Assembly: GCA_946481275.1 (NCBI GenBank)
Contig: CAMLMV010000011.1
Span: forward strand, 62,001 to 126,000
Length of the DNA stretch: 64,000 bases
Reading direction: 5' to 3'
From: an uncultured Massilia sp.
Lineage (GTDB): Bacteria; Pseudomonadota; Gammaproteobacteria; Burkholderiales; Burkholderiaceae
This document shows, in pieces, positions 1 through 64,000 of this stretch. Under the pieces are notes generated by a model. That model did not search any database and had not been told where the DNA came from. It saw only the letters and a list, made by a program, of their open reading frames with translations. Each line of letters starts with the position of its first letter. The stretch's first letter is position 1. Both the position numbers and the translations under genes were made by a program.

Positions 1-1599
1 GCTGCCCGCCGTCTCCATCGCGTCGAGCGCGTTGCTGAACAGGTTCACGAGGACTTGCTGCAGCCGGTTGCTGTCGCACAGCGCGTACAGGTCGCGCGGA
101 TGCGTGGCCATGCGAAAACCCACGCGCTCCTGCGCGATGCGGCGCTCGACGAGGAACAGCGCCGCGGTGACGGCGTCCGCCACCGGCACGGCGCTCGGCC
201 GCGTGTCCGACTTGCGCGCGAACTGGCGCAGCTGCCCGGTCAACTGGCCCATGCGCTCGACCAGCTGCGAAATGGTCGTGAGGTTCGCGGAGGCGTCGGC
301 GAGCCGGCCGCGCTCGATCAGCACGCGGGCATTGTCCGCCATCGTGCGCAGCGCCGTCAGCGGCTGGTTCAGTTCATGCGTGATGCCGGCGGAGAGCTGT
401 CCCAGCACGGCCATCTTGCCCGCCTGGACCAGTTCGCTCTGCGCCTTGCGCAACTGTTCCTCGGCCTGGCGGCGCACGGCGTTCTCGTCGCGCAGCTCGC
501 GCGTGATCTGCTCCAGGCTCGCGGTACGGTCGGCCACCAGGTTTTCCAACTGATCGTAGGCGCGCTGCAAATCCTCGCGGGCCCGCTGGCGCTGGCGGCC
601 GAGGCGGTGGCGCTGGCGCGCATACAGCACGAGCATGACCGCCAGCGCCTCCGACAGCACCGTCAACAGCGCCGCCGCGCGTGCGCTGGCGCGGGCCGGC
701 GCGAGGTCGGACAGGTACACCATCTGCCAGTTGCGCCTCGCCAGGCCGCGCGACTGGCTCAGCATGGGACCGGTGGCCGGCGGCGGCCCGGCGACGATGC
801 GCGCGCGGGCGTCGAGCGCGCGCACCTCGCGCAGGCCCAGCGGCGTGAGCGCATGCGAGAAGTACTGGCGCGACTGGTCCAGTTCCTGCCGCGCGGCCGG
901 CGTCAGCGGTGCCAGCGTGCGGTATTTCCATTCGGGCACCGAACTGAGAAAGACGACGCCATGCGCATCCGTGAGCAGGGCCCTGCCGCCGGCCTCGGCC
1001 CAGCTCGCTTCCAGGCTCTCGATATTGACCTTGACGGTCGCCACGCCCAGCATGCGGCCGTCGTGATAAATGCCCCGGGCAAAATAATAGCCGGGCTCGC
1101 CCCGCGTCGTGCCGACGCCGTAGAAGCCGCCCGGCATGCCCCGGAGGGCGTCCCGTACGTAGGGCCGGAAGGCGATGTTGTCGCCGACGTAGCTGTCGGG
1201 CGCGCGCCAGTTGCTGGCGGCCTGCGTCACGCCCTGCAGGTTGCTGATGTAGATGCTGGTGGAGCCGGCCAGGCGGTTCACGCGCTCCAGGTAGGTGTTG
1301 ACTTCCCTGCGCAGCGCCTCGTCGCCGGGCTGGCGCAGCATGGCGATGACGTCCTTGTTCAGTTCGAACGTACCGGGCAGGAAATCGTACTTGGACAGCA
1401 GGTGTTCCAGGCCGGCCGCGTACGTGTCGAGCCGCTGCGCGCCGGCCAGCCGCAGCCGGTCGATCGCCGCATCCTCGGCATAGCGGTAGACGATGGCCGC
1501 CAGCGCCGCGCACACCAGCAGCAGCATGACCGACAGCCCCAGCCGGCGTGGCCAGCGGCCGGCCGGGCGCGGGTTGACGGTGGGTGCGGCTGCTGGCAT
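1..1599 (-). CDS. dctB: C4-dicarboxylate sensor histidine kinase DctB (3' end outside window)
   Basis: Membrane sensor kinase, inferred to sense external C4-dicarboxylates and phosphorylate a DctD-type sigma-54 activator. The reading frame is open from the ATG at 1599 to base 1, giving 533 residues with no stop. A membrane segment lies near residues 18-40, followed by a roughly 270-residue periplasmic sensor region, a second membrane segment near 300, a coiled coil, and the HisKA box ITHELNQP with the phospho-accepting His408. An N-box (VNLFSNALDAM) is visible; the DxGxG and GxGLGL ATP-binding parts must lie beyond base 1. AGGA sits about 8 bases before the start. It lies 29 bases downstream of the porin and belongs to the dctA-porin-dctB unit. 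The Dct assignment rests on the HELNQP kinase type and the dctA neighbour. A dctD gene would be expected just outside the window. Confidence 0.85.
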   Translation of the reverse strand, partial: MPAAAPTVNPRPAGRWPRRLGLSVMLLLVCAALAAIVYRYAEDAAIDRLRLAGAQRLDTYAAGLEHLLSKYDFLPGTFELNKDVIAMLRQPGDEALRREVNTYLERVNRLAGSTSIYISNLQGVTQAASNWRAPDSYVGDNIAFRPYVRDALRGMPGGFYGVGTTRGEPGYYFARGIYHDGRMLGVATVKVNIESLEASWAEAGGRALLTDAHGVVFLSSVPEWKYRTLAPLTPAARQELDQSRQYFSHALTPLGLREVRALDARARIVAGPPPATGPMLSQSRGLARRNWQMVYLSDLAPARASARAAALLTVLSEALAVMLVLYARQRHRLGRQRQRAREDLQRAYDQLENLVADRTASLEQITRELRDENAVRRQAEEQLRKAQSELVQAGKMAVLGQLSAGITHELNQPLTALRTMADNARVLIERGRLADASANLTTISQLVERMGQLTGQLRQFARKSDTRPSAVPVADAVTAALFLVERRIAQERVGFRMATHPRDLYALCDSNRLQQVLVNLFSNALDAMETAGS

Positions 1600-1628
1600 G
1601 GCGGTCCTGGAATGTTTACGTTGTGCGA

Positions 1629-2633
1629 TTAAAACACATGACGCACGCCCAGGTTAATGCCCGTGGTGCCGGTGCCGGCGTTCGTGGCGTCGCCGACCGT
1701 GTACGCGGCGCCGCCGCGGTTGACGATATGGCCATACGCCGCATACAGGTCGGTGCGGCGCGACAGGCTGTACTCGTAGCCGATCGCGGCCTGGCGCGCG
1801 TGCGCGTCGCCGCCGGAATCGTCGCGGTGGACGATCACGGAGGCCAGCACCCTGCCCGCGGCGCCGGCCTGCACGGCCGCGCCCAGCAGCGCGTCGCGGC
1901 TGGCGCGGCCCAGCACGTTGCGGTTGCGCGCGAAGGCCGCGTGCGCCGTCACGATGCCGAAGCGGTAGCGGGCCACCAGCATCGTGTTGCGGTCGTGCGC
2001 GGCGCCCGTCGCATCGTTTTGCCGGTGGTGGGTCAGCGCAAGCGTCAGCGGACCCGCCTCGTACGTGGCCGAGGCGTCGAGGGTGCGGTTCTTCGCGGCG
2101 TCGCCGGCCGCCTCGCCCGCGCCGTACAACACGTCGGCGGACAGGCCGTTCCACCTCGGCGACTGGTACTCGACCGAGTTGTCGACCCGGCCGAGTCCGG
2201 GCAGGATGTTCTGCGCATTGCCCGCGAGGCCCGTGCAGAACGGGTCGGCGATGTCGCGCATGACCTTGTAGTACGGCGCGTACTGGCGGCCCAGGCTGAT
2301 CGTGCCGGCCGCGCCGGACAGGCCCACGTACGCCTGGCGGCCGAACAGCAGGCCGCCCTGCGCCGCCTTGCCGGTGTCGATGTTGTAGCCGTTTTCCACC
2401 ACGAAGACGGCGCTCAGGCCGCCGCCAAGATCTTCCTTGCCCTTGAAGCCCAGCCGCGAGCCGGACGCCACGCCGCTGCCGATGTTCTGCGACGAACCCG
2501 CGGCGCCGCCGTGGTCCAGCACGATGCCGGCATCGGCGACGCCGTAGACTTTCACGAACGATTGCGCCTGCGCGCAGGATGCAAACATGGCGAGCGCGCA
2601 CGCGCCGGCGCCGGCGATATGACGATATTTCAA
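1629..2633 (-). CDS. Gram-negative porin (Porin_4 type)
   Basis: Outer-membrane general porin of 334 residues. The N-terminus has a signal peptide with a likely cut after AQA (around residue 23), followed by the porin start SFVKVYGVADAGI. The loop-3 style stretch GLLFGRQAYVGLSG and the C-terminal GVRHVF with terminal Phe fit the 16-strand betaproteobacterial porin family. The start codon is TTG, supported by GGAG six bases upstream. It lies 32 bases after dctA and 29 before dctB on the same strand, so it may be a dedicated outer-membrane entry route for dicarboxylates. Substrate specificity is inferred only from this position. Confidence 0.88.
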   Translation of the reverse strand: MKYRHIAGAGACALAMFASCAQAQSFVKVYGVADAGIVLDHGGAAGSSQNIGSGVASGSRLGFKGKEDLGGGLSAVFVVENGYNIDTGKAAQGGLLFGRQAYVGLSGAAGTISLGRQYAPYYKVMRDIADPFCTGLAGNAQNILPGLGRVDNSVEYQSPRWNGLSADVLYGAGEAAGDAAKNRTLDASATYEAGPLTLALTHHRQNDATGAAHDRNTMLVARYRFGIVTAHAAFARNRNVLGRASRDALLGAAVQAGAAGRVLASVIVHRDDSGGDAHARQAAIGYEYSLSRRTDLYAAYGHIVNRGGAAYTVGDATNAGTGTTGINLGVRHVF

Positions 2634-2665
2634 TGAAGTCTCCGTTGATTTGATTTGTTATGTGG

Positions 2666-3937
2666 TCAGCCGACTTGCGCGACGACGGGTGCGACCTGCT
2701 GCGGCTTCTCTTCCAGCGCGCCTTCCCAGTTGGCGACGACGGCCGTGGCGACGGCATTGCCGACGGCATTGGTGGCCGAGCGGCCCATGTCGAGGAACTG
2801 GTCGATGCCCATCAACAGCAGCAGGCCCGCTTCGGGGATGTGGAACTGGTTCAGCGTGGCGGCGATGACGACCAGCGACGCGCGCGGCACGCCGGCCATG
2901 CCCTTGGAGGTCAGCATCAGCAACAGCAGCATGGTGATCTGCGTGCCCAGCGACAGGTCGATGCCGTACGCCTGCGTGATGAACAGCACGGCGAAGGTGC
3001 AGTACATCATCGAGCCGTCCAGGTTGAACGAATACCCCATCGGCAGCACGAAGCTGGAGATCTTGCGCTGCACGCCGAACTGGTCGAGCGCCAGCAGCAG
3101 CTTGGGATACGCGGCTTCCGAGCTGGCGGTGGAAAACGCGAGCAGGAACGGTTCGCGGATCAGCGCCAGCAAATGCAGCACGCGCTTGCCGATGAACAGC
3201 GAGCCGCCCAGGATCAGCAGCACCCACAGGGTCAGGAGACCGAGGTAGAAGCCGCCCATGAATTTCGCGAACGTGAGGAGAATGCCCAGGCCGTTCGTGG
3301 TGATGATGGAGGCCATCGCCGCGAACACGGCCAGCGGCGCCAGGTTCATGATCACGCCGGTAATGCGCAGCATGACCTGCGCCAGCTGGTCGATCACGGC
3401 GGTGAGGCCGGCTGCCGACTGGCCCAGCGCGCCCAGCGCGGCGCCGAAGAACAGCGCGAACACGAGCACCTGCAGGATCTCGTTGTTGGCCATCGCCTCG
3501 ATCGGCGACTTCGGCACCAGGTGGGCGGCGAAGTCCTTCAGGGTGAACGCCGTGGTCTTCAGGCCCGTGGTCGCGTCGACCGGCGGCAGCGGCAGGTTCA
3601 GGTGCGCGCCCAGCTGCATCACGTTCGACAGCACCATGCCGAGGCTCAGCGAGACCAGCGACGCGATCACGAACCAGGCCATGGCCTTCATGCCGATGCG
3701 GCCGGCCGCGCGGCCGTCGCCCATGTGCGCGATGCCGACGGCCAGCGTCGAGAACACGAGCAGCGAGATGATCATCTTGATCAGCCGGAGGAATACGTCG
3801 GTGACGATGGAAATGTGGGCGGCGATGTCGGCGCTGATCTTCTTGTCGGCGACGGTTTCATGCAGGCCGTAGCCGACCGCGGCGCCCAGTACCATCGCGA
3901 TCAGGATGTACAGGGTCAGGGGACGCTTCTTTTTCAC
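2666..3937 (-). CDS. dctA: C4-dicarboxylate/cation symporter DctA
   Basis: Inner-membrane carrier importing succinate, fumarate or malate with cations (DAACS family). The product is 423 residues, the usual size. Family signatures are visible: the serine-rich re-entrant motif AFSTASSEAAYPK, NLDGSMMYC in the substrate and cation region, and DMGRSATNAVGNAVA near the C-terminus, among about eight hydrophobic segments. The GTG at 3937 is preferred because GGAG lies six bases before it; a TTG twelve bases further upstream would be part of that ribosome-binding site. It is first gene of the dctA-porin-dctB unit, downstream of a sigma-54-type promoter at 4015-4031. Confidence 0.92.
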   Translation of the reverse strand: MKKKRPLTLYILIAMVLGAAVGYGLHETVADKKISADIAAHISIVTDVFLRLIKMIISLLVFSTLAVGIAHMGDGRAAGRIGMKAMAWFVIASLVSLSLGMVLSNVMQLGAHLNLPLPPVDATTGLKTTAFTLKDFAAHLVPKSPIEAMANNEILQVLVFALFFGAALGALGQSAAGLTAVIDQLAQVMLRITGVIMNLAPLAVFAAMASIITTNGLGILLTFAKFMGGFYLGLLTLWVLLILGGSLFIGKRVLHLLALIREPFLLAFSTASSEAAYPKLLLALDQFGVQRKISSFVLPMGYSFNLDGSMMYCTFAVLFITQAYGIDLSLGTQITMLLLLMLTSKGMAGVPRASLVVIAATLNQFHIPEAGLLLLMGIDQFLDMGRSATNAVGNAVATAVVANWEGALEEKPQQVAPVVAQVG

Positions 3938-4014
3938 TTTGATCTCCAAGAATCGCGGCGTTTCTTGGCGCCGCGTGTTGTCGTGACCCGGCGGGAACCG
4001 GGTGCGACCACAAC

Positions 4015-4031
4015 AGCAATACGCATGCCAA
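4015..4031 (-). promoter_or_regulatory. Sigma-54 (-24/-12) promoter for dctA
   Basis: On the minus strand the bases read TTGGCATGCGTATTGCT. This matches YTGGCACGrNNNTTGCW with GG and GC exactly ten bases apart and mismatches only at two less conserved positions. Transcription would start near 4003, about 66 bases before the dctA GTG. DctB/DctD systems classically drive dctA from RpoN promoters, so the context agrees. Confidence 0.7.
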
Positions 4032-4035
4032 AGCC

Positions 4036-4060
4036 CTTGCCAGAAAATTTATCTGGCAAG
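4036..4060. promoter_or_regulatory. Perfect inverted repeat upstream of dctA promoter
   Basis: CTTGCCAGA and TCTGGCAAG form 9-bp arms around a 7-base AT-rich spacer. The repeat abuts the sigma-54 promoter, about 33-57 bases before the predicted start. It has no T-run, so it is not a convincing terminator for the upstream gene. It is a candidate operator for an activator such as DctD; the binding protein is inference. Confidence 0.5.
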
Positions 4061-4167
4061 TCCTTGATTCGAGGAGAGTTTTTCTGAGGAAACTTGAAAC
4101 CGGGGGAGCGCGCCGTCCAACAATCCTGACGGTCCGGATGGGTGCCGTATGAAAAGTTGGACGGCGT

Positions 4168-5544
4168 TCAGCGGACGACGCTGGCCGACGGCGCTTCGTT
4201 GAACTGTTTTCGGTAGCCGCGAATCAACGACGAGCGGCTCTTCAGGCCCAGCCGGTTGGCGGTCTCGAGGATGCCATCGGTGCTGCCGTCCGCCGCCAGC
4301 AGCTCGGCGCGCACCGCGTCCAGCCGGATGCGCCGCAGCACGGCGGTCGGCGACATGCCGAGATGCTCGCGGAATGCCTGCTGCAGCGCCCGCTCGCTGA
4401 CGCCGATATGGGCCGCGATCTCGCCGGTACTGAGGTCGTTGTTGCGGTAGTGATCGGCGATGTAGCGGTAGGCGCGGCGGTACCTGGCGGGGAGGCGCGC
4501 ACTGATGTCGTCGCCGGGCGGCGTCAGACCGTCCAGCGGCGCGCAGACCTGGATCTCGCTGCGCAGGCATTGCAGTGCCTCGGCCGTGTAGGTGGAATAC
4601 AACCGGAGCGCCGCAGCGCTGTCGCCTTTCAGCATCGCGATCTTGGCCTGGCAATAGCGCAGGTCCATGCTCCAGCGCCGGTCGCGCGGGTCGGCGCAAC
4701 GGGCACGCTGCAGGCTCTGCTCGGCCAGGTCGGCGTGCCCGCCGGCCAGCGCGGCCAGCGCGATCTCGACCTGCATGTCCGCGTCGCCGGTGCCGTGGCG
4801 GACCAGCAGCGTCATCACGTCGCGTTCACCGTCGGCCAGGCTCGGCAACAAGGCCAGGCAGGCATGGCGGCGGGCCGCCAGTTCCGGGACCGGGTGATGG
4901 GCGTCGCAGGCGGCCATCGCGCCGGCGAGACGCTCCCATTGAACACGATGGTCGCCGGCCGCGGTGGCCGACTGCCAGAACACATGGTCGCGCAGCGCGG
5001 CGGCGCCGCGCACGCCCAGCCGCACTGCGCAGTCGAGTGCCAGCAGGTCGGCCAGCAGCAGCCAGCGGCCGTCCTCCATTGCCGCGGCCAGCGCGCGCGC
5101 CTGGCGCAACGCGTCGTCGCACGCCGCCTGCTGGCCCAGCTGGTGGTGCACGAGCGCGGCGCCCAGCACCGCTTCGGTCTTCGCCGGCACGGTCGCTGCG
5201 CCGTCCTGGACGATGCGGACGAAACAACCCAGCGCGGCACTGTAGCGGTGCAGGTTCAGCGCCTGCCAGCCTGCGTTGCGGCACGACAGCAGACGCAGGG
5301 TGTCGTTCGACCCCTGCAGTTTCTGCGCGCGCCGAAAATAATCTTCGGCATCTTCTTCGTGCCGCAGCAACAGGGCGGCATCGCCCAATGCCTGCCATGT
5401 GCGCGTGTCGTCGTCGCCAAGGCGCTGGGCATGGCGGCAGGCAGCCCGGAAGTCGCCCTCCTGCATGGCGCGGGCATAGGACGGCATGGCCTGGTCGTGG
5501 GTTTGTGCGGATATCAGTGCGAGATAAATGTGAAACAAGGGCAT
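4168..5544 (-). CDS. AraC-family transcriptional regulator with TPR-like N-terminal region
   Basis: The C-terminal ~100 residues are an AraC-type double helix-turn-helix (RYIADHYRNNDLSTGEIA, then SERALQQAFREHLGMSP and a second helix pair ending near KQFNEAPS). The long alanine-rich helical region before it (DAEDYFRRAQKL, LGAALVHHQLGQQAACDDAL) looks like degenerate TPR repeats rather than a cupin sensor. The ATG at 5544 leaves a 160-base divergent promoter region. A TTG at 5667 would add 41 residues containing six cysteines but has no ribosome-binding site and nearly abuts the divergent gene. Target genes are unknown; the neighbouring two-component genes may share its pathway. Confidence 0.75.
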   Translation of the reverse strand: MPLFHIYLALISAQTHDQAMPSYARAMQEGDFRAACRHAQRLGDDDTRTWQALGDAALLLRHEEDAEDYFRRAQKLQGSNDTLRLLSCRNAGWQALNLHRYSAALGCFVRIVQDGAATVPAKTEAVLGAALVHHQLGQQAACDDALRQARALAAAMEDGRWLLLADLLALDCAVRLGVRGAAALRDHVFWQSATAAGDHRVQWERLAGAMAACDAHHPVPELAARRHACLALLPSLADGERDVMTLLVRHGTGDADMQVEIALAALAGGHADLAEQSLQRARCADPRDRRWSMDLRYCQAKIAMLKGDSAAALRLYSTYTAEALQCLRSEIQVCAPLDGLTPPGDDISARLPARYRRAYRYIADHYRNNDLSTGEIAAHIGVSERALQQAFREHLGMSPTAVLRRIRLDAVRAELLAADGSTDGILETANRLGLKSRSSLIRGYRKQFNEAPSASVVR

Positions 5545-5706
5545 CACCTCGTTGTAACGACATGCGGTGCAGGCATGGTCGCAGAACGGGCGCGCGCCGA
5601 CGACCCCGCAGATGTCGGGATGACAAGCAGACAATTGCTCACCACAAACCTGCAGCTCGTCATACAATGAAATGTTTCAGAAAATTAAGCATAAATCGGA
5701 GAACAC

Positions 5707-6390
5707 ATGAGCGATGCGGCACCATTGACGATCCTGGTGCTGGAAGACCAGGGTCTGGTGCGCGCCGGCATGCGGGAACTGATCCGCATCGCCCAGCCGG
5801 ATGCGCACATCGAAGAGGCGGCCACGTACGGGGACGCCATCGCGCTGTTGGGCACGAACCGGTTCGACCTTGCCTTCCTGGATTTCACGCTGAAATCCGA
5901 AAAGACCGGGCTCGATGTCGTCAAATACCTGCGCGAGCACAACCTCGACACGCGCGCCATCATGCTGTCCGCCCACGCCGACCGCGAGATCGTCCTCGAA
6001 TGCATCCAGGCCGGCGCCTGCGGCTACATTCCCAAGGACATGGACCACGACGGCATTTTCCAGCGGGCGCTCGACACCGTGTTCCAGGGCGGAATCTTCG
6101 TGCCGGCGACGGCGATGACGCGCGCGGGCGTGCCCGCGCCGCCCGTCCCGCCCCTGCCCTGCATCCCCGCGGCGGACCTCGGCGTCACGGGGCGCTGCCT
6201 CGAAGTGCTGTATTACCTGTGCCAGGGTTTGCCGAACAAGGCCATCGCCAACAGGATGCAGGTCGAGGAAGGCACCATCCGCAAGGACTACGTCCCCAAA
6301 CTGTTCCGCATTTTCCAGGTGACGCGCCGCACCGAGCTGCTGGTCGAGGTGTCGCGCCGCGGCGTCATCGTACCGCCGCTGCCGCGCTGA
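5707..6390 (+). CDS. NarL/FixJ-type response regulator
   Basis: Two-domain response regulator of 227 residues. The receiver domain (residues 7-125) has the acidic pair E13-D14, phospho-acceptor Asp59 in DLAFLDFT, and the conserved Lys in YIPKD. A Pro/Ala linker leads to a LuxR-type helix-turn-helix (about 157-215) containing LPNKAIANRMQVEEGTIRKD. GGAG lies about five bases before the ATG. The gene is divergent from the AraC/TPR regulator and convergent with the hybrid kinase, whose 3' end it overlaps by 26 bases. That kinase is the likely partner. Regulated genes cannot be named. Confidence 0.85.
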   Translation: MSDAAPLTILVLEDQGLVRAGMRELIRIAQPDAHIEEAATYGDAIALLGTNRFDLAFLDFTLKSEKTGLDVVKYLREHNLDTRAIMLSAHADREIVLECIQAGACGYIPKDMDHDGIFQRALDTVFQGGIFVPATAMTRAGVPAPPVPPLPCIPAADLGVTGRCLEVLYYLCQGLPNKAIANRMQVEEGTIRKDYVPKLFRIFQVTRRTELLVEVSRRGVIVPPLPR

Positions 6391-8932
6391 GGGACGGCGC
6401 CGCGCCGCACGCCGCGCGGATCGTCGCCAGCAGCGTCGCCGCCGCCACCGGCTTGCGCAGCACGGTCGCGTGTTCCAGCCCATCCGCCAGCGTCACCGGC
6501 GCGCTTTCGCCCGTCAGCACGATGACGGGCAGCGCGGTGTCGAATTCGCGCGCCACCGCGCGCACCACGTCGCGCGCCGTGCGTCCGTCCGGCAGCGCAT
6601 AGTCGGTCAGCACGAGGTCGGGCATGCGTTCGAGGCCCGGCAACAGGGTTTCCAGCTCGGCCAGCGAACCGGCCGCTTCGTAGCGCACCCCGTATTCGCG
6701 CAACAGCAGTGCGGTCGACTGCCGCACGAGGCCGTCGTCCTCGACGTACAGGACGTACAGGCCGGCGACGTCGGCGGCCGTGGCGGGGACCGGCGCGGCC
6801 ACGGGCGCCGGCGCGGCGCCGGCCGCCGCGCGCGGCACGCTGACGGAAAAGCGGCTGCCGGCACCGGGCCGCGAGCGCAGCTTCAGGCTGTGGCGCTCGA
6901 GCAGCGCCAGCGACGACGCGACGATGGACAGGCCGAGACCGATGCCGCGGTTCCGGTCCCGGCCCTGGTTGTCGACCTGGAAGAACGGCTTGAAGACGTC
7001 CTTCTGCAGCGCGGCGGGAATTCCGACACCGTTGTCGACGATGTCGACCCGGCACTCATGGCGCAGGCGCACGACGCTCACCAGCACGACCGCGCCGCCG
7101 GGGCGCTGCGGGTCGCCGTATTTGATGGCGTTCGACAGCAGGTTGGCCAGCACCCGCGCCAGCATCTGGCGGTCGCTGTGCACCGCCAGCGCGCGGCCGG
7201 CGCGCAGGCGCAGCCGGATGGTCACGGCATGCGGCGCGCTGAGCGGGCGCAGCGAGCGCACGGTCTCGGCGACCAGTTCGCCAAGGTCGAACACGCTGTA
7301 GTCGGCGACGATGGCGCCGGATTCCAGCCGCGACAGATCCAGGACCGCGTCGAACGACGAGCGCATGACGCCGGTGGCCTCCTGCATCGTGCCGATCAGC
7401 GCGCGGCCCTTGTCGACGTCGCCGCGGTCGAGCGCGTGGCGGGCCGCGGCGAGCAGGTTGCCGATGGCCTGCATCGGCTGGCGCAGGTCGTGCGCCGCCT
7501 CGGCCATGAACTGCGATTTCTTGTGGTTTTCCTGCAGCGCGCGGCGGCGCGACCGCTCCTTGTCGCGGAACTTGAAGACACCGATCATGCCGACCAGCAG
7601 CGCCACCGCCACGCCGAGCGCCAGTTCCAGGTCGCCGTTCCTCAACTCGGCCTGCTGCAAGCGCGTTTTTTCGCGCAGCGCGGCGATCTCCTTCTGCCGC
7701 GCCGTGAATTCGAATTCCGAACGGACCTTCAGCGTGGCGCGGTCGAGCGCGCGCTGGGCGGCATCCTCCTTCAGCTTGCCGAGCTCGCGCAACGCCGCGG
7801 CGGCTTCGCGGAACAGGCCGGCCCGCTCGTAGGCCGCCGCCAGGCTGTCGAGCAGGTCGATGACCGACTGGTCTTCCTTGCCGGCGCGGTACAGCGCCAG
7901 CGCAGCGCGGACTTCGTCGTCGCCCTGCTGCACGGCGCCCATGCCGATGCGGCACAGGCCGATGTCGGCGCGCAGGCCGGCACTGTCGCTGGCGTCGGCA
8001 CTGCCCGGCAGCAGGGCCAGGGCGCCCTCGGCCAGGCGCAGGCACTCGGCGTAGCGGCCGGCCTTCCACGCGGCGTGGCTGCGTATGCCTTGCGTCTGCG
8101 CCTCCACCCACTTGTCGCCCACCTGCCGCGCCAGCGCCAGCGCCTGCCCGCACGCGCGGTCGGCCTGCGCCGGCTGCTGCAGCCGCTCGTACAGTACGCA
8201 GCGGCTCCGTGCGAGCGTGCCCTGCATGGCGCGCGCGTCCTGGGCCTCGGCGACAGCCTGCGCCTGCAGGTTGTAGTCGAGCGCCTCGCGGTAATCGCCC
8301 ATCAGCGTGTACAGCACGGCGATGTTGTTCATGGCGACGGCGCGGTGGAACTCGTCGGTCTTGCCATGGCCGTCCAGCAGGCCGAGCGCGGCGATCTGGT
8401 GCTGGAGCGCGCTTTTCACGTCGCCCTGTTCCTGGTAACACATGGCGGCGGTGTCGTGCATGGCGGCGCCGGTCCGGTGTACCGCGCCGTCGTCGCGCGC
8501 CAGCGCGGCCTCGACGAGCTGCACGCACTCGGCGTGCCGGCTGTCGAACAGCGACAGGACCCGGGCGCGGTAATTCTGCGCCCACAGCTCGCTCTGAAGG
8601 TCGTGTTCGCGCGCGCCCAGTGCGGCGAGTTCGTCGATGTAATGGCGCGCCCGTTGATCGTGCGCATCGACGTAGAAGTTGATCAGGGTGTTGAGCGTCT
8701 TGCTGCGGTCGTTCAGCGTCGCCGACGCCGGCATGTGATCGTGCAACGCCTGCAACTGCGTCATCGCCGCCGGCACGTCGGACTGGGCCAGGTCGCGCAG
8801 CCGCAGCAGTTCGGCGTACACCGGCGTGACCGGCGGATCGGCGGCCCACGCGGCGCCCGCGGCCAGCGGCGCCAGGCAGGCGAACCAGAGACGGAACAGC
8901 GGACGCGAGAGGGACATGGACAGTTTCGGCAT
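6365..8932 (-). CDS. Hybrid sensor histidine kinase with periplasmic TPR region
   Basis: A 855-residue kinase: signal peptide (cut near AAWA), a roughly 380-residue TPR-rich region predicted to be periplasmic, a coiled coil, one membrane segment near 436-454, HisKA with AEAAHDLRQP (His481), HATPase with N-box LLSNAIKYGD (Asn601), G1 DNGVGIP and G2 GIGLGLSI, an Ala/Pro linker, and a C-terminal receiver domain with Asp777 in LVLTDYALPDG. The ATG at 8932 has AGGAAA just upstream; earlier starts as far as a TTG at 9001 are possible but weaker. A terminal receiver implies a phosphorelay or autoregulation, and no separate Hpt protein is visible here. It lies 61 bases downstream of the gene at 8994-9647. 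Confidence 0.88.
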   Translation of the reverse strand: MPKLSMSLSRPLFRLWFACLAPLAAGAAWAADPPVTPVYAELLRLRDLAQSDVPAAMTQLQALHDHMPASATLNDRSKTLNTLINFYVDAHDQRARHYIDELAALGAREHDLQSELWAQNYRARVLSLFDSRHAECVQLVEAALARDDGAVHRTGAAMHDTAAMCYQEQGDVKSALQHQIAALGLLDGHGKTDEFHRAVAMNNIAVLYTLMGDYREALDYNLQAQAVAEAQDARAMQGTLARSRCVLYERLQQPAQADRACGQALALARQVGDKWVEAQTQGIRSHAAWKAGRYAECLRLAEGALALLPGSADASDSAGLRADIGLCRIGMGAVQQGDDEVRAALALYRAGKEDQSVIDLLDSLAAAYERAGLFREAAAALRELGKLKEDAAQRALDRATLKVRSEFEFTARQKEIAALREKTRLQQAELRNGDLELALGVAVALLVGMIGVFKFRDKERSRRRALQENHKKSQFMAEAAHDLRQPMQAIGNLLAAARHALDRGDVDKGRALIGTMQEATGVMRSSFDAVLDLSRLESGAIVADYSVFDLGELVAETVRSLRPLSAPHAVTIRLRLRAGRALAVHSDRQMLARVLANLLSNAIKYGDPQRPGGAVVLVSVVRLRHECRVDIVDNGVGIPAALQKDVFKPFFQVDNQGRDRNRGIGLGLSIVASSLALLERHSLKLRSRPGAGSRFSVSVPRAAAGAAPAPVAAPVPATAADVAGLYVLYVEDDGLVRQSTALLLREYGVRYEAAGSLAELETLLPGLERMPDLVLTDYALPDGRTARDVVRAVAREFDTALPVIVLTGESAPVTLADGLEHATVLRKPVAAATLLATIRAACGAAPSLSAAAAVR

Positions 8933-8993
8933 CGATTTCCTGCCGAGTTTGCCGAATGTCATTACGTTTGTCCAAGACATTTGTTGCCGCCTC

Positions 8994-9647
8994 TCAGCCA
9001 AAGAGCCAAGCCAGTTCCGGGAACAGGGTGGGCAGCAGCGCCACCAGCGCCGCGCTGTCGCCGGTCGGATCGCCGGGCGCGGCCGCGGCGCCGACCGGCA
9101 GCATCACCTGGACGAGGCGCTGCAGCGTGGCGTCGCGCCAGGCGCCGTCGCGCTCGAACAGGGCATAGCCTTCCACGGCCCAGTCGAGCGGCTTCGCGGC
9201 GCCGGGCAACGGGGGCGGGTCGCCCACGCGGCCGCGCGGGACGCCCGCGCCGATCGCGCGCAGGACGGCCAGCGCCGGCGCGCCGACCAGCGTGCGCAAG
9301 CGGGTCAGCAACACGCCGTCGACACAGCGCGCCAGCGCGGCCCGGCGGGCGTACAGCGCGCGCGCCGTCAGCACGACCAGCAGCGCCGACTTGTCCAGCG
9401 TCGCCAGCCGGTGCGCCGGCGGCGTGAAGACCGCCGGCGCGACCGGCCCGAGGCGCAGCTGGACCCGCAGCTGCGCGCTGCGCCATTGCGGCGCCAGCTC
9501 CGGCGCCGGCAGCGTGAAGCCGTTCTCGCGCACGAGCTTGTCCAGCCAACTGGGGTCGATATCGTCGCCCAGCCGCCGCAGGCGCGACTGGTAAGCCTGC
9601 AACAGCATCGATAGCTGGAGCACCGGCAGCAGATGCGCGCCGTTCAT
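8994..9647 (-). CDS. Uncharacterised protein, weakly like type III secretion SctK/HrpB4
   Basis: A 217-residue protein with no signal peptide or membrane segment. It has a PSWLDKLV stretch near residue 30 and a leucine/alanine-rich helical core (LDKSALLVVLTARALYARR, then CVDGVLLTRLRTLVGAPAL). This layout recalls the SctK/YscK/HrpB4 sorting-platform accessory family, but the resemblance is by eye only. No other type III secretion gene is in the window. It is upstream of the hybrid kinase on the same strand and may be co-transcribed. The start at 9647 is a choice; an ATG at 9677 is also in frame. Confidence 0.5.
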   Translation of the reverse strand: MNGAHLLPVLQLSMLLQAYQSRLRRLGDDIDPSWLDKLVRENGFTLPAPELAPQWRSAQLRVQLRLGPVAPAVFTPPAHRLATLDKSALLVVLTARALYARRAALARCVDGVLLTRLRTLVGAPALAVLRAIGAGVPRGRVGDPPPLPGAAKPLDWAVEGYALFERDGAWRDATLQRLVQVMLPVGAAAAPGDPTGDSAALVALLPTLFPELAWLFG

Positions 9648-9858
9648 CGGGCCGGGCCCTCGCGCCTGGTGCATATGCAGGTCTCGTTCATGGGATGTCG
9701 TCGCGCCGGTTGCGTCCGCGCGATGTCTTGCGCCAGCCTGCACAATAGCGCGCGGTCCGCAAACCGGAGGCAGCCGAAACGAAGCGATGATGCGCCAAAC
9801 GAAGATCCGCGTCCCCGGCGTTACAATGCCGCGATAATTCAACAGCGCAGGACCCAAC

Positions 9859-10785
9859 ATGGAAACAAAGTGGCTCGAAGACTTCATTTCGCTGGTCGAG
9901 ACCAAGAACTTCAGCCGTTCGGCCCAGCTGCGGCACGTGACGCAGCCCGCGTTCTCGCGCCGCATCCGCTCGCTGGAAAACTGGCTCGGCACGGACCTGA
10001 TCGACCGCACCACGTTCCCGACCCGCGTCACGCCGGCCGGCATGGTGTTCTACGAGCAGGCGCTGGAAATGCTCGGGCAGATCAACGGCGTGCGCGAGAT
10101 GCTGCGCAATAACCGCGTCACGGCCACGAAGACGATCGACCTGGCCGTCCCGCACACCTTGTCGCTCACGTTCGTGCCGAAGTGGCTCGCCGCGCTGGAA
10201 CGCGACTTCGCGTCGATCAACAGCCGCCTCATCGCCCTGAACGTCCACGACGCGGTGCTGCAACTGGTCGAAGGCGGCTGCGACCTGCTGCTGTGCTACC
10301 ACCATCCACGCCAGCCGGTGCAGCTCGACCCGGGCCGCTACGACATGCTGCTGATGGGCCGCGAAGCGCTGTGCGCCTACGCCCGCTGCGGCGCGGACGG
10401 CCAACCGGAATACCGTCTGCCCGGCCGCAAGGACGCGCCGCTGCCGTTCCTCTCCTACACGACGAACGCGTATCTCGGACGGATGGTGGACCTGATCCTC
10501 GCCGACGCGAAGCCCGGCCTGCACTTCGACAAGCGCTACGAGACCGACATGGCGGAAGGCCTCAAGATGATGGCGCTCGATGGCCACGGCATCGCGTTCC
10601 TGCCCGAATCGGCGGTCACGCGCGAGGTCGCGCAAGGCCAGCTGGCGCGGGCCAGCGAGCCGGGTACCTGGGAGATCGAGATGGAGATCCGGCTGTATCG
10701 CGAACGGCCTTCCGATGCGCGGCCGGGCAAGCAGATCGTCGCGGATCTTTGGGAATACCTCGTCGCGGAGCAGTCGGCTACGTGA
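9859..10785 (+). CDS. LysR-family regulator, HypT/YjiE-like
   Basis: A 308-residue LysR-type regulator. Its start (ETKWLEDFISLVETKNFSR, then TQPAFSRRIRSLE) closely follows E. coli HypT/YjiE, the hypochlorite-responsive regulator, as do the effector-domain stretches FLSYTTNAYLGRMV and MMALDGHGIAFLPESA. The winged helix-turn-helix covers about residues 5-65. A GTTACAAT -10-like element lies at 9821-9827 and AGGA about seven bases before the ATG. It is alone in its transcription unit, followed by the hip operator region. A HypT-like role is inferred; related LysR proteins in Burkholderiales may respond to other signals. Confidence 0.83.
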   Translation: METKWLEDFISLVETKNFSRSAQLRHVTQPAFSRRIRSLENWLGTDLIDRTTFPTRVTPAGMVFYEQALEMLGQINGVREMLRNNRVTATKTIDLAVPHTLSLTFVPKWLAALERDFASINSRLIALNVHDAVLQLVEGGCDLLLCYHHPRQPVQLDPGRYDMLLMGREALCAYARCGADGQPEYRLPGRKDAPLPFLSYTTNAYLGRMVDLILADAKPGLHFDKRYETDMAEGLKMMALDGHGIAFLPESAVTREVAQGQLARASEPGTWEIEMEIRLYRERPSDARPGKQIVADLWEYLVAEQSAT

Positions 10786-10841
10786 TGCTTTTGGCTGTGT
10801 TCGCTGTATGGGTTCGATCTCTTGGCCGGGCGCCCGCGATT

Positions 10842-10936
10842 TATCCGAATATCGGCTAAATCTGGTTTATCTGCCATGCAGATATATTGACTTTATCTGT
10901 TACTCGGATAAAATCGATATATCTGAATATCGGATA
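10842..10936. promoter_or_regulatory. Four-site HipB operator array
   Basis: Four 17-bp sites begin at 10842, 10868, 10894 and 10920, exactly 26 bp apart. They read TATCCGAATATCGGCTA, TATCTGCCATGCAGATA, TATCTGTTACTCGGATA and TATCTGAATATCGGATA, with consensus TATCYG-N5-CRGATA. E. coli HipB binds TATCC-N8-GGATA, so these are very probably HipB operators with a one-base shorter spacer. The third lies between the -35 and -10 of the hip promoter, as expected for autorepression. Confidence 0.85.
10887..10914 (+). promoter_or_regulatory. Probable sigma-70 promoter of hipBA
   Basis: TTGACT (10887-10892) and TAAAAT (10909-10914) are separated by 16 bases. The spacer contains most of operator 3, and operator 4 covers the expected start. 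This arrangement would let HipB or HipAB block polymerase directly. Confidence 0.65.
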
Positions 10937-10942
10937 TTTGCC

Positions 10943-11206
10943 ATGTCCTTCGCGCCTGACTACCATACGCTCGCTACGGCGTCCCACCTCGGCCAGCTCC
11001 TCAAGACCACGCGTAAACGGCACAAGATTACGCAAGCTGAGCTGGCTGGCTATGTCGGGGTCAGCCAGAACCGTATCTCGCACCTCGAGAATCACCCCGA
11101 GGAACTCAGCGTCAAGCAGCTGCTCAGCTGGTGCTCGGCACTGGAGCTGGAGCTCAAACTCGGCGAGAGGGACACGTCAGCGGCCAGCAGCTCGGCGGAG
11201 TGGTAA
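10943..11206 (+). CDS. hipB: HipB-type antitoxin / repressor
   Basis: An 87-residue Xre/HipB protein. A helix-turn-helix spans about residues 12-70 (LGQLLKTTRKRHKITQAELA, then VGVSQNRISHLENHPEELSV), followed by a short tail. It is expected to bind the TATC/GATA operators upstream and to neutralise HipA. The ATG at 10943 follows operator 4 directly; an upstream in-frame extension would run through the operators and is rejected. Its stop is two bases before the hipA ATG, the usual coupling. The AT-rich promoter and less biased codon use suggest transfer. Confidence 0.88.
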   Translation: MSFAPDYHTLATASHLGQLLKTTRKRHKITQAELAGYVGVSQNRISHLENHPEELSVKQLLSWCSALELELKLGERDTSAASSSAEW

Positions 11207-11208
11207 TC

Positions 11209-12555
11209 ATGGGGCGTCGCTCGCACAGCCAAACCCTCAATCTCTGGGCCAACGGAGAGTATGTCGGCCGCTGGACGGTCAACGCCGCCGGCAACTCGGA
11301 GCTGCAGTACGATGCCGGCTGGTGCGCCTCCCCGCGCGGCCGCCCTATCTCGCTGTCGCTACCCTTCAACCTGCACAATGAGCCGCTGGCGGGAGACCGG
11401 GTCTCCCACTACTTCGACGGCCTGCTGCCCGACAGCGATTCGATTCGCAGACGGGTTGCAGCCCGGTTCAAGACGGGCTCAATTGACGCGTTCGACCTGC
11501 TGGCCGCCATCGGTCGGGATTGCGTCGGCGCCCTGCAACTGCTACCGGATAGCGCCCAGCCGGAGGGCGTTGACCACGTGGACGGCACTGTCGTCGATGA
11601 CGAAGCCATCGAGCGCCACCTCCTGGATGTGGTGAACCCAGACCAGCGCGGCGGCCCGCAGGCTCCAGACGACGACTTCCGGATTTCTCTGGCTGGCGCG
11701 CAGGAGAAGGACGCGTTCCTGTGGTGGGATGGCAAATGGATGAAGCCGCGCGGCGCCACGCCGACGACGCACATCTTCAAGCTTCCAATCGGGCTGGTCG
11801 GTGGCCGCAAAGCTGATTTCTCGACCTCGGTCGACAACGAGTGGCTCTGCCTGCGACTGTTCAAGGAATTCGGCCTGCCGACGGCGAACGCCGAGATCGC
11901 TACCTTCGGCAAGCAACGTGTCCTCGTCGTCGAGCGCTTCGACCGGGCGCGCGCGGCCAATGGTCAGCAGTTGTTCCGGCTCGTCCAGGAAGACTTCTGC
12001 CAGGCCACCGGCGTGTCGCCTCTGGTGAAGTATGAGAATGAAGGCGGCCCGGGCCTGAAGCAAATTTTCACCCTGGTCCAGCAGTCGCAGCAGGCCAAAG
12101 CGGACATGCGCACGCTGATGGCGTCGCAGCTGCTGTTCTGGATGATGCGCGCGCCGGACGGCCACGCCAAGAACTTCAGTATCCAGCTGCTGGCCGGCAC
12201 GGGCCGCTTCAAGCTGACGCCCGTCTATGATGTGATGTCGGCCTACCCCGTCATGGGCCCAGGCCCGAACCAGTGGTCGGAATACGAAGTCAAAATGGCG
12301 ATGGCCCTCCTCGGCAAGAACCGGCACTACCTGGCGCGCGACATCCAACGACGGCACTTCAACAGCACCGCGAAAAAGGTCGGCTACGGCGATAACGCGG
12401 AGCCGCTGCTCCAGGAGTTCATCGCCCGCACGCCGGACGTCGTGGAGAAGGTCCGCAGTGAGCTTCCGGACGGCTTCTCAGCCGCAGTCGCGGACAAGAT
12501 TCTGGATGGCGTGCTGGCCGCGGCGCACGCACTGGAAGCAATGCCGCCAAGCTAA
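11209..12555 (+). CDS. hipA: HipA-type serine/threonine kinase toxin
   Basis: A 448-residue HipA kinase. In E. coli HipA phosphorylates glutamyl-tRNA synthetase and causes growth arrest and persistence. Family landmarks are present: the [15 protein letters not shown]-terminal subdomain, the autophosphorylation loop ISLAGAQEK with Ser160 (E. coli Ser150), Lys191 in FKLPIG for ATP, the catalytic loop PDGHAKNFS with Asp317 and Asn322, and the metal Asp341 in [12 protein letters not shown]. All expected residues are intact, so it is probably active. The real target in this organism is unknown. The ATG is chosen because it follows the hipB stop by two bases. Confidence 0.9.
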
Positions 12556-12686
12556 GAACGCTTAACAAACGAACATCGAGCGTTCGATGCCATTCAGCGT
12601 CATTCTGTAAGCGCGATCACGACAATTTTCCCGACCGCGACAACCGCTGTCGGCCCGCACAACCAACGCTAACACAGCCATGCTTT

Positions 12687-12708
12687 TTGCGCATAACCGC
12701 ATGCGCAA
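12687..12708. promoter_or_regulatory. Inverted repeat upstream of glutamate dehydrogenase gene
   Basis: TTGCGCAT and ATGCGCAA form perfect 8-bp arms around a 6-base loop, about 75 bases before the gdhA start. It could be an operator or an RNA hairpin in the leader. The rest of 12556-12782 shows only a weak hairpin after hipA (GAACGCT at 12556, AGCGTTC at 12579). Confidence 0.35.
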
Positions 12709-12782
12709 GCAGCATTGGCCACGCTCCGGCAGCCCATCCTATGATGCGCTCAGCCTTGAACCACAACACCGGAGCCAATGCC

Positions 12783-14066
12783 ATGAGCCACGACTACATC
12801 CCTTCCTACCTGAACCCGAACGACCTCGGCCCGTGGGGCCAGTACCTGCAACAGGTCGACCGCGTTGCCCCGCACCTGGGCAGCCTGTCGCGCTGGGTCG
12901 AAACGCTGAAGCGTCCGAAGCGCATCCTCACCGTGGACGTGCCGATCGAACGCGACGACGGCACCATCGCGCATTACGAGGGCTACCGTGTCCAGCACAA
13001 CCTGTCGCGCGGCCCGGGCAAGGGCGGCGTGCGCTTCCACCAGGACGTCACGCTGTCGGAAGTGATGGCGCTGTCGGCCTGGATGTCGGTGAAGAACGCG
13101 GCCGTCAACGTGCCGTACGGCGGGGCCAAGGGCGGCATCCGCGTCGATCCGTCCACCCTGTCGAAGGGCGAGCTGCAGCGCCTCACGCGCCGCTACACGA
13201 GCGAGATCAGCATGCTGATCGGCCCGACGAAGGACATCCCCGCGCCGGACGTGAACACCAATGAGCAGGTCATGGCCTGGATGATGGATTCGTACGCGAT
13301 GATCGAAGGGAATCTGTCGACCGGCGTCGTGACGGGCAAGCCGGTCTCGCTCGGCGGCTCGCTGGGCCGCCGCGAAGCGACGGGCCGCGGCGTGTTCGTC
13401 GTCGGCCAGGAGGCCGCGGCGCGGCGCGGTGTGGCGCTGGCCGGCGCGCGCATCGCCATTCAAGGCTTCGGTAATGTCGGCGGCACCGCGGCCACGATCT
13501 TCGCCGACGCCGGCGCGAAAATCGTCGCCGTGCAGGACCACACGGGCACCATCGTGCGCGAAGGCGGCCTCGATGTCGCGCAACTGCACAAGCACGTGGC
13601 CGAAGCGGGCGGCGTGAAGGGCTTCCCCGGCGCCGATGCGACGCTGGACCGCGACGCGTTCTGGGACATCGCATCCGACATCCTGATCCCGGCCGCGCTG
13701 GAACGGCAGATCACGGCGGAGGTCGCGGCGCGACTCCAGACGAAGATCATCCTGGAAGGCGCGAACGGCCCGACGACGCCGGAAGCCGACGACATCCTGT
13801 CCGACAAGGACGTCCTCGTCGTACCGGACGTACTGGCCAACGCGGGCGGCGTCACGGTATCGTACTTCGAATGGGTCCAGGACTTTTCCAGCTTCTTCTG
13901 GACGGAGGACGAAATCAACGCCCGCCTCACCCGCATCATGCAGAGCGCGTTCGGCGCCGTGTGGGATGTCGCGCAGGAAAAGAAGGTGAGCCTGCGTACC
14001 GCGACGTTCATCGTGGCCTGCACGCGCATCCTGCAGGCGCGTGAAGTGCGCGGCCTCTATCCGTAA
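12783..14066 (+). CDS. gdhA: Glutamate dehydrogenase (Glu/Leu/Phe/Val dehydrogenase family)
   Basis: Interconverts glutamate and 2-oxoglutarate plus ammonia in the cytoplasm. The product is 427 residues, typical of the smaller hexameric bacterial class. The substrate-domain motif [10 protein letters not shown] with its Lys, the catalytic Lys region [13 protein letters not shown], and the Rossmann motif IQGFGNVGG (about residues 220-228) are all visible, with the family C-terminal helix TRTA-type region near [15 protein letters not shown]. The ATG at 12783 follows CCGGAGCCAATGCC, which holds a GGAG. Cofactor choice (NAD or NADP) cannot be settled by eye. It is monocistronic, ending before a compact hairpin. 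Confidence 0.9.
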
Positions 14067-14074
14067 TTGCGTAA

Positions 14075-14093
14075 CGTGGGCTCCTAGCCCACG
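14075..14093 (+). terminator. Compact hairpin after gdhA
   Basis: CGTGGGCT and AGCCCACG form an 8-bp stem with a 3-base loop, nine bases after the gdhA stop. There is no T-run, so it may act as a Rho-dependent or mRNA-protecting 3' hairpin rather than a classic terminator. Confidence 0.45.
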
Positions 14094-14110
14094 CGAAGCA
14101 CGATTTAAAG

Positions 14111-14147
14111 GTCGCGTGGCAACCCTGCCGGTACGACGCCACGCGAC
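14111..14147. other. Perfect 10-bp stem-loop downstream of gdhA
   Basis: GTCGCGTGGC and GCCACGCGAC pair perfectly across a 17-base loop. A-rich and T-rich tracts follow on the + side. It sits in the 219-base gap between gdhA and the small ORF. Its function is unknown; it might be a repeat element or part of a small transcript. Confidence 0.4.
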
Positions 14148-14285
14148 TTCAAAAAAATTCCATTTTTTACCGCACATTGCGCGCAGATAAGCATGCGTTG
14201 CAGCAAATTCTCACGTTTTTGAGCGAGGGCAAACATGCCTTCGCACACCATTTCTTGTGCGATGCAGCACAGGTAAGATGGGTGG

Positions 14286-14498
14286 ATGAAAACGACCGAC
14301 TTCCCTCCCCCATTACCCGGCGCGGATGACGCGCTGTTCGACCACATCGAGCGCCGCCTGCTGGCGCTCACCACCGCCCCGCTGCACGCGCCGACACAGG
14401 TGGAGCGCCGCTGCGTGGACGAATTCGCCGACGGCTTCCTCGGCCACATCGGGCTATCTCCCATCCCGCTGGCGCGGCGCTGGCGCACCGCACCATGA
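14286..14498 (+). CDS. Small hypothetical protein (70 aa)
   Basis: A short ORF that I do not recognise. The protein begins MKTTDFPPPLPGADDALF and continues as a probable amphipathic helix (HIERRLLALTTAP), with no signal peptide or membrane segment. The sequence before the ATG is GGGTGG, a weak ribosome-binding site. Codon use resembles the surrounding genes, and it ends just before the hom terminator with which it converges. It could be a real lineage-specific gene or chance in high-GC DNA. Confidence 0.45.
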   Translation: MKTTDFPPPLPGADDALFDHIERRLLALTTAPLHAPTQVERRCVDEFADGFLGHIGLSPIPLARRWRTAP

Positions 14499-14503
14499 GA
14501 CGT

Positions 14504-14539
14504 AAAAAAAGCCGCACACCGTTCGCACGGCGGCGGCTT
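14504..14539 (-). terminator. Rho-independent terminator of alaA-hom
   Basis: On the minus strand AAGCCGC and GCGGCTT arms enclose a GC-rich loop and are followed by a run of seven T. It lies 19 bases after the hom stop. Confidence 0.8.
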
Positions 14540-14557
14540 CGATTCGAGCGGGGACGA

Positions 14558-15877
14558 TCAGCCCAGGCTTTCCAGGCGGATGCGCACCACCTTGCCGACG
14601 GTCGTCGCCAGGCTCTCGATCCTGGCGATCGCGGCGTTGACGTATTTTTCGCGCGTCTGGTGGGTGATGATGACGATGTCCGTGCGCGCCTTCTCGCCCG
14701 GCTCCTTCTGCAGCACGGCGTCGATGGAGATGCCGGCGTCGGCCAGGATGCGGGTCAGGTCGGCCATCACGCCCAACTGGTCCTGCACGGTCACGCGCAG
14801 GTAGTAGCTGGTGCGGATTTCTTCCATCGGCAGGATCGGCACGTCGGCCAGTTCCGTCGGCTGGAACGCCAGGTGCGGCACGCGCGAATACGGGTCGGCG
14901 GTCGCCAGGCGGGTCACGTCGATCAGGTCGGCGATGACGGCGGATGCGGTCGGCTCGGCACCGGCGCCCTTGCCGTAGTACAGCGTGGCGCCGACGGCGT
15001 CCGCCTGCACCAGCACGGCGTTCATCGCGCCTTCCACGTTGGCGATCAGGCGCGCGCCCGGCACGAGGGTCGGGTGCACGCGCAGTTCGATGCCTTCCTT
15101 GCCGTCGACCGTCGTGCGGCGGGTGATGCCCAGCAGCTTGATGCGGTAGCCCAGCTGTTCGGCGTAGCGCAGGTCCACGGCCTGCAGCTGGCTGATGCCC
15201 TCGATGTGGGCGCTGCCGAACTGCACGGGGATGCCGAACGCGATGGCGGACATGATCGTCAGCTTGTGCGCCGCGTCCACGCCTTCGATGTCGAAGGTCG
15301 GATCCGCTTCCGCATAGCCCAGTTCCTGCGCCTGCTTCAGCACGGTGTTGAAGTCCAGGCCCTTGTCGCGCATCTCGGACAGGATGAAGTTCGTCGTGCC
15401 GTTGATGATGCCGGCCACGGATTCGATGCGGTTCGCGGACAGGCCTTCGCGCAGCGCCTTGATGATCGGGATGCCGCCGGCGACGGCCGCCTCGAACGCC
15501 ACCATCACGCCCTTGGCCTGGGCCGCCTCGAAGATCTCGTTGCCGTGCAGCGCCAGCAGCGCCTTGTTGGCGGTGACGACGTGCTTGCCGTTGGCGATCG
15601 CCTGCAGCACCAGTTCGCGCGTCAGGTCGTAGCCGCCGATCAGTTCGACGACGATGTCGATGTCCGGATTATTCACGACGGCGAACGGGTCGGCGACGAC
15701 CTCGACTTCGCTGCCGACGATGCGCTTGGCGCGTTCGAGGTTACGGACGGCGACCATCGCAACCTCGATGCCGCGGCCGGCGCGGCGGCGGATTTCTTCC
15801 TGGTTGCGTTGGAGGACGTGGTAGGTGCCTGCACCGACGGTGCCGAGGCCGAGCAAGCCTGCTTTGATGGGTTTCAT
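14558..15877 (-). CDS. hom: Homoserine dehydrogenase
   Basis: Reduces aspartate semialdehyde to homoserine, the branch point to threonine and methionine. The product is 439 residues. It has an N-terminal Rossmann motif (GLLGLGTVGAGTY), the NKALLA region after VVTAN, the catalytic-domain motif GIINGTTNFIL with the substrate Lys/Asp region EADPTFDIEGVDAAHKL, and a C-terminal ACT domain (YYLRVTVQDQLGVMADLTRI, from about 350) for threonine feedback. It starts 22 bases after alaA and is probably co-transcribed. A terminator follows. The metZ gene at 53386-54636 uses acylated homoserine from this branch. Confidence 0.95.
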   Translation of the reverse strand: MKPIKAGLLGLGTVGAGTYHVLQRNQEEIRRRAGRGIEVAMVAVRNLERAKRIVGSEVEVVADPFAVVNNPDIDIVVELIGGYDLTRELVLQAIANGKHVVTANKALLALHGNEIFEAAQAKGVMVAFEAAVAGGIPIIKALREGLSANRIESVAGIINGTTNFILSEMRDKGLDFNTVLKQAQELGYAEADPTFDIEGVDAAHKLTIMSAIAFGIPVQFGSAHIEGISQLQAVDLRYAEQLGYRIKLLGITRRTTVDGKEGIELRVHPTLVPGARLIANVEGAMNAVLVQADAVGATLYYGKGAGAEPTASAVIADLIDVTRLATADPYSRVPHLAFQPTELADVPILPMEEIRTSYYLRVTVQDQLGVMADLTRILADAGISIDAVLQKEPGEKARTDIVIITHQTREKYVNAAIARIESLATTVGKVVRIRLESLG

Positions 15878-15899
15878 ATGCGTTTACTATCTGTCGTTC

Positions 15900-17126
15900 T
15901 CAGCGCGCGTGGCGGCGCCGGTAGCCGTCGAGGAAGCGGGCGATACGGCCGCACGCATCCGTCAGGTCGTCGGAATTGGGGAGGAAGACCAGGCGGAAAT
16001 GGTCCGGCGTCTTCCAGTTGAAGCCGGTGCCTTGCACCAGCAGGACTTTTTCCTCGGACAACAGCTCACAGATAAATTGCTGGTCATCGGCGATCGGGTA
16101 GATCTTCGGGTCGAGGCGTGGGAACATGTACAGCGCCGCTTTTGGCTTGACGCAGGTAACGCCCGGGATATCGGTCAGGAGTTGGTGAGCCAGGTCGCGC
16201 TGGCGTGCGAGGCGGCCGCCGGGGGCCACGAGGTGCGCAATGCTCTGGTGGCCGCCGAGCGCGGTCTGGATCGCGAACTGGCCCGGCGCATTCGCGCACA
16301 GGCGCATCGAGGCGAGCATGTTCAGGCCTTCGATATAGTCCTTCGCATGGCGTTTTTCGCCGGAGAGAACCATCCAGCCGGCACGGTAGCCGCACGAGCG
16401 GTAGTTCTTCGACAGGCCGTTCAGGGTGACGAACAGGACGTCGTCGGCCAGCGAGGCGATCGACGTATGCTCTTCGCCGTCGTACAAGGTCTTGTCGTAG
16501 ATTTCGTCGGCGTAGATGATCAGCTGGTGCTGGCGCGCCAGTTCGACGATTTCCAGCAGCACGTCGCGCGAATACAGCGCGCCGGTCGGGTTGTTCGGGT
16601 TGATCACGACGATCGCGCGCGTGTTCGGCGTGATCTTCTTGCGCATGTCGTCGATGTCCGGCAGCCAGCCGGCCTGCTCGTCGCAGATGTAATGCACCGG
16701 GTTGCCGCCGGCCAGGCTCACGGCCGCCGTCCACAACGGGTAATCGGGCGCGGGCACGAGGACTTCGTCGCCGCTGTTCAGCAGGCCCTGCATGCCCATC
16801 ACGATCAGTTCGGAGGCGCCATTGCCCAGGTAGATGTCGTCGATGCCGACGCCGCGGATGTTCTTTTCCTGGGTGTAGTGCATGATCGCTTTGCGCGGTG
16901 CAAACATGCCCTTGGAATCCGTATAGCCGGCCGAACCGTGCATATTGCGGATCATGTCCTGGACGATCTCGTCCGGCGGATCGAACCCGAACACGGCCAG
17001 GTTGCCGATGTTCAGCTTGATGATCTTGTGGCCGTCTTCTTCCATCTGGCGCGCGATCTGCAGCGCCGGGCCACGGATCTCGTAGCAGACGTCGTCGAGC
17101 TTGTTGGATTTCAGAATCGGTCGCAA
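15900..17126 (-). CDS. alaA: Alanine aminotransferase AlaA (PLP fold type I)
   Basis: Transfers an amino group from glutamate to pyruvate to make alanine. The 408-residue protein follows E. coli AlaA (YfbQ) throughout, with KLDDVCYEIRGP, GYTDSKGMFAPRKAI, VPAPDYPLWTAAVSLAGG, INPNNPTGALYSRD, ADEIYDK, and the PLP lysine in LNGLSKNYR. The usual GNPAPFGFD is GNLAVFGFD here. The start codon is TTG, supported by AAGGTGAT just upstream. It heads the alaA-hom operon. Confidence 0.9.
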   Translation of the reverse strand: MRPILKSNKLDDVCYEIRGPALQIARQMEEDGHKIIKLNIGNLAVFGFDPPDEIVQDMIRNMHGSAGYTDSKGMFAPRKAIMHYTQEKNIRGVGIDDIYLGNGASELIVMGMQGLLNSGDEVLVPAPDYPLWTAAVSLAGGNPVHYICDEQAGWLPDIDDMRKKITPNTRAIVVINPNNPTGALYSRDVLLEIVELARQHQLIIYADEIYDKTLYDGEEHTSIASLADDVLFVTLNGLSKNYRSCGYRAGWMVLSGEKRHAKDYIEGLNMLASMRLCANAPGQFAIQTALGGHQSIAHLVAPGGRLARQRDLAHQLLTDIPGVTCVKPKAALYMFPRLDPKIYPIADDQQFICELLSEEKVLLVQGTGFNWKTPDHFRLVFLPNSDDLTDACGRIARFLDGYRRRHAR

Positions 17127-17314
17127 AATATCACCTTGGAAATAATAGCTGCGGAAAAGTGCCTGTTAAGCAGCCTGATCTGTAGCGCGTTGTTGCAATG
17201 CGAAAAATTCCATTCTGCCCAATTGGCGGGGATTAAGCAACCGCCCATTGCTGGGACGCAGTGGAAACCAGTTACAATACGCGCCCTGTGCGTGTCATTC
17301 CCCGGCTTGCCATC

Positions 17315-17713
17315 ATGAAGCTCCATTCCAGCAGCACCGAAAAATACCAGACGGTCACCGGCTACGACCGGGCCGGCGTCGAGATCAACGCCCAGCGCTT
17401 CGACTACAGCGTGCTCGTGATGCCCGAGGTGGCGCCGCGCCCGTGGCCCGTCACGCGCTTCGAGGACCTGAAAGCCGAGCATTTCGAGGCCATCGCCGCC
17501 GACAAACCCGACGTCGTCGTCCTCGGCACGGGCGAGCGCCAGCGGTTCGTGCATCCGCGCCTGGTCACCAGCCTGTCCGGCCAGCGCATCGGCGTCGAGA
17601 GCATGGACAGCCACGCCGCCTGCCGCACCTACAACATCCTGATGGGCGAAGGCCGCAAGGTCACCCTTGCCCTCATCATCGAAGGCAACGACGAGGGCGC
17701 GAAGGCCGTATGA
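17315..17713 (+). CDS. Mth938-like domain protein (DUF498)
   Basis: A 132-residue protein of the Mth938/NDUFAF3-like family, recognised from PDVVVLGTGERQRFVHP and the later GVESMDSHAACRTYNIL. Mitochondrial relatives help complex I assembly; the bacterial role is not established. The ATG at 17315 is preferred over an upstream in-frame ATG because the domain begins there. A TACAAT -10 element lies at 17273-17278. Its stop overlaps the arnT start (ATGA), so it leads the arn transcription unit and is translationally coupled to it. Confidence 0.75.
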   Translation: MKLHSSSTEKYQTVTGYDRAGVEINAQRFDYSVLVMPEVAPRPWPVTRFEDLKAEHFEAIAADKPDVVVLGTGERQRFVHPRLVTSLSGQRIGVESMDSHAACRTYNILMGEGRKVTLALIIEGNDEGAKAV

Positions 17714-19377
17714 ACGACCTGCACCGGAATAAAACCCTCACCTGGACCCTGCTGATCGCCTTTGCCGCCGTCCTGCTGTACGTACTGGGCGCGCGCACGC
17801 TCGTGCCGCCGGACGAGGGCCGGTACGCGGAGATGGCGCGCGAGATGTTCGCCAGCGGCGACTGGATCACGACGCGCCTGAACGGCATCAAGTATTTCGA
17901 AAAGCCCCCGCTGCAGACGTGGATGAACGCCCTGTCGTTCACCCTGTTCGGCCTGGGCGACTGGCAGGCGCGCCTGTGGACGGGCCTGTGCGGCCTGCTC
18001 GGCGTCGTGCTGACCGGCGTGGCGGGCACCCGCGTGTTCGGCGCGCGCATCGGTTTCTATGCCGCGCTGGTGCTGGGCTCCTCGTTCTACTGGGTCGCGT
18101 GCAGCCAGATCGATTCGCTCGACATGGGCCTGTCCGGCATGATGACGGTGGCCCTGTGCGCCCTCCTCATCGCCCAGCGCGACGATGCGTCCGCATCCGA
18201 ACGCCGCAACTGGATGCTCGTGTGCTGGGCCGGCATGGCGCTGTCCGTGCTGTCCAAGGGCCTGATCGGCCTCGTGCTGCCGGGCGGCGTGCTCGTGTTC
18301 TACACGATCTTCTCGCGCGACTGGGCCATCTGGAAGCGCCTGCACATCGTCAAGGGCCTGATCCTGTTCTTCCTGATCGCCACGCCGTGGTTCGTGCTGG
18401 TCGGCCTGAAGAACCCGGAGCAGCCGCACTTCTTCTTCGTCCACGAACACTTCGACCGCTTCCTCAAGAAGGAACACCACCGCGAAGCCGCGTGGTACAT
18501 CTTCTTCGTGCTGCTGGCCGCCGGCAGCGTGCCGTGGGTGGGCGTGCTGATTCAAAGCCTGGTGGGTGCCGCGCGCCGCGACGGTGAAATGACCAGGTTC
18601 CGCCCGCGCCTGATGCTGCTCGTGTGGATCGCGTTCATCACGCTGTTCTTCACCAAGTCGAATTCCAAGCTGCCCGGCTACATCCTGCCCGTGTTCCCCG
18701 CCGTCGCGCTGCTGGTGGCGGTCTACCTGGACGCCGGCACGCGCCGCGGCCGCATGCTGACGGCCGGCCTGACGGCGCTGCTGGGCGTGGGCTTCCTCGT
18801 CACCGTCCCGTTCATGCACAAGTTCGCCAGGCATGCCGGTGAGGACGTGCTGTACGCGGCTTATCAACCGTGGGTGCTGGCGGCCGGCCTCGTGCTGCTG
18901 ATCGGCGGTTGCCTTGCCCTGCTGTACGCGCGCCAGATGCTGCGCGACCTGTTCGTCGTCGTGCTGGCCGTCGCCGGTTTCGCGGGCACGCAGCTGCTGC
19001 TCGTCGGCTTCGAGCCGATCGGCCAGGCGCGCGCGGGCGTCAACCTGCTGCCGGCGCTGAAAGCGGCCGGCGCCGCGAACCCGGCCGTGAAAGTCTATTC
19101 GGTCGGCATCTACGAGCAGTCGCTGACGTTTTATCTCGGCCGTCCCGTGACCCTCGTCGATTACCGCGACGAGTTCGACTTCGGCCTCCAGCAGCAGCCG
19201 GAACTCGCGATCCCGACGATTCCCGAATTCCTGGCCCGCTGGCGCGCGGATGCGGCCGCGGGCGTGCGCAACGTGGCGATCACCCGTCCGGAGATCGCCG
19301 CCGACCTGAAGCGGCAGGGCGTCCCCCTGCGCATCGTGGCGGCGGACGCGCGCCGTACCGTCATCGCGAATCTTTAA
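17710..19377 (+). CDS. arnT: ArnT-type lipid A 4-amino-4-deoxy-L-arabinose transferase (GT39 family)
   Basis: Inner-membrane glycosyltransferase expected to move aminoarabinose from undecaprenyl phosphate to lipid A, giving cationic-peptide resistance. The product is 555 residues, the usual ArnT length, with about 11-12 hydrophobic segments. The first periplasmic loop carries the catalytic motif PPDEGRYAEMAREM with its Asp, followed by YFEKPPLQTW, both typical of ArnT/GT39. The ATG overlaps the Mth938 stop. Other arn genes follow, which makes this assignment safer than GT39 homology alone. Confidence 0.88.
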   Translation: MNDLHRNKTLTWTLLIAFAAVLLYVLGARTLVPPDEGRYAEMAREMFASGDWITTRLNGIKYFEKPPLQTWMNALSFTLFGLGDWQARLWTGLCGLLGVVLTGVAGTRVFGARIGFYAALVLGSSFYWVACSQIDSLDMGLSGMMTVALCALLIAQRDDASASERRNWMLVCWAGMALSVLSKGLIGLVLPGGVLVFYTIFSRDWAIWKRLHIVKGLILFFLIATPWFVLVGLKNPEQPHFFFVHEHFDRFLKKEHHREAAWYIFFVLLAAGSVPWVGVLIQSLVGAARRDGEMTRFRPRLMLLVWIAFITLFFTKSNSKLPGYILPVFPAVALLVAVYLDAGTRRGRMLTAGLTALLGVGFLVTVPFMHKFARHAGEDVLYAAYQPWVLAAGLVLLIGGCLALLYARQMLRDLFVVVLAVAGFAGTQLLLVGFEPIGQARAGVNLLPALKAAGAANPAVKVYSVGIYEQSLTFYLGRPVTLVDYRDEFDFGLQQQPELAIPTIPEFLARWRADAAAGVRNVAITRPEIAADLKRQGVPLRIVAADARRTVIANL

Positions 19378-19386
19378 ACATCCTTC

Positions 19387-19761
19387 ATGAACCTCACCAC
19401 CTTTGCCTTTATCATCTCCGGCGTGATCCTGAACGCCTGTGCCCAGCTGCTGCTGAAAGCGGGCACCAACGCCCTCGGCGGCGCCATCCACCTCACCATG
19501 GGCAACTGGTTCCAGACCTTCATCAAGGTCGTGACCCAGCTGCCGATCCTGGGCGGTCTCGCCTGCTACGGCATCTCGCTCGTCGTGTGGATCATCGGCC
19601 TGTCGCGTACGGACGTGACGATCGCGTACCCGATGCTGTCGCTGGGCTATGTCGTGTCGGCGTTCGGCGCCTGGATGTTCCTGGGCGAGGCGGTGTCGCC
19701 GCAGCGGCTGGTGGCCATCGGCGTCATCGTGGTGGGCGTGGTGTTGCTGGCGAGAACGTGA
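19387..19761 (+). CDS. arnE: ArnE-like SMR-family flippase subunit
   Basis: A 124-residue membrane protein with four hydrophobic segments and SMR/EamA features (NACAQLLLKAGTNALGG, then TIAYPMLSLGYVVSA). In enterobacteria ArnE and ArnF flip undecaprenyl-phosphate aminoarabinose across the inner membrane. Only one such gene is present here, so it may work as a homodimer. It starts ten bases after arnT. Confidence 0.8.
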   Translation: MNLTTFAFIISGVILNACAQLLLKAGTNALGGAIHLTMGNWFQTFIKVVTQLPILGGLACYGISLVVWIIGLSRTDVTIAYPMLSLGYVVSAFGAWMFLGEAVSPQRLVAIGVIVVGVVLLART

Positions 19762-19762
19762 T

Positions 19763-19790
19763 TTGGCGCTAGACAGGGCGCTGTTACAAT
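19763..19790 (+). promoter_or_regulatory. Possible internal promoter before arnB
   Basis: TTGGCG (19763-19768) and TACAAT (19785-19790) are 16 bases apart, directly after the arnE stop and 47 bases before arnB. It could allow arnBCAD transcription separate from arnT-arnE. Confidence 0.5.
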
Positions 19791-19836
19791 GCCCGCTTTG
19801 TCTGCATATCTTTATCAATAGAATAACGAGCTTCCC

Positions 19837-20976
19837 ATGACTGCCGAGCTGCCCTTCCTGCCCTTTTCCCGGCCCACCATCGACGAAGAGACCATCGCCG
19901 CCGTCGGCGAAGTGCTGCGCTCCGGCTGGATCACGACCGGTCCGAAAAACCAGGCATTCGAGGCCCTGCTGTCGGAATACTTCGGCGGCCGTCCGGTCCG
20001 CACCTTCAATTCCGGCACCTGCACGATGGAGATCGCGCTGCGCATCGCCGGCATCGGGCCGGGCGATGAAGTGATCACGACGCCGATCTCGTGGCCGGCC
20101 ACCGCCAACGTGATCATCGAAACGGGCGCCACGCCGGTGTTCGCCGACATCGACCCGGTCACGCGCAACATGGACCTCGACAGGCTGGAAGCCGCGATCA
20201 CGCCGCGTACGAAAGCGATCATCCCCGTGTATCTCTCCGGCCTGCCGCTGGACATGGACCGCCTGTACGCCATCGCGCACAAGCACAACCTGCGCGTCGT
20301 CGAGGATGCCGCGCAGGCCATCGGCTCGCTGTGGAACGGCAAGCGCATCGGCTCGTTCGGCGACTTCGCGTCGTTCAGCTTCCAGGCCAACAAGAACATC
20401 ACGACGGGCGAAGGCGGCTGCCTCGTGCTGAACAACCTCGAGGAAGCGCGCCTGGCCGAGAAATACCGCCTGCAGGGCGTGACGCGCAGCGGCGTGGACG
20501 GCATCGACGTCGACCTCCTGGGCGGCAAGTACAACATGAGCGACATCATGGCCACCATCGGCCTGGGCCAGATGAAGAACCTGGAACAGCTGACGGCGCA
20601 CCGCGCCGCGCTGGCCCGTCACTACTTCGACTGCTTCGGTCCCGACTTCGAAGCACAGACCGGCGCCCAGCTCCCGATCCAGGCTTTCGGTACGAGCAAC
20701 TGGCACCTGTTCCAGATCATCCTGCCGGACAACGGCCCGGGCACGCGCGCCGACTTCATGACCCGCATGCAGAAGGAGCACAACATCGGCACGGGTTACC
20801 ACTACGCGCCGATCCACCTGTTCACCCTGTACCGCGAGCGCGGCTTCAAAGAGGGGATGTTCCCCGTCGCCGAGAAGATCGGCCGCCTGACCGTCACGCT
20901 GCCGATGTTCAATGCGATGACGAAGGCGGACGTGGAACGCGCCGTTAGCGCAGTCAAAGCGGTGCTCGCCAAATGA
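19837..20976 (+). CDS. arnB: UDP-4-amino-4-deoxy-L-arabinose aminotransferase ArnB
   Basis: PLP enzyme of the DegT/DnrJ/EryC1/StrS family, 379 residues. It aminates UDP-4-keto-pentose using glutamate. Motifs include FNSGTCTMEIALRIAGIGPGD, TPISWPATANVI, EDAAQAIGS, and the PLP lysine in SFQANKNITTGEGG. The C-terminal GYHYAPIHLFTLY is typical. Its stop overlaps the arnC start by four bases, so it is translationally coupled. Confidence 0.92.
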   Translation: MTAELPFLPFSRPTIDEETIAAVGEVLRSGWITTGPKNQAFEALLSEYFGGRPVRTFNSGTCTMEIALRIAGIGPGDEVITTPISWPATANVIIETGATPVFADIDPVTRNMDLDRLEAAITPRTKAIIPVYLSGLPLDMDRLYAIAHKHNLRVVEDAAQAIGSLWNGKRIGSFGDFASFSFQANKNITTGEGGCLVLNNLEEARLAEKYRLQGVTRSGVDGIDVDLLGGKYNMSDIMATIGLGQMKNLEQLTAHRAALARHYFDCFGPDFEAQTGAQLPIQAFGTSNWHLFQIILPDNGPGTRADFMTRMQKEHNIGTGYHYAPIHLFTLYRERGFKEGMFPVAEKIGRLTVTLPMFNAMTKADVERAVSAVKAVLAK

Positions 20977-21971
20977 CGACGGTGGCCATGAAGCCGGAAG
21001 TCTCGGTCGTCATTCCGGTCTATAACGAGGAAGCGGGCCTGGCGAACCTGTTCGCGCGCCTGTACCCGGCAATGGATGCGCTGGGCATCGCGTACGAAGT
21101 CGTCTTCGTCAACGACGGCAGCCGCGACAACTCGGTGTCGATCCTCGCCGAGCAGTACCGCAAGCGTCCGGACGTCACGCGCGTCGTCCTCTTCAACGGC
21201 AACTACGGCCAGCACATGGCGATCCTCGCGGGCTTCGAGCAGACGCGCGGCCAGATCGTCATCACGCTCGACGCCGACCTGCAGAACCCGCCGGAAGAGA
21301 TCCACAAGCTGATCGCCAAGATGCGCGAGGGCTACGACTACGTGGGCTCGATCCGCCGCAAGCGCCAGGATTCCGCGTGGCGCACGGTCGCGTCGAAGGC
21401 GATGAACCGCCTGCGCGAGCGCATCACGAACATCCACATCACGGACCAGGGCAACATGCTGCGCGCCTACGGCCGCAACGTGATCGACCTCGTCAACCAG
21501 TGCGGCGAAGTGAACACCTTCGTGCCGGCGCTCGCGTACAAGTTCGCGCGCAAGCCGACGGAGATCGTCGTCGAACACGAGGAACGCGCGGCCGGCGAAT
21601 CGAAGTATTCGCTGTACAGCCTCATTCGCCTGAACTTCGACCTGATGACGGGCTTCTCGCTCGTGCCGCTGCAGATGTTCTCGCTGCTGGGCATGACCCT
21701 GGCGCTGCTGTCGGCGCTGCTGGTGGTCGTGCTCATCTTCCGCAGATTCCTGCTGGGCGCCGAGGCGGAAGGCGTGTTCACGCTGTTCGCGATCGCGTTC
21801 TTCTTCATGGGCGTGATCCTGTTCGGCATCGGCCTCGTGGGCGAATACGTGGGCCGCATCTACCAGCAGGTGCGCGCACGGCCGCGCTACGTCGTCGCCA
21901 CGATCCTGCAGGGCGTGCCGGCGGATCTCGCCGAGACGGACGGGATCGAGAAGCGGCAGGTCGTGCGCTGA
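20973..21971 (+). CDS. arnC: Undecaprenyl-phosphate Ara4FN transferase ArnC
   Basis: GT2 glycosyltransferase that attaches formylated aminoarabinose to undecaprenyl phosphate on the cytoplasmic face. The product is 332 residues: a GT2 core with VSVVIPVYNEEAGLANLF, VFVNDGSRDNS, and LDADLQNPPEEI, then two C-terminal membrane helices (about 235-300) ending VGEYVGRIYQQVRARP. It overlaps arnB by ATGA and is followed by an 87-base gap that contains a lone TACAAT. Confidence 0.92.
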   Translation: MTTVAMKPEVSVVIPVYNEEAGLANLFARLYPAMDALGIAYEVVFVNDGSRDNSVSILAEQYRKRPDVTRVVLFNGNYGQHMAILAGFEQTRGQIVITLDADLQNPPEEIHKLIAKMREGYDYVGSIRRKRQDSAWRTVASKAMNRLRERITNIHITDQGNMLRAYGRNVIDLVNQCGEVNTFVPALAYKFARKPTEIVVEHEERAAGESKYSLYSLIRLNFDLMTGFSLVPLQMFSLLGMTLALLSALLVVVLIFRRFLLGAEAEGVFTLFAIAFFFMGVILFGIGLVGEYVGRIYQQVRARPRYVVATILQGVPADLAETDGIEKRQVVR

Positions 21972-22058
21972 GCGTCCGGCCGGCGCACTACAATACGTCG
22001 CCCCGCCCCCAGCGGCGCGGGCGACGAAAAACCTCATCGCCTTCACGACCCAAAGAAC

Positions 22059-22976
22059 ATGACCCAACCCCGCAAACGCGCAGTCGTCTTCGCCTACCAC
22101 AACGTGGGCGTACGCTGCCTGAAGGTGCTGCTGGCCGGCGGCGTCGACGTCGCCCTCGTCATCACGCACCAGGACAGCGCCACCGAAAACATCTGGTTCG
22201 AATCCGTCCTCTCGCTGTGCGAGACCGAAGGCATCCCCTACCTCACGCCGGATGATGCGAAAGGCGCCGACCTGGTCAAGGCCATCCAGGCCGCGCAGCC
22301 GGACCTGATGTTCAGCTTCTACTTCCGTCACATGCTGCCGCAGGCGATCCTCGACATCGCCCCCGCGTACAACATGCACGGCTCGCTGCTGCCGGCGTTC
22401 CGCGGCCGCGCGCCCACCAACTGGGCCGTGCTGCACGGCGCCACCGAGACCGGCGCCACCCTGCACGAGATGACGGTGAAACCGGACGCCGGCGCCATCG
22501 TCGCGCAGCAGGCCGTGCCGATCCTGCCGGACGACACCGCGTTCGAAGTGTTCGGCAAGGTGACGGTCGCCGCGGAGCTGGCGCTGTACCACGTGCTGCC
22601 GGACCTGCTGGCCGGCACGGCGCCGCGTACGCCGAACGACCTGACGAAAGGCGGCTACTTCGGCGGCCGCAAGCCGGAAGACGGCCGCATCGACTGGACC
22701 AAACCCGCGCACGAGGTGTACAACCTGCACCGCGCCGTCGCCCCGCCCTACCCCGGCGCGTTCACGGACGTCGGCCCGCGCCGCTACGTCATCGAACGCG
22801 CTCGATTACAGAACGGTAATGTTCAGGGCCTCTCGCCGGGCCTCGCGGTCGTCGATAATGCGATCCTCGGCGTCTGCGGCGACGGCCGCGCGCTGGTCAT
22901 TCACAGCCTGCTGGCCGACGGCCTGCGCATCTCTCCTGCCGAACTGCGGGCACAACTCGCAGAAGACCAGGCCTGA
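22059..22976 (+). CDS. UDP-Ara4N formyltransferase (ArnA N-terminal activity as a separate gene)
   Basis: A 305-residue 10-formyl-tetrahydrofolate-dependent formyltransferase corresponding to the N-terminal half of E. coli ArnA. It begins AVVFAYHNVGVRCLKVLL and carries the catalytic Asn/His pair in YNMHGSLLPAFRGRAPTNW and the Asp in VKPDAGAIVAQ, followed by the oligonucleotide-binding-like C-terminal domain. In enterobacteria this is fused to the decarboxylase; here the decarboxylase is the next gene, 22 bases downstream. Confidence 0.9.
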   Translation: MTQPRKRAVVFAYHNVGVRCLKVLLAGGVDVALVITHQDSATENIWFESVLSLCETEGIPYLTPDDAKGADLVKAIQAAQPDLMFSFYFRHMLPQAILDIAPAYNMHGSLLPAFRGRAPTNWAVLHGATETGATLHEMTVKPDAGAIVAQQAVPILPDDTAFEVFGKVTVAAELALYHVLPDLLAGTAPRTPNDLTKGGYFGGRKPEDGRIDWTKPAHEVYNLHRAVAPPYPGAFTDVGPRRYVIERARLQNGNVQGLSPGLAVVDNAILGVCGDGRALVIHSLLADGLRISPAELRAQLAEDQA

Positions 22977-22998
22977 ACAAGCATCCAGGAAAACCCAC

Positions 22999-24039
22999 AT
23001 GAAAAAAGTCCTCATCCTCGGCGTCAACGGCTTCATCGGCCACCACCTGTCCAAGCGCATCCTCGAGACGACCGACTGGGAAGTCTACGGCATGGACATG
23101 TCGTCCGACCGCATCGCGCATCTGCTGGACAATCCCCGCATGCGCTTCTTCGAAGGCGACATCACGATCAACACGGAATGGGTCGAGTACCACGTCAAGA
23201 AATGCGACGTGATCCTGCCGCTGGTCGCCATCGCGACGCCGTCGACGTATGTGAAGGAGCCGCTGAAAGTCTTCGAACTGGACTTCGAGGCGAACCTGCC
23301 GATCGTCCGCTCGGCCGCCAAGTACAAGAAACACCTGATCTTCCCGTCGACGTCGGAAGTCTACGGCATGAGCCGCGACGCCGAATTCGACCCGGAGAAC
23401 TCGGAACTGGTCTACGGTCCGATCAACAAGCCGCGCTGGATCTATGCCTGCGCCAAGCAGCTGATGGACCGCGTGATCTGGGGCTACGGCATGGAAGGCC
23501 TGAACTTCACGCTGTTCCGTCCGTTCAACTGGATCGGCGCCGGCCTGGACTCGATCCACACGCCGAAGGAAGGTTCGTCGCGCGTGCTGACGCAGTTCTT
23601 CGGCCACATCGTGCGCGGCGAGACCATCCAGCTCGTCGACGGCGGCCACCAGAAGCGCGCTTTCACGTACATCGACGACGGCATCTCGGCGCTCATGAAG
23701 ATCATCGAGAACAAGGATGGCCGTGCCACCGGCCAGATCTACAACATCGGCAACCCGGTCAACAACTACTCGATCCGCGAACTGGCCGACATGATGATGA
23801 AGCTGGCGGCCGAGTACCCGGAATACGCGGCCGGCGCGGAGAAAGTGAAAATTGTCGAGACCAGCTCGGGCGCCTACTACGGCACCGGCTACCAGGACGT
23901 GCAGAACCGCGTGCCGAAGATCGAGAACACGAAGAACGACCTCGGCTGGGCGCCTTCCGTGACGATGGCGGACGCGCTGCGTCATATCTTCGACGCCTAC
24001 CGCGGCCAGGTCGCGGCGGCCCAGGCACTCGTCGACTAA
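22999..24039 (+). CDS. UDP-glucuronate decarboxylase (ArnA C-terminal activity as a separate gene)
   Basis: A 346-residue extended SDR enzyme equal to the C-terminal half of ArnA; it oxidises and decarboxylates UDP-glucuronic acid to UDP-4-keto-pentose. It has the NAD motif GVNGFIGHHL, PSTSEVYG, and the catalytic Tyr-x3-Lys in WIYACAKQLMD, with the ArnA-like substrate region RPFNWIGAGLDSI. The ATG follows CCAGGAAAACCCAC. No ugd gene for UDP-glucuronate is in the window. Next is arnD, ten bases on. Confidence 0.92.
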   Translation: MKKVLILGVNGFIGHHLSKRILETTDWEVYGMDMSSDRIAHLLDNPRMRFFEGDITINTEWVEYHVKKCDVILPLVAIATPSTYVKEPLKVFELDFEANLPIVRSAAKYKKHLIFPSTSEVYGMSRDAEFDPENSELVYGPINKPRWIYACAKQLMDRVIWGYGMEGLNFTLFRPFNWIGAGLDSIHTPKEGSSRVLTQFFGHIVRGETIQLVDGGHQKRAFTYIDDGISALMKIIENKDGRATGQIYNIGNPVNNYSIRELADMMMKLAAEYPEYAAGAEKVKIVETSSGAYYGTGYQDVQNRVPKIENTKNDLGWAPSVTMADALRHIFDAYRGQVAAAQALVD

Positions 24040-24049
24040 AGGAACCGTC

Positions 24050-24991
24050 TTGACACCGCTGCTCGTCCTCAAGATCGACGTCGACACCTACCGCGGCACG
24101 CGCGAAGGCGTGCCCAACCTCGTGCGCATGCTGAGCGCGCACGGGGCCGGTGCGACGTTCCTGTTTTCGCTGGGCCCGGACCACACGGGATGGGCGATGC
24201 GGCGCGCGCTGCGTCCCGGCTTCTTCCAGAAGGTGTCGCGCACGTCCGTCGTGGAGCACTACGGCTTCAAGACGCTGATGTACGGCGTGCTGCTGCCCGG
24301 TCCGGACATCGGGGCGAAAGCGGCGGCCGAGATGCGCGCCGCGCGCGACGCCGGCTTCGAATGCGGCATCCACACGTGGGACCACGTCTGGTGGCAGGAC
24401 AACGTGCGGGGGCGCGATGCGGCCTGGACGGACCGCATGATGAAGAAGAGCGAGCAGCGCTACACGCAGGTATTCGGCGAGCCGCCGCACACGCATGGCG
24501 CGGCTGGCTGGCAGATGAACCAGCATGCCTTCGCGCGCCACGATGCCGTCGGCTACCGCTACGCATCGGACGGCCGCGCCCAGCTGCGCGACGACGGCTC
24601 GCTGGCCGATCCGCAGTTCGGGCCGTACCGCTATCGCGGCCTGTCGCACATCCAGATGCCCACCACCTTGCCGACGCTGGACGAGCTGCTGGGCCGCGAG
24701 ATCGACGGCACCGTCATCGACGAGCACAACATCGCCGCCCACCTGCTGAAGCTGACGGCGAACCCGCAACGCGACCACGTGTATACCTTGCACGCGGAGC
24801 TTGAAGGACAGAAACTCGCCCCCATATTCGAGCAGCTGTTGTCAGGTTGGAAAGCCCAAGGCTACCGGCTTGCCTCGATGGCGGACTATTATGAGAAGAT
24901 AAAAGGCGACCCGCTGCCCGAGCATCCGGTCCAGTGGGGCGAGTTACCGGGACGATCGGGCGAACTGATCATCCTCGACAAGACTATGTAA
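24050..24991 (+). CDS. arnD: 4-deoxy-4-formamidoarabinose-phosphoundecaprenol deformylase ArnD
   Basis: Polysaccharide-deacetylase-fold enzyme of 313 residues that removes the formyl group before lipid flipping. The metal and catalytic motif IDVDTYRGT sits at residues 9-17, GIHTWDHVWWQDN holds the second metal site, and HTHGAAGWQMN is ArnD-like. The start codon is TTG; GGAA six bases upstream and the short distance to the preceding gene support it. It is the last arn gene, and Bcp follows 36 bases later. Confidence 0.9.
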   Translation: MTPLLVLKIDVDTYRGTREGVPNLVRMLSAHGAGATFLFSLGPDHTGWAMRRALRPGFFQKVSRTSVVEHYGFKTLMYGVLLPGPDIGAKAAAEMRAARDAGFECGIHTWDHVWWQDNVRGRDAAWTDRMMKKSEQRYTQVFGEPPHTHGAAGWQMNQHAFARHDAVGYRYASDGRAQLRDDGSLADPQFGPYRYRGLSHIQMPTTLPTLDELLGREIDGTVIDEHNIAAHLLKLTANPQRDHVYTLHAELEGQKLAPIFEQLLSGWKAQGYRLASMADYYEKIKGDPLPEHPVQWGELPGRSGELIILDKTM

Positions 24992-25027
24992 GCACGCGGT
25001 GCTAGGGCCGCGAGACAGGAGAAAACC

Positions 25028-25498
25028 GTGGCCGAAAGCCCAACCGCAGCACCCATCGCGAATTTCAGCGCGCCGATGACCGGCGACCAGACGTTTCAAC
25101 TGAACGGTCGCCCGGCGCGCTACACGGTGCTGTACTTCTATCCCAAAGACAATACCCCCGGCTGCACGACGGAAGCGATGAACTTCCGCGACCGCTACGA
25201 CGAATTCAAGGCGCTGAACACCGACGTCTACGGCATCAGCCGCGATTCCCTGCGCTCGCACGACAACTTCAAGGCCAAGCTGGGCCTGCCCTTCGAACTG
25301 ATTTCCGATCCGGACGAAGCCGTGTGCACCCAGTTCGACGTCATGAAGATGAAAAATATGTACGGCAAAAAAGTGCGGGGGGTAGAGCGCAGTACGTTTG
25401 TCATTGACGCTGACGGCAAGTTGGTGAAAGAATGGCGTGGCGTGAAAGTCAATGATCACGTCCAAGAAGTGCTGGAATTTCTACAAAGCCAGCCTTGA
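25028..25498 (+). CDS. bcp: Thioredoxin-dependent peroxiredoxin, Bcp/PrxQ family
   Basis: Reduces hydroperoxides using an N-terminal active cysteine. The product is 156 residues. The peroxidatic Cys46 lies in DNTPGCTTEAMNF. E. coli Bcp has its resolving cysteine five residues later; here that position is Met51. The only other cysteine is Cys100 (DEAVCTQF), so it may act as a one-Cys enzyme or pair unusually. GTG start with GGAG about seven bases upstream. Bcp beside phoH is a recurrent Burkholderiales arrangement. Confidence 0.88.
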   Translation: MAESPTAAPIANFSAPMTGDQTFQLNGRPARYTVLYFYPKDNTPGCTTEAMNFRDRYDEFKALNTDVYGISRDSLRSHDNFKAKLGLPFELISDPDEAVCTQFDVMKMKNMYGKKVRGVERSTFVIDADGKLVKEWRGVKVNDHVQEVLEFLQSQP

Positions 25499-25719
25499 AG
25501 AGCGGGCTGGCGATGGTTTCGACAAACCTTTAGCCGAGCGTTCGCCTATTTTGAGTCACTGTTTTACCTCACCGCATCATTCCAATCTGGCTGCCGGCCA
25601 GGGCCCCCGTCTGGGCTCGCCGGCGCCTCGCAGCTCCCCCCAGTTGCATCTGTCTGCCCGACGGCGCGCGCGTGCCGTGCGGAGCGTTTTTCCGACTTCT
25701 TTTCTGGATTGAGAACCTG

Positions 25720-27537
25720 ATGCCACTGCCTAAACTCCCCACCAAGCCGGCCACCATCCTGCTGGCCAAGGATTACCCGAGGGCCGAACCGGGCAAGACG
25801 CCTGTGCGCGCAGCCGCGAAAGCGGAAAACGACCCCGTCGAAGACCTGATCAGCGGTCCGGCCGTACCCGCCCCCAAGGCGACGAAGCCGCGCAAGTCGA
25901 AGGCCGCCCTGCTGGCCGAGGCGCCCGCGCGCGAAGATACGCCTCCCGCTGCACCGGTCACGCCACCCATGCCTGCCCGCGGCGAAAAGCCCGCGAAACC
26001 GGGCAAGGCGAAGGCCGAAGGTGCCGGCGCCAAGCTGCGCGAGACCGACATGAACGAACCGCATCCGGCCAAGCACAAGCCGGTCGAGGTCAACGTCAAG
26101 TCGCAAGCGAGCCGCAAGGCCGACACGTCGGGCACCACGAAGGTGTTCGTGCTCGACACGAACGTGCTGATGCACGACCCGACCTCGCTGTTCCGCTTCG
26201 AGGAACACGACGTCTACCTGCCGATGATGACGCTGGAAGAACTCGACAACCACAAGAAAGGGATGTCGGAAGTCGCGCGCAACGCGCGCCAGGTCTCGCG
26301 CACGCTGGACGCACTGATCGCCAACGTCGACGACGACGCCATCGAATCCGGCATCCCGCTGGCCAAGCTGGGCAACAAGGATGCGAAGGGCCGCCTGCAC
26401 TTCCAGACGCGCCTGAACGGCGCCGCCCTGCCCGAGGGTCTGCCGTCCGGCAAGGCCGACAACCAGATCCTCGGTGTCGTGCGCGCGCTGGAAGCCGAGC
26501 AGCCGGGCCGCGCGATCGTGCTGGTGTCGAAGGACATCAACATGCGCATCAAGGCGCGCGCGCTGGGCCTGGCCGCCGAAGACTACTTCAACGACCACGT
26601 GCTGGAAGACACCGACCTGCTGTACTCGGGCATCGTCCAGCTGCCGGACGACTTCTGGACGAAGCACGGCAAGGGCGTGGAATCGTGGCAGGAGATCAAG
26701 GGCGGCTACTCGTCCACGTTCTACCGCATCACGGGTCCGCTGATCCCGACCCTGCTCGTCAACCAGTTCGTGTACCTGGAACCGAAGAACGGCGAGGCGC
26801 CGCTGTACGCCCAGGTCAAGCAGATCAACGGCAAGACGGCCGTGCTGCAGACCCTGCGCGACTATTCCAGCAACAAGAACAACGTGTGGGGCATCACGGC
26901 GCGCAACCGCGAGCAGAACTTCGCGCTGAACCTGCTCATGAATCCGGAAGTCGACTTCGTCTCGCTGCTCGGCCAGGCCGGCACCGGTAAAACGCTGCTG
27001 GCGCTGGCGGCGGGCCTGGCGCAGGTGCTGGAAACGAAGGTCTACAACGAGATCATCGTCACCCGCGTGACCGTGCCCGTCGGCGAAGACATCGGCTTCC
27101 TGCCCGGCACGGAGGAAGAAAAGATGTCGCCGTGGATGGGCGCCTTCGACGACAACCTGGAAGTGCTCATGAAGGGCGACGGCGACGCGGGCGACTGGGG
27201 CCGCGCGGCGACGCAGGACCTGATCCGTTCGCGCATCAAGATCAAGTCGCTCAACTTCATGCGCGGCCGCACGTTCGTGAACAAATTCCTCATCATCGAC
27301 GAGGCGCAGAACCTGACGCCGAAGCAGATGAAGACGCTGGTCACGCGCGCCGGTCCGGGCACGAAGATCCTCTGCCTCGGCAACATCGCGCAGATCGACA
27401 CGCCTTACCTCACCGAGGGCTCGAGCGGCCTGACGTACGTGGTCGACCGCTTCAAGGGCTGGGGTCACGGCGGCCACGTGACCCTGGCGCGCGGCGAGCG
27501 TTCGCGCCTGGCGGATCACGCGAGCGACGTGTTGTAA
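25720..27537 (+). CDS. PhoH2-type protein: PIN domain fused to PhoH ATPase
   Basis: A 605-residue protein with an N-terminal Ala/Pro/Lys-rich low-complexity region (to about 130), a PIN RNase domain beginning VFVLDTNVLMHDPTSL and including EELDNHKKG and SKDINMRIKARALG, and a C-terminal PhoH P-loop ATPase with Walker A GQAGTGKTLLAL and Walker B LIIDEAQNLTP. Actinobacterial PhoH2 is an RNA helicase/RNase; this role here is inference. The ATG at 25720 is chosen over one at 25672 that adds an unrelated hydrophobic stretch. A bidirectional terminator follows. Confidence 0.88.
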   Translation: MPLPKLPTKPATILLAKDYPRAEPGKTPVRAAAKAENDPVEDLISGPAVPAPKATKPRKSKAALLAEAPAREDTPPAAPVTPPMPARGEKPAKPGKAKAEGAGAKLRETDMNEPHPAKHKPVEVNVKSQASRKADTSGTTKVFVLDTNVLMHDPTSLFRFEEHDVYLPMMTLEELDNHKKGMSEVARNARQVSRTLDALIANVDDDAIESGIPLAKLGNKDAKGRLHFQTRLNGAALPEGLPSGKADNQILGVVRALEAEQPGRAIVLVSKDINMRIKARALGLAAEDYFNDHVLEDTDLLYSGIVQLPDDFWTKHGKGVESWQEIKGGYSSTFYRITGPLIPTLLVNQFVYLEPKNGEAPLYAQVKQINGKTAVLQTLRDYSSNKNNVWGITARNREQNFALNLLMNPEVDFVSLLGQAGTGKTLLALAAGLAQVLETKVYNEIIVTRVTVPVGEDIGFLPGTEEEKMSPWMGAFDDNLEVLMKGDGDAGDWGRAATQDLIRSRIKIKSLNFMRGRTFVNKFLIIDEAQNLTPKQMKTLVTRAGPGTKILCLGNIAQIDTPYLTEGSSGLTYVVDRFKGWGHGGHVTLARGERSRLADHASDVL

Positions 27538-27554
27538 CGGTCGGCTGACGCCAA

Positions 27555-27586
27555 CAAAAAAGCCTGTGCATGCACAGGCTTTTTTT
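27555..27586. terminator. Bidirectional terminator between phoH and the FecR-domain gene
   Basis: GCCTGTGCATGCACAGGC is a perfect 18-bp palindrome flanked by six A on one side and seven T on the other. It should stop transcripts arriving from both converging units. Confidence 0.9.
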
Positions 27587-27600
27587 ATGCGCCGCTCCGG

Positions 27601-28386
27601 TCAGCGTACGATGCAATCCACCGTATTCTGCAGCGCCGCCGGCCCCTGCGACGCGAGCGGTCCGCCGCTGCTGCCGTTGAACATCGGGGGCGGTGCGAAT
27701 TTCAGGCCCGGGTTCTGCGGCAGCACGATCGGCGGCTGCTTCATGTCGGGCACGAAGCCGAACTGCCCGGCCGGGAAGTTTTGCGCACCACCGGTGTTCG
27801 TCACGACGATCATCCCGTCGAGCACGGCCACGTGCAGGCCGGGTGCCAGGCCGGGGACGAGACCGGGATTGACCGGTGCCGCCGGCGCCGACTTCGCCGC
27901 CGCCGCGCCGTCGACCCACTGCGCGATAAACGTCGTGCCGCGGATGCCGATCGTGGCCGCCGGCGTCTTGAGCTGGAACTTCTCCTTGTTGCGCTTGCCC
28001 AGCAGGCCCGTGATCGAGCGCAGGCCGCCCTTCACGAGGCTGAACACGGCGCTGTCGCCGTCCGGCTTGTCGGCGTCGTAGGCGAAGTCGTCGATCTTGA
28101 AGGTCGTGCCGGGACGCAGCGTGATCTCGCTGTTGTCGATGAAGCGGATCTGCGCGTACGTGTTCTTCTCGGCCACGAGCGTGTCGCCGCTTTCCACCTG
28201 GGACTTCGCGGCCAGTACCTTCACGGTGCCGTCGGCCTTGCGGTCCATGAGCGGCCCGCTCAGGTGCTCCACGATGCCCACGACCTGCCCCGCCCAGGCC
28301 GCGCTTGCGCCGAACAGCAGCACGGCGCAGAGGAGTGTCCGGGCCAGCGCCTCAATTGCAGTACATTTTGGTCGCAGGTTTTTCAT
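27601..28386 (-). CDS. FecR-domain secreted protein in two-partner secretion operon
   Basis: A 261-residue exported protein with a signal peptide cut near AAWA (residue 32). The FecR/iron-transport-regulator-like beta domain spans about 45-165: SQVESGDTLVAEKNTYAQIR, ITLRPGTTFKIDDF, and ATIGIRGTTFIAQWVDG are typical. A Pro/Ala-rich tail follows, with a single cysteine near the end (VDCIVR). The start lies inside the last 35 bases of tpsA in another frame, with GGAG seven bases upstream, so translation is probably coupled. Such proteins often accompany large surface proteins, but its role here is unknown. Confidence 0.82.
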   Translation of the reverse strand: MKNLRPKCTAIEALARTLLCAVLLFGASAAWAGQVVGIVEHLSGPLMDRKADGTVKVLAAKSQVESGDTLVAEKNTYAQIRFIDNSEITLRPGTTFKIDDFAYDADKPDGDSAVFSLVKGGLRSITGLLGKRNKEKFQLKTPAATIGIRGTTFIAQWVDGAAAAKSAPAAPVNPGLVPGLAPGLHVAVLDGMIVVTNTGGAQNFPAGQFGFVPDMKQPPIVLPQNPGLKFAPPPMFNGSSGGPLASQGPAALQNTVDCIVR

Positions 28387-31300
28387 TCTTGACTCCAGTT
28401 TGTTCCGCTTGCGCGAGGCCCGTCAGGCGTTCTCCCGGCTTGACGGCCGATGCGTCTTTGTCGCTCTTGTCGGCGCTGCTGCCCGTGACGGCGGGCGCCG
28501 ACGTGTTGATGAGTTGGACCACCGTCTGCACCGCCTGGGCCACCGGCTTACCCTGCGCGTTCTGGCCGGTGCCGCTGCTGCCGCCCAACACGACGCAGAG
28601 GGCGTCGCCCGGATGCGTGCTGCAGAACGACGCCGTCGGCAGCACGGCTTCGCAGCCCGCCGTGGAAGGCGCCGCCGCGCACACCGCGAGGCTCGGCAGC
28701 CGCACGTCGCAGCCCTGCAGGCTCGGGCTGCCGATGCACTGGGCCAGCGTGGGCAGCACGACGTCGCAGCCGGGCAGCTTGCTGTTGCCCTGGCATTGCG
28801 TCAGCGTGGGCAGGATGCCGCTGCAGCTCGCGTCATGCGGGTTCGCGAGGCAGGCCTGGAAGCCCAGCGCCAGCACCTGCGTGCAACCTTCCAGCGACGG
28901 CGTCAGCTTGCACACGTCCAGCTTCGGCAGGACGTCGCCGCAGCCGGCGCCGGACGGGTTCGCGAGGCACGCGTCGAACCGGGCGCGCGCCAGCACGGCC
29001 GCGCAGCCGTAGGCGCTGCCGTCCGCGCGGCACTGGTCCAGCGGCGGCAAGGTCGTCGTGCAGCCCGGCGCTTTCGGGTCGGCGATACAGGCGGTGACCG
29101 CGTCGTGTTGCTTGATGACGACCGAGCAGCCATAGGTCGCCGGTGCCGTCCTGCAGACGTCGTAGACGGGCAAGGTGGCCGCGCAGCCCGGTGCTTTCGG
29201 GTCGGCCATGCACGCCGTGATCGCGTCGTGTTCCTTGATGATGGGACCGCAGCCAGGCGCGGTGGGTTGGGCCGAGCACGTCTCGTACGTCGGCATGATC
29301 TCGCCGCAACGCGGGCCGGACGGATTGACCGTACAGGCCTGCACGGCGGCCGCCAGCACGGGGCCGCAACCGGCCGTCGTGCGGTTGGCGAGGCAGGCGT
29401 CGAGCGTCGGCGTCGTGGCCGGCGGCGGCGTCCCGGTGTCGGTGCCGGTGGTGCTGACCTGCAGCTTGTCCGGGCTGGACACGCTGATGCTGTCGGCCGC
29501 GATCTGCGTGGAACCGCCCGTGACGCTGACGTTGCCGCTGACCGACATCACGCGGGCGCTGGACGAGATCGTGACGGCGCCGCCATTGTCGGCCAGCAGG
29601 CGCACGTTGCCGCTCGTCGTCGCCACGCGGCCGTGGATGGTCAGCGGGCTGTGCGTCGTGAGGCTGATGTCGCCGCTGTTGGTGCGCACTTCACCGGCGC
29701 CGTCGGTCACGTCGAACGCGGGCACGGTCATGCCGCCCACGCTGTCGATGACGATCGCGCCCCCATTGCCGTCGCCGTCCTGCACGGCCCGGCGCAGCAG
29801 CAACGGCCCGTTATTGGCGATGTTGATGGGCAGGCTGCCCGTGCCCTGGTTGGATGCCATCAGCATGCCGGTGCGGGTCTTGAGCGGGGTCGTCGTCGTG
29901 CCGATGCCGGCGCTGGACGCCAGGGTCAGCACGCCGGCCTGCAGCAGGCCGCTGCCGGCGATGCCCGCCGCGTCCAGGGTGGCGTCGGTGCCGCCGGCGA
30001 TGCCTGCGTCGAGCACCAGGAGGCCGCCGCTGATGAATCGCAGGCTGGCGTTGGGTGCGGTGATGCCGCTCATGCCATCGACGGTGCCGATCCGCAGGCC
30101 GCCCTGGTTCACGACGTGGAACAGGTTGCCGCTGGCGCTGCCGGACAGCGTGCCAATCTCGTTGGCGCCCGTGAACACGACCTGGCCGCCGCGCAGCGCC
30201 ACGTTGGCCGACCTGACGCTGCCCGCATCGCGTTCGTAGATGCCGAGGTTCGACATGAGCGCCAGCGTGCCGGTCGCGCCCAGCGGCGCCTTGATCGCCA
30301 GCTCGCCGTTGCCCGCATCCAGCGTCAGCTTCGCGCCCGCGAAACTCGCGGCGCCGTCGACGTCGATGCCGCCCCAGCCGCCCGCCAGTCCGCCGATCGT
30401 GAGATCGTTCGTCTGCACGTTGGACAGCGCGGCCTGCGAGATGGCGAAGCCGTCGCCGGTGCCGCCGATCGACATGTGCGTGTCCGCGCTGTTGGGTTGC
30501 AGCTTGACCTTGTCGGCGGCCACGATCGCGCCGATGGCCAGGCGGTCGCCCTGCAGCAGCACGGATTTCGCTGCCTTCACGCTGCCCGCGACGTCGATCA
30601 GGCCGCCGTTCGCATACTGGCTCGCGATGAAGCGGCTGCCCGCGTTCGCGGACAGGTCGACCGGCGCGCCGATGCGGATGGTGCCCGCGTTTTCCAGCAC
30701 GACGTTGGTCGCCGCGGAGAGTGCGCTGTCGACGGACACGGTGCCCGTGTGGGCGCTGTTGCCCACGTTGATCTCGAAGAGGCTGCCGCTCAGGCGCTGC
30801 AGGGAAGCGGCGTCCAGCGCCAACCCGCCCGTGCTGCCCGTCCCCGTCCCGATGCTGATGGCGCGGCCCGGATCGGCCGACGTCAGGGTCAGGATCGGCA
30901 ACTGGCCGCTGCCCGCGATGTTCCCCGCCAGCGTGATCTCGTTGGCACTGACGTCGATGTAGTTCCCGGTTGTCAGCGTCCCGTTGGCGCCCAGCGTGAA
31001 CGCGTTCTGCGCGCGGAAATCGAGGTCGCCGCCCGCGCTCACCTGCGCGTTGATGCGGATGTCGTTGCCCGCCTGTGCGCGCACGCTGCCGGCCGCGTTC
31101 AGCGCGTCCGTGACCGTGAGGTCGTGCTGTGCCTGCAGGACGACGTCCGTGCCGGCCGCCGTCAGCGTGGCCGGTGCCACGCGCGTGACGCCCGTCGCGA
31201 CGCCGCCGGACGGCGTCTTGACGTCGTTCGCGTTCGCCGTGCCGCCCGTCACGACCTCGATGTCGTACGGGTCGAGCAGCCACGTGCCGTTTTTACCTTT

Positions 31301-32464
31301 GCTGCCGGATGCATCGACCGCGATGCCGTCCACGTCGAGCGCATGGCCCGACGTCTCGACCTTGCCGCCGGCCACGCTGCCGCGCGCGGAGACGACGCCG
31401 TGCGCCGCCGTCGCGCCGTCGGACCACAGCACGACCTTGCCGCCGTTGCCGGCGCTGCCGTCGGCGCGGATCACGGCGCCGTTCGCTACCGTGGTGTTCT
31501 GCGCGCGCATGACACTGCCGCCGCCCTGCCAGTCACCGCCGACGAGCACCGTGCCGCCATTGCGGCCGCTCGCATCCACGCCGGCACCCGCGGCGATATT
31601 CACCTGCTCACCCAGCACCTGCACGGTGCCGCCGTCCGCACCCGCGCTGCCGGCAGCGCGCGTGACGCTGCCCGCGTCCAGCGCGATCGCGCGGCTCGCT
31701 TTCAGGACGACGCGGCCGTTCGCGCCCATGACGGCGCTGTCCGCGTTGACGACGCCGCGCTGGTTCACCAGGGCGCCGTAGATGCCGATGCGGCCGCCCT
31801 GCGCGATCACCTGGCCCAGGTTGACGGCCTGTCCCGCCGGGGCCGAGAGCTCCACGCGCAGGTCCGGATCGTTCGAGTCCACCAGCTGCACGCTGTGCCC
31901 CGCCGCGAGGATCACGTCGCCGTTCGGCGCCGTGACGATGCCCGTGTTCTCGACGTGCGGCGCGACCAGGAAGACCTGGCCGCCGGACGGCGTCGCGATC
32001 GTGCCTTCGTTGCGCACCGTGCCCGCGACGGCACCCGCCTGGAAGCGCTTGCGGCCCGCCTGGAAGTCGGCGTCGCTGATGTTCAGGGTGGAGGCCACGA
32101 GACCGTTCACGTCCACGCGCGCGCCCTGGCCGAACAGGATCCCGTTCGGGTTGATCAGGAAGACCTTGCCGTTCGATTGCAGCGCGCCGAGGATCTTCGT
32201 CGGGTCCTGGCCCAGCACGCGGTTCAGCACCGCGCTGTCCGCGCTCTGCTGGATGAAGCGCGTGACCTCGCCGGCACCGACGTTGAAGCTCTGCCAGTTG
32301 ATGATCGCGCCGGGCGTGTTCGTGATCGAGAACACGTTGCCCTGCTGGTTGAACGTGGCCTGGCCGGCAACGACCTGCGGCAGCGTGGGCGCGGCGACAC
32401 CAGACCCGCTGTAGCATGCCGCGAGCAGGAGTGCACCGAACCGTCTTTTGATGGATGAAGTCAT
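28352..32464 (-). CDS. Filamentous-haemagglutinin-type exoprotein (TpsA) with Cys-rich C-terminal repeats
   Basis: A 1370-residue two-partner secretion substrate. A signal peptide ends near GSGVAA (residue 25). The TPS secretion domain (about 30-270) contains GAIINWQSFNVGAGE, FLINPNGILFGQGARVDVNG and VAPHVENTGIVTAPNG, typical of FhaB/HMW proteins. A long beta-helical region rich in G, A, V and N runs to about 1020. Residues 1024-1290 are 14 C-x8-C units (see the repeat entry), followed by an 80-residue charged tail ending KMYCN. The ATG at 32464 has GAGGA seven bases upstream and is ten bases after tpsB. Most TpsA proteins contain few cysteines, so this tail is unusual. Adhesion is a reasonable but unproven role. 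Confidence 0.9.
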   Translation of the reverse strand: MTSSIKRRFGALLLAACYSGSGVAAPTLPQVVAGQATFNQQGNVFSITNTPGAIINWQSFNVGAGEVTRFIQQSADSAVLNRVLGQDPTKILGALQSNGKVFLINPNGILFGQGARVDVNGLVASTLNISDADFQAGRKRFQAGAVAGTVRNEGTIATPSGGQVFLVAPHVENTGIVTAPNGDVILAAGHSVQLVDSNDPDLRVELSAPAGQAVNLGQVIAQGGRIGIYGALVNQRGVVNADSAVMGANGRVVLKASRAIALDAGSVTRAAGSAGADGGTVQVLGEQVNIAAGAGVDASGRNGGTVLVGGDWQGGGSVMRAQNTTVANGAVIRADGSAGNGGKVVLWSDGATAAHGVVSARGSVAGGKVETSGHALDVDGIAVDASGSKGKNGTWLLDPYDIEVVTGGTANANDVKTPSGGVATGVTRVAPATLTAAGTDVVLQAQHDLTVTDALNAAGSVRAQAGNDIRINAQVSAGGDLDFRAQNAFTLGANGTLTTGNYIDVSANEITLAGNIAGSGQLPILTLTSADPGRAISIGTGTGSTGGLALDAASLQRLSGSLFEINVGNSAHTGTVSVDSALSAATNVVLENAGTIRIGAPVDLSANAGSRFIASQYANGGLIDVAGSVKAAKSVLLQGDRLAIGAIVAADKVKLQPNSADTHMSIGGTGDGFAISQAALSNVQTNDLTIGGLAGGWGGIDVDGAASFAGAKLTLDAGNGELAIKAPLGATGTLALMSNLGIYERDAGSVRSANVALRGGQVVFTGANEIGTLSGSASGNLFHVVNQGGLRIGTVDGMSGITAPNASLRFISGGLLVLDAGIAGGTDATLDAAGIAGSGLLQAGVLTLASSAGIGTTTTPLKTRTGMLMASNQGTGSLPINIANNGPLLLRRAVQDGDGNGGAIVIDSVGGMTVPAFDVTDGAGEVRTNSGDISLTTHSPLTIHGRVATTSGNVRLLADNGGAVTISSSARVMSVSGNVSVTGGSTQIAADSISVSSPDKLQVSTTGTDTGTPPPATTPTLDACLANRTTAGCGPVLAAAVQACTVNPSGPRCGEIMPTYETCSAQPTAPGCGPIIKEHDAITACMADPKAPGCAATLPVYDVCRTAPATYGCSVVIKQHDAVTACIADPKAPGCTTTLPPLDQCRADGSAYGCAAVLARARFDACLANPSGAGCGDVLPKLDVCKLTPSLEGCTQVLALGFQACLANPHDASCSGILPTLTQCQGNSKLPGCDVVLPTLAQCIGSPSLQGCDVRLPSLAVCAAAPSTAGCEAVLPTASFCSTHPGDALCVVLGGSSGTGQNAQGKPVAQAVQTVVQLINTSAPAVTGSSADKSDKDASAVKPGERLTGLAQAEQTGVKNEKPATKMYCN
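28595..29395 (-). repeat. 14 tandem C-x8-C protein repeats in TpsA C-terminus
   Basis: Residues 1024-1290 of the exoprotein hold 28 cysteines as 14 pairs, each exactly C-x8-C. Inner segments include LANRTTAG, SAQPTAPG, MADPKAPG, IADPKAPG, LANPSGAG and IGSPSLQG, so the common form is C-xx(N/D/S)P-xxxG-C. Linkers are 9-12 residues, often with a central LP (ATLPVYDV, DVVLPTLAQ). The units differ from each other, so this is an old repeat and not a recent DNA expansion. Confidence 0.9.
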
Positions 32465-32474
32465 GGATGGATCC

Positions 32475-34049
32475 TCAATACGCCAGCGCCACGCGCACGT
32501 GGAGCTTGTTCCTGCTGGTAGCCGCCACCTGGCCGACGTGCAGGCCGTGGCCGTAGTCGAGCTGCACGCTGGCCGCGCCGCCCGCCGAGACGCGCAGGCC
32601 GAGGCCCGTGCTGGAGATCGCGGTGCGGTGCAGTTCGGCCGGCAGCGCACGATTGCGCTCGCCCCACGCCGTGTCGTAGAAGCCGAGCAGGCGGCATTGC
32701 CAGCCCGCGCGGCCGCACAGGTCCGGCGTGTACAGTTCGATGTTGGAGACGATGCCCGTGTCCGTCGCGAGATCGCGCTCGCCGAAGCCGCGCACGGTCG
32801 TCGCGCCGCCGGCGCCGAACTGCTCGCCCGGCACCAGCGCGTCGTGCGTCCACTGGCCGTTCAGCAGCACGCGCGTCTGCCAGTCGCCTGCCACGATGTT
32901 GGTGAACGCGGCCGCGAAGCGCACCATGCGGTAGCCGGCCCTGGCGCCGCTGCGCACGGCCGCGAAATCGTCCGCGCTGCCGCGCGCGCCGCCCGGCACG
33001 TTCTGCAGCAGTGCGATCGAGAAGTCGGTCTGGCCGTCGGCAGCGGTATGGCTGCCGGCCCACGCGATGCTCAGCGGGCGCACGGTGACGTCGTTGCCGA
33101 AGTTCTGCGTGCCGAAGACGACGTTGTTGCGGTAGGCCTTGACGTCGAACCCGGCCACGATGCGGCTCTCCAGGTTGCCGCGCTTCGGCAAAACATGGTT
33201 GTAGCGGCCGCCGTAGACCGTGCCCTTGCCGCTCACGGCGAGGTCGAACAGGCCGGCGCTGACGGCGCCCGAATCGACGTCCGAATAGCTCGCGAACAGG
33301 TCGATGGAATCGCCCAGCGCGTACAGCGGCACGTGATACCCGGCGGCCCACACGGCCACGCGGTCCGGGCGCTCGGCCGTCGTGGTGTACTGCAAGGTGC
33401 CTACGTGGTCGCGGCCCCACAGGTTCGCGTGCTGCAGCAGCACGCCCGCGTGGGTCTTGCCGGTGGACTCCGTGCCCGTGTTGTCGGCGTTGAACATCAC
33501 CTTCCACGGGCGCTCGTCCGCGACTTCCACCCTGGCGTCGACCGCGTCCTCGCCATTCGCATCGGCACCGGCGAGGCTCAGCTTGACCTTCTTCGCCGGA
33601 TTCTCGTTGACGAGCCTGAGGTTGCGCGACACGTCCGCCAGGTTGGGCGTCGCGCCCGGGACGAGCGTGGGCAGGCTGGCGCGCACGTTCGCATCAAGGA
33701 ACCAGCGGTTGCCCGTCACCTCGACCTGGCGCACGGTCGTCTGCACCACGCGCAGGCGCACGACGCCGCCATTGAGTTCCTGTTCGGGCAACTGGACGGT
33801 GACGACGTTCCAGCCGCGCGCGTGGTACAGCGCCTCGAGCGCTTCCAGCGCGCGCTGGACGTCGCCGAAATCGCGGCCCGCGCCCGTGTACGGCGCCACC
33901 GCGGCCTGCACGTCGGCAGCGGGCAGCAGGGTATTGCCGCTCACGTCGAAGCGGCTGATCTCGAACCGGATCGCATCGTCGGCCCAGGCGGCGCCGACGG
34001 CGGCAGCCAGCACCGAGCCCGCGACCAGGCGTGCCAAGCGTAGTTTCAT
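32475..34049 (-). CDS. TpsB outer-membrane transporter (ShlB/FhaC/HecB family)
   Basis: Outer-membrane pore that exports the TpsA protein encoded downstream. The product is about 524 residues from the ATG at 34049, which gives a clean signal peptide ending AAWA. POTRA domains occupy about 30-190 (FDVSGNTLLPAADVQAAV, VVQTTVRQVEVTGNRWF), followed by a beta-barrel with the FhaC-type motif TTVRGFGERD and a C-terminal strand ending HVRVALAY. Longer in-frame starts exist up to 34136, and none has a clear ribosome-binding site. It is separated from tpsA by ten bases. Confidence 0.9.
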   Translation of the reverse strand: MKLRLARLVAGSVLAAAVGAAWADDAIRFEISRFDVSGNTLLPAADVQAAVAPYTGAGRDFGDVQRALEALEALYHARGWNVVTVQLPEQELNGGVVRLRVVQTTVRQVEVTGNRWFLDANVRASLPTLVPGATPNLADVSRNLRLVNENPAKKVKLSLAGADANGEDAVDARVEVADERPWKVMFNADNTGTESTGKTHAGVLLQHANLWGRDHVGTLQYTTTAERPDRVAVWAAGYHVPLYALGDSIDLFASYSDVDSGAVSAGLFDLAVSGKGTVYGGRYNHVLPKRGNLESRIVAGFDVKAYRNNVVFGTQNFGNDVTVRPLSIAWAGSHTAADGQTDFSIALLQNVPGGARGSADDFAAVRSGARAGYRMVRFAAAFTNIVAGDWQTRVLLNGQWTHDALVPGEQFGAGGATTVRGFGERDLATDTGIVSNIELYTPDLCGRAGWQCRLLGFYDTAWGERNRALPAELHRTAISSTGLGLRVSAGGAASVQLDYGHGLHVGQVAATSRNKLHVRVALAY

Positions 34050-34189
34050 GTTGTGGATGACCATGTCGTTATTGTTCTGGCCCATGCATCCCCGGGCCTG
34101 CGGCAATGCCGCCGAAAGGAAAATCTCGTTTGTCACGAGTGTAAAGAGGTTTTCCTTGCCTGAGAGAAAAATTATTGAAAATCAGAACT

Positions 34190-34211
34190 CTCCCCCTCGG
34201 GATGGGGGGAA
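34190..34211 (-). terminator. Possible terminator after cyclase gene
   Basis: TCCCCC-type arms pair with GGGGGA across a short loop, and a T-rich stretch follows on the minus strand. It lies just after the cyclase stop and before tpsB. The remainder of 34050-34237 is AT-rich and probably contains the tps promoter, but no confident -35/-10 pair was found. Confidence 0.4.
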
Positions 34212-34237
34212 TACCGGACACCAGCGTTGCGCCGGCG

Positions 34238-36484
34238 CTACTTGGTCTCGAACGTCGTCACGCCATCCCACCCTGCTCCGGGCGGATCCGCACGCCAGTG
34301 CGCGATCCGTTCCAGGTACAGGGCGTAGAGCGCGCGCTGCGGATGCGCCGCGTGCAGCGCCGCGATCGCGCCGTGCGCGCCCTCCCAGTCCTGCGCGCGC
34401 ACCCTGGCCAGCGCCGCATCCCACGCGGCCAGTTCGTCCAGCACGGCAGGCGCGAGGTCGGCCGGTTTGCCGAGCGGCTCGAAGATCGCCACCGGCTCGT
34501 TCTTGCCTTTTACGCGCACGAGATCCAGTTCGCGGTAGACGAATTCCGGCGCGGCCAGGCGCGTGGCCTCGCCCACCGCGATGCCGACGCCGTACACCTT
34601 CGTGATGCCCTCCAGGCGCGAGCCGAGGTTCACCGCGTCGCCCATCACCGTGTAGGCGCGGCGGATCGCGGAGCCCATGTCGCCCACGTGCATCAGGCCG
34701 GAATTGATGCCGATGCCGATCGCCAGCGGCGGCCAGCCGCGCCGTTTGAAATCCTCGTCGAGGCGCGCCGCGCTGGCCTGCATCAGCAGCGACGTGGCCA
34801 CCGCGCGGCTCGCGTGGTCGGCAAAGGCGACGGGCGCGCCCCAGAATGCCATCACGGCGTCGCCGATGTATTTGTCGAGCGTGCCCTGGTGGCTGCCGCG
34901 GATGTCCTCGGACATCGCGGTGAGATAGAGATTGATGTACTCGCGCAGCGCCTTGGGCGACAGTCCTTCCGAGATCGTCGTGAAGCCGCGCACGTCGACG
35001 AACATCACGGACAGCTCGCGGCTCTCGCCCTCCATCGTATAGGCTTCGGGATTCTCGGCCATCTGCGCGACGAGTTCCGGCGCGACGTATTCGCCGAAGC
35101 GCGAGACGAGCGCGCGGCCCTTGCGGAACTCGAACAGATAGCCCCATGCCAGGTTCACGACGAACAGCAGCGCGACGAGCAGCAGGCAGACGAACATGTC
35201 GACCGTCCAGTCCAACTGGCGGTACAGGGCCCAGTTGGCGCCGACGACGCCGGCGAAGACAGCGGCGGATACCAGCACGGCCGGCAGCGGCGACAGCGCC
35301 GGCAGCAGCAGCGCGAGCAGGGTTCCCGCCACGAAGATCTGGAAGAATTCGACGGCCGTCGCGTAGTCGGGATGCGACTTGAAGCGGCGGTCGAGGATCG
35401 ACTTGATCACGTTGGCGTGCACTTCCACGCCCGGATAGACGTTGCTCACGGGTGTCGAGCGCAGGTCCTGCAGGCCCGGCGCCGTCGTGCCGACGAGGGC
35501 GACGACGTCCTCCAGCAGGGCCGGAGGCACCCTGCCCTGCAGCACGTCGACGGCGGACACGTAGCGGAACGTCCCGCCCTGCGGGCCGCCCGGGCCGCGG
35601 AACTGCACGACCGTCGTCAGGCCGTCGCCCACCGGGATGGCGACCTTCCGTCCCTGCGGCCGCACGAGGACGATGCGGTCGGCGCCGGCCACCTCGTCCT
35701 GGGCGAGGACTTCCGCGGTGCCGAAGTCGGGGCGGATCGCCGTCGCGCCCAGGTAGGCGGCTGCCGTGGCCAGGCCGAGCGTGGGATAGTAGCCGTCGCC
35801 GATGCGCTGCAGCAGCGGGACCGTGCGCACGACGCCGTCCACGTCCGGGTCGACCGAGAAGATGCCGGCGCCCAGCGCCGCCTCCTGCAGGCGCGCGATG
35901 TTCGCCTCGTAGCCGGCGCTCCGGTAGGCGTCGAGCGAGCGCCCGCCCAGGTCCGCGACCGTGAACGCGGGCTTCGGCAGCACCCCCTTGGCCAGCTCCG
36001 CCGACACGCTATAGCCCAGCAGCACGGGGCGTCCGGCCAGTGCCCTGGCAAAGCGGCCGTCGTAATCGAGCGCCGGTTCGAGCGCCGCCAGCTTCGTCGC
36101 CACGCCCGGCACGTCCTTCAGCTCGCGCTGCGCGAGACGTTCCAGCACCGCGTAGCCGGAGCTCGTGTCGGGCTCGGGGAACGACACGTCGAAGGCGATG
36201 GTGCGCGCATGGTAATGGCCGGCCAGCTGGTCGACCAGCTTCGCCAGCACGTCGCGGCTCCACGGGAACCGCCCGACGGCGGCGAGGCTCTTCGGGTCGA
36301 TGTCGACGATGACGATGCGCGGATCGGGCGCCGGCCCCTCCAGGCGCATGCGCAGGTCGGCGAGGATGGTGTCCTGGCGCTCGATGGCGTCGCTGTGCCA
36401 GGTGCCGTTCGCGTACAGCACGGCCGCCAGCGTCAGGAGGATGCCGAGCGCCCAGCGCGCGCCGTAGCGCCGCAACAGCTTCAC
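34238..36484 (-). CDS. CHASE2-domain adenylate/guanylate cyclase
   Basis: A 748-residue membrane class III nucleotide cyclase. A first membrane helix (about 12-26) is followed by a periplasmic CHASE2 sensor (DLRMRLEGPAPDPRIVIVDI, FDVSFPEPDTSSGYAVL), two or three further helices, and a C-terminal cyclase domain with metal Asp in FVDVRGFTTISEG, DKYIGDAVMAFWGAP and the NLGSRLEGI region. The Lys in DKYIGD suggests ATP as substrate, so cAMP is the likely product. The GTG start overlaps the stop of the HD-GYP gene (GTGA), indicating translational coupling. Confidence 0.85.
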   Translation of the reverse strand: MKLLRRYGARWALGILLTLAAVLYANGTWHSDAIERQDTILADLRMRLEGPAPDPRIVIVDIDPKSLAAVGRFPWSRDVLAKLVDQLAGHYHARTIAFDVSFPEPDTSSGYAVLERLAQRELKDVPGVATKLAALEPALDYDGRFARALAGRPVLLGYSVSAELAKGVLPKPAFTVADLGGRSLDAYRSAGYEANIARLQEAALGAGIFSVDPDVDGVVRTVPLLQRIGDGYYPTLGLATAAAYLGATAIRPDFGTAEVLAQDEVAGADRIVLVRPQGRKVAIPVGDGLTTVVQFRGPGGPQGGTFRYVSAVDVLQGRVPPALLEDVVALVGTTAPGLQDLRSTPVSNVYPGVEVHANVIKSILDRRFKSHPDYATAVEFFQIFVAGTLLALLLPALSPLPAVLVSAAVFAGVVGANWALYRQLDWTVDMFVCLLLVALLFVVNLAWGYLFEFRKGRALVSRFGEYVAPELVAQMAENPEAYTMEGESRELSVMFVDVRGFTTISEGLSPKALREYINLYLTAMSEDIRGSHQGTLDKYIGDAVMAFWGAPVAFADHASRAVATSLLMQASAARLDEDFKRRGWPPLAIGIGINSGLMHVGDMGSAIRRAYTVMGDAVNLGSRLEGITKVYGVGIAVGEATRLAAPEFVYRELDLVRVKGKNEPVAIFEPLGKPADLAPAVLDELAAWDAALARVRAQDWEGAHGAIAALHAAHPQRALYALYLERIAHWRADPPGAGWDGVTTFETK

Positions 36485-38100
36485 GGCGTATAGCCCGGGA
36501 TCGCCGCCTCGTCGACGTGATCGATCTGCGACGCATCCAGGTTCTTGCGCGCGAATTTCAGGTACACCTTTTCGCGCACGAAGATGTCGAAGAGGTCCGG
36601 GTCGATGTGGCCGTTGAGGGCGAACTTGCCGAGGATGTGCAGCGACTCCGACAGCGTCTTGCCTTTCTTGTACGGGCGGTCGCGCGCCGTCAGGGCCTCG
36701 AAGATGTCGGCGATGGCCATCACGCGGGCCTGCACGGACATCTGCTCGCGCGTGAGGCCACGCGGATAGCCCTTGCCGTCCATGCGCTCGTGGTGGCCGC
36801 CGGCGTATTCGGGGACATTCTTGAGGTGCTTCGGCCAGGGCAGGGATTCGAGCATGCGGATCGTCACGACGATGTGGTTGTTGATGATCTTGCGTTCTTC
36901 GTCGTTGAGTGTACCAAAGCGCACGGTCAGGTTGTGCACCTCGTCGTCGTCCAGGAAATCGCGCTCGGCGCCGTCCGGCCCCGTCCAGCGGTACGTCGCG
37001 ATGCGGCGCACGCGCTCCTGGTCGTCGGGCGACATGCCTTCGCCGCCGATGTTCGCCTGGCGCAGGAAGTCGCGGTCCGAACGCAGGCGCGCCTGCTCCG
37101 ACGCGAGGCGGTCGGCGAGCGCCGCGCGGTCCGCGTCCGGTTCGAGTTGCTCGCGCAACGCGCGGATCTCGGCGTCGCGCAAAAGCACCTCGAAGCGCGT
37201 GTCGATCATGTGGATGCGGTCGAAGATCGTCTCCAGCTTCGTCGCCTTGTCGACGACGTGGACCGGCGTCGTGATCTTGCCGCAGTCGTGCAGCAGGCCG
37301 GCCATCCACAGTTCGCGGCGGTCGCGGTCGCTCATGCGGAACGATGCCATCGGCCCGATGGGCGTCTCGTGCACGGCCTCGGCCAGCATCATCGTCAGCT
37401 CCGGCACGAACTGGCAGTGGCGGCCCGTGTACGGCGATTTTTCGTCGATGCCGATGTTGATCAGGTTGACGAGGGCTTCCAGCAGCTGTTCCATCTGCAC
37501 GACGAGCTGCTGGTTCGTGAGCGCGACCGCCGCCTGCGCCGCCAGCGCCTCGATGAAGCGCTGGTCGGTGTCGGAGAACGCGCAGATCTCGTCCGTGTCC
37601 CGGTCCTTCGCGTTGATCAGCTGGAGCACGCCGATCAGTTCCCCCTCGTGGTTCGTCATCGGCACCGTCAGGATCGACTTGGACCGGTAGCCGAACGTCT
37701 GGTCGAACGAACGCATGCCCGAGAAGTTGAAGACGTCGGCCTGGTACACGTCGGCGATGTTCACGGACTGGTGGAAGTTGGCCGCATACGCCGCCACCGA
37801 GGCCAGGTTCTTGTTGCCGTACTGGTCGTACAGCGGGATCGGCGGCAGGTCGATCGAGTTGCCGCTGGCACCGCCCTGGTAGAGTTCCAGCGTGTCGTTC
37901 AGCGAAATGTGGAAGCACAGGCTGCGTTCGTCGCCGCTCGGGCGGTACAGCGTGCCGCCGTCCGCGTGCGTCATGCTCTTGGCAACCTTCAGGATGCGGT
38001 CGAGGAAGGAACCGATGTCGTGGCCGTCGCCGAGGGCGACGCTGACCTCCGTGAGCAGGTCGAGCCGCTCTACGATATTGGCCGGGGTGAGCTCTTGCAT
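36481..38100 (-). CDS. GAF/HD-GYP phosphodiesterase with insertion
   Basis: A 539-residue protein with no membrane segment. An N-terminal GAF domain (about 30-195) contains SVNIADVYQADVFN and GVLQLINAKDRDTDEI. The HD-GYP domain has LLHDCGK (His271-Asp272) and HHERMDGKGYP (GYP at 444-446), the signature of cyclic-di-GMP phosphodiesterases. Between the HD pair and the later histidines lies an extra charged, helical stretch of roughly 90 residues (about 300-395) not found in standard HD-GYP domains. The ATG at 38100 is chosen as the GAF start. It is coupled to the downstream cyclase gene, linking cyclic-di-GMP breakdown and cAMP synthesis. Confidence 0.85.
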   Translation of the reverse strand: MQELTPANIVERLDLLTEVSVALGDGHDIGSFLDRILKVAKSMTHADGGTLYRPSGDERSLCFHISLNDTLELYQGGASGNSIDLPPIPLYDQYGNKNLASVAAYAANFHQSVNIADVYQADVFNFSGMRSFDQTFGYRSKSILTVPMTNHEGELIGVLQLINAKDRDTDEICAFSDTDQRFIEALAAQAAVALTNQQLVVQMEQLLEALVNLINIGIDEKSPYTGRHCQFVPELTMMLAEAVHETPIGPMASFRMSDRDRRELWMAGLLHDCGKITTPVHVVDKATKLETIFDRIHMIDTRFEVLLRDAEIRALREQLEPDADRAALADRLASEQARLRSDRDFLRQANIGGEGMSPDDQERVRRIATYRWTGPDGAERDFLDDDEVHNLTVRFGTLNDEERKIINNHIVVTIRMLESLPWPKHLKNVPEYAGGHHERMDGKGYPRGLTREQMSVQARVMAIADIFEALTARDRPYKKGKTLSESLHILGKFALNGHIDPDLFDIFVREKVYLKFARKNLDASQIDHVDEAAIPGYTP

Positions 38101-38144
38101 GTGATGGATCGCCACATTAATTGCCGGGATGAAATTCTCCCACA

Positions 38145-38161
38145 GTGTAACGTCGTTACAC
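38145..38161. promoter_or_regulatory. Perfect palindrome in divergent promoter region
   Basis: GTGTAACGTCGTTACAC has 8-bp arms around one central base. It lies between the HD-GYP/cyclase unit and the divergent MBL/ATPase unit, 45 bases from the first and 150 from the second. This is a good candidate operator for a dimeric regulator controlling one or both units. Confidence 0.55.
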
Positions 38162-38311
38162 GCCGCTGTACACCAACCGATGCATAATTGCAAAATTCAG
38201 ATAATCAGTTACAAATTGACGTTATGATCTGACATATATTTGCAACGGTGCAGGCCTGGCCGCGATGAAAAATACAAGCAGACGACGAGGCTGCGCAGCA
38301 AGGGAGTCCCA

Positions 38312-39214
38312 ATGAAATTCAGATTCTGGGGAGTGCGCGGGTCGATCCCGTCCCCCGGGCCGCGTACCGTGCGCTACGGCGGCAACACCACGTGCATCGA
38401 AGTGCGCGGCGACGACGGCACCCTCGTGGTGCTGGACGCCGGCACGGGGATCTATGCGCTCGCCCAGGACCTGATGCGACGGCGCGGGCAAGACGGCGCG
38501 CCCGTGCGCGCCAACATTTTCATTACGCACAGCCATTGGGACCACATCCACGGCCTGCCCTTCTTCACGCCGCTGTTCGTGCAGGGCACGCGGGTGTGCC
38601 TGCACGGCGCCCACGATCCCGTCACGGGCCAGGGCATCGAGCACGTGATGGGCGTACAGCTGCAGAACAGCTACTTCCCCGTCAGCGAGGAACGGATGGA
38701 CGCCACCATCGACTACCGGACGCTGGACATCGGCGTGCCGCACGCGGTGGGCGACGTGGTCGTGCACAACGTCGTGATGAACCACCCCGTGACGAACCTC
38801 GGCTACCGCGTCGAATGCAACGGCCGCGCCATGTTCTTCACGGGCGACCACGAACCGTTCTTCAATCCGCACGCCCCCGGCAGCGCGGACCACGACGCGG
38901 CGCAGCGCGAGATCGAGCGGCGCGAGCGCGAGATCGAGCGCACGATGGAAGGCGTCGACGCGCTCGTCGCCGACTGCTCGTACACGCTCGACGAATATCC
39001 GGCCAAGCAGGGCTGGGGCCACGGCACGTTCGACGGCGCCATCGCGCTGGCGCTGAAGGTCGGCGCGCGCAGCCTGTATTGCACCCACCACGAGCCGACC
39101 CGCTCGGACGACGAGCTCGAAGCCGTATTCGCGCAAGCGGTCGCCCGCTGGCAGGACCGGTTGGACGGCCTCGCCGTGACGCTGGCGTACGAAGGCCTGG
39201 AAGTGGAACTCTGA
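38312..39214 (+). CDS. MBL-fold metal-dependent hydrolase
   Basis: A 300-residue metallo-beta-lactamase-fold protein. It starts MKFRFWGVRGSIPSPG, has the metal motif THSHWDHIHGLPFF (H-x-H-x-D-H) and the later metal ligands in MNHPVTN, TGDHEPF and CTHHEP, the layout of RNase Z-like or cyclic-nucleotide phosphodiesterase-like members. The real substrate is unknown. AGGGAG lies before the ATG. Its stop overlaps the next ATG by one base (TGATG), so the ATPase is coupled to it. Confidence 0.82.
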   Translation: MKFRFWGVRGSIPSPGPRTVRYGGNTTCIEVRGDDGTLVVLDAGTGIYALAQDLMRRRGQDGAPVRANIFITHSHWDHIHGLPFFTPLFVQGTRVCLHGAHDPVTGQGIEHVMGVQLQNSYFPVSEERMDATIDYRTLDIGVPHAVGDVVVHNVVMNHPVTNLGYRVECNGRAMFFTGDHEPFFNPHAPGSADHDAAQREIERREREIERTMEGVDALVADCSYTLDEYPAKQGWGHGTFDGAIALALKVGARSLYCTHHEPTRSDDELEAVFAQAVARWQDRLDGLAVTLAYEGLEVEL

Positions 39215-41607
39215 TGAGCGGCGACTTCGTGGATCAGCAGACGGGAGAACGGCGGGCCGACCGGCGCGCGCCGGACGACACGGCGCGGCGGCTCGACTTC
39301 CAGCGCCGCCTGCAGGCAATCACCACGAGTATCCACGCCACCGCCAACCTGGACCAGATCATGCTCGACCTGGGCCAGGAGTTCTGCGACCTGTTCGATG
39401 CCGACCGTTTTACCCTGTACGCCGTGACGCCGGCGCAGGACGCCCTCGTCGCCAAGGTCAAGACCGGCCTGGCCGAAATCCGCCACCTGCAGCTGCCGAT
39501 CGGGCCCGGCTCCATCGCCGGCTTCGTGGCGCTGGCGCGCCTGACCGTCAACATCGCCGACGTCTACGACGAGGCCGAGCTGCGGCGCCTGGCGCCCACG
39601 CTGCGCTTCCAGCGCGGCGTCGACCAGCGCACGGGCTACCGCACGCGCGAGATGCTGGTGGCGCCGCTGATCGACGCGAGCGGCGCGCTGCTCGGCGTCA
39701 TCCAGTTCATCAACCACCGCAGCGGCGGCCCGTTCCCCCAGCTGTGCCTCGACGGCATCAGGCAGTTGTGCGACACCCTGGCCGTCGCGTTCAGCCAGCG
39801 CCTGCGCGCGCCGCTGCCGCGCGGCCGCTACGATGCCCTCGTGACGCGCGCGGTGCTCGCCGTGCAGGAACTGGAACTCGCGACGCGCCTCGCGCGCGAG
39901 CGCGACGCCGACATCGAGGACGTGCTGTTGTCCGATTTCCACCTGAAGCCGGCCCAGATCGGCGAGGCGTTGTCGGCGTACTGCGGCCTGCCCTACGAAC
40001 CGTTCCGCGCCGAGCGCGTGAAACCCGTCGAGCTGCTGCGCAACCTGAAGCCGCAGTACGCGCTCGAACATGGCTGGCTGCCGCTGGAGGACGGTCCCGA
40101 CGGCCTCGTGCTGATGGCGCTGGACCCGGAACGCGTCGCCGCCAGCCACATCGCCGCGCAGGTGTTCGGCCGCGCGCGCATCGCGTGGCGCGTGACGACC
40201 CGCCACGACCTGCACCAGACGGTGGCCCAGTTCTTCGGCGGGCCCGTGGCCGACGATCGGAGTGTCGGCGAACTGCTGTCGCAGCTCGACGAGAGCGGCG
40301 ACCTGGACGAGGATGCGGAAGGCGGCAGCACCGAGGTCTCGGCCGCCGTCGAGAACGAGCTGGTCAAGCTCCTGAACCGGATCATCGTCGACGCGCACCG
40401 CCAGGGCGCGTCCGACATCCACATCGAACCGCAGCCGGGGCGCGGCAAGACGGGCATCCGCTTCCGCAAGGACGGCGTGCTGGTGCCATACATCGAGATC
40501 CCGGCCAGCTACCGCAACGCCCTCGTCGCGCGCGTAAAAATCATGTGCGACCTCGACATCTCCGAACGGCGCAAGCCGCAGGACGGCAAGATCCGCTTCC
40601 GCAAGTACGGCCCGCTCGACATCGAACTGCGCGTGGCGACGATCCCGTCCAGCGGCGGCGTCGAGGACATCGTGATGCGCATCCTGCAGGCCGGCGAGCC
40701 GATCCCGCTCGACAGCCTGGGCATCCTGCCGCACAACCTGGCGCGCCTGAAGGAAGCCGTCGCCAAGCCGTACGGCCTGTTCTTCGTGTGCGGGCCGACC
40801 GGCTCCGGCAAGACGACGACCCTGCACTCGATCCTGGCGCACCTGAACACGCCGGAGACGAAGATCTGGACGGCCGAGGATCCGGTCGAGATCACCCAGA
40901 AGGGCCTGCGCCAGGTGCAGGTCAACCGCAAGACGGGCCTCGACTTCGCGACCGTCATGCGCGCTTTTCTCCGCGCCGACCCGGACGTGATCATGGTCGG
41001 CGAGATGCGCGACCGCGAGACCGTCAGCACGGGCATCGAGGCGTCGCTGACGGGCCACCTCGTGTTTTCAACACTGCACACGAACAGCGCGCCGGAATCC
41101 GTCGTGCGCCTGCTCGACATGGGCATGGACCCATTCAATTTTGCCGACGCCCTGCTGGGCATCCTGGCGCAGCGTCTCGCGCGCCGCCTGTGCACCGCGT
41201 GCCGCCAGCCCTACCGCCCGGACGACGCCGAGGTGGAGGCGCTGCTCGACGAGTATTGCGAAGAGCTGCGCGGCCAGGTTTCGTACAAGGCCGACCCGCA
41301 GGCCGCGCGCGCGGCCGTGCTGGCCGGCTGGCGCCAGCGCCACGGCGATGCGTCCGGGCGCTTCACTTTGTACCGCGCCGTGGGCTGCGCCGAGTGCAAC
41401 AAGGGATACCGCGGGCGCGTCGGCCTGCATGAACTGATGCTGGGCAGCGAGCGTATCAAGCGCCTGCTGACCGAGCACGCGCGCGTGGCCGAACTGCTCG
41501 CGGCCGCGCTGGAGGACGGGATGCTGACCCTGAAAATGGACGGCATCGAGAAGATCCTGGGCGGCGTCACCGACATCAAGATGGTGCGCGCCGTCTGCAT
41601 CAAATGA
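39214..41607 (+). CDS. GAF-domain PilB/GspE-like secretion ATPase
   Basis: A 797-residue protein with a GAF domain (about 30-195, LTVNIADVYDEAELRRL and LLGVIQFINH), a GspE/MshE N-terminal domain (about 215-340), and a T2SS/T4P ATPase core with Walker A GPTGSGKTTTLHS (527-534), Walker B DPDVIMVGEMRD and a four-cysteine zinc site (CTACRQPY, CAECNKGY). Such ATPases power type IV pilus extension or type II secretion. No pilin, GspD/PilQ or GspF/PilC gene is nearby, and the fused GAF suggests ligand control. The partner machine is unknown. Confidence 0.87.
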   Translation: MSGDFVDQQTGERRADRRAPDDTARRLDFQRRLQAITTSIHATANLDQIMLDLGQEFCDLFDADRFTLYAVTPAQDALVAKVKTGLAEIRHLQLPIGPGSIAGFVALARLTVNIADVYDEAELRRLAPTLRFQRGVDQRTGYRTREMLVAPLIDASGALLGVIQFINHRSGGPFPQLCLDGIRQLCDTLAVAFSQRLRAPLPRGRYDALVTRAVLAVQELELATRLARERDADIEDVLLSDFHLKPAQIGEALSAYCGLPYEPFRAERVKPVELLRNLKPQYALEHGWLPLEDGPDGLVLMALDPERVAASHIAAQVFGRARIAWRVTTRHDLHQTVAQFFGGPVADDRSVGELLSQLDESGDLDEDAEGGSTEVSAAVENELVKLLNRIIVDAHRQGASDIHIEPQPGRGKTGIRFRKDGVLVPYIEIPASYRNALVARVKIMCDLDISERRKPQDGKIRFRKYGPLDIELRVATIPSSGGVEDIVMRILQAGEPIPLDSLGILPHNLARLKEAVAKPYGLFFVCGPTGSGKTTTLHSILAHLNTPETKIWTAEDPVEITQKGLRQVQVNRKTGLDFATVMRAFLRADPDVIMVGEMRDRETVSTGIEASLTGHLVFSTLHTNSAPESVVRLLDMGMDPFNFADALLGILAQRLARRLCTACRQPYRPDDAEVEALLDEYCEELRGQVSYKADPQAARAAVLAGWRQRHGDASGRFTLYRAVGCAECNKGYRGRVGLHELMLGSERIKRLLTEHARVAELLAAALEDGMLTLKMDGIEKILGGVTDIKMVRAVCIK

Positions 41608-41643
41608 CCTGCCAACCGCAACTCACTACAGGAGAGTCACGTA

Positions 41644-41892
41644 ATGAACCGCATCGTTCCGCCGATCCTGGCGGCCACCGCCATCCTGCTGTCCGGCTGC
41701 GCCGCCGACGGCGCCAAACCGACGCAAGGTGGTAACACCTACCTCGATTCGAGCTACACGCCGACCGGCACCCTCATCCCGCGCAAGGCGCCGAGCCGCA
41801 CGGACAACCTGACGATCGTCGACAAGCAGGCGCTCGAGAACGACCGCACCAACGGCGGCGGCACCAACAACTGGGCAGCGGGCAAGCCCTGA
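41644..41892 (+). CDS. Small lipoprotein of unknown function
   Basis: An 82-residue protein with a signal peptide and lipobox LLSGC, giving lipidated Cys19. The mature part is polar and glycine/asparagine-rich (NGGGTNNWAAGKP at the end). AGGAGAG lies about seven bases before the ATG. It follows the ATPase by 36 bases and is probably co-transcribed. It could be an accessory of the system served by the ATPase, but nothing in the sequence shows it. Confidence 0.8.
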   Translation: MNRIVPPILAATAILLSGCAADGAKPTQGGNTYLDSSYTPTGTLIPRKAPSRTDNLTIVDKQALENDRTNGGGTNNWAAGKP

Positions 41893-41910
41893 TCCGCAAC
41901 ACGTGATGGC

Positions 41911-41945
41911 AAAAGGGCCGGCGGTCGCATCCCCGGCCCTTTTTC
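41911..41945. terminator. Bidirectional terminator between lipoprotein and pullulanase genes
   Basis: AAAGGGCCGG and CCGGCCCTTT arms surround an 11-base loop, with T-runs on both strands. Both converging genes end within 20 bases. Confidence 0.85.
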
Positions 41946-41957
41946 ATTGCGCCCCGA

Positions 41958-44900
41958 TCAGTCGTTCGCGTGCTGCACGAACACGGCCGCCGTGCGCGCC
42001 GGGATCGCGAACGTGCCGCCGTTGCGCTCGAAGCTCGACGCCTTCACGACGTCGTCGCTGCCGTTCTTCTGGATGCGGTGCAGCTGCAGCTTGCGGCCCT
42101 TCAGTTCCGGGATCGCGATGGTCTTGCCGACCTTGTCGACATTGAACACGACGACGACCGCCTTGTACTGGGCGCCCGGATAGCTCGCGCCGTCGATGCT
42201 CAGCGCGACGACGCCCGGCACCTGGTCCGGCCCCACGTTATGGAACTTCAGGCGGTCGATCACGTCCTGCGCCGTGCGCAGGCGGAACAGCGTGGTGTCC
42301 GCGCGGATCGCGAGGAAGTCCTCGAACGCGTTCTTCGCGGCGAGGATCGCGCGCGTGTCCGGTTTGATCAGCGGGTTGGCAAGGATCGGCGACATCAGCG
42401 GCCAGTTGTCCTGGTTCTGACCCGCCATCGGGAGGCCGACGCCAAAATTGTTGGACGCGTAGCTGTAATCCAGCCTGTTGAACCAGTCGCCCGCGTTGTA
42501 GCTGTCGCGGTCGAGCGATTTCGAGCGCAGGATTTCCTGGCCGGCGTGGAAGAACGGAATGCCCTGCGCCAGCACGTTGATCGCGGCACCGAGGGTCTGC
42601 ACGCGCACGCGGTCGGACAGCGGCGTCGATTGCGGCAGGCGGAACGCGTTGATGTCGAACAGCGTCTGGTTGTCGTGCGCCTCGATGTAGTTAATCGTCT
42701 CGGCCGGATTCGCCGCGAAGCCGGCCTGCTGGCCGAAGTAATCGATCTGCGCGTTCGTGCGGACGTTGCCGAAGCGGTCCGTGAAGCGGTAGTCGCGCAA
42801 CGTCCCGGACAGCGCGACGCGTACGAGGTCCGCGAGGCGCAGCGCATCGTCGCGGGTCTGCGTCGACAGCGCGTTCGGGTCCGTGTACACGCCGTTGATG
42901 AAGCCCTGCTGGCTGATCAGCGCCTGGCCGCCGTCGCAGCAACCGCCGCCGCGCACCGTGTCGCGCATGCGGTCGTTGAACGAGCCGATGCCGGTGCCCG
43001 CCATGTTGGCCTGGCGCGCCTGCACGAAGCGGGCGTCGTTGCCGACGGCGCCGAAGTTCCACGCCTCGCCGTACAGGTAGATGTCGCGGCCCGCGGCCTG
43101 GTTGACGCTGGTCTGCAGGCGCTTGATGAGATCCAGCGGCGACAGGCCCATGATGTCGAAGCGGAAGCTGTCGACCTTGTACTGGCGCGCCCACAGCGAC
43201 ACGGAATCGATGATCAGCTTGCCCATCATGGCGTTTTCCTGCGCGGTGTCGGCGCAGCAGCTGTCGTTCAGGATGTGGCCGTCGTTGGCCAGGCGGTAGT
43301 AATAGGTCGGCACGATGCGGTCGAGCACCGACAGCGGACCTTGTTGCGACTGGCTCGTGTGGTTGTACACGACGTCCATCGTCACGCGCAGGCCGGTCTC
43401 GTGCAGCGCCTGCACCATCGCGCGGAATTCGCGCACGCGCACGGCGCCGTCGTCGGCATCCGTCGCATAGCTGCCTTCCGGCGTATTGTAGTGGACCGGG
43501 TCGTAGCCCCAGTTGAAGCAGTCCGCATCCGCCACCGCGGCGACTGCTGCCTGCTGCGCCGTCGAGTCGACGCCGGCATTCGGGATGGCCGGCGTGACGC
43601 AGCCCTTCTCGTTGACGCTGGCGATGTCGAAGCTCGGCAACAGGTGAATGTGCGTCAGGCCCGCCTTCTGCAGCGATTTCAGGTGACGCATGCCGTTGGC
43701 GTTTTCATCCGTGAAGGCCAGGTACTTGCCGCGGTGGGCGGCCGGTACGGTGGCGTCGGAGGCCGAGAAGTCGCGGATGTGCAGCTCGTACAGCGCAATG
43801 TCGGTGGGCGCGTCGAGCTTCGGGATGCGCTGGTCGTCCCAGCCGGCCGGCTTCAGCTGCGGGCTGTCGAGGTTCGCGACGAAGCTGCGCGCGCTGTTTG
43901 CCGAGAGGCTCAGCGAATATGGATCGGTCACGGTGTTGGTGACGATCTTGTTGTCGGCCCAGCGCGACAGCACCTGTACCGTGTACGTGTAGTAGGCGCG
44001 GTTGGCGAGCGTCGGATCGTTCGAGGTGGTGCTCCACACGCCGCTGGCCGCGTCGCGCGTCATCGGGACCGTCGTGGCGGTCGCCGCGTTCGCGCTCGCG
44101 TACAGGTTCAGCGCGACGGATTTCGCCGTCGGCGCCCACACGCGGAACGTCGCGCGGCCGCTCCGGTCGAACGTCACGCCCAGCTGGGCCTGCGCCGCCC
44201 GTGCCGCGTACAGGTCGTCCAGCAGGCCGGCCGTCTGCAGCGACGTCACCTGCACGAGGTTGCCGCTGGCATCGTACTGGGCGATGGCGAACTGGCCGCT
44301 GACCATCGCCGCCGCCCTGGCCGCGTCGGCGTCGGCCAGGCGCAGGCCCGTGGCGCCGGCCAGGTGCGGGTATTTCTGGCGGAGCGCGTCCGGCAGCGCG
44401 GACACGGTCAGGTCGAACGCGGCTTCCGCGCCGCTGAGACCGACCGGACCGCCTACGCTCGCCGCGAGGCCGCCATTCGCCGCGTAAAACAGCCTGTAGC
44501 GGCCGCCGGTGGGCACGCCTGGCCAAGCCAGCGTCGTGCTCGTGAGCCACTGGGCGTTGGCGAAGGCGAGATTGCCGAAGCTGAGCGCGGGCTGGCTCGT
44601 GTACACGGTGCAATCGCCTTCCAGCATCCAGACCTCCTGGCCCTTCGTCGCGACGTCGGCGTTCAGGTCGGCGTGCTGGTCGGCGCCGCAGTTCTTGGTG
44701 CCGTTGCCGTCGGTGACGAGGAACGAGATCGCGCTCTTGCCGGCCGCCAGCGGGATATCGACATAGCCGCCGAAACCGTCGCTGTTCGTGAACATGAAGC
44801 GGTCGGTGATCCACGCCGAGCTGGGATGCTGCGGGCCATCCCATGAATACACGCCCCACTGGGCCGTGTCGTTCTGGACGCGGTGGAAGTGCATGCGGAT

Positions 44901-45071
44901 GCTGCCTGGCGCGACGGGCGTGGCCGCGGTGGCGGTGGCCGCGAGCATTCGAGTGCCGGACTGGGTGGCCTGCTGGCCCGCATCGCCGGCGCCGCAACCG
45001 GCCAGCAGCAAGCCGGCGCAGGCGGCCGCGACAAGGCCCGACCATGAAGTCAAACTACTTCTGAATATCAT
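41958..45071 (-). CDS. pulA: Pullulanase-type alpha-1,6-glucosidase, lipoprotein
   Basis: Debranching enzyme cleaving alpha-1,6 bonds in pullulan, glycogen or amylopectin (GH13). The product is 1037 residues. Signal peptide with lipobox LLAGC (Cys26); an N-terminal starch-binding-type region (WGVYSWDGP, about 55-160); a CBM48-like domain (ATFRVWAPTAKSVALNLY, about 305-345); and a catalytic barrel with the pullulanase motif FNWGYDP (519-525), nucleophile Asp639 in DSFRFDIMG, acid Glu669 in LYGEAWNFG, and EAHDNQT. The C-terminal beta domain ends FVQHAND. It is expected at the cell surface or periplasm and is monocistronic. Confidence 0.92.
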   Translation of the reverse strand: MIFRSSLTSWSGLVAAACAGLLLAGCGAGDAGQQATQSGTRMLAATATAATPVAPGSIRMHFHRVQNDTAQWGVYSWDGPQHPSSAWITDRFMFTNSDGFGGYVDIPLAAGKSAISFLVTDGNGTKNCGADQHADLNADVATKGQEVWMLEGDCTVYTSQPALSFGNLAFANAQWLTSTTLAWPGVPTGGRYRLFYAANGGLAASVGGPVGLSGAEAAFDLTVSALPDALRQKYPHLAGATGLRLADADAARAAAMVSGQFAIAQYDASGNLVQVTSLQTAGLLDDLYAARAAQAQLGVTFDRSGRATFRVWAPTAKSVALNLYASANAATATTVPMTRDAASGVWSTTSNDPTLANRAYYTYTVQVLSRWADNKIVTNTVTDPYSLSLSANSARSFVANLDSPQLKPAGWDDQRIPKLDAPTDIALYELHIRDFSASDATVPAAHRGKYLAFTDENANGMRHLKSLQKAGLTHIHLLPSFDIASVNEKGCVTPAIPNAGVDSTAQQAAVAAVADADCFNWGYDPVHYNTPEGSYATDADDGAVRVREFRAMVQALHETGLRVTMDVVYNHTSQSQQGPLSVLDRIVPTYYYRLANDGHILNDSCCADTAQENAMMGKLIIDSVSLWARQYKVDSFRFDIMGLSPLDLIKRLQTSVNQAAGRDIYLYGEAWNFGAVGNDARFVQARQANMAGTGIGSFNDRMRDTVRGGGCCDGGQALISQQGFINGVYTDPNALSTQTRDDALRLADLVRVALSGTLRDYRFTDRFGNVRTNAQIDYFGQQAGFAANPAETINYIEAHDNQTLFDINAFRLPQSTPLSDRVRVQTLGAAINVLAQGIPFFHAGQEILRSKSLDRDSYNAGDWFNRLDYSYASNNFGVGLPMAGQNQDNWPLMSPILANPLIKPDTRAILAAKNAFEDFLAIRADTTLFRLRTAQDVIDRLKFHNVGPDQVPGVVALSIDGASYPGAQYKAVVVVFNVDKVGKTIAIPELKGRKLQLHRIQKNGSDDVVKASSFERNGGTFAIPARTAAVFVQHAND

Positions 45072-45205
45072 ATTGTCCCCTCTTCATTCTTATTGTGACC
45101 GACAGGCGTGGCCAGAACGGCAACGCTGGCCGACGATCGTATGTAATATTACTACGTCGTTAGTAAAAATGAAAAAGAACCGCTGGAGTGTGGCACAAAC
45201 CCCAA

Positions 45206-45406
45206 ATTCGGGGTCAGAGCACATTTCTCGCGCGATTCGGGGTCAGAGCACTTTTTGAAGAAAGAAACTGCAGGAATCTTCGGGCAGGCTGCTAGTGTAA
45301 AACGATGACCAACGTACCCAGCCATTGCGATAACGTCGCTTCTTCGCATCTTTTGAAAATGTGCTCTGACCCCGAATTGGCGGGAAAATGTGCTCTGACC
45401 CCGAAT
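45206..45406. repeat. Nested inverted repeat element (REP/REPIN-like), copy 1
   Basis: The 17-mer ATTCGGGGTCAGAGCAC occurs at 45206-45222 and 45235-45251. Its reverse complement occurs at 45361-45377 and 45390-45406. The spacing within each pair is exactly 29 bases, so the element is two nested inverted pairs around about 110 bases of unique sequence. This fills most of the 425-base gap between pulA and pit. A related single pair occurs at 60191-60336. No transposase gene is inside it. Confidence 0.85.
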
Positions 45407-45451
45407 TGGAGTAATTTCCTGGAACCGGTGTCTGATCTGGTTCCGGAAAGT

Positions 45452-45477
45452 AAAAAAGCAGCCCGGAGGCTGCTTTT
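45452..45477 (-). terminator. Terminator of phoU-like/pit operon
   Basis: AAAAGCAGCC and GGCTGCTTTT arms with a 4-base loop; on the minus strand a run of six T follows. It begins 20 bases after the pit stop. A second inverted repeat (GGAACC-N12-GGTTCC) lies just beyond at 45421-45444. Confidence 0.85.
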
Positions 45478-45496
45478 CGATGCGGGCGCGGTGCGC

Positions 45497-46507
45497 TTAC
45501 AGGATGTGGGTCCCGATCCACCACGCGATCGCCGCCATGAAGGCCGACGCGGGGATGGTGAAGATCCAGGCCCACACGATGTTACCGGCGACGCCCCAGC
45601 GCACGGCCGACGCCTTCTGCGCCGAGCCGACGCCGACGATGGCGCCCGTGATGGTGTGCGTCGTCGACACCGGCACGCCGATCGCGCTGGCGAGGAACAG
45701 CGTGATGGCGCCGCCCGATTCCGCGCAGAAGCCGCCGACCGGCTTGAGCTTGGTGATCTTCTGGCCCATCGTGCGGACGATGCGCCAGCCGCCGAACAGC
45801 GTGCCGATCGAAATCGCCGTGTAGCACGAGATGATGACCCACAGCGGGGGCGCCGTGTCGGCGGCGTTCGAGACGCCGGCCACGATCAGCAGCATCCAGA
45901 TGATGCCGATGGTCTTCTGCGCATCGTTGCCGCCGTGACCGAGGCTGTAGGCCGCGGCCGAGACGAGCTGCAGGCGGCGGAACCACGTGTCGACCTTGCG
46001 CGGCGGAGTGCGCACGAAGATCCAGGACACGGCCAGCATCACGATGGAGCCCAGGATGAAGCCCAGCAGCGGCGACAGGATGATCCAGGTGACCGTCTTG
46101 AGCAGGCCGCCGCCGACCAGCGCGCCGGTGCCGCTCTTGGCGACGGCCGCACCCACCAGGCCGCCGATCAGGGCGTGCGAGGACGAGGACGGGATGCCGT
46201 AATACCACGTGATGACGTTCCACACGATGGCGCCGACGAGCGCGCCGAACACGACGTAGTGGTCGACGACGTGCGGGTCGACGGTGCCCTTGCCCACCGT
46301 GGCCGCGACGTGCAGGCCGACGGTGAAGATGGCGACGAAGTTGAACAGGGCCGACATCGCGACCGCCGTCTGCGGACGCAGCACACCGGTCGACACCACC
46401 GTCGCGATCGCGTTGGCGGCGTCGTGGAAGCCGTTCATGAAGTCGAAGACCAGCGCTAAAAAGACGAGCAGGCCCAGCACGTAAATGCTGATATGTAGAG
46501 AGTCCAT
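45497..46507 (-). CDS. pit: Inorganic phosphate transporter, PiT family
   Basis: Low-affinity phosphate/cation symporter of the inner membrane, 336 residues and about 10 hydrophobic segments. The two family repeats are clear: FDFMNGFHDAANAIATVVST near the N-terminus with GIPSSSSHALIGGL, and SLGHGGNDAQKTIG with GVPVSTTHTITGAIVGVG later. The ATG at 46507 matches the family start. It follows the phoU-like gene by 22 bases, the usual DUF47-pit pairing. Confidence 0.93.
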   Translation of the reverse strand: MDSLHISIYVLGLLVFLALVFDFMNGFHDAANAIATVVSTGVLRPQTAVAMSALFNFVAIFTVGLHVAATVGKGTVDPHVVDHYVVFGALVGAIVWNVITWYYGIPSSSSHALIGGLVGAAVAKSGTGALVGGGLLKTVTWIILSPLLGFILGSIVMLAVSWIFVRTPPRKVDTWFRRLQLVSAAAYSLGHGGNDAQKTIGIIWMLLIVAGVSNAADTAPPLWVIISCYTAISIGTLFGGWRIVRTMGQKITKLKPVGGFCAESGGAITLFLASAIGVPVSTTHTITGAIVGVGSAQKASAVRWGVAGNIVWAWIFTIPASAFMAAIAWWIGTHIL

Positions 46508-46529
46508 GTTGTTCTTGTTGTTCCGGTCG

Positions 46530-47156
46530 TTACGCGTTCTCGACGATGATGCCTTCGATGATGTTGGCAACGTCTTCGCAGCGGTCGGTCACGGTCTCGA
46601 GGATTTCGTAGATGGCTTTCATCTTGATCAGGTTGCGCACGTCCGGCTCGTCGCGGAACAGCTTGGACATGGCGGCGCGCATCACGTGGTCGGCGTCCGA
46701 TTCCAGGCGGTCGATCTCTTCGCAGATGGCGACCATCTTCTGGGCGTTGTCCATGTTGTGCAGCATGCCGACGGCCTGCTGGACCTTTTCGCAGCATGCC
46801 AGGCACAGTTCGGCCAGGCGCTTCGCTTCCGGGGTCACGGCGTGCAGGTCGTACAGCGAGATGGTCTGGGCGGCATCCTCCATCATGTCGAGGATGTCGT
46901 CCATGCGGGTGATGAGCTTGTGGATGTCGTCACGGTCGAGCGGCGTGATGAACGTCTTGTGCAGCAGGTCCACGCACTGGTAGGTGATCTTGTCCGCCTG
47001 TTTTTCGATGCTCTCCACGGCGTGCGTGCGGTTTTCCAGGTCGTCGAAGTTGGTCATCAGGCCGACCATCTCTTGTGCACCCTTCACGCACAACGCGGCG
47101 TGCTGGTTGAACAGGTCGAAAAATTTGCCCTCCGTGGGCATCAGGCGTCCAAACAT
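46530..47156 (-). CDS. DUF47 / PhoU-like phosphate transport regulator
   Basis: A 208-residue all-helical protein of the TIGR00153/DUF47 family, recognised from MFGRLMPTEGKFFDLFNQHA, FDDLENRTHAVESIEKQADK and DRCEDVANIIEGIIVENA at the end. Relatives sit beside Pit transporters and are thought to control them. It is the first gene of the two-gene operon. It ends 83 bases from dnaB. Confidence 0.88.
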   Translation of the reverse strand: MFGRLMPTEGKFFDLFNQHAALCVKGAQEMVGLMTNFDDLENRTHAVESIEKQADKITYQCVDLLHKTFITPLDRDDIHKLITRMDDILDMMEDAAQTISLYDLHAVTPEAKRLAELCLACCEKVQQAVGMLHNMDNAQKMVAICEEIDRLESDADHVMRAAMSKLFRDEPDVRNLIKMKAIYEILETVTDRCEDVANIIEGIIVENA

Positions 47157-47239
47157 AGGTTCTCCGTTGGGTAGTTCTCTTGGGACTTCTTTGAAAGTCG
47201 CAGCATCCGTTGGCGCCGCGATTCTTGACTGCTCCCGGC

Positions 47240-48625
47240 TTAGTCGCCCTGATAAATACTCAGGTTGCCGGTGTAATTGCCGAACTTGGTGTACATGCCC
47301 ATCCAGGTCACGCGAATGGCACCGATCGGGCCGTTACGCTGTTTGCCGATAATGATCTCGGCAGTGCCTTTGTCGGGCGAGTCCGGGTTGTAAACTTCGT
47401 CACGATACAGGAAGATGATCACGTCCGCATCCTGTTCGATAGCGCCCGATTCGCGCAGGTCGGACATCACGGGACGCTTGTTGGGGCGTTGTTCCAGCGA
47501 GCGGTTCAGCTGGGACAGCGCGATCACCGGGCAGCCCAGCTCCTTCGCCAGGCCCTTCAGGCTTCGCGAGATCTCCGAGATCTCGGACGCCCGGTTGTCG
47601 CCCGGCTTGGAACCCTGCATCAGCTGCAGGTAGTCGACGATGATCAGGCCCAACTTGCCGCACTGGCGGGCCAGGCGGCGGGCACGGGCACGCATCTCGA
47701 TCGGGTTCAGCGCAGGCGTCTCGTCGATGAAGATCTGCGCATCGTTCATCTTCTGGATCGCGTGCGTCAGGCGCGGCCAGTCTTCGTCCAGCAGCTTGCC
47801 GGTACGCAGGCGGTGCTGGTCGAGCTGGCCGATGGAGCCGAGCATACGCATCGCCAGCTGCACGCCGCCCATCTCCATCGAGAAGATCGCGACCGGCAGG
47901 CCGGCGTCGACGGCCACGCTTTCGCCGATGTTGACGGAGAACGCCGTCTTGCCCATCGACGGACGGCCCGCGACGATCACGAGGTCGCCCGGCTGCAGGC
48001 CGGACGTCATCTTGTCGAGATCGGTGAAGCCCGTCGGGACGCCGGTGATCTCGCCCTGGTTGTCGCGGCTGTACAGCTCGTCGACGCGCTCGACCACCTG
48101 GGTCAGCAGCGGCTGGACGGGCAGCCAGCCCTGGGCGCCGCGGGCACCCTGCTCGGCGATCGCGAAAATGCGCGATTCCGCCTCGTCGAGGATCTGCTTG
48201 ACCTCGGCACCCTGCGGATTGAAGGCCTTGCCGGACACTTCGTCGGCGACGGTGATGAGCTGGCGCAGCACGCCGCGATCGCGGACGATCTCGGCATAAC
48301 GGCGGATGTTGGCGGCGGATGGCGTGTTCTGCGCCATCGCATTCAGGTACTGCAGGCCGCCGACGTCCTCGGCCTTGCCGAGCTGGACGAGCGCCTCGTA
48401 CACGGTGATCACGTCGGCAGGCTTGCCGGCATTGATCAGGCGGACCATCTGTTCGAAGATGATCCGGTGGTCGTAGCGGTAAAAATCGTCCGCATGCATG
48501 AAGTCGGCGATGCGGTCCCACGCCGCATTATCGCGCAGCAGGCCGCCGATGACGGACTGTTCTGCTTCGATGGAATGCGGGGGAATGCGGAGCGACTCGA
48601 TCTGCGGGTCTGCTGGGGTGTTCAT
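47240..48625 (-). CDS. dnaB: Replicative DNA helicase DnaB
   Basis: Hexameric helicase unwinding DNA at the replication fork. The product is 461 residues: an N-terminal domain (IPPHSIEAEQSVIGGLLRDN), a linker, and a RecA-like core with Walker A AGRPSMGKTAFSV, Walker B LIIVDYLQLM, and LSQLNRSLE(QR). The ATG at 48625 is chosen because the ATG nine bases earlier lies inside the TATAAT promoter element. No ribosome-binding site precedes 48625, and the message may be leaderless. It is separated from rplI by a strong terminator. Confidence 0.95.
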   Translation of the reverse strand: MNTPADPQIESLRIPPHSIEAEQSVIGGLLRDNAAWDRIADFMHADDFYRYDHRIIFEQMVRLINAGKPADVITVYEALVQLGKAEDVGGLQYLNAMAQNTPSAANIRRYAEIVRDRGVLRQLITVADEVSGKAFNPQGAEVKQILDEAESRIFAIAEQGARGAQGWLPVQPLLTQVVERVDELYSRDNQGEITGVPTGFTDLDKMTSGLQPGDLVIVAGRPSMGKTAFSVNIGESVAVDAGLPVAIFSMEMGGVQLAMRMLGSIGQLDQHRLRTGKLLDEDWPRLTHAIQKMNDAQIFIDETPALNPIEMRARARRLARQCGKLGLIIVDYLQLMQGSKPGDNRASEISEISRSLKGLAKELGCPVIALSQLNRSLEQRPNKRPVMSDLRESGAIEQDADVIIFLYRDEVYNPDSPDKGTAEIIIGKQRNGPIGAIRVTWMGMYTKFGNYTGNLSIYQGD

Positions 48626-48632
48626 GGCCGGC

Positions 48633-48638
48633 ATTATA
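48633..48638 (-). promoter_or_regulatory. TATAAT -10 element immediately before dnaB
   Basis: A perfect TATAAT on the minus strand ends seven bases before the dnaB ATG at 48625; it is preceded by GGG and has only a poor -35 (TTCAGC at 17 bases). The expected start of transcription is at or next to the A of ATG. Confidence 0.65.
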
Positions 48639-48683
48639 CCCGTTCCCGATCAGGCGCTGAAATCATTGGTGAGTTTCCAAAAG

Positions 48684-48711
48684 CAAAAAAGCCGGGGTGA
48701 CCCCGGCTTTT
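48684..48711 (-). terminator. Terminator of the rpsF-priB-rpsR-rplI operon
   Basis: AAAAGCCGGGG and CCCCGGCTTTTTT arms with a 3-base loop; on the minus strand six T follow. It lies 24 bases after the rplI stop. Confidence 0.9.
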
Positions 48712-48735
48712 CTCATTCTGACAACAGAATGTATC

Positions 48736-49188
48736 TTAGGCGGCTTCGCCCACGACAGCGATGGTGATTTCCACCACGACGTCGGTGTGCAGAGCGACCG
48801 ACACCGGGTGCTCGCCGGTGGTCTTCAGCGGACCGGTCGGCATGCGCACTTGTGCCTTCTCGACGGCGAAACCTTGCTTGGTCAGGGCTTCGGCGATGTC
48901 GAAGTTGGTCACGGAACCGAACAGACGGCCGTCGACGCCGGCTTTCTGAGCGATGGTGACGGTCATGCCGTTCAGCTTCTCGCCCTGGCCTTGAGCGGCA
49001 GCCAGTTTCTCGGCAGCTGCTTTTTCCAGTTCGGCGCGCTTGACTTCGAATTCGGCCACGGCAGCCTGCGTTGCGCGGCGGGCCATTTTTTGCGGGATCA
49101 GGAAGTTACGTGCGTAACCGTCCTTGACCTTGACGACGTCGCCCAGGTTGCCGACGTTGACGACTTTTTCCAGCAGGATAACTTGCAT
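48736..49188 (-). CDS. rplI: 50S ribosomal protein L9
   Basis: A 150-residue protein of the large ribosomal subunit. It has the conserved N-terminal domain [21 protein letters not shown] with [13 protein letters not shown], the long central helix, and the C-terminal domain from about 80 ([14 protein letters not shown]). It is the last gene of the S6-PriB-S18-L9 operon, with GGAG before the ATG. Confidence 0.97.
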
Positions 49189-49234
49189 TTTATTCTCCAG
49201 TAATCTGACTATGCTTCGATGTCGTAACCGACGA

Positions 49235-49525
49235 TTAAGCGTTGTGCAGGTCGGTGTACGGCAGCAGAGCCAGGTAACGGGCGCGCTTGATGGCGGTGTC
49301 CACTTGACGCTGGTAGTGCGCCTTGGTGCCGGTCAGGCGTGCCGGCATGATCTTGCCGTTTTCCTGGACGAAATCCTTCAGGGTGTCGACGTCTTTGTAG
49401 TCAACCTGTTCCACGCCTGCAGCGGTGAAGCGGCAGAATTTCTTGCGCTTGAACAGCGGGTTCTGCTGTTTGCGCTTCTCTTTGAGCTTAGCTTTGTTTT
49501 TGTCGAACTTTTTACCGAATGCCAT
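49235..49525 (-). CDS. rpsR: 30S ribosomal protein S18
   Basis: A 96-residue small-subunit protein. The core begins [20 protein letters not shown], followed by [19 protein letters not shown] and [18 protein letters not shown]. The extra lysine-rich N-terminus (about 20 residues) is common in Burkholderiales. AGGAG precedes the ATG. It lies between priB and rplI. Confidence 0.97.
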
Positions 49526-49569
49526 TTTGAGGCTCCTGTATCTATCTATAAACGTGCCCGCACACTTCG

Positions 49570-49860
49570 TTATGCGGCACTGAAATCAATGATGTGAAAC
49601 ACCAAGCTTTTGCTGTGACGGCTTTTCCTGGCGAGGAATCCCGTGAAGCGGTACATCGCGCCCAACTCGGCGTTGGCAAATCGTCCCGAAATCTCGCCCG
49701 CGGCAACCGCGGGAATTTCGAATTCGACCTGCCTGTCCAGCCTCGCCTCCGTCTGCGTCGATCCGTGTTGCAGGATGCCGCCCACGATGGGGATGCCAGC
49801 CGGGGTGTAGCGCAGGACGTCGCGCTCCAGAATACTTGCGACCAGGGACAGCTCGTTCAC
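49570..49860 (-). CDS. priB: Primosomal replication protein N (PriB)
   Basis: A 96-residue single-stranded DNA-binding OB-fold protein that helps PriA load DnaB at stalled forks. Motifs include [33 protein letters not shown], and the C-terminal [19 protein letters not shown] start; the gene overlaps nothing and sits 27 bases after rpsF, its normal place in this operon. Confidence 0.93.
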
Positions 49861-49887
49861 TGACTACTCGGTGCTCCCGCGAGAGAT

Positions 49888-50271
49888 TTAGGCTGCAGCG
49901 GCCGGAGCGGCGGCCTGCTCGGCGCGGTGGCTCTTGGCTGCGTCTTCGCGCTGGACCGACTTCATCATCGGCGACGGTGCGGTTTCAGCTTTCTTCATCT
50001 TCACGGTCAGGTGACGCAGCACGGCATCATTGAATTTGAATGCGGTTTCCAGCTCGACCAGGGTCTCGTTGTCGCACTCGATGTTCAGGCAGATGTAGTG
50101 TGCCTTCGGCAGCTTCTGGATCTGGTAAGCCATTTGACGACGGCCCCAATCTTCGACGCGGTGGATGTTGCCGCCGCGCGAGGTGACCGTGGTCTTGTAG
50201 CGTTCGATCATCGCCGGGACCTGCTCGCTCTGGTCCGGGTGGACGATAAACACGATTTCATAATGACGCAT
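49888..50271 (-). CDS. rpsF: 30S ribosomal protein S6
   Basis: A 127-residue small-subunit protein: [20 protein letters not shown], the S18-contact region, [20 protein letters not shown] and [13 protein letters not shown]. An Ala-rich tail follows. The ATG at 50271 is the family start, with AAGGAG upstream. It is the first gene of the operon and is divergent from lexA. Confidence 0.97.
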
Positions 50272-50345
50272 GAAACACTCCTTAAGGACGTTTAAACAAA
50301 TGCCCACCTCGGCGTCAAGACGAGTGTGGGAAGGGAAAGCCCAAC

Positions 50346-50375
50346 ATTATAACAGCAAAACCGTCAAGTGCTCAA
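50346..50375 (-). promoter_or_regulatory. Probable promoter of the rpsF operon
   Basis: On the minus strand TTGAGC (50375-50370) and a perfect TATAAT (50351-50346) are 18 bases apart. The start would be near 50339, about 68 bases before rpsF. Confidence 0.65.
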
Positions 50376-50389
50376 TGGGGCTGTGGACG

Positions 50390-50445
50390 TGCGCTGCATA
50401 CCGCAGCGCAAAAGATTGTGAACGTGCGCTGCGTACCGCAGCGCA
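50390..50445. repeat. Two tandem palindromic units between rpsF and lexA
   Basis: TGCGCTGC-N5-GCAGCGCA occurs at 50390-50410 and 50425-50445, 35 bases apart, each preceded by (A/G)ACG and followed by AAAA. They differ at a single base within the spacer. They could be operators, a REP-like dimer or transcript hairpins; the location between divergent promoters favours a regulatory or insertion origin. Confidence 0.6.
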
Positions 50446-50481
50446 AAAAAACTTCGAAATCCCCTTGCGCGCGGCGCAATA

Positions 50482-50497
50482 CTGTACAAAAATACAG
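50482..50497 (+). promoter_or_regulatory. LexA (SOS) box upstream of lexA
   Basis: CTGTACAAAAATACAG fits CTGT-N8-ACAG exactly and lies 27 bases before the lexA ATG. It indicates autorepression by LexA. It runs directly into TCTGACCCCG, a decamer shared with the dispersed repeat at 45206 and 60191. Confidence 0.9.
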
Positions 50498-50524
50498 TCT
50501 GACCCCGTACCAACGAAGACGAAC

Positions 50525-51181
50525 ATGCTTAAGCTCACCGCACGGCAAGAACAGATCCTCAACCTGATCAAGGAAGCCATCGACAACACCGGCTTCCCGC
50601 CGACCCGCGCCGAAATCGCCCAGGAGCTTGGCTTCCGCTCGGCCAACGCCGCCGAGGAACACCTGCAGGCCCTGGCCCGTAAAGGCGCAATCGAAATTTC
50701 CCCGGGTACCTCGCGCGGTATCCGCCTCGTCGGCCAGTCCGTCGAATCCAAGGCGGCCGCGGTGCCTGCCTTCGTGCCGCCGATCCCGCCGAACCTGATG
50801 TCGCTGCCGCTCGTCGGCCGCGTCGCCGCGGGCTCGCCCATCCTCGCCCAGGAACACGTCGAAGCGACCTACTCCGTCGACCCGGCCATGTTCTCGAGCA
50901 AGCCCGACTTCCTGCTGAAGGTCAAGGGCTGGTCGATGCGCGACGCCGGCATCTGCGACGGCGATTTCCTCGCCGTCAAGAAGGTCGACAACGCGAAGAA
51001 CGGCCAGATCGTCGTCGCGCGCATCGGCGACGAAGTGACGGTCAAGCGCTACCGCAAGACCGGCTCCACGATCGAGCTGCTGCCGGAAAACCCGGACTTT
51101 TCCGTGATCACCGTCGATCCGCAGACCGACGAGTTCGCACTGGAAGGCCTGGCGGTCGGTTTGCTACGGTCCTGGCACTAA
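50525..51181 (+). CDS. lexA: LexA SOS repressor
   Basis: A 218-residue repressor that self-cleaves with RecA filament help. The winged helix-turn-helix (1-70) includes [20 protein letters not shown]; the cleavage site is Ala102-Gly103 in VGRVAAGSP; the catalytic dyad is Ser137 (KGWSMRDAG) and Lys174 (DEVTVKRY). The ATG at 50525 is chosen because the SOS box is just upstream; a longer frame reading through it is rejected. A terminator follows, and no RecX or SulA gene is adjacent. Confidence 0.96.
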
Positions 51182-51196
51182 CTCCCACCTGCACAC

Positions 51197-51226
51197 AGGC
51201 CCGCGTCATGCGGGCCTTGTTGTTTT
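51197..51226 (+). terminator. Terminator of lexA
   Basis: AGGCCCGC and GCGGGCCT arms with a 5-base loop, followed by TGTTGTTTT, 15 bases after the lexA stop. Confidence 0.85.
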
Positions 51227-51235
51227 ATCCTGCGC

Positions 51236-51871
51236 TCAGCGCGGATAAACGAAACCGGTGCGGATATCGGTCGGCAGCAGCCGGCTGCCGTCACGCACCA
51301 TCAGTCGTTGCGGCGGCTCGTCGCCCGCCAGGGCACGCCAGATGACGGGCAGCCCCTCCCCTTTGCGCAACAGCTCGTCGCTACGTTCGAATACGTTCGG
51401 GCAGCCCGTCGTCGCGAGCAGCGCCTGCACGATGGTCACCTTCCACGCGTCGACACCGGCAGCATTGAACTGGCACACCAGGTAACCGCCGGTCCCGCCA
51501 TAGCTGTGCACGAGAAGCCCGGGCAGGCCGTCTTTTTCGCCATCGATCACCAGGGCCAGGGCTTGCGGATCGGCGCCACGCACGGCAACGGCGCGGCGAG
51601 CGACCGCAGCCTGCACGCGCCGTTTCATCATGGCGTGATCGACCGGCTCGTCCTCGCGCAGGGTCCAGACGCGGGCCGCGATCTGCGACTTCGCGTTGTA
51701 AGCCGCGCGCGCCAGGAACTGACGTGCCGACGACTGCACGACTGCCGTGGCCCCGGCCTTGCCGCGCTCCTGGGGCCGCCCCTCAACCTTCTCGATGGCG
51801 GACAGGTAAATCCAGGGGTCGCCGGACAGCAGGCTTTTTTCCTTGCCCTGTTTGATGGTGATGATGAGCAT
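51236..51871 (-). pseudogene. Truncated RlmI-like 23S rRNA methyltransferase
   Basis: The ORF (211 residues) encodes only the N-terminal PUA domain (IITIKQGKEKSLLSGDPWIY) and the central domain (DGLPGLLVHSYGG, CPNVFERSDELLRKGEGLP) of the RlmI/RlmK family. Full members are about 400 residues and continue with a Rossmann methyltransferase. Here the frame stops right after LPTDIRTGFVYPR, where intact proteins read about DIRTGHKTGFY. The AdoMet-binding motifs and catalytic cysteine are therefore missing, and it cannot be an active methyltransferase. It is convergent with lexA. Confidence 0.7.
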
Positions 51872-51948
51872 ATGCAGGCTTCGTTTTCAGGAGCCGAATG
51901 ATACAGCAAGGCGTTATCGCCTCCGGCATCTTCGTGACATCGCCACCA

Positions 51949-52034
51949 TTCCCCAGGTACCTCACGCGGTATCCGCCTCGTCGGCCAGTCTGTCGAATCC
52001 AAGGCTGCCGCTGCGGCTGCGGTGCCTGCCTTCG
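51949..52034 (+). pseudogene. Stray internal fragment of lexA
   Basis: These 86 bases match lexA bases 50698-50774, coding [20 protein letters not shown] and a few residues more. In the aligned part there are three substitutions, all at synonymous third positions (Pro, Ser, Ser codons), plus nine extra bases that add three Ala codons. On both sides the similarity ends abruptly. The fragment occupies the 310-base gap between the truncated methyltransferase gene and the small secreted-protein gene; nothing else is seen there. Confidence 0.8.
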
Positions 52035-52181
52035 CTGCGGTCCGGGCATTGATGCCGCTACTTTTGCCCAGCCTTACGTCGGTTAGTTGCAAATACTCGT
52101 TTTAGTTGCAGCGCCGGCAACCTGTGTCTACACTGCCTCGGCAGTTCCGCGACTTCCCCTTTTCAACCAAGGATCGTTACC

Positions 52182-52520
52182 ATGTTCGCCAAAGCTGTGA
52201 TGGCGCTTTGCCTTGCCGCCCTGTGCGGCGCGTCCTCGGCCCAGGCCACGGACGACCTGGACAAGCAAATGCTCGATAAATGCCAGGCCGTGGCAAAAGA
52301 ACTGAACAAGACACGGCGGGCCAACATCAGCCTGGATGGCCTGGAACCGCTCGTCACGTGGCGCGCCGCGTGCGCCGAACGACCGCCGACGGGCCCCGGC
52401 AACGTCACCGCGCTCTGCCAGGGCAAGCGCACGACCGCGCAAGGCGAGCAAGGCGTGTTCTTCTGGGAGAAATCCAGCCACGGCCTGCGGAATCGCGGCT
52501 ACTTCACGTGCACGGGATAG
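52182..52520 (+). CDS. Small secreted protein of unknown function
   Basis: A 112-residue protein with a signal peptide (cut near SAQA, residue 22) and a mature part with four cysteines (DKCQ, AACAER, ALCQGK, FTCTG), probably two disulfides. No domain is recognised. AAGGA lies before the ATG. It converges with the Sel1-repeat gene, three bases apart, with no terminator between. Confidence 0.7.
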   Translation: MFAKAVMALCLAALCGASSAQATDDLDKQMLDKCQAVAKELNKTRRANISLDGLEPLVTWRAACAERPPTGPGNVTALCQGKRTTAQGEQGVFFWEKSSHGLRNRGYFTCTG

Positions 52521-52523
52521 CGC

Positions 52524-53321
52524 TTACTTGCCGTCATCCGGCGGCGGCGCGTTCTTGACCATCTCGTTGTGTTCCTTGACGTAGGCCTCGGTACCCACGC
52601 GCCAGGCGTCGAAGTCCGCCACGACCAGCTTGCCTGCCACCTTGGTGTCTTCCGCCAGGCGGTCGCCGACTTCCTTCAGGTGCGCGTTCGCCTTCTCGGT
52701 CTCGTCCTTCGTCAGCAGCTTGGCGATGTCTTCCGGGATCCGCTTGGTCAGCGGCAGCGACGCGTTCAGCTGCTTCACCCAGCGGTTATGGCACGCTTCC
52801 CAGTCCTTCATCTTGCCGCTGTAATAGTCGATTTCCTCGTTGACCTTGGACATGGCCGGGAAGCGCGGCGCCGGGCAGCGGTATTCGTTCGTGCGCAGGT
52901 CGGCGCCGTCGTATTTCGCGATCCAGTAGTCGAGGTCGGCACGGCGCGCCTCGCGCTGCTTCATCAGCTCGAGCGACGCGCTGGCGACGGCATTGCCCTT
53001 CGCGGCCGCTTTCTGGAACCATTGCGTGGCCTTGTCCATGTCGACGCCGCCTGCCTCGCCGTAGAAATACATTTCGCCCAGGTGCTGCTGGGCCATCACG
53101 TTGCCGGCGTTCGCCAGCTTCGTGTACTTCGCCAGCGCTTCCGGATACGACTTCTTCGCGAACAATGCGTCCGCTTCCGCGAGCTCGGCGGCGGAACTGG
53201 CGGACGATGCGGCCACGGCCGGCTTCGCGGCGGCGCCTTTCGCGGGCGATTTGGCGCCGGGCTCGGCGGCGATTGCGACACCACCGCACAGCAGTGCGGC
53301 GCAAAACAGGGCAGTCTTCAT
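52524..53321 (-). CDS. Sel1/TPR-repeat exported protein
   Basis: A 265-residue protein with a signal peptide (cut near AIAA), an Ala/Ser/Lys-rich linker, and one or two Sel1-like repeats (SYPEALAKYTKLANAGNVMA, QQHLGEMYFYGEAGGVDMDK, ATQWFQKAAAKGNAVA) at about 55-125. The C-terminal half is charged, with CPAPRFP and EACHNRW cysteines, and is not recognised. Sel1 repeats usually mediate protein contacts. It is monocistronic. Confidence 0.75.
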   Translation of the reverse strand: MKTALFCAALLCGGVAIAAEPGAKSPAKGAAAKPAVAASSASSAAELAEADALFAKKSYPEALAKYTKLANAGNVMAQQHLGEMYFYGEAGGVDMDKATQWFQKAAAKGNAVASASLELMKQREARRADLDYWIAKYDGADLRTNEYRCPAPRFPAMSKVNEEIDYYSGKMKDWEACHNRWVKQLNASLPLTKRIPEDIAKLLTKDETEKANAHLKEVGDRLAEDTKVAGKLVVADFDAWRVGTEAYVKEHNEMVKNAPPPDDGK

Positions 53322-53385
53322 GGGGCGTGCAGTCTGTGAGTCATGATTGGGAACAGGACGATCATAACCGCACCGCCCCGCCCGC

Positions 53386-54636
53386 TCAACCGTTCAATGC
53401 GGCGCCGAAATCGGCCAGCAGGTCGGCCGTGTCTTCGATCCCCACCGACACGCGGATCAGCGATTCCGCGATACCCATGCTGGCGCGGCGCTCGGCGCCC
53501 ATCTCGAAGAAGATCGTGTGTGCGACCGGGATGACGAGCGTGCGCGTGTCGCCCAGGTTCGATGCGGGAATCGCGACCTTCAGGCGGTTCAGGTAATCGA
53601 AGCAGTCGATGCCCTCCTTCAGCTCGAAACTGAACAGCGAGCCGTACGCGCGGAACTGTTCGCTCGCCAGCTTGTGCTGCGGATGCGATTCCAGGCCAGG
53701 ATAGTAGACGGCGGCGACGCGCTCGTCGGCCTCGAGCATGCGTGCCAATGCCAGCGCGTTCGCGCACGTGCGCTCCATGCGCAACGCGAGCGTTTCGGCG
53801 CCGACCGCGATGTGGTGGGCCGCTTCCGGCGCCAGCGATGCGCCGAAGTCGCGCAGCGCTTTCGCGCGCAGCTGGGCCATGCCCTGCGCGGCGGACGGCT
53901 GGCGGCGGAAGTTGTCGGCGATGTTCGGATAGGCGCTCCAGTCGAACACGCCGGTGTCCGTCAGCGCGCCGCCCAGCGCCATGCCGTGGCCGCCGATCGA
54001 CTTCGTCAGCGCGTTCACGACGAGGCCCGCGCCGACCGCCTTCGGACGGAACAGATAGGGCGTCGTCATCGTGTTGTCGACGACGTACAGGATGCCGCGC
54101 GCGCGGCACAGCTCGCCGATGCGGGCCAGGTCCGCGATCTGCGTGCGCGGATTGGCGATCGTCTCGACGAACACGAGGCGCGTGTTGGCTTTTAGCGCCG
54201 CTTCCACGTTCGCGACGTCGGTCGCATCCACGAACGACACCTCGGTACCCTGCGCGGCCACCGTGTTCCACAGGCTGTTGGTATTCCCGAACAGGAACGA
54301 GGACGACACGACGTGATCACCCGCGCGCAGCAGTGCCTGCGCCAGCGCGCCGATCGCGGCCATGCCGGTGGCGAAGCACAGCGAGGCGACGCCGTCTTCC
54401 ATCTTGCTGATCTTGTCTTCCAGCGCGCTGACGGTCGGGTTGCCCTGGCGGCCGTAGCGGAAGCCCGGTTCCTTGCCCTGGAAGACGGACGCGAGCTGGC
54501 GCGCATCCGTGTAGCCGAACGCGACCGACGTATGGATCGGCTTGTGCAGCGAGTTGTGCTCGATCGACTTCCTGCGATCGTTGTGCAGGATGGTGGTGGT
54601 GAAGCCGTAGTTGGCGAAGTTGGATTTGTCGCTCAT
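53386..54636 (-). CDS. metZ: O-succinylhomoserine sulfhydrylase (Cys/Met metabolism PLP enzyme)
   Basis: Converts acylated homoserine and sulfide to homocysteine in direct sulfhydrylation. The 416-residue protein has the family motifs FRYGRQGNPTVSALEDKI, SSSFLFGNTNSLW, VDNTMTTPYLFRP and the PLP lysine in VNALTKSIGGHG, with RVSVGIEDTADLLADF near the end. Its position after purF is the conserved place for metZ in this group. Cystathionine gamma-synthase relatives look similar, so the exact substrate is inferred partly from context. Confidence 0.87.
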   Translation of the reverse strand: MSDKSNFANYGFTTTILHNDRRKSIEHNSLHKPIHTSVAFGYTDARQLASVFQGKEPGFRYGRQGNPTVSALEDKISKMEDGVASLCFATGMAAIGALAQALLRAGDHVVSSSFLFGNTNSLWNTVAAQGTEVSFVDATDVANVEAALKANTRLVFVETIANPRTQIADLARIGELCRARGILYVVDNTMTTPYLFRPKAVGAGLVVNALTKSIGGHGMALGGALTDTGVFDWSAYPNIADNFRRQPSAAQGMAQLRAKALRDFGASLAPEAAHHIAVGAETLALRMERTCANALALARMLEADERVAAVYYPGLESHPQHKLASEQFRAYGSLFSFELKEGIDCFDYLNRLKVAIPASNLGDTRTLVIPVAHTIFFEMGAERRASMGIAESLIRVSVGIEDTADLLADFGAALNG

Positions 54637-54653
54637 GGTGTCGAAATGAAAAC

Positions 54654-54707
54654 GGGCGCCAGGGCGCCCGATGAATGCAATACAAACGCCGGCGCGCGCG
54701 CCGGCGT
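54654..54707 (-). terminator. Two GC-rich hairpins between purF and metZ
   Basis: A fully self-complementary 22-mer (54686-54707; arms ACGCCGGCGCG) starts seven bases after the purF stop, and GGGCGCC-AG-GGCGCCC lies at 54654-54669, 18 bases before metZ. Neither has a T-run. They may attenuate or protect transcripts rather than fully terminate. Confidence 0.55.
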
Positions 54708-54713
54708 CCGGGC

Positions 54714-56237
54714 TCATTCCGCCGCGACGGGCGGGTTCAGGTTCAGCTGCGTGCGCACGACGTCTTCCTGCGACTTGCCCGACGACTTGTGGCGCACGTG
54801 CTCCAGCTGGTCGAGGTAGGCCGGCGTGACGTCGCCCGTGATGTAGACGCCGTCGAAGCACGACGCTTCCACGTTCGTCAGGGCCGGGTTGACGTCCGAG
54901 ATCGACTTCTTCAGCGCATCGAGATCCTGGTAGACGAGGCGGTCGGCCGTGATCTCGCGGCACACTTCCTCGACGGTGCGGCCGTGGGCGATCAGTTCGT
55001 CGCGCGTCGGCATGTCGATGCCGTAAACGTTCGGGTACAGGACCGGCGGCGCGGCGGAGGCGAAGAACACCTTGCGGGCGCCCGATTCGCGTGCCATCTG
55101 CACGATCTCGCGGCTCGTCGTGCCGCGCACGATGGAGTCGTCGACGAGCAGCACGTTCTTGTCCTTGAATTCGGACGGGATCGCGTTCAGCTTCTGGCGC
55201 ACCGACTTCTTGCGCATCGCCTGGCCCGGCATGATGAACGTGCGGCCGACGTAGCGGTTCTTGATGAAGCCTTCGCGGTATTCGACGCCCAGCTTCAGCG
55301 CGAGCTGGATGGCGGCCGGGCGCGACGAGTCGGGAATCGGCATCACGACGTCGATCTCTTCGACCGGAATCTCCTTGCGGATCTTCTCGGCCAGGTATTC
55401 GCCCATGCGCAGGCGGGTGGCGTACACGGAGGCGCCGTCGATCACGGAGTCCGGGCGGGCCAGGTAGACGTATTCGAACGCGCACGGATTCAGCGACGGG
55501 TTCTCGGCGCACTGGCGCGTATGCAGCTGGCGCTCGGCGTCGACCCAGACGGCTTCGCCCGGCGCGATGTCACGCACGAAGCGGAAGCCCAGGCCTTCCA
55601 GCGCGACGGATTCGCTGGCGACGAGGTATTCCGGGCCGTTCTCCGTCTCGTTGATGCCGAGGCACAGCGGACGGATGCCGAACGGGTCGCGGAACGCGAG
55701 CAGGCCGTGGCCGGCGATCTGGGCGATGACGGCGTACGCGCCGCGCACGCGGCGGTGCACGTGCGCGACGGCCTTGAACACGGCGTCCGGATCGAGCGAG
55801 TACCCATCGGCCGCGGTGGCGATCTCGTGGGCCAGCACGTTCAGCAGGACTTCCGAGTCGGAGTTCGTGTTGACGTGGCGGCGGTCGATGCGGAACAGTT
55901 CTTCCTTCAGCTGTTCCTGGTTCGTGAGGTTACCGTTGTGCGCCAGCGTGATGCCGAACGGGGCATTCACGTAGAACGGCTGCGCTTCCTCTTCGCTCGA
56001 CGAGCCGGCGGTCGGATAGCGGCAGTGGCCGATGCCGGAATTGCCTTGCAGCGAACGCATGTTACGCGTGCGGAAAACGTCACGCACGAGGCCGTTGGCC
56101 TTGTACATCGAGAACATGCTGCTGTGATTGGTTGCAATCCCCGCCGCATCCTGACCGCGGTGCTGCAACAGCAGCAACGCATCATATAACAGCTGGTTGA
56201 CGGGGGCTTGCGAGACGACGCCGACGATGCCACACAT
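54714..56237 (-). CDS. purF: Amidophosphoribosyltransferase
   Basis: Catalyses the first step of purine synthesis, glutamine plus PRPP to phosphoribosylamine. The product is 507 residues. The N-terminal nucleophile Cys2 (MCGIVGVV) heads the glutamine amidotransferase domain ([20 protein letters not shown]), and the PRPP motif [19 protein letters not shown] lies in the C-terminal domain. It follows cvpA by 40 bases in the standard cvpA-purF order. Confidence 0.97.
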
Positions 56238-56277
56238 GGTGTGCTCCTAAACTTGGACAGCTAGACAAAAGGGTGTT

Positions 56278-56766
56278 TCAAAACTGCACGTGCTGCGCGA
56301 AGGCAGCGGGCAAGAAAGGTTTGACTGTGCGCGCTCCGGTTTCCGCCATGGGCGAGAACAGCGCGTCTTTCCAGAAAGCCTGTTGGGGGATGGATGTCAT
56401 CCCGCACAATATGACGCCGGCCAGCACGATCACAATACCCCGCCCCAATCCGAACAGGCCGCCGAGGCCGCGATCGGCCAGGGACAGGCCGGAGGCCTCG
56501 ATCAGGGCGCTGATCGCGAGGGCCAGCAGGCCCATCAGCACGCGCACGCCGAGGAACAGTGCAATGAAGGCAACGATCAGCCGCAAGGCTTCGCCCGGAA
56601 TCACGGATGGTAGCATGGGTGCCAGTTTCGCGCCGAAGGCGTTGGCCACGATGAAGGCCGCCACCCAGCCGACCAGCGACAGGATTTCCTTGACCAGGCC
56701 GCGCATGGTGCTGATGACGACCGACGAGATCAGGATGAACAGCACCACGTAGTCGAAAATCGTCAC
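56278..56766 (-). CDS. cvpA: CvpA family membrane protein
   Basis: A 162-residue inner-membrane protein with four hydrophobic segments (FDYVVLFILISSVVISTMRG at the start), needed for colicin V production in E. coli and linked to envelope stress. Typical features are RGLVKEILSLVGWVAAFIVA and DRGLGGLFGLGRG. GTG start. It sits between dedD and purF as in E. coli. Confidence 0.92.
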   Translation of the reverse strand: MTIFDYVVLFILISSVVISTMRGLVKEILSLVGWVAAFIVANAFGAKLAPMLPSVIPGEALRLIVAFIALFLGVRVLMGLLALAISALIEASGLSLADRGLGGLFGLGRGIVIVLAGVILCGMTSIPQQAFWKDALFSPMAETGARTVKPFLPAAFAQHVQF

Positions 56767-56779
56767 GGCTTCTACAGGA

Positions 56780-57793
56780 TCAGACCGGGGTCATGGCGCC
56801 GGACAAGCCCAGGCGGCCCAGCTTGGCGCGTACTTTCTCGGCGTCTTCCTTGTTCAGGGGACCGACGCGTACGCGGATCAGTTCGCCGGATGGGGTGGAC
56901 GTCTTCTGCGTGTACGACGAGATGCCCGCTTCGCGCAGCTTCGCCTGCACTTCCGCCGCCTTTTCCTGGCTCGACAGCGCGGCCACCTGCAGCACGAAGC
57001 GCTGCGACGCGGACTCGGCCGGCTTCTCTTTCTCGGCCGGCTTGCCTTCCAGGATGGCGATGGCGCGCGCCGCGTCGTCCTTCGGCTTCACGGGTTTATC
57101 CTCGGCCTTCTTCGCCTTCTCGCGGGCTTCACGCGCGAGGCGCTCCGCCTTCTCGCGCTCGGCCCTGTCGTGCTCGGCTTTCTCGCGTTCGGCCTTTTCC
57201 TTTTCGGCGAGGCGGGCTTCGGCCTTCGCATCCCTGTGCTCGGCCTTGGGCGTTTCCTTGTGTTCGGGCTTGTGCTCGACCTTGGGTTCAGGTTTCGGCG
57301 CGATCACGGCCGGCGGCTGCGTCGCTACGCTCTCGGGCCTGGCGGCGGCGACGGCAGCCGGCGCCTTGGCTGCGGGCGCGGGCGCGGGCGCGGGCGGCGG
57401 TGCATCGATCACTTCCTCGTCCTTGTCGACGCTGTCGGCGGCGGACACGGCCTTGTCGGCGGCCGGCACGGGCAGCGGCGCGGCCTTGTCCTTGGCGGGA
57501 ATCTGGATCGCGATGTCGCCGGCGAGCGGCTTGGGCTCGGAATCGAGCAGCATCGGCAGGCCGACGGCGGCCGCGAGCGCCAGCGCGATGGCGCCGACGA
57601 GGCGGCGCCGGGCGCGCTTCTTTTCGGGGAGCATGGGATCGGCACCGGGACGGCGCGTCGCGCCGCCTCCGGCGTTGGTGGCGCGCTTGGCGCGGGCGCG
57701 CTCGCCGAGAGCGGCGTCGTCGTCCTTGCTGTAGAAGCGGCCACTGTCCTCGGTGAGGCGGTCCTGCTTGCTTTTACGGGAGAACAAGCCCAT
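56780..57793 (-). CDS. dedD: SPOR-domain cell division protein, DedD-like
   Basis: A 337-residue protein: a short cytoplasmic N-terminus, one membrane segment (LVGAIALALAAAVGLPMLL, about 66-84), a long Pro/Ala then Lys/Glu-rich linker with coiled-coil character (AEREKAEHDRAEREKAERL), and a C-terminal SPOR domain (about 263-337, FVLQVAALSSQEKAAEVQAK, RVRVGPLNKEDAEKVRAKL). SPOR domains bind denuded peptidoglycan at the septum. It is placed between folC and cvpA, the conserved dedD position. Confidence 0.9.
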   Translation of the reverse strand: MGLFSRKSKQDRLTEDSGRFYSKDDDAALGERARAKRATNAGGGATRRPGADPMLPEKKRARRRLVGAIALALAAAVGLPMLLDSEPKPLAGDIAIQIPAKDKAAPLPVPAADKAVSAADSVDKDEEVIDAPPPAPAPAPAAKAPAAVAAARPESVATQPPAVIAPKPEPKVEHKPEHKETPKAEHRDAKAEARLAEKEKAEREKAEHDRAEREKAERLAREAREKAKKAEDKPVKPKDDAARAIAILEGKPAEKEKPAESASQRFVLQVAALSSQEKAAEVQAKLREAGISSYTQKTSTPSGELIRVRVGPLNKEDAEKVRAKLGRLGLSGAMTPV

Positions 57794-57804
57794 GCGGTGT
57801 CACG

Positions 57805-59103
57805 TCAATGAAGAGAGGATTTACGGGCCGCCATCACGCCAGCCACGGTATAGAACGAGCCAAAGACCACTATTCTATCATCCTGTCCGGCCCGGCTTGT
57901 TGCATCTGCGAATGCCTCGGCCGGATTCGCGAACGTTTTGACCGAGAATTCGTCGTCTTTCGCACCACTCGGCTTCAATGCCTGCAGCTTTTCGGCCAGC
58001 ACGGCCGGGTCGGCCGAGCGAGGCGACGGCAGCGCCGTCACGCACCAGTGGTCGATGTTCGGCGCCAGGTGGGCGACGACGGCGTCGATGTCCTTGTCCT
58101 GCATGATGCCGAACACGGCGTACGTGAACCGGTGGAACCCCATGTTGCCCAGGTTCTGGGCGAGCGTCGCGGCCGCGTGCGGGTTGTGCGCGACGTCGAG
58201 GATCGTCGTCGGACGGCCCGCCAGCACCTGGAAGCGGCCCGGCAGTTCGACCATCGCGAGGCCCGCGCGCGTTTCCTGTGCGCCCACCGGCAACACGTTG
58301 CGCAGCGCTTCCAGCGCGGCCAGCGCGGCCGACGCGTTCAGCAGCTGGTTGGCGCCGCGCAGCGCCGGATACGCGAGCGAATTGCGGCGCTGCGTGCGGC
58401 CGCCGTAGGCCCATTGCTGCTTGTCGCCCTGGTAGTTGAAGTCGCGGCCCAGCAGCCACAGGTCGGCGCCGATGTCTTCCGCATGCTTGATCAGCGATTG
58501 CGGCGGCAGCGGATCGCTGCAGATGGCCGGCTTGCCGGGGCGGAAGATGCCGGCCTTCTCGAAGCCGATCTCTTCGCGCGTGTCGCCGAGATAATCCTTG
58601 TGGTCGATGTCGATGCTCGTGACGATGGACACGTCCGCATCGACCACGTTCACGGCATCCAGGCGGCCGCCGAGGCCCACTTCCAGGATCGCCACGTCGA
58701 CGCCGGACGTCGACAGCAGGTGCATGATCGCGAGCGTCGTGAATTCGAAATACGTGAGGTCGATCTCGCCGCGGCGCGCTTCGACTTCATCGAAGGCCGC
58801 GATCAGGGAGGCGTCGCTCGCCATCTCGCCGTTGATGCGGGCGCGCTCGTTGAAATCGAGGAAGTGCGGCTTGATGTACAGGCCGACCTTGTAGCCGCTC
58901 TGCAGCAGGATGGCTTCCAGCATGGCGCAGGTCGAGCCCTTGCCGTTGGTACCCGCGACCATGATCACGGGACAGGAAAAGGCGAGGCCCATGCGCTCCT
59001 TGACGGTGCGCACGCGGTCCAGGCCCATGTCGATGTGGGTTTCGGCATGGCGCGACTCGAGCAGCGCCAGCCAGTCGGGCAAGGTGGTCGGGAGATTAGG
59101 CAT
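57805..59103 (-). CDS. folC: Bifunctional folylpolyglutamate / dihydrofolate synthase
   Basis: Adds glutamate to dihydropteroate and to folates, 432 residues. Motifs are the P-loop VAGTNGKGSTCAMLEAIL, the Mur-ligase-like LEVGLGGRLDAVN, the carbamylated-lysine region GFEKAGIFRPGKP, and TILDVAHNPHAA in the C-terminal domain. It ends 11 bases before dedD and begins 69 bases after accD, across a very stable hairpin. Confidence 0.95.
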   Translation of the reverse strand: MPNLPTTLPDWLALLESRHAETHIDMGLDRVRTVKERMGLAFSCPVIMVAGTNGKGSTCAMLEAILLQSGYKVGLYIKPHFLDFNERARINGEMASDASLIAAFDEVEARRGEIDLTYFEFTTLAIMHLLSTSGVDVAILEVGLGGRLDAVNVVDADVSIVTSIDIDHKDYLGDTREEIGFEKAGIFRPGKPAICSDPLPPQSLIKHAEDIGADLWLLGRDFNYQGDKQQWAYGGRTQRRNSLAYPALRGANQLLNASAALAALEALRNVLPVGAQETRAGLAMVELPGRFQVLAGRPTTILDVAHNPHAAATLAQNLGNMGFHRFTYAVFGIMQDKDIDAVVAHLAPNIDHWCVTALPSPRSADPAVLAEKLQALKPSGAKDDEFSVKTFANPAEAFADATSRAGQDDRIVVFGSFYTVAGVMAARKSSLH

Positions 59104-59123
59104 GGGATGGCGTCCGGAATGCG

Positions 59124-59161
59124 CGCGCGGCCGGCTGCCTCAGGAAGCAGCCGGCCGCGCG
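59124..59161 (-). other. 15-bp perfect hairpin between accD and folC
   Basis: CGCGCGGCCGGCTGC and its exact complement are separated by an 8-base loop. There is no T-run. Such an all-GC stem in the intercistronic region may set 3' stability of accD mRNA or partial termination before folC. Confidence 0.6.
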
Positions 59162-59172
59162 GTGACAACGAA

Positions 59173-60045
59173 TCAAGCGATGACGTCGGCCGGCTGGCTT
59201 TGCAGCAGGGCGAGCAGTTGCGCGATTTCTTCGCGCATCTTGCGGCGGTCGACGATCATGTCGACGGCGCCTTTTTGCACGAGGAACTCGGAGCGCTGGA
59301 AGCCTTCCGGCAGCTTTTCGCGCACGGTGTTCTCGATGACGCGCGGGCCCGCGAAGCCGATCAGGGCTTTCGGCTCGGCGATGACGACGTCACCCATGAA
59401 CGCGAACGAAGCGGACACGCCGCCCGTCGTCGGGTCGGTCAGCACGCTGATGAACGGCAGTTTTTTCTCGGACAGCTTGGTCAGCATCGAGGTGGTCTTG
59501 GCCATCTGCATCAGCGACAGCAGGCCTTCCTGCATGCGCGCCCCGCCGCTGGCGGTGATGCAGATGAACGGCAACTTCTGCTCGAGCGCCACCTGGGCGC
59601 CGCGCACGAAGCGCTCGCCGTTGACGGAGCCCATCGTGCCGGCCATGAATTCGTAGGCGAAGCAGGCAACCACGACCGGCAGGCTCATGATCGAACCGCC
59701 CTGCACGACCATCGAATCGGTCTCGCCGGTGGCTTCCATCGCGTCCTTCAGGCGGTCAGGATATTTCTTGCTGTCTTTGAACTTGAGCGTATCGACCGGC
59801 AGCACGTCCTGGCCGATCTCGTAGCGGCCGCCTTCATCGAGCAGCGCGTCGAGGCGTTCGCGGGCGCGGATACGCATGTGATGGCTGCATTTCGGGCAGA
59901 CATGCAGGTTCGACTCCAGGTCGGCGCGGTACAGGACCGACTCGCACGACGGGCACTTGACCCACAGGCCTTCGGGCATGGTCTGGCGTTTGGCGGCATC
60001 GGAGCGCTGGATCCGGGGGGGCAGCAGCTTTTCCAACCAACTCAT
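59173..60045 (-). CDS. accD: Acetyl-CoA carboxylase carboxyltransferase subunit beta
   Basis: Transfers the carboxyl group from biotin to acetyl-CoA together with AccA, the committed step of fatty acid synthesis. The product is 290 residues. The N-terminal zinc ribbon has CPSC and CPKC pairs ([20 protein letters not shown]) at about 33-55, followed by the crotonase-like domain with GSMMSLPVVV-like substrate loop, [19 protein letters not shown] and [15 protein letters not shown]. It is the first gene after the repeat-containing gap, so it probably has its own promoter. Confidence 0.96.
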
Positions 60046-60190
60046 GTTCTCTCCTTTGCGGCAATTCTGGAATTGGGCGTAGTGTAGCCGTTCGCATCAG
60101 GCTTGTCGAATTCTTGCCGTTAATTACTTGCCTTTCAAACAAAGTTGCGTTAGCAGAAATGAGAACCGGGGTGCGTGGCCCCACGGTCCA

Positions 60191-60336
60191 ATTCGGGGTC
60201 AGAGCACGTTTTCCAATGGGGTGATAACGCTCCATCGATCAATTGATTCGCCATGGCGCCGCTCAGCCCTCCCTCTCAGTCAGCAAGTTTGTCTGGCAAC
60301 CGATCAATTATCCGAAAAAGTGCTCTGACCCCGAAT
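60191..60336. repeat. Inverted repeat element (REP/REPIN-like), copy 2
   Basis: ATTCGGGGTCAGAGCAC at 60191-60207 faces its reverse complement at 60320-60336, with about 112 unrelated bases between. It is the same 17-mer as at 45206-45406, here as a single pair. It occupies the 344-base gap between accD and trpA, between the trp terminator and the accD start. The rest of the gap shows nothing else clear. Confidence 0.85.
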
Positions 60337-60344
60337 CTGGGCAA

Positions 60345-60369
60345 TAAAAAACCGGGGCGAGCCCCGGTT
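60345..60369 (-). terminator. Terminator of trpFBA
   Basis: AACCGGGGC and GCCCCGGTT arms with a short loop; on the minus strand TTTTTTATT follows. It begins 21 bases after the trpA stop and precedes the repeat element. Confidence 0.88.
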
Positions 60370-60389
60370 CGTTGCGCGCTGCGGATGGA

Positions 60390-61190
60390 TCAGCGAGCGT
60401 CCAATGCCTCCCGGATCCCGGCCACGAAGGTGCGTACGGCCGCCGGGCCCTGCTCTTTCGGCGTATTTTCCAGCTCCTGGATGATGCGGCTGCCGATGAC
60501 GACCGCGTCGGCGACGCTGGCCACCGATTTCGCCGTCTGCGCGTCGCGGATGCCGAAGCCCACGCCGATCGGCAGCTTGACGTGCTCGCGGATCGCGGCC
60601 ACGCGCTTGGCCACGTCGGCCGTGTCGATGCCGCCGGCACCCGTCACACCCTTCAGCGACACGTAGTAGCTGAAGCCGCTGCCATGGCGCGCCACCTGCT
60701 TCACGCGCTCGGTGGTCGACGTCGGCGCGAGCAGGAAAATCATGTCGAGACCGTTGGCCTTCATCTCGGCCGCGAACGCTTCGCATTCTTCCGGCGGGTA
60801 GTCGACGACGATGGCGCCGTCGGCACCGGCCGCCTTGGCCCGGCGGACGAATTCGCCCTGGCCCATGCGCTCGATCGGGTTCGCATAACCCATCAGCACG
60901 ACCGGGGTGTGCTGGTTCGTTTTGCGGAATTCGGCGACGTAGCCGAACACGTCGGTCATGCTGACGCCGAAGGTGAGCGCTCGCTCGCAGGCGCGCTGGA
61001 TGACGGGGCCTTCCGCCATCGGGTCGGAGAACGGGACGCCCAGTTCGAGGACGTCGGCGCCGCCTTCCACGAGGGCGTGCAGCAGCGGGACGGTCAGTTC
61101 CGGGGCCGGGTCGCCAGCGGTGATGAAGGTGACGAGGCCGGTCTTGCCCTCTTCCTTGAGGGCAGCGAAGGTTTGTGCGATACGGGACAT
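60390..61190 (-). CDS. trpA: Tryptophan synthase alpha chain
   Basis: Cleaves indole-glycerol phosphate to indole and glyceraldehyde 3-phosphate within the TrpA2B2 complex. The product is 266 residues, a TIM barrel. Catalytic Glu is in [19 protein letters not shown] with the Asp in the same stretch; [13 protein letters not shown] and the phosphate motif [11 protein letters not shown] follow. It lies 166 bases after trpB, an unusually long gap that holds an inverted repeat. Confidence 0.96.
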
Positions 61191-61257
61191 GCTGTTATTC
61201 CTTATTCTGTGGTTGCAAACGATGGGGCACGTCGAGAAACCTGCTGCGCGTTGCAGC

Positions 61258-61309
61258 TTTGGCCTGCGATGCTCGCTGTACTCTCGTACAGCTGCGCTTC
61301 TCGGCCAAA
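61258..61309. repeat. Nested inverted repeat between trpB and trpA
   Basis: Outer arms TTTGGCC (61258-61264) and GGCCAAA (61303-61309), extended by GCAG/CTGC outside, enclose inner arms GCTGTAC (61275-61281) and GTACAGC (61286-61292) with loop TCTC. The structure resembles an intergenic palindromic repeat unit rather than a terminator, as no T-run follows. Confidence 0.65.
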
Positions 61310-61356
61310 TCTGCTGCCGCTCGCGACGGTTCTTCGAGGTCCCCGTTGATTGGGTC

Positions 61357-62613
61357 TCAGCCGAAGTTGAGTCCCGCCCGTTGCGCCACGGTGTGCATGT
61401 CCTTGTCGCCGCGGCCCGACAGGTTCACCAGGATGATCTGGTCCTTGGGCAGGGTCGGCGCCAGCTTGGCGGCGTAGGCGATCGCGTGCGACGATTCCAG
61501 CGCGGGGATGATGCCCTCGATGCGGCAGCAGTCGTGGAAGGCGGCCAGCGCCTCGTCGTCCGTGATCGACACGTACTCGGCACGCTGGCTGTCCTTCAGC
61601 CACGCGTGTTCCGGACCGACGCCCGGATAATCCAGGCCCGCCGAGACCGAATGCGTCTCGATGATCTGGCCGTGCTCGTCCTGCAGCAGGTAGGTCCGGT
61701 TGCCGTGCAGGACGCCGGGGAAGCCGGCCGTCAGGGACGCCGCGTGCTTGCCGGAGTCGAGGCCCTCGCCCGCCGCCTCGACGCCCACGAGCTTCACGCC
61801 CGGCTCGTCGATGTACGGATAAAAGATGCCCATCGCGTTCGAGCCGCCGCCGATGCAGGCGACGACGTAGTCCGGCTGGCGGCCCGTCATCTGCGGCATC
61901 TGCACGCGGCATTCCTCGCCGATCACGGACTGGAAGTCGCGCACCATCATCGGATACGGGTGCGGACCGGCGACCGTGCCGATGATGTAGAACGTGTTCT
62001 CGATGTTCGTGACCCAGTCGCGCATCGCTTCGTTGAGCGCGTCCTTCAGCGTCCTGGAACCGGATTCCACCGGCACGACGGTCGCGCCCAGCAGCTTCAT
62101 GCGGTAGACGTTCTGCGCCTGGCGCTTGACGTCCTCGCTGCCCATGTAGATGACGCATTCGAGGCCGAAGCGGGCGCAGATCGTGGCCGTCGCGACGCCG
62201 TGCTGGCCGGCGCCCGTCTCGGCGATGATGCGCGGCTTGCCCATGCGTTTCGCGAGCAGCGCCTGGCCGATCACGTTGTTGATCTTGTGGGCGCCCGTGT
62301 GGTTCAGGTCTTCGCGCTTGAAGAAGATCTGCGCGCCGCGATTTTCCTTAGCGTTCTGCTCCGACCAGCGCTTGGCGTGGTAGACGGGCGACGGACGGCC
62401 GACGAAGTGCGCCAGCTCGTAGCGGAATTCTTCGAGGAATTCGGGATCCTGGCTGTAGCGCGCGTACGCGTCGTTCAGCTCGGCCAGCGCGTGGCTGAGC
62501 GTCTCGGCGACGAACGAGCCGCCGTATTGGCCGAAGTGGCCGGTGGTGTCCGGCAGTTGATAGTCGGGGGTCTTGAACAGCGCCTGGGCGCCTTTAACTT
62601 GATTGGCTTTCAT
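61357..62613 (-). CDS. trpB: Tryptophan synthase beta chain
   Basis: PLP enzyme joining indole and serine to make tryptophan, 418 residues. It has [15 protein letters not shown], the PLP lysine in [30 protein letters not shown], the phosphate motif [12 protein letters not shown], and [12 protein letters not shown] near the end. Its start overlaps the end of trpF by 20 bases, so translation is probably coupled. Confidence 0.97.
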
Positions 62614-63289
62614 GATGTGTCTGACTCAAAAGGGTGGCATCGCCTGCCCGCACCGCGTCGATGAACGCGGCAATCTTGCGGGCATCCTTGATCCCCTTCG
62701 CCGCCTCGACACCGCTACTGATGTCGACCGCGAAGGGGCGTACTTGCGCCACCGCGCCAGTCACGTTGTGTACGCTCAAGCCACCACTCAAAACGACCCG
62801 AGGCGCGAGCTCTTTTGGAATAAGAGACCAATCGAAAACCTTTCCTGCGCCGCCGTAGGCATCCACGTACGTGTCGAGCAGCAAACCCGAGAACCAGGGA
62901 GAAGCGGCGCGGTATTGAGCTTCCGATTCTAGCAAATCGGCGGGGGTCGTGTCAGGTTTTACCCGGAATGCCCGCGTGAACGGCCTCTGCACGGCCTGCG
63001 CCAGTTGCGCGCATGCCTCCGGCGTCTCGTCGCCATGGAATTGCAGCAGCGACACCGGACCGGCCGCGACGACCGCGCGCACCTCGTCCACGGTCGCGTT
63101 GACGAACAGCGCGACGGCGTTCACGTACGGCGGCAGTTCACGGGCCAGCTCGGCGTAGCGCTCGTGCGTGACGTAGCGCGGGCTCTTCGGATAGAACACG
63201 AAGCCCAGGGCGTCGGCGCCGGCATCGACGGCAGCGTGCAGGTCTTGTTCGCGGGTGATGCCGCAGATCTTGATTCGGGTACGGGGCAT
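62594..63289 (-). CDS. trpF: Phosphoribosylanthranilate isomerase
   Basis: Isomerises phosphoribosylanthranilate in tryptophan synthesis, a TIM barrel of 231 residues. The catalytic Cys is in [13 protein letters not shown] and the Asp in [25 protein letters not shown] and [10 protein letters not shown] are also typical. It starts nine bases after truA and overlaps trpB. Confidence 0.94.
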
Positions 63290-63298
63290 AGCGGAATG

Positions 63299-64000
63299 TC
63301 AGAGCCAGGGAAGCGGCGGCGCCGGCTCCTGCGGCAGCCCCCACTTCGGATCGTAGTCGATTGTAGCAAGGTACAGCCCATCGGGCATGAAGGTGGGCGC
63401 CGCGGCGTCGCGCGAGCGTGCGTCCAGCACCTCGGCCATCCAGCCCGGCTCGTTGCGGCCGGTCCCCACGTAGATCAGCGAGCCGACGATGTTGCGCACC
63501 ATGTGATGCAGGAACGCGGACGCGCGCACCGTGAACACGATGATGTCGCCCGTCCGTTCGATCTTCACCTCGTGCATCTGCTTGACCGGCGAATTCGCCT
63601 GGCAGCCGGATGCGCGGAAGCTGGAAAAGTCGTGCGTGCCGATCAGGTGCGCGGCCGCTTCCCGCATGCGCTTGACGTCGAGCGGGCGGAACACCCAGCC
63701 GGCGCGTCCGGCCAGCAGCGCGGACGGGTTGGCGTGGTTGTACAGCACGTAGTGATACGTGCGCGAGCGGGCCGAGAAGCGGGCGTGGAAATCCTGGCCT
63801 TCGGCGTCCGGCGCGACCACGTGCGCCCAGCGCACGACGATCGACTCGGGCAGGAACGCGTTCGTGCCGCGCACCCACGATTGCGGTGCGCGGTCGAGGT
63901 CCGTGTCGAAATGGACGACCTGCTCGATGGCGTGGACGCCGGCGTCGGTGCGGCCGGCGCACGTCGTCGCGAGCGTCGTGCAGGCAAATTTCTCGAGCGC
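63299..64000 (-). CDS. truA: tRNA pseudouridine synthase A (5' end outside window)
   Basis: Makes pseudouridine at positions 38-40 of the tRNA anticodon arm. The frame is open to base 64000, giving 233 residues; about 30 N-terminal residues are missing. The catalytic Asp lies in [16 protein letters not shown], followed by [25 protein letters not shown] and [20 protein letters not shown]. It heads the visible part of the truA-trpFBA cluster, the usual arrangement in Burkholderiales. Confidence 0.95.

Follow-up and report, generated by a model that had tools for sequence, protein, structure and literature searches.

Release versus retention of TpsA fibres in two-partner secretion (TPS) is understood for only a few cases. 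In HMW1, a C-terminal disulfide loop lies in the periplasm and cannot leave the TpsB pore, which keeps the protein cell-bound, and HxuA is expected to behave likewise (excerpts of PMC5422565 and PMC3297439). Closely spaced cysteines give small loops, which should not interfere with passage (excerpt of PMC8151025). The locus described here resembles these two systems in that its TpsA may be held at the surface through C-terminal Cys chemistry, with a C-terminus that is periplasmic in HMW1 and expected to be so in HxuA (excerpts of PMC5422565 and PMC3297439). In HMW1 and HxuA, however, one intrachain Cys pair closes a loop within TpsA, whereas here a single penultimate Cys has a candidate partner Cys on another protein. 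Moreover, the excerpted descriptions of HMW1 and HxuA in PMC5422565 and PMC3297439 mention no array of C-x8-C units, such as the one we report below. Trimeric autotransporters (sadBA, aatA-tpgA) offer another parallel, in that their surface fibre has a partner gene for an envelope protein dedicated to it, and a title cited in PMC8151025 reports a periplasmic partner protein in complex with the adhesin and peptidoglycan. Chlamydial Pmp autotransporters are likewise Cys-rich type V passengers, with up to 18 cysteines (excerpt of PMC8151025). The trimeric autotransporters differ from our locus in having no TpsB, and the Pmp proteins in being classical autotransporters. To our knowledge, terminal-Cys pairing is absent from the former and a regular C-x8-C repeat from the latter.

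The locus lies in a 64,000-nt stretch of DNA from an uncultured Massilia sp., referred to as the window, and its three genes follow one another on the reverse strand in the order tpsB-tpsA-fecR. The first (32475–34136) encodes a TpsB outer-membrane transporter of the ShlB/FhaC type (Pfam ShlB, E 1e-23; POTRA_2, E 3.4e-16). The second (28352–32464) encodes a TpsA exoprotein of 1370 residues, counted from the ATG at 32464, which we chose as the start within a frame open from 32650. TpsA residues 34–267 (31664–32365) form the TPS secretion domain, which matches PF05860 with 113.7 bits against a cut-off of 33.5 (E 1.7e-32), and the adhes_NPXG model TIGR01901 also matches (E 1.7e-23). A cognate TpsB with POTRA domains and β-barrel adjoins tpsA here and in 14/14 relatives. 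The TpsA profile resembles EtpA (8vba, 8cpk), 2odl and the heme/hemopexin-binding protein (4i84, 4rm6) in its TPS domain and β-helix, and the PDB profile search returned just one other row, at chance level (E 0.49). These matches all end at or before profile position 931 of 1356, whereas the tail of TpsA starts at about majority column 1024 of 1370. The third gene (27601–28386) encodes a FecR-domain protein of 261 residues (PF04773, 43.6 bits against a cut-off of 24; E 4.2e-11), the proposed periplasmic partner of TpsA. Its N-terminal stretch looks by eye like a signal peptide, and a comparison with PDB sequences gave no match at E ≤ 1. The LapA retention module (NF033682) matches it weakly, at 24.5 bits against a cut-off of 50; the FecR domain here differs from that module in forming a separate protein with a C-terminal Cys.

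TpsA contains 30 cysteines: C17 in the signal peptide, 28 that form 14 C-x8-C pairs in residues 1024–1290, and C1369. The original prediction had placed 14 such units, joined by linkers of 9–12 residues, at 28595–29395, and these coordinates agree exactly with the reverse-strand translation. The unit form that it gave, C-xx(N/D/S)P-xxxG-C, proved to be common rather than universal, with P in 11/14 units, G in 11/14 and N/D/S in 9/14. When residues 1015–1300 were shuffled, none of 20,000 sequences reached 14 C-x8-C units and the maximum was 6; the array is beyond chance. Within 28595–29395, Tandem Repeats Finder reported no DNA array. Elsewhere in the window, at 50382–50448, there is a 35-bp tandem repeat of 1.9 copies with 93% matches. 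We considered whether the tail is a known domain and rejected this, as no Pfam or NCBIfam model covers residues 1024–1290 at E ≤ 1 and the tail has no match among PDB sequences. With PF05860 present at the other end of the protein, this is indeed a TpsA with a Cys-paired C-terminal domain outside the Pfam and NCBIfam families, as had been supposed. The possibility that TpsA is a lipoprotein, C17 being part of a lipobox-like L-A-A-C, was also set aside; six other N-termini, compared by eye, have no such motif there.

To place the tail among its relatives, we ran two protein searches, which gave 219 and 379 matches and show the tail conserved among many relatives. From each search 120 matches were listed, making 221 distinct proteins. 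Those with names are largely from Massilia, Telluria and Undibacterium, the others coming from Duganella, Pseudoduganella, Noviherbaspirillum, Sulfuricella, Denitratisoma and a Desulfuromonadaceae bin. PF05860 is present in most of the 221, and several that lack it are from short contigs. Their tails contain 4307 C-x8-C units, 12 to 41 per protein, against only 5 C-x7-C pairs, 1 C-x6-C pair and 12 unpaired cysteines, which indicates that tail cysteines are gained and lost in pairs, as expected of paired thiols. Linkers measure 9–12 residues in 4058 of 4086 cases. Between residue 60 and the tail there is no Cys in 151 of the 221 proteins and exactly two in 51; many TpsAs have an extra closely spaced pair ahead of the tail, such as the C-x4-C at 1087/1092 (Undibacterium-type P0047, P0055–P0057 and others). 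Across all relatives considered, the number of units ranges from 0 to 46. Arrays of 35–46 units occur in P0001, P0057, P0128 and L107, some of the units being nearly identical in P0001, which suggests recent expansion of these long arrays. Genome scans with one Undibacterium-type tail query found the tail in 2 of 300 genomes at the order level, in 44 of 294 at the family level (of which four or more are weak matches interrupted by stops) and in 3 of 369 at the class level (where two matches are weak, at E 3e-4 and 7.5e-4, and have in-frame stops). These counts point to a tail that is found mainly in one bacterial family, with sporadic spread. At one locus (L003, 6681–11191), the TpsA relative is split into two overlapping ORFs in different frames and may be broken or misassembled.

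AlphaFold2 predicts an ordered structure for the tail, in line with the original prediction, which had called for such a check. For residues 960–1370 (43 sequences), the model has a pLDDT of 69.5 overall and a pTM of 0.38, with β-strands to about residue 1005 followed by short regular helices across all 14 units. In 10-residue blocks, pLDDT within the units is 61–89, nearly all above 76, while the final 78 residues fall below 50. For the last eight units (residues 1140–1298, 49 sequences), mean pLDDT rises to 88.1 and pTM to 0.69. Of these 159 residues, 98 score 90 or higher, and the model contains only helices and loops. Both alignments consist of fairly close relatives, and S–S bonds lie outside what the AlphaFold2 model represents. 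The tail is thus predicted to be an α-solenoid, in which each Pro/Gly loop would be closed by one disulfide, the bonds being deduced from the pairing of the cysteines. Foldseek and VIA-align comparisons of the two tail models with the PDB gave no convincing match, an absence that is not proof of a new fold.

Cysteines alone cannot separate an oxidised array from a metal-bound one, and their density in the tail is high, so the units might instead hold free cysteines for metal binding or thiol exchange, as a metal sponge or redox patch. We regard this as very improbable. The compartment is oxidising. Besides the cysteines, the loop positions that are kept are Pro at position 5 (3808 of 4307 units) and the Gly that precedes the second Cys (3865 units), which are typical of turns, and neither His nor an acidic residue is dominant at any loop position in the 4307 units. 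The metal-binding function that had been offered as one option for the tail gained no specific support.

Three features go beyond the original prediction: C1369, the YCN end to which it belongs, and the fecR gene that overlaps this end. After the tail comes a linker (residues 1291–1365; 28370–28594) that has low confidence in the model and is probably disordered, and then the terminal motif K-M-Y-C-N-COOH (28355–28369), in which C1369 (codon 28360–28358) is penultimate and unpaired. Since it is the only Cys after the tail, the last pair ending 79 residues earlier, TpsA has no intrachain Cys loop near its C-terminal end of the kind that defines HMW1 and HxuA, although it may work like HMW1 in anchoring. 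In the listed homologs, the stretch after the last unit has a median length of 84 residues, and 211 of the 221 end in [YF]CN. Six of the ten exceptions are nearby variants (VCR, PVC, KCN, EKC, QCSS, QCTA). Three others, apparently truncated, break off 3–13 residues beyond a unit, and the last, which breaks off six residues beyond a unit, lacks Cys in its final four positions. In genome loci L015–L049, several of which represent the same gene, YCN is the end of all 33 closed tail ORFs.

The end of tpsA and the start of fecR overlap by 35 nt in two reading frames (28352–28386), and the fecR ATG lies 35 nt inside tpsA in 14/14 named Massilia and Telluria loci. The YCN motif is consequently read in two frames, which raises the possibility that it is a by-product of the fecR start. 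We collected 50 distinct tpsA/fecR overlaps and used the 48 in which the fecR frame is open. At their third positions, the codons for Y, C and N carry either C or T (31C:17T, 43C:5T and 20C:28T, respectively), and FecR residues change with them, whereas the first and second bases are invariant. Conservation of YCN thus acts on TpsA, and the by-product explanation is rejected. It is ruled out as well by YCN ends that have no overlapping FecR start (L026, the same gene as L108; L049; L053; L107). The overlap also contains a GGAG stretch and the ATG within tpsA codons, with the same spacing in 14/14 named loci, which suggests translational coupling of the two genes.

The FecR protein has a counterpart to C1369. 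It ends in D-C-I-V-R-COOH (27604–27618), and its single mature Cys, C258, is the fourth residue from the end. A DCxVR end is found in 119 of the 120 FecR homologs listed from 2441 matches, and 118 of these 119 have one Cys after residue 45. The 26 complete, non-duplicate FecR proteins of tail loci all end in DC[IVE]VR, a count from which L026, L034, L038 and L049 were left out as closed rows that are not full FecR readings. FecR proteins from the loci closest to the Undibacterium protein end in ICEVR, and that of G301 in NCEVR. The order tpsB-tpsA-fecR is found in 14/14 named genome loci, which are near relatives, having been found by tail similarity. Of 33 tail loci, 30 showed a FecR start or domain; L026 and L049 showed none, and L021 has only 51 nt of downstream DNA. 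In L009, L010 and L013, extra DNA lies between FecR and PhoH, with glyoxalase-type and unrelated ORFs as judged by eye. We considered TpsB as the thiol partner of TpsA instead and rejected it: in 10/10 relatives compared, it has no constant cysteines other than a C-x6-C pair, at the 80th and 73rd residues from the end, and so none to spare.

We tentatively favor a reading, short of calling it probable, in which the tail is an exported, disulfide-stapled stalk and TpsA is held through its terminal Cys, probably bonded to a periplasmic FecR protein too bulky for TpsB. The reading draws on observed sequences, conservation, co-occurrence, gene order and coding-frame constraint, together with the predicted fold. 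In such a three-gene surface-fibre system, TpsA would thread through TpsB and its N-terminal β-helix would fold outside. Each 8-residue loop of the tail would be closed by its own disulfide and could pass the pore because it is small; the solenoid, presumably outside the cell, would then form a stiff membrane-proximal stalk with a length set by the number of units. The last ∼75 residues may stay in the TpsB pore as a flexible strand, with the penultimate Cys of TpsA bonded, by a disulfide in the periplasm, to the lone C-terminal Cys of the co-translated FecR protein. Export would stop because this Cys is joined to a folded, bulky protein, presumed periplasmic, that is unable to follow. We combine a stapled stalk with a TpsA–FecR disulfide stopper because the layout splits the roles, with many passable loops on the one hand and one lone Cys on the other. 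As to its place among known systems, the locus may well represent TPS surface anchoring in altered form, plus a repeat domain that has no Pfam or NCBIfam model. In the literature searched, which included few subscription papers, we found no description of TpsA–FecR terminal-Cys anchoring or of a Cys-repeat TpsA tail. If true, a fixed terminal Cys on the fibre and on the product of the next gene would be a simple anchoring chemistry in a large bacterial group, and would supply a sequence rule predicting which TpsAs remain cell-bound. The tail, for its part, would bring a disulfide-rich repeat domain into a secretion pathway believed to avoid cysteines, and would bear on the size of the oxidised units that can pass TpsB pores.

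Turning INDEPENDENCE from the tail, we used 43 hand-picked genomes, 23 with tails and 20 without. These contain 106 PF05860 places, and the ends of 60 were examined, taking the longest ORF that enters the stretch as the TpsA of each place; 54 ends were readable. A Cys occurs in the last six residues of 12 of the 54, and seven of the 12 end in YCN. Four of these Cys-ending TpsAs, all of them YCN, have a FecR-like gene next to them, versus none of the 42 TpsAs without such a Cys (Fisher P = 0.0016). L073 has 0 C-x8-C units in the 964 residues read and L067 has 1 in the part read, and both keep the YCN end and the FecR partner. We then turned to 20 FecR relatives with 40–48% identity, among L140–L159, as outgroup loci. 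In 14 of the 20, a TpsA-like ORF lies directly upstream of FecR, and 14/14 of these ORFs end in a Cys within four residues (e.g. KKC, PRCG, PVCI, SCSA, RSCN), with no C-x8-C units in any of them. Ten of these 14 ORFs have a confirmed TPS domain; at L147, L149, L151 and L159 none was seen in that ORF. When the two samples are combined, 18/18 FecR-adjacent TpsAs end in Cys versus 8/50 others (P = 1.2e-10), or 14/14 with only the 10 TPS-confirmed outgroups (P = 6.7e-9), although these Fisher values overstate independence, given the relatedness of the sequences and the choice of the 43 genomes by hand.

These data bear on which part of TpsA is responsible for retention. The stapled tail could itself be the stopper: oxidised by DsbA, it would fold in the periplasm and be barred from TpsB, and the terminal Cys and FecR would be accessory. 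An oxidised, folded domain of 270 residues does resemble known export blocks, as secretion was inhibited in a fusion with a cholera toxin subunit that contains a disulfide, and autotransport is frequently hindered by disulfides (excerpt of PMC3297439), and the tail is C-terminal, as is the HMW1 anchor. However, L073 and L067 show that the YCN end and FecR partner are kept even where the part read contains one unit or none, a range of 0 to 46 units would be odd for a plug, and the fixed 8-residue gap allows only small loops. We consider this explanation unlikely, if worth serious weight. Retention maps better to the last Cys than to the tail, given L073, L067 and the 14 outgroup loci that keep a terminal Cys with no tail. 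Hence, of the original proposal that the tail blocks release and holds the fibre, surface retention stays part of our reading, while the tail as its cause has become the less supported part.

A different objection is that the two terminal cysteines may not be bonded to each other. Each could react with a third factor (an oxidoreductase, another envelope protein, or an enzyme that acylates or sorts) or form homodimers, with FecR acting as a non-covalent anchor or chaperone. Consistent with this, some terminal-Cys FecR relatives have no adjacent TpsA: in L141, L155 and L156 a TpsB is near FecR with no TpsA there, and in L157 and L158 neither is beside it. In the latter two loci, the ORF after the FecR relative is presumably ftsK, judging by eye; L148 was placed in none of the neighbour classes. 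Conversely, L053, L107 and L108 have YCN TpsAs with no FecR directly downstream, and L075, L083, L088, L098 and L100 have Cys-ending TpsAs with no FecR neighbor. Yet the genomes of the three YCN cases do carry a FecR with a C-terminal Cys: in L108 it lies just upstream in the same cluster, and in L053 and L107 it accompanies another YCN TpsA at a different place in the genome. Furthermore, the two terminal cysteines are tightly coupled in adjacent genes across several families. On balance we judge the absence of a mutual bond rather unlikely.

Returning to the TpsA–FecR disulfide, it is quite possible, though not yet probable in our estimation, that a periplasmic FecR protein is a third partner in two-partner secretion, and that a C-terminus-to-C-terminus disulfide makes the fibre cell-bound in many Burkholderiales. 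This arrangement would probably predate the tail, the stapled stalk of variable length having been gained in Oxalobacteraceae-like lineages and some others. In 27 outgroup FecR relatives from elsewhere in the order (L113–L139), the Cys is anywhere from third-last to sixth-last, and outgroup FecRs have an additional Cys pair about 80–100 residues from the end, which counts against the reading. Of 29 FecR relatives at the class level, 8 carry a Cys among their last five residues. Two of these eight follow a Cys-ending ORF (L202, L211) and three follow a TpsB (L190, L191, L206); the ORF ahead of L214 does not resemble TPS, and for the other two no upstream ORF could be read. Terminal-Cys FecR-domain proteins recur beside TpsB/TpsA genes across the Burkholderiales.
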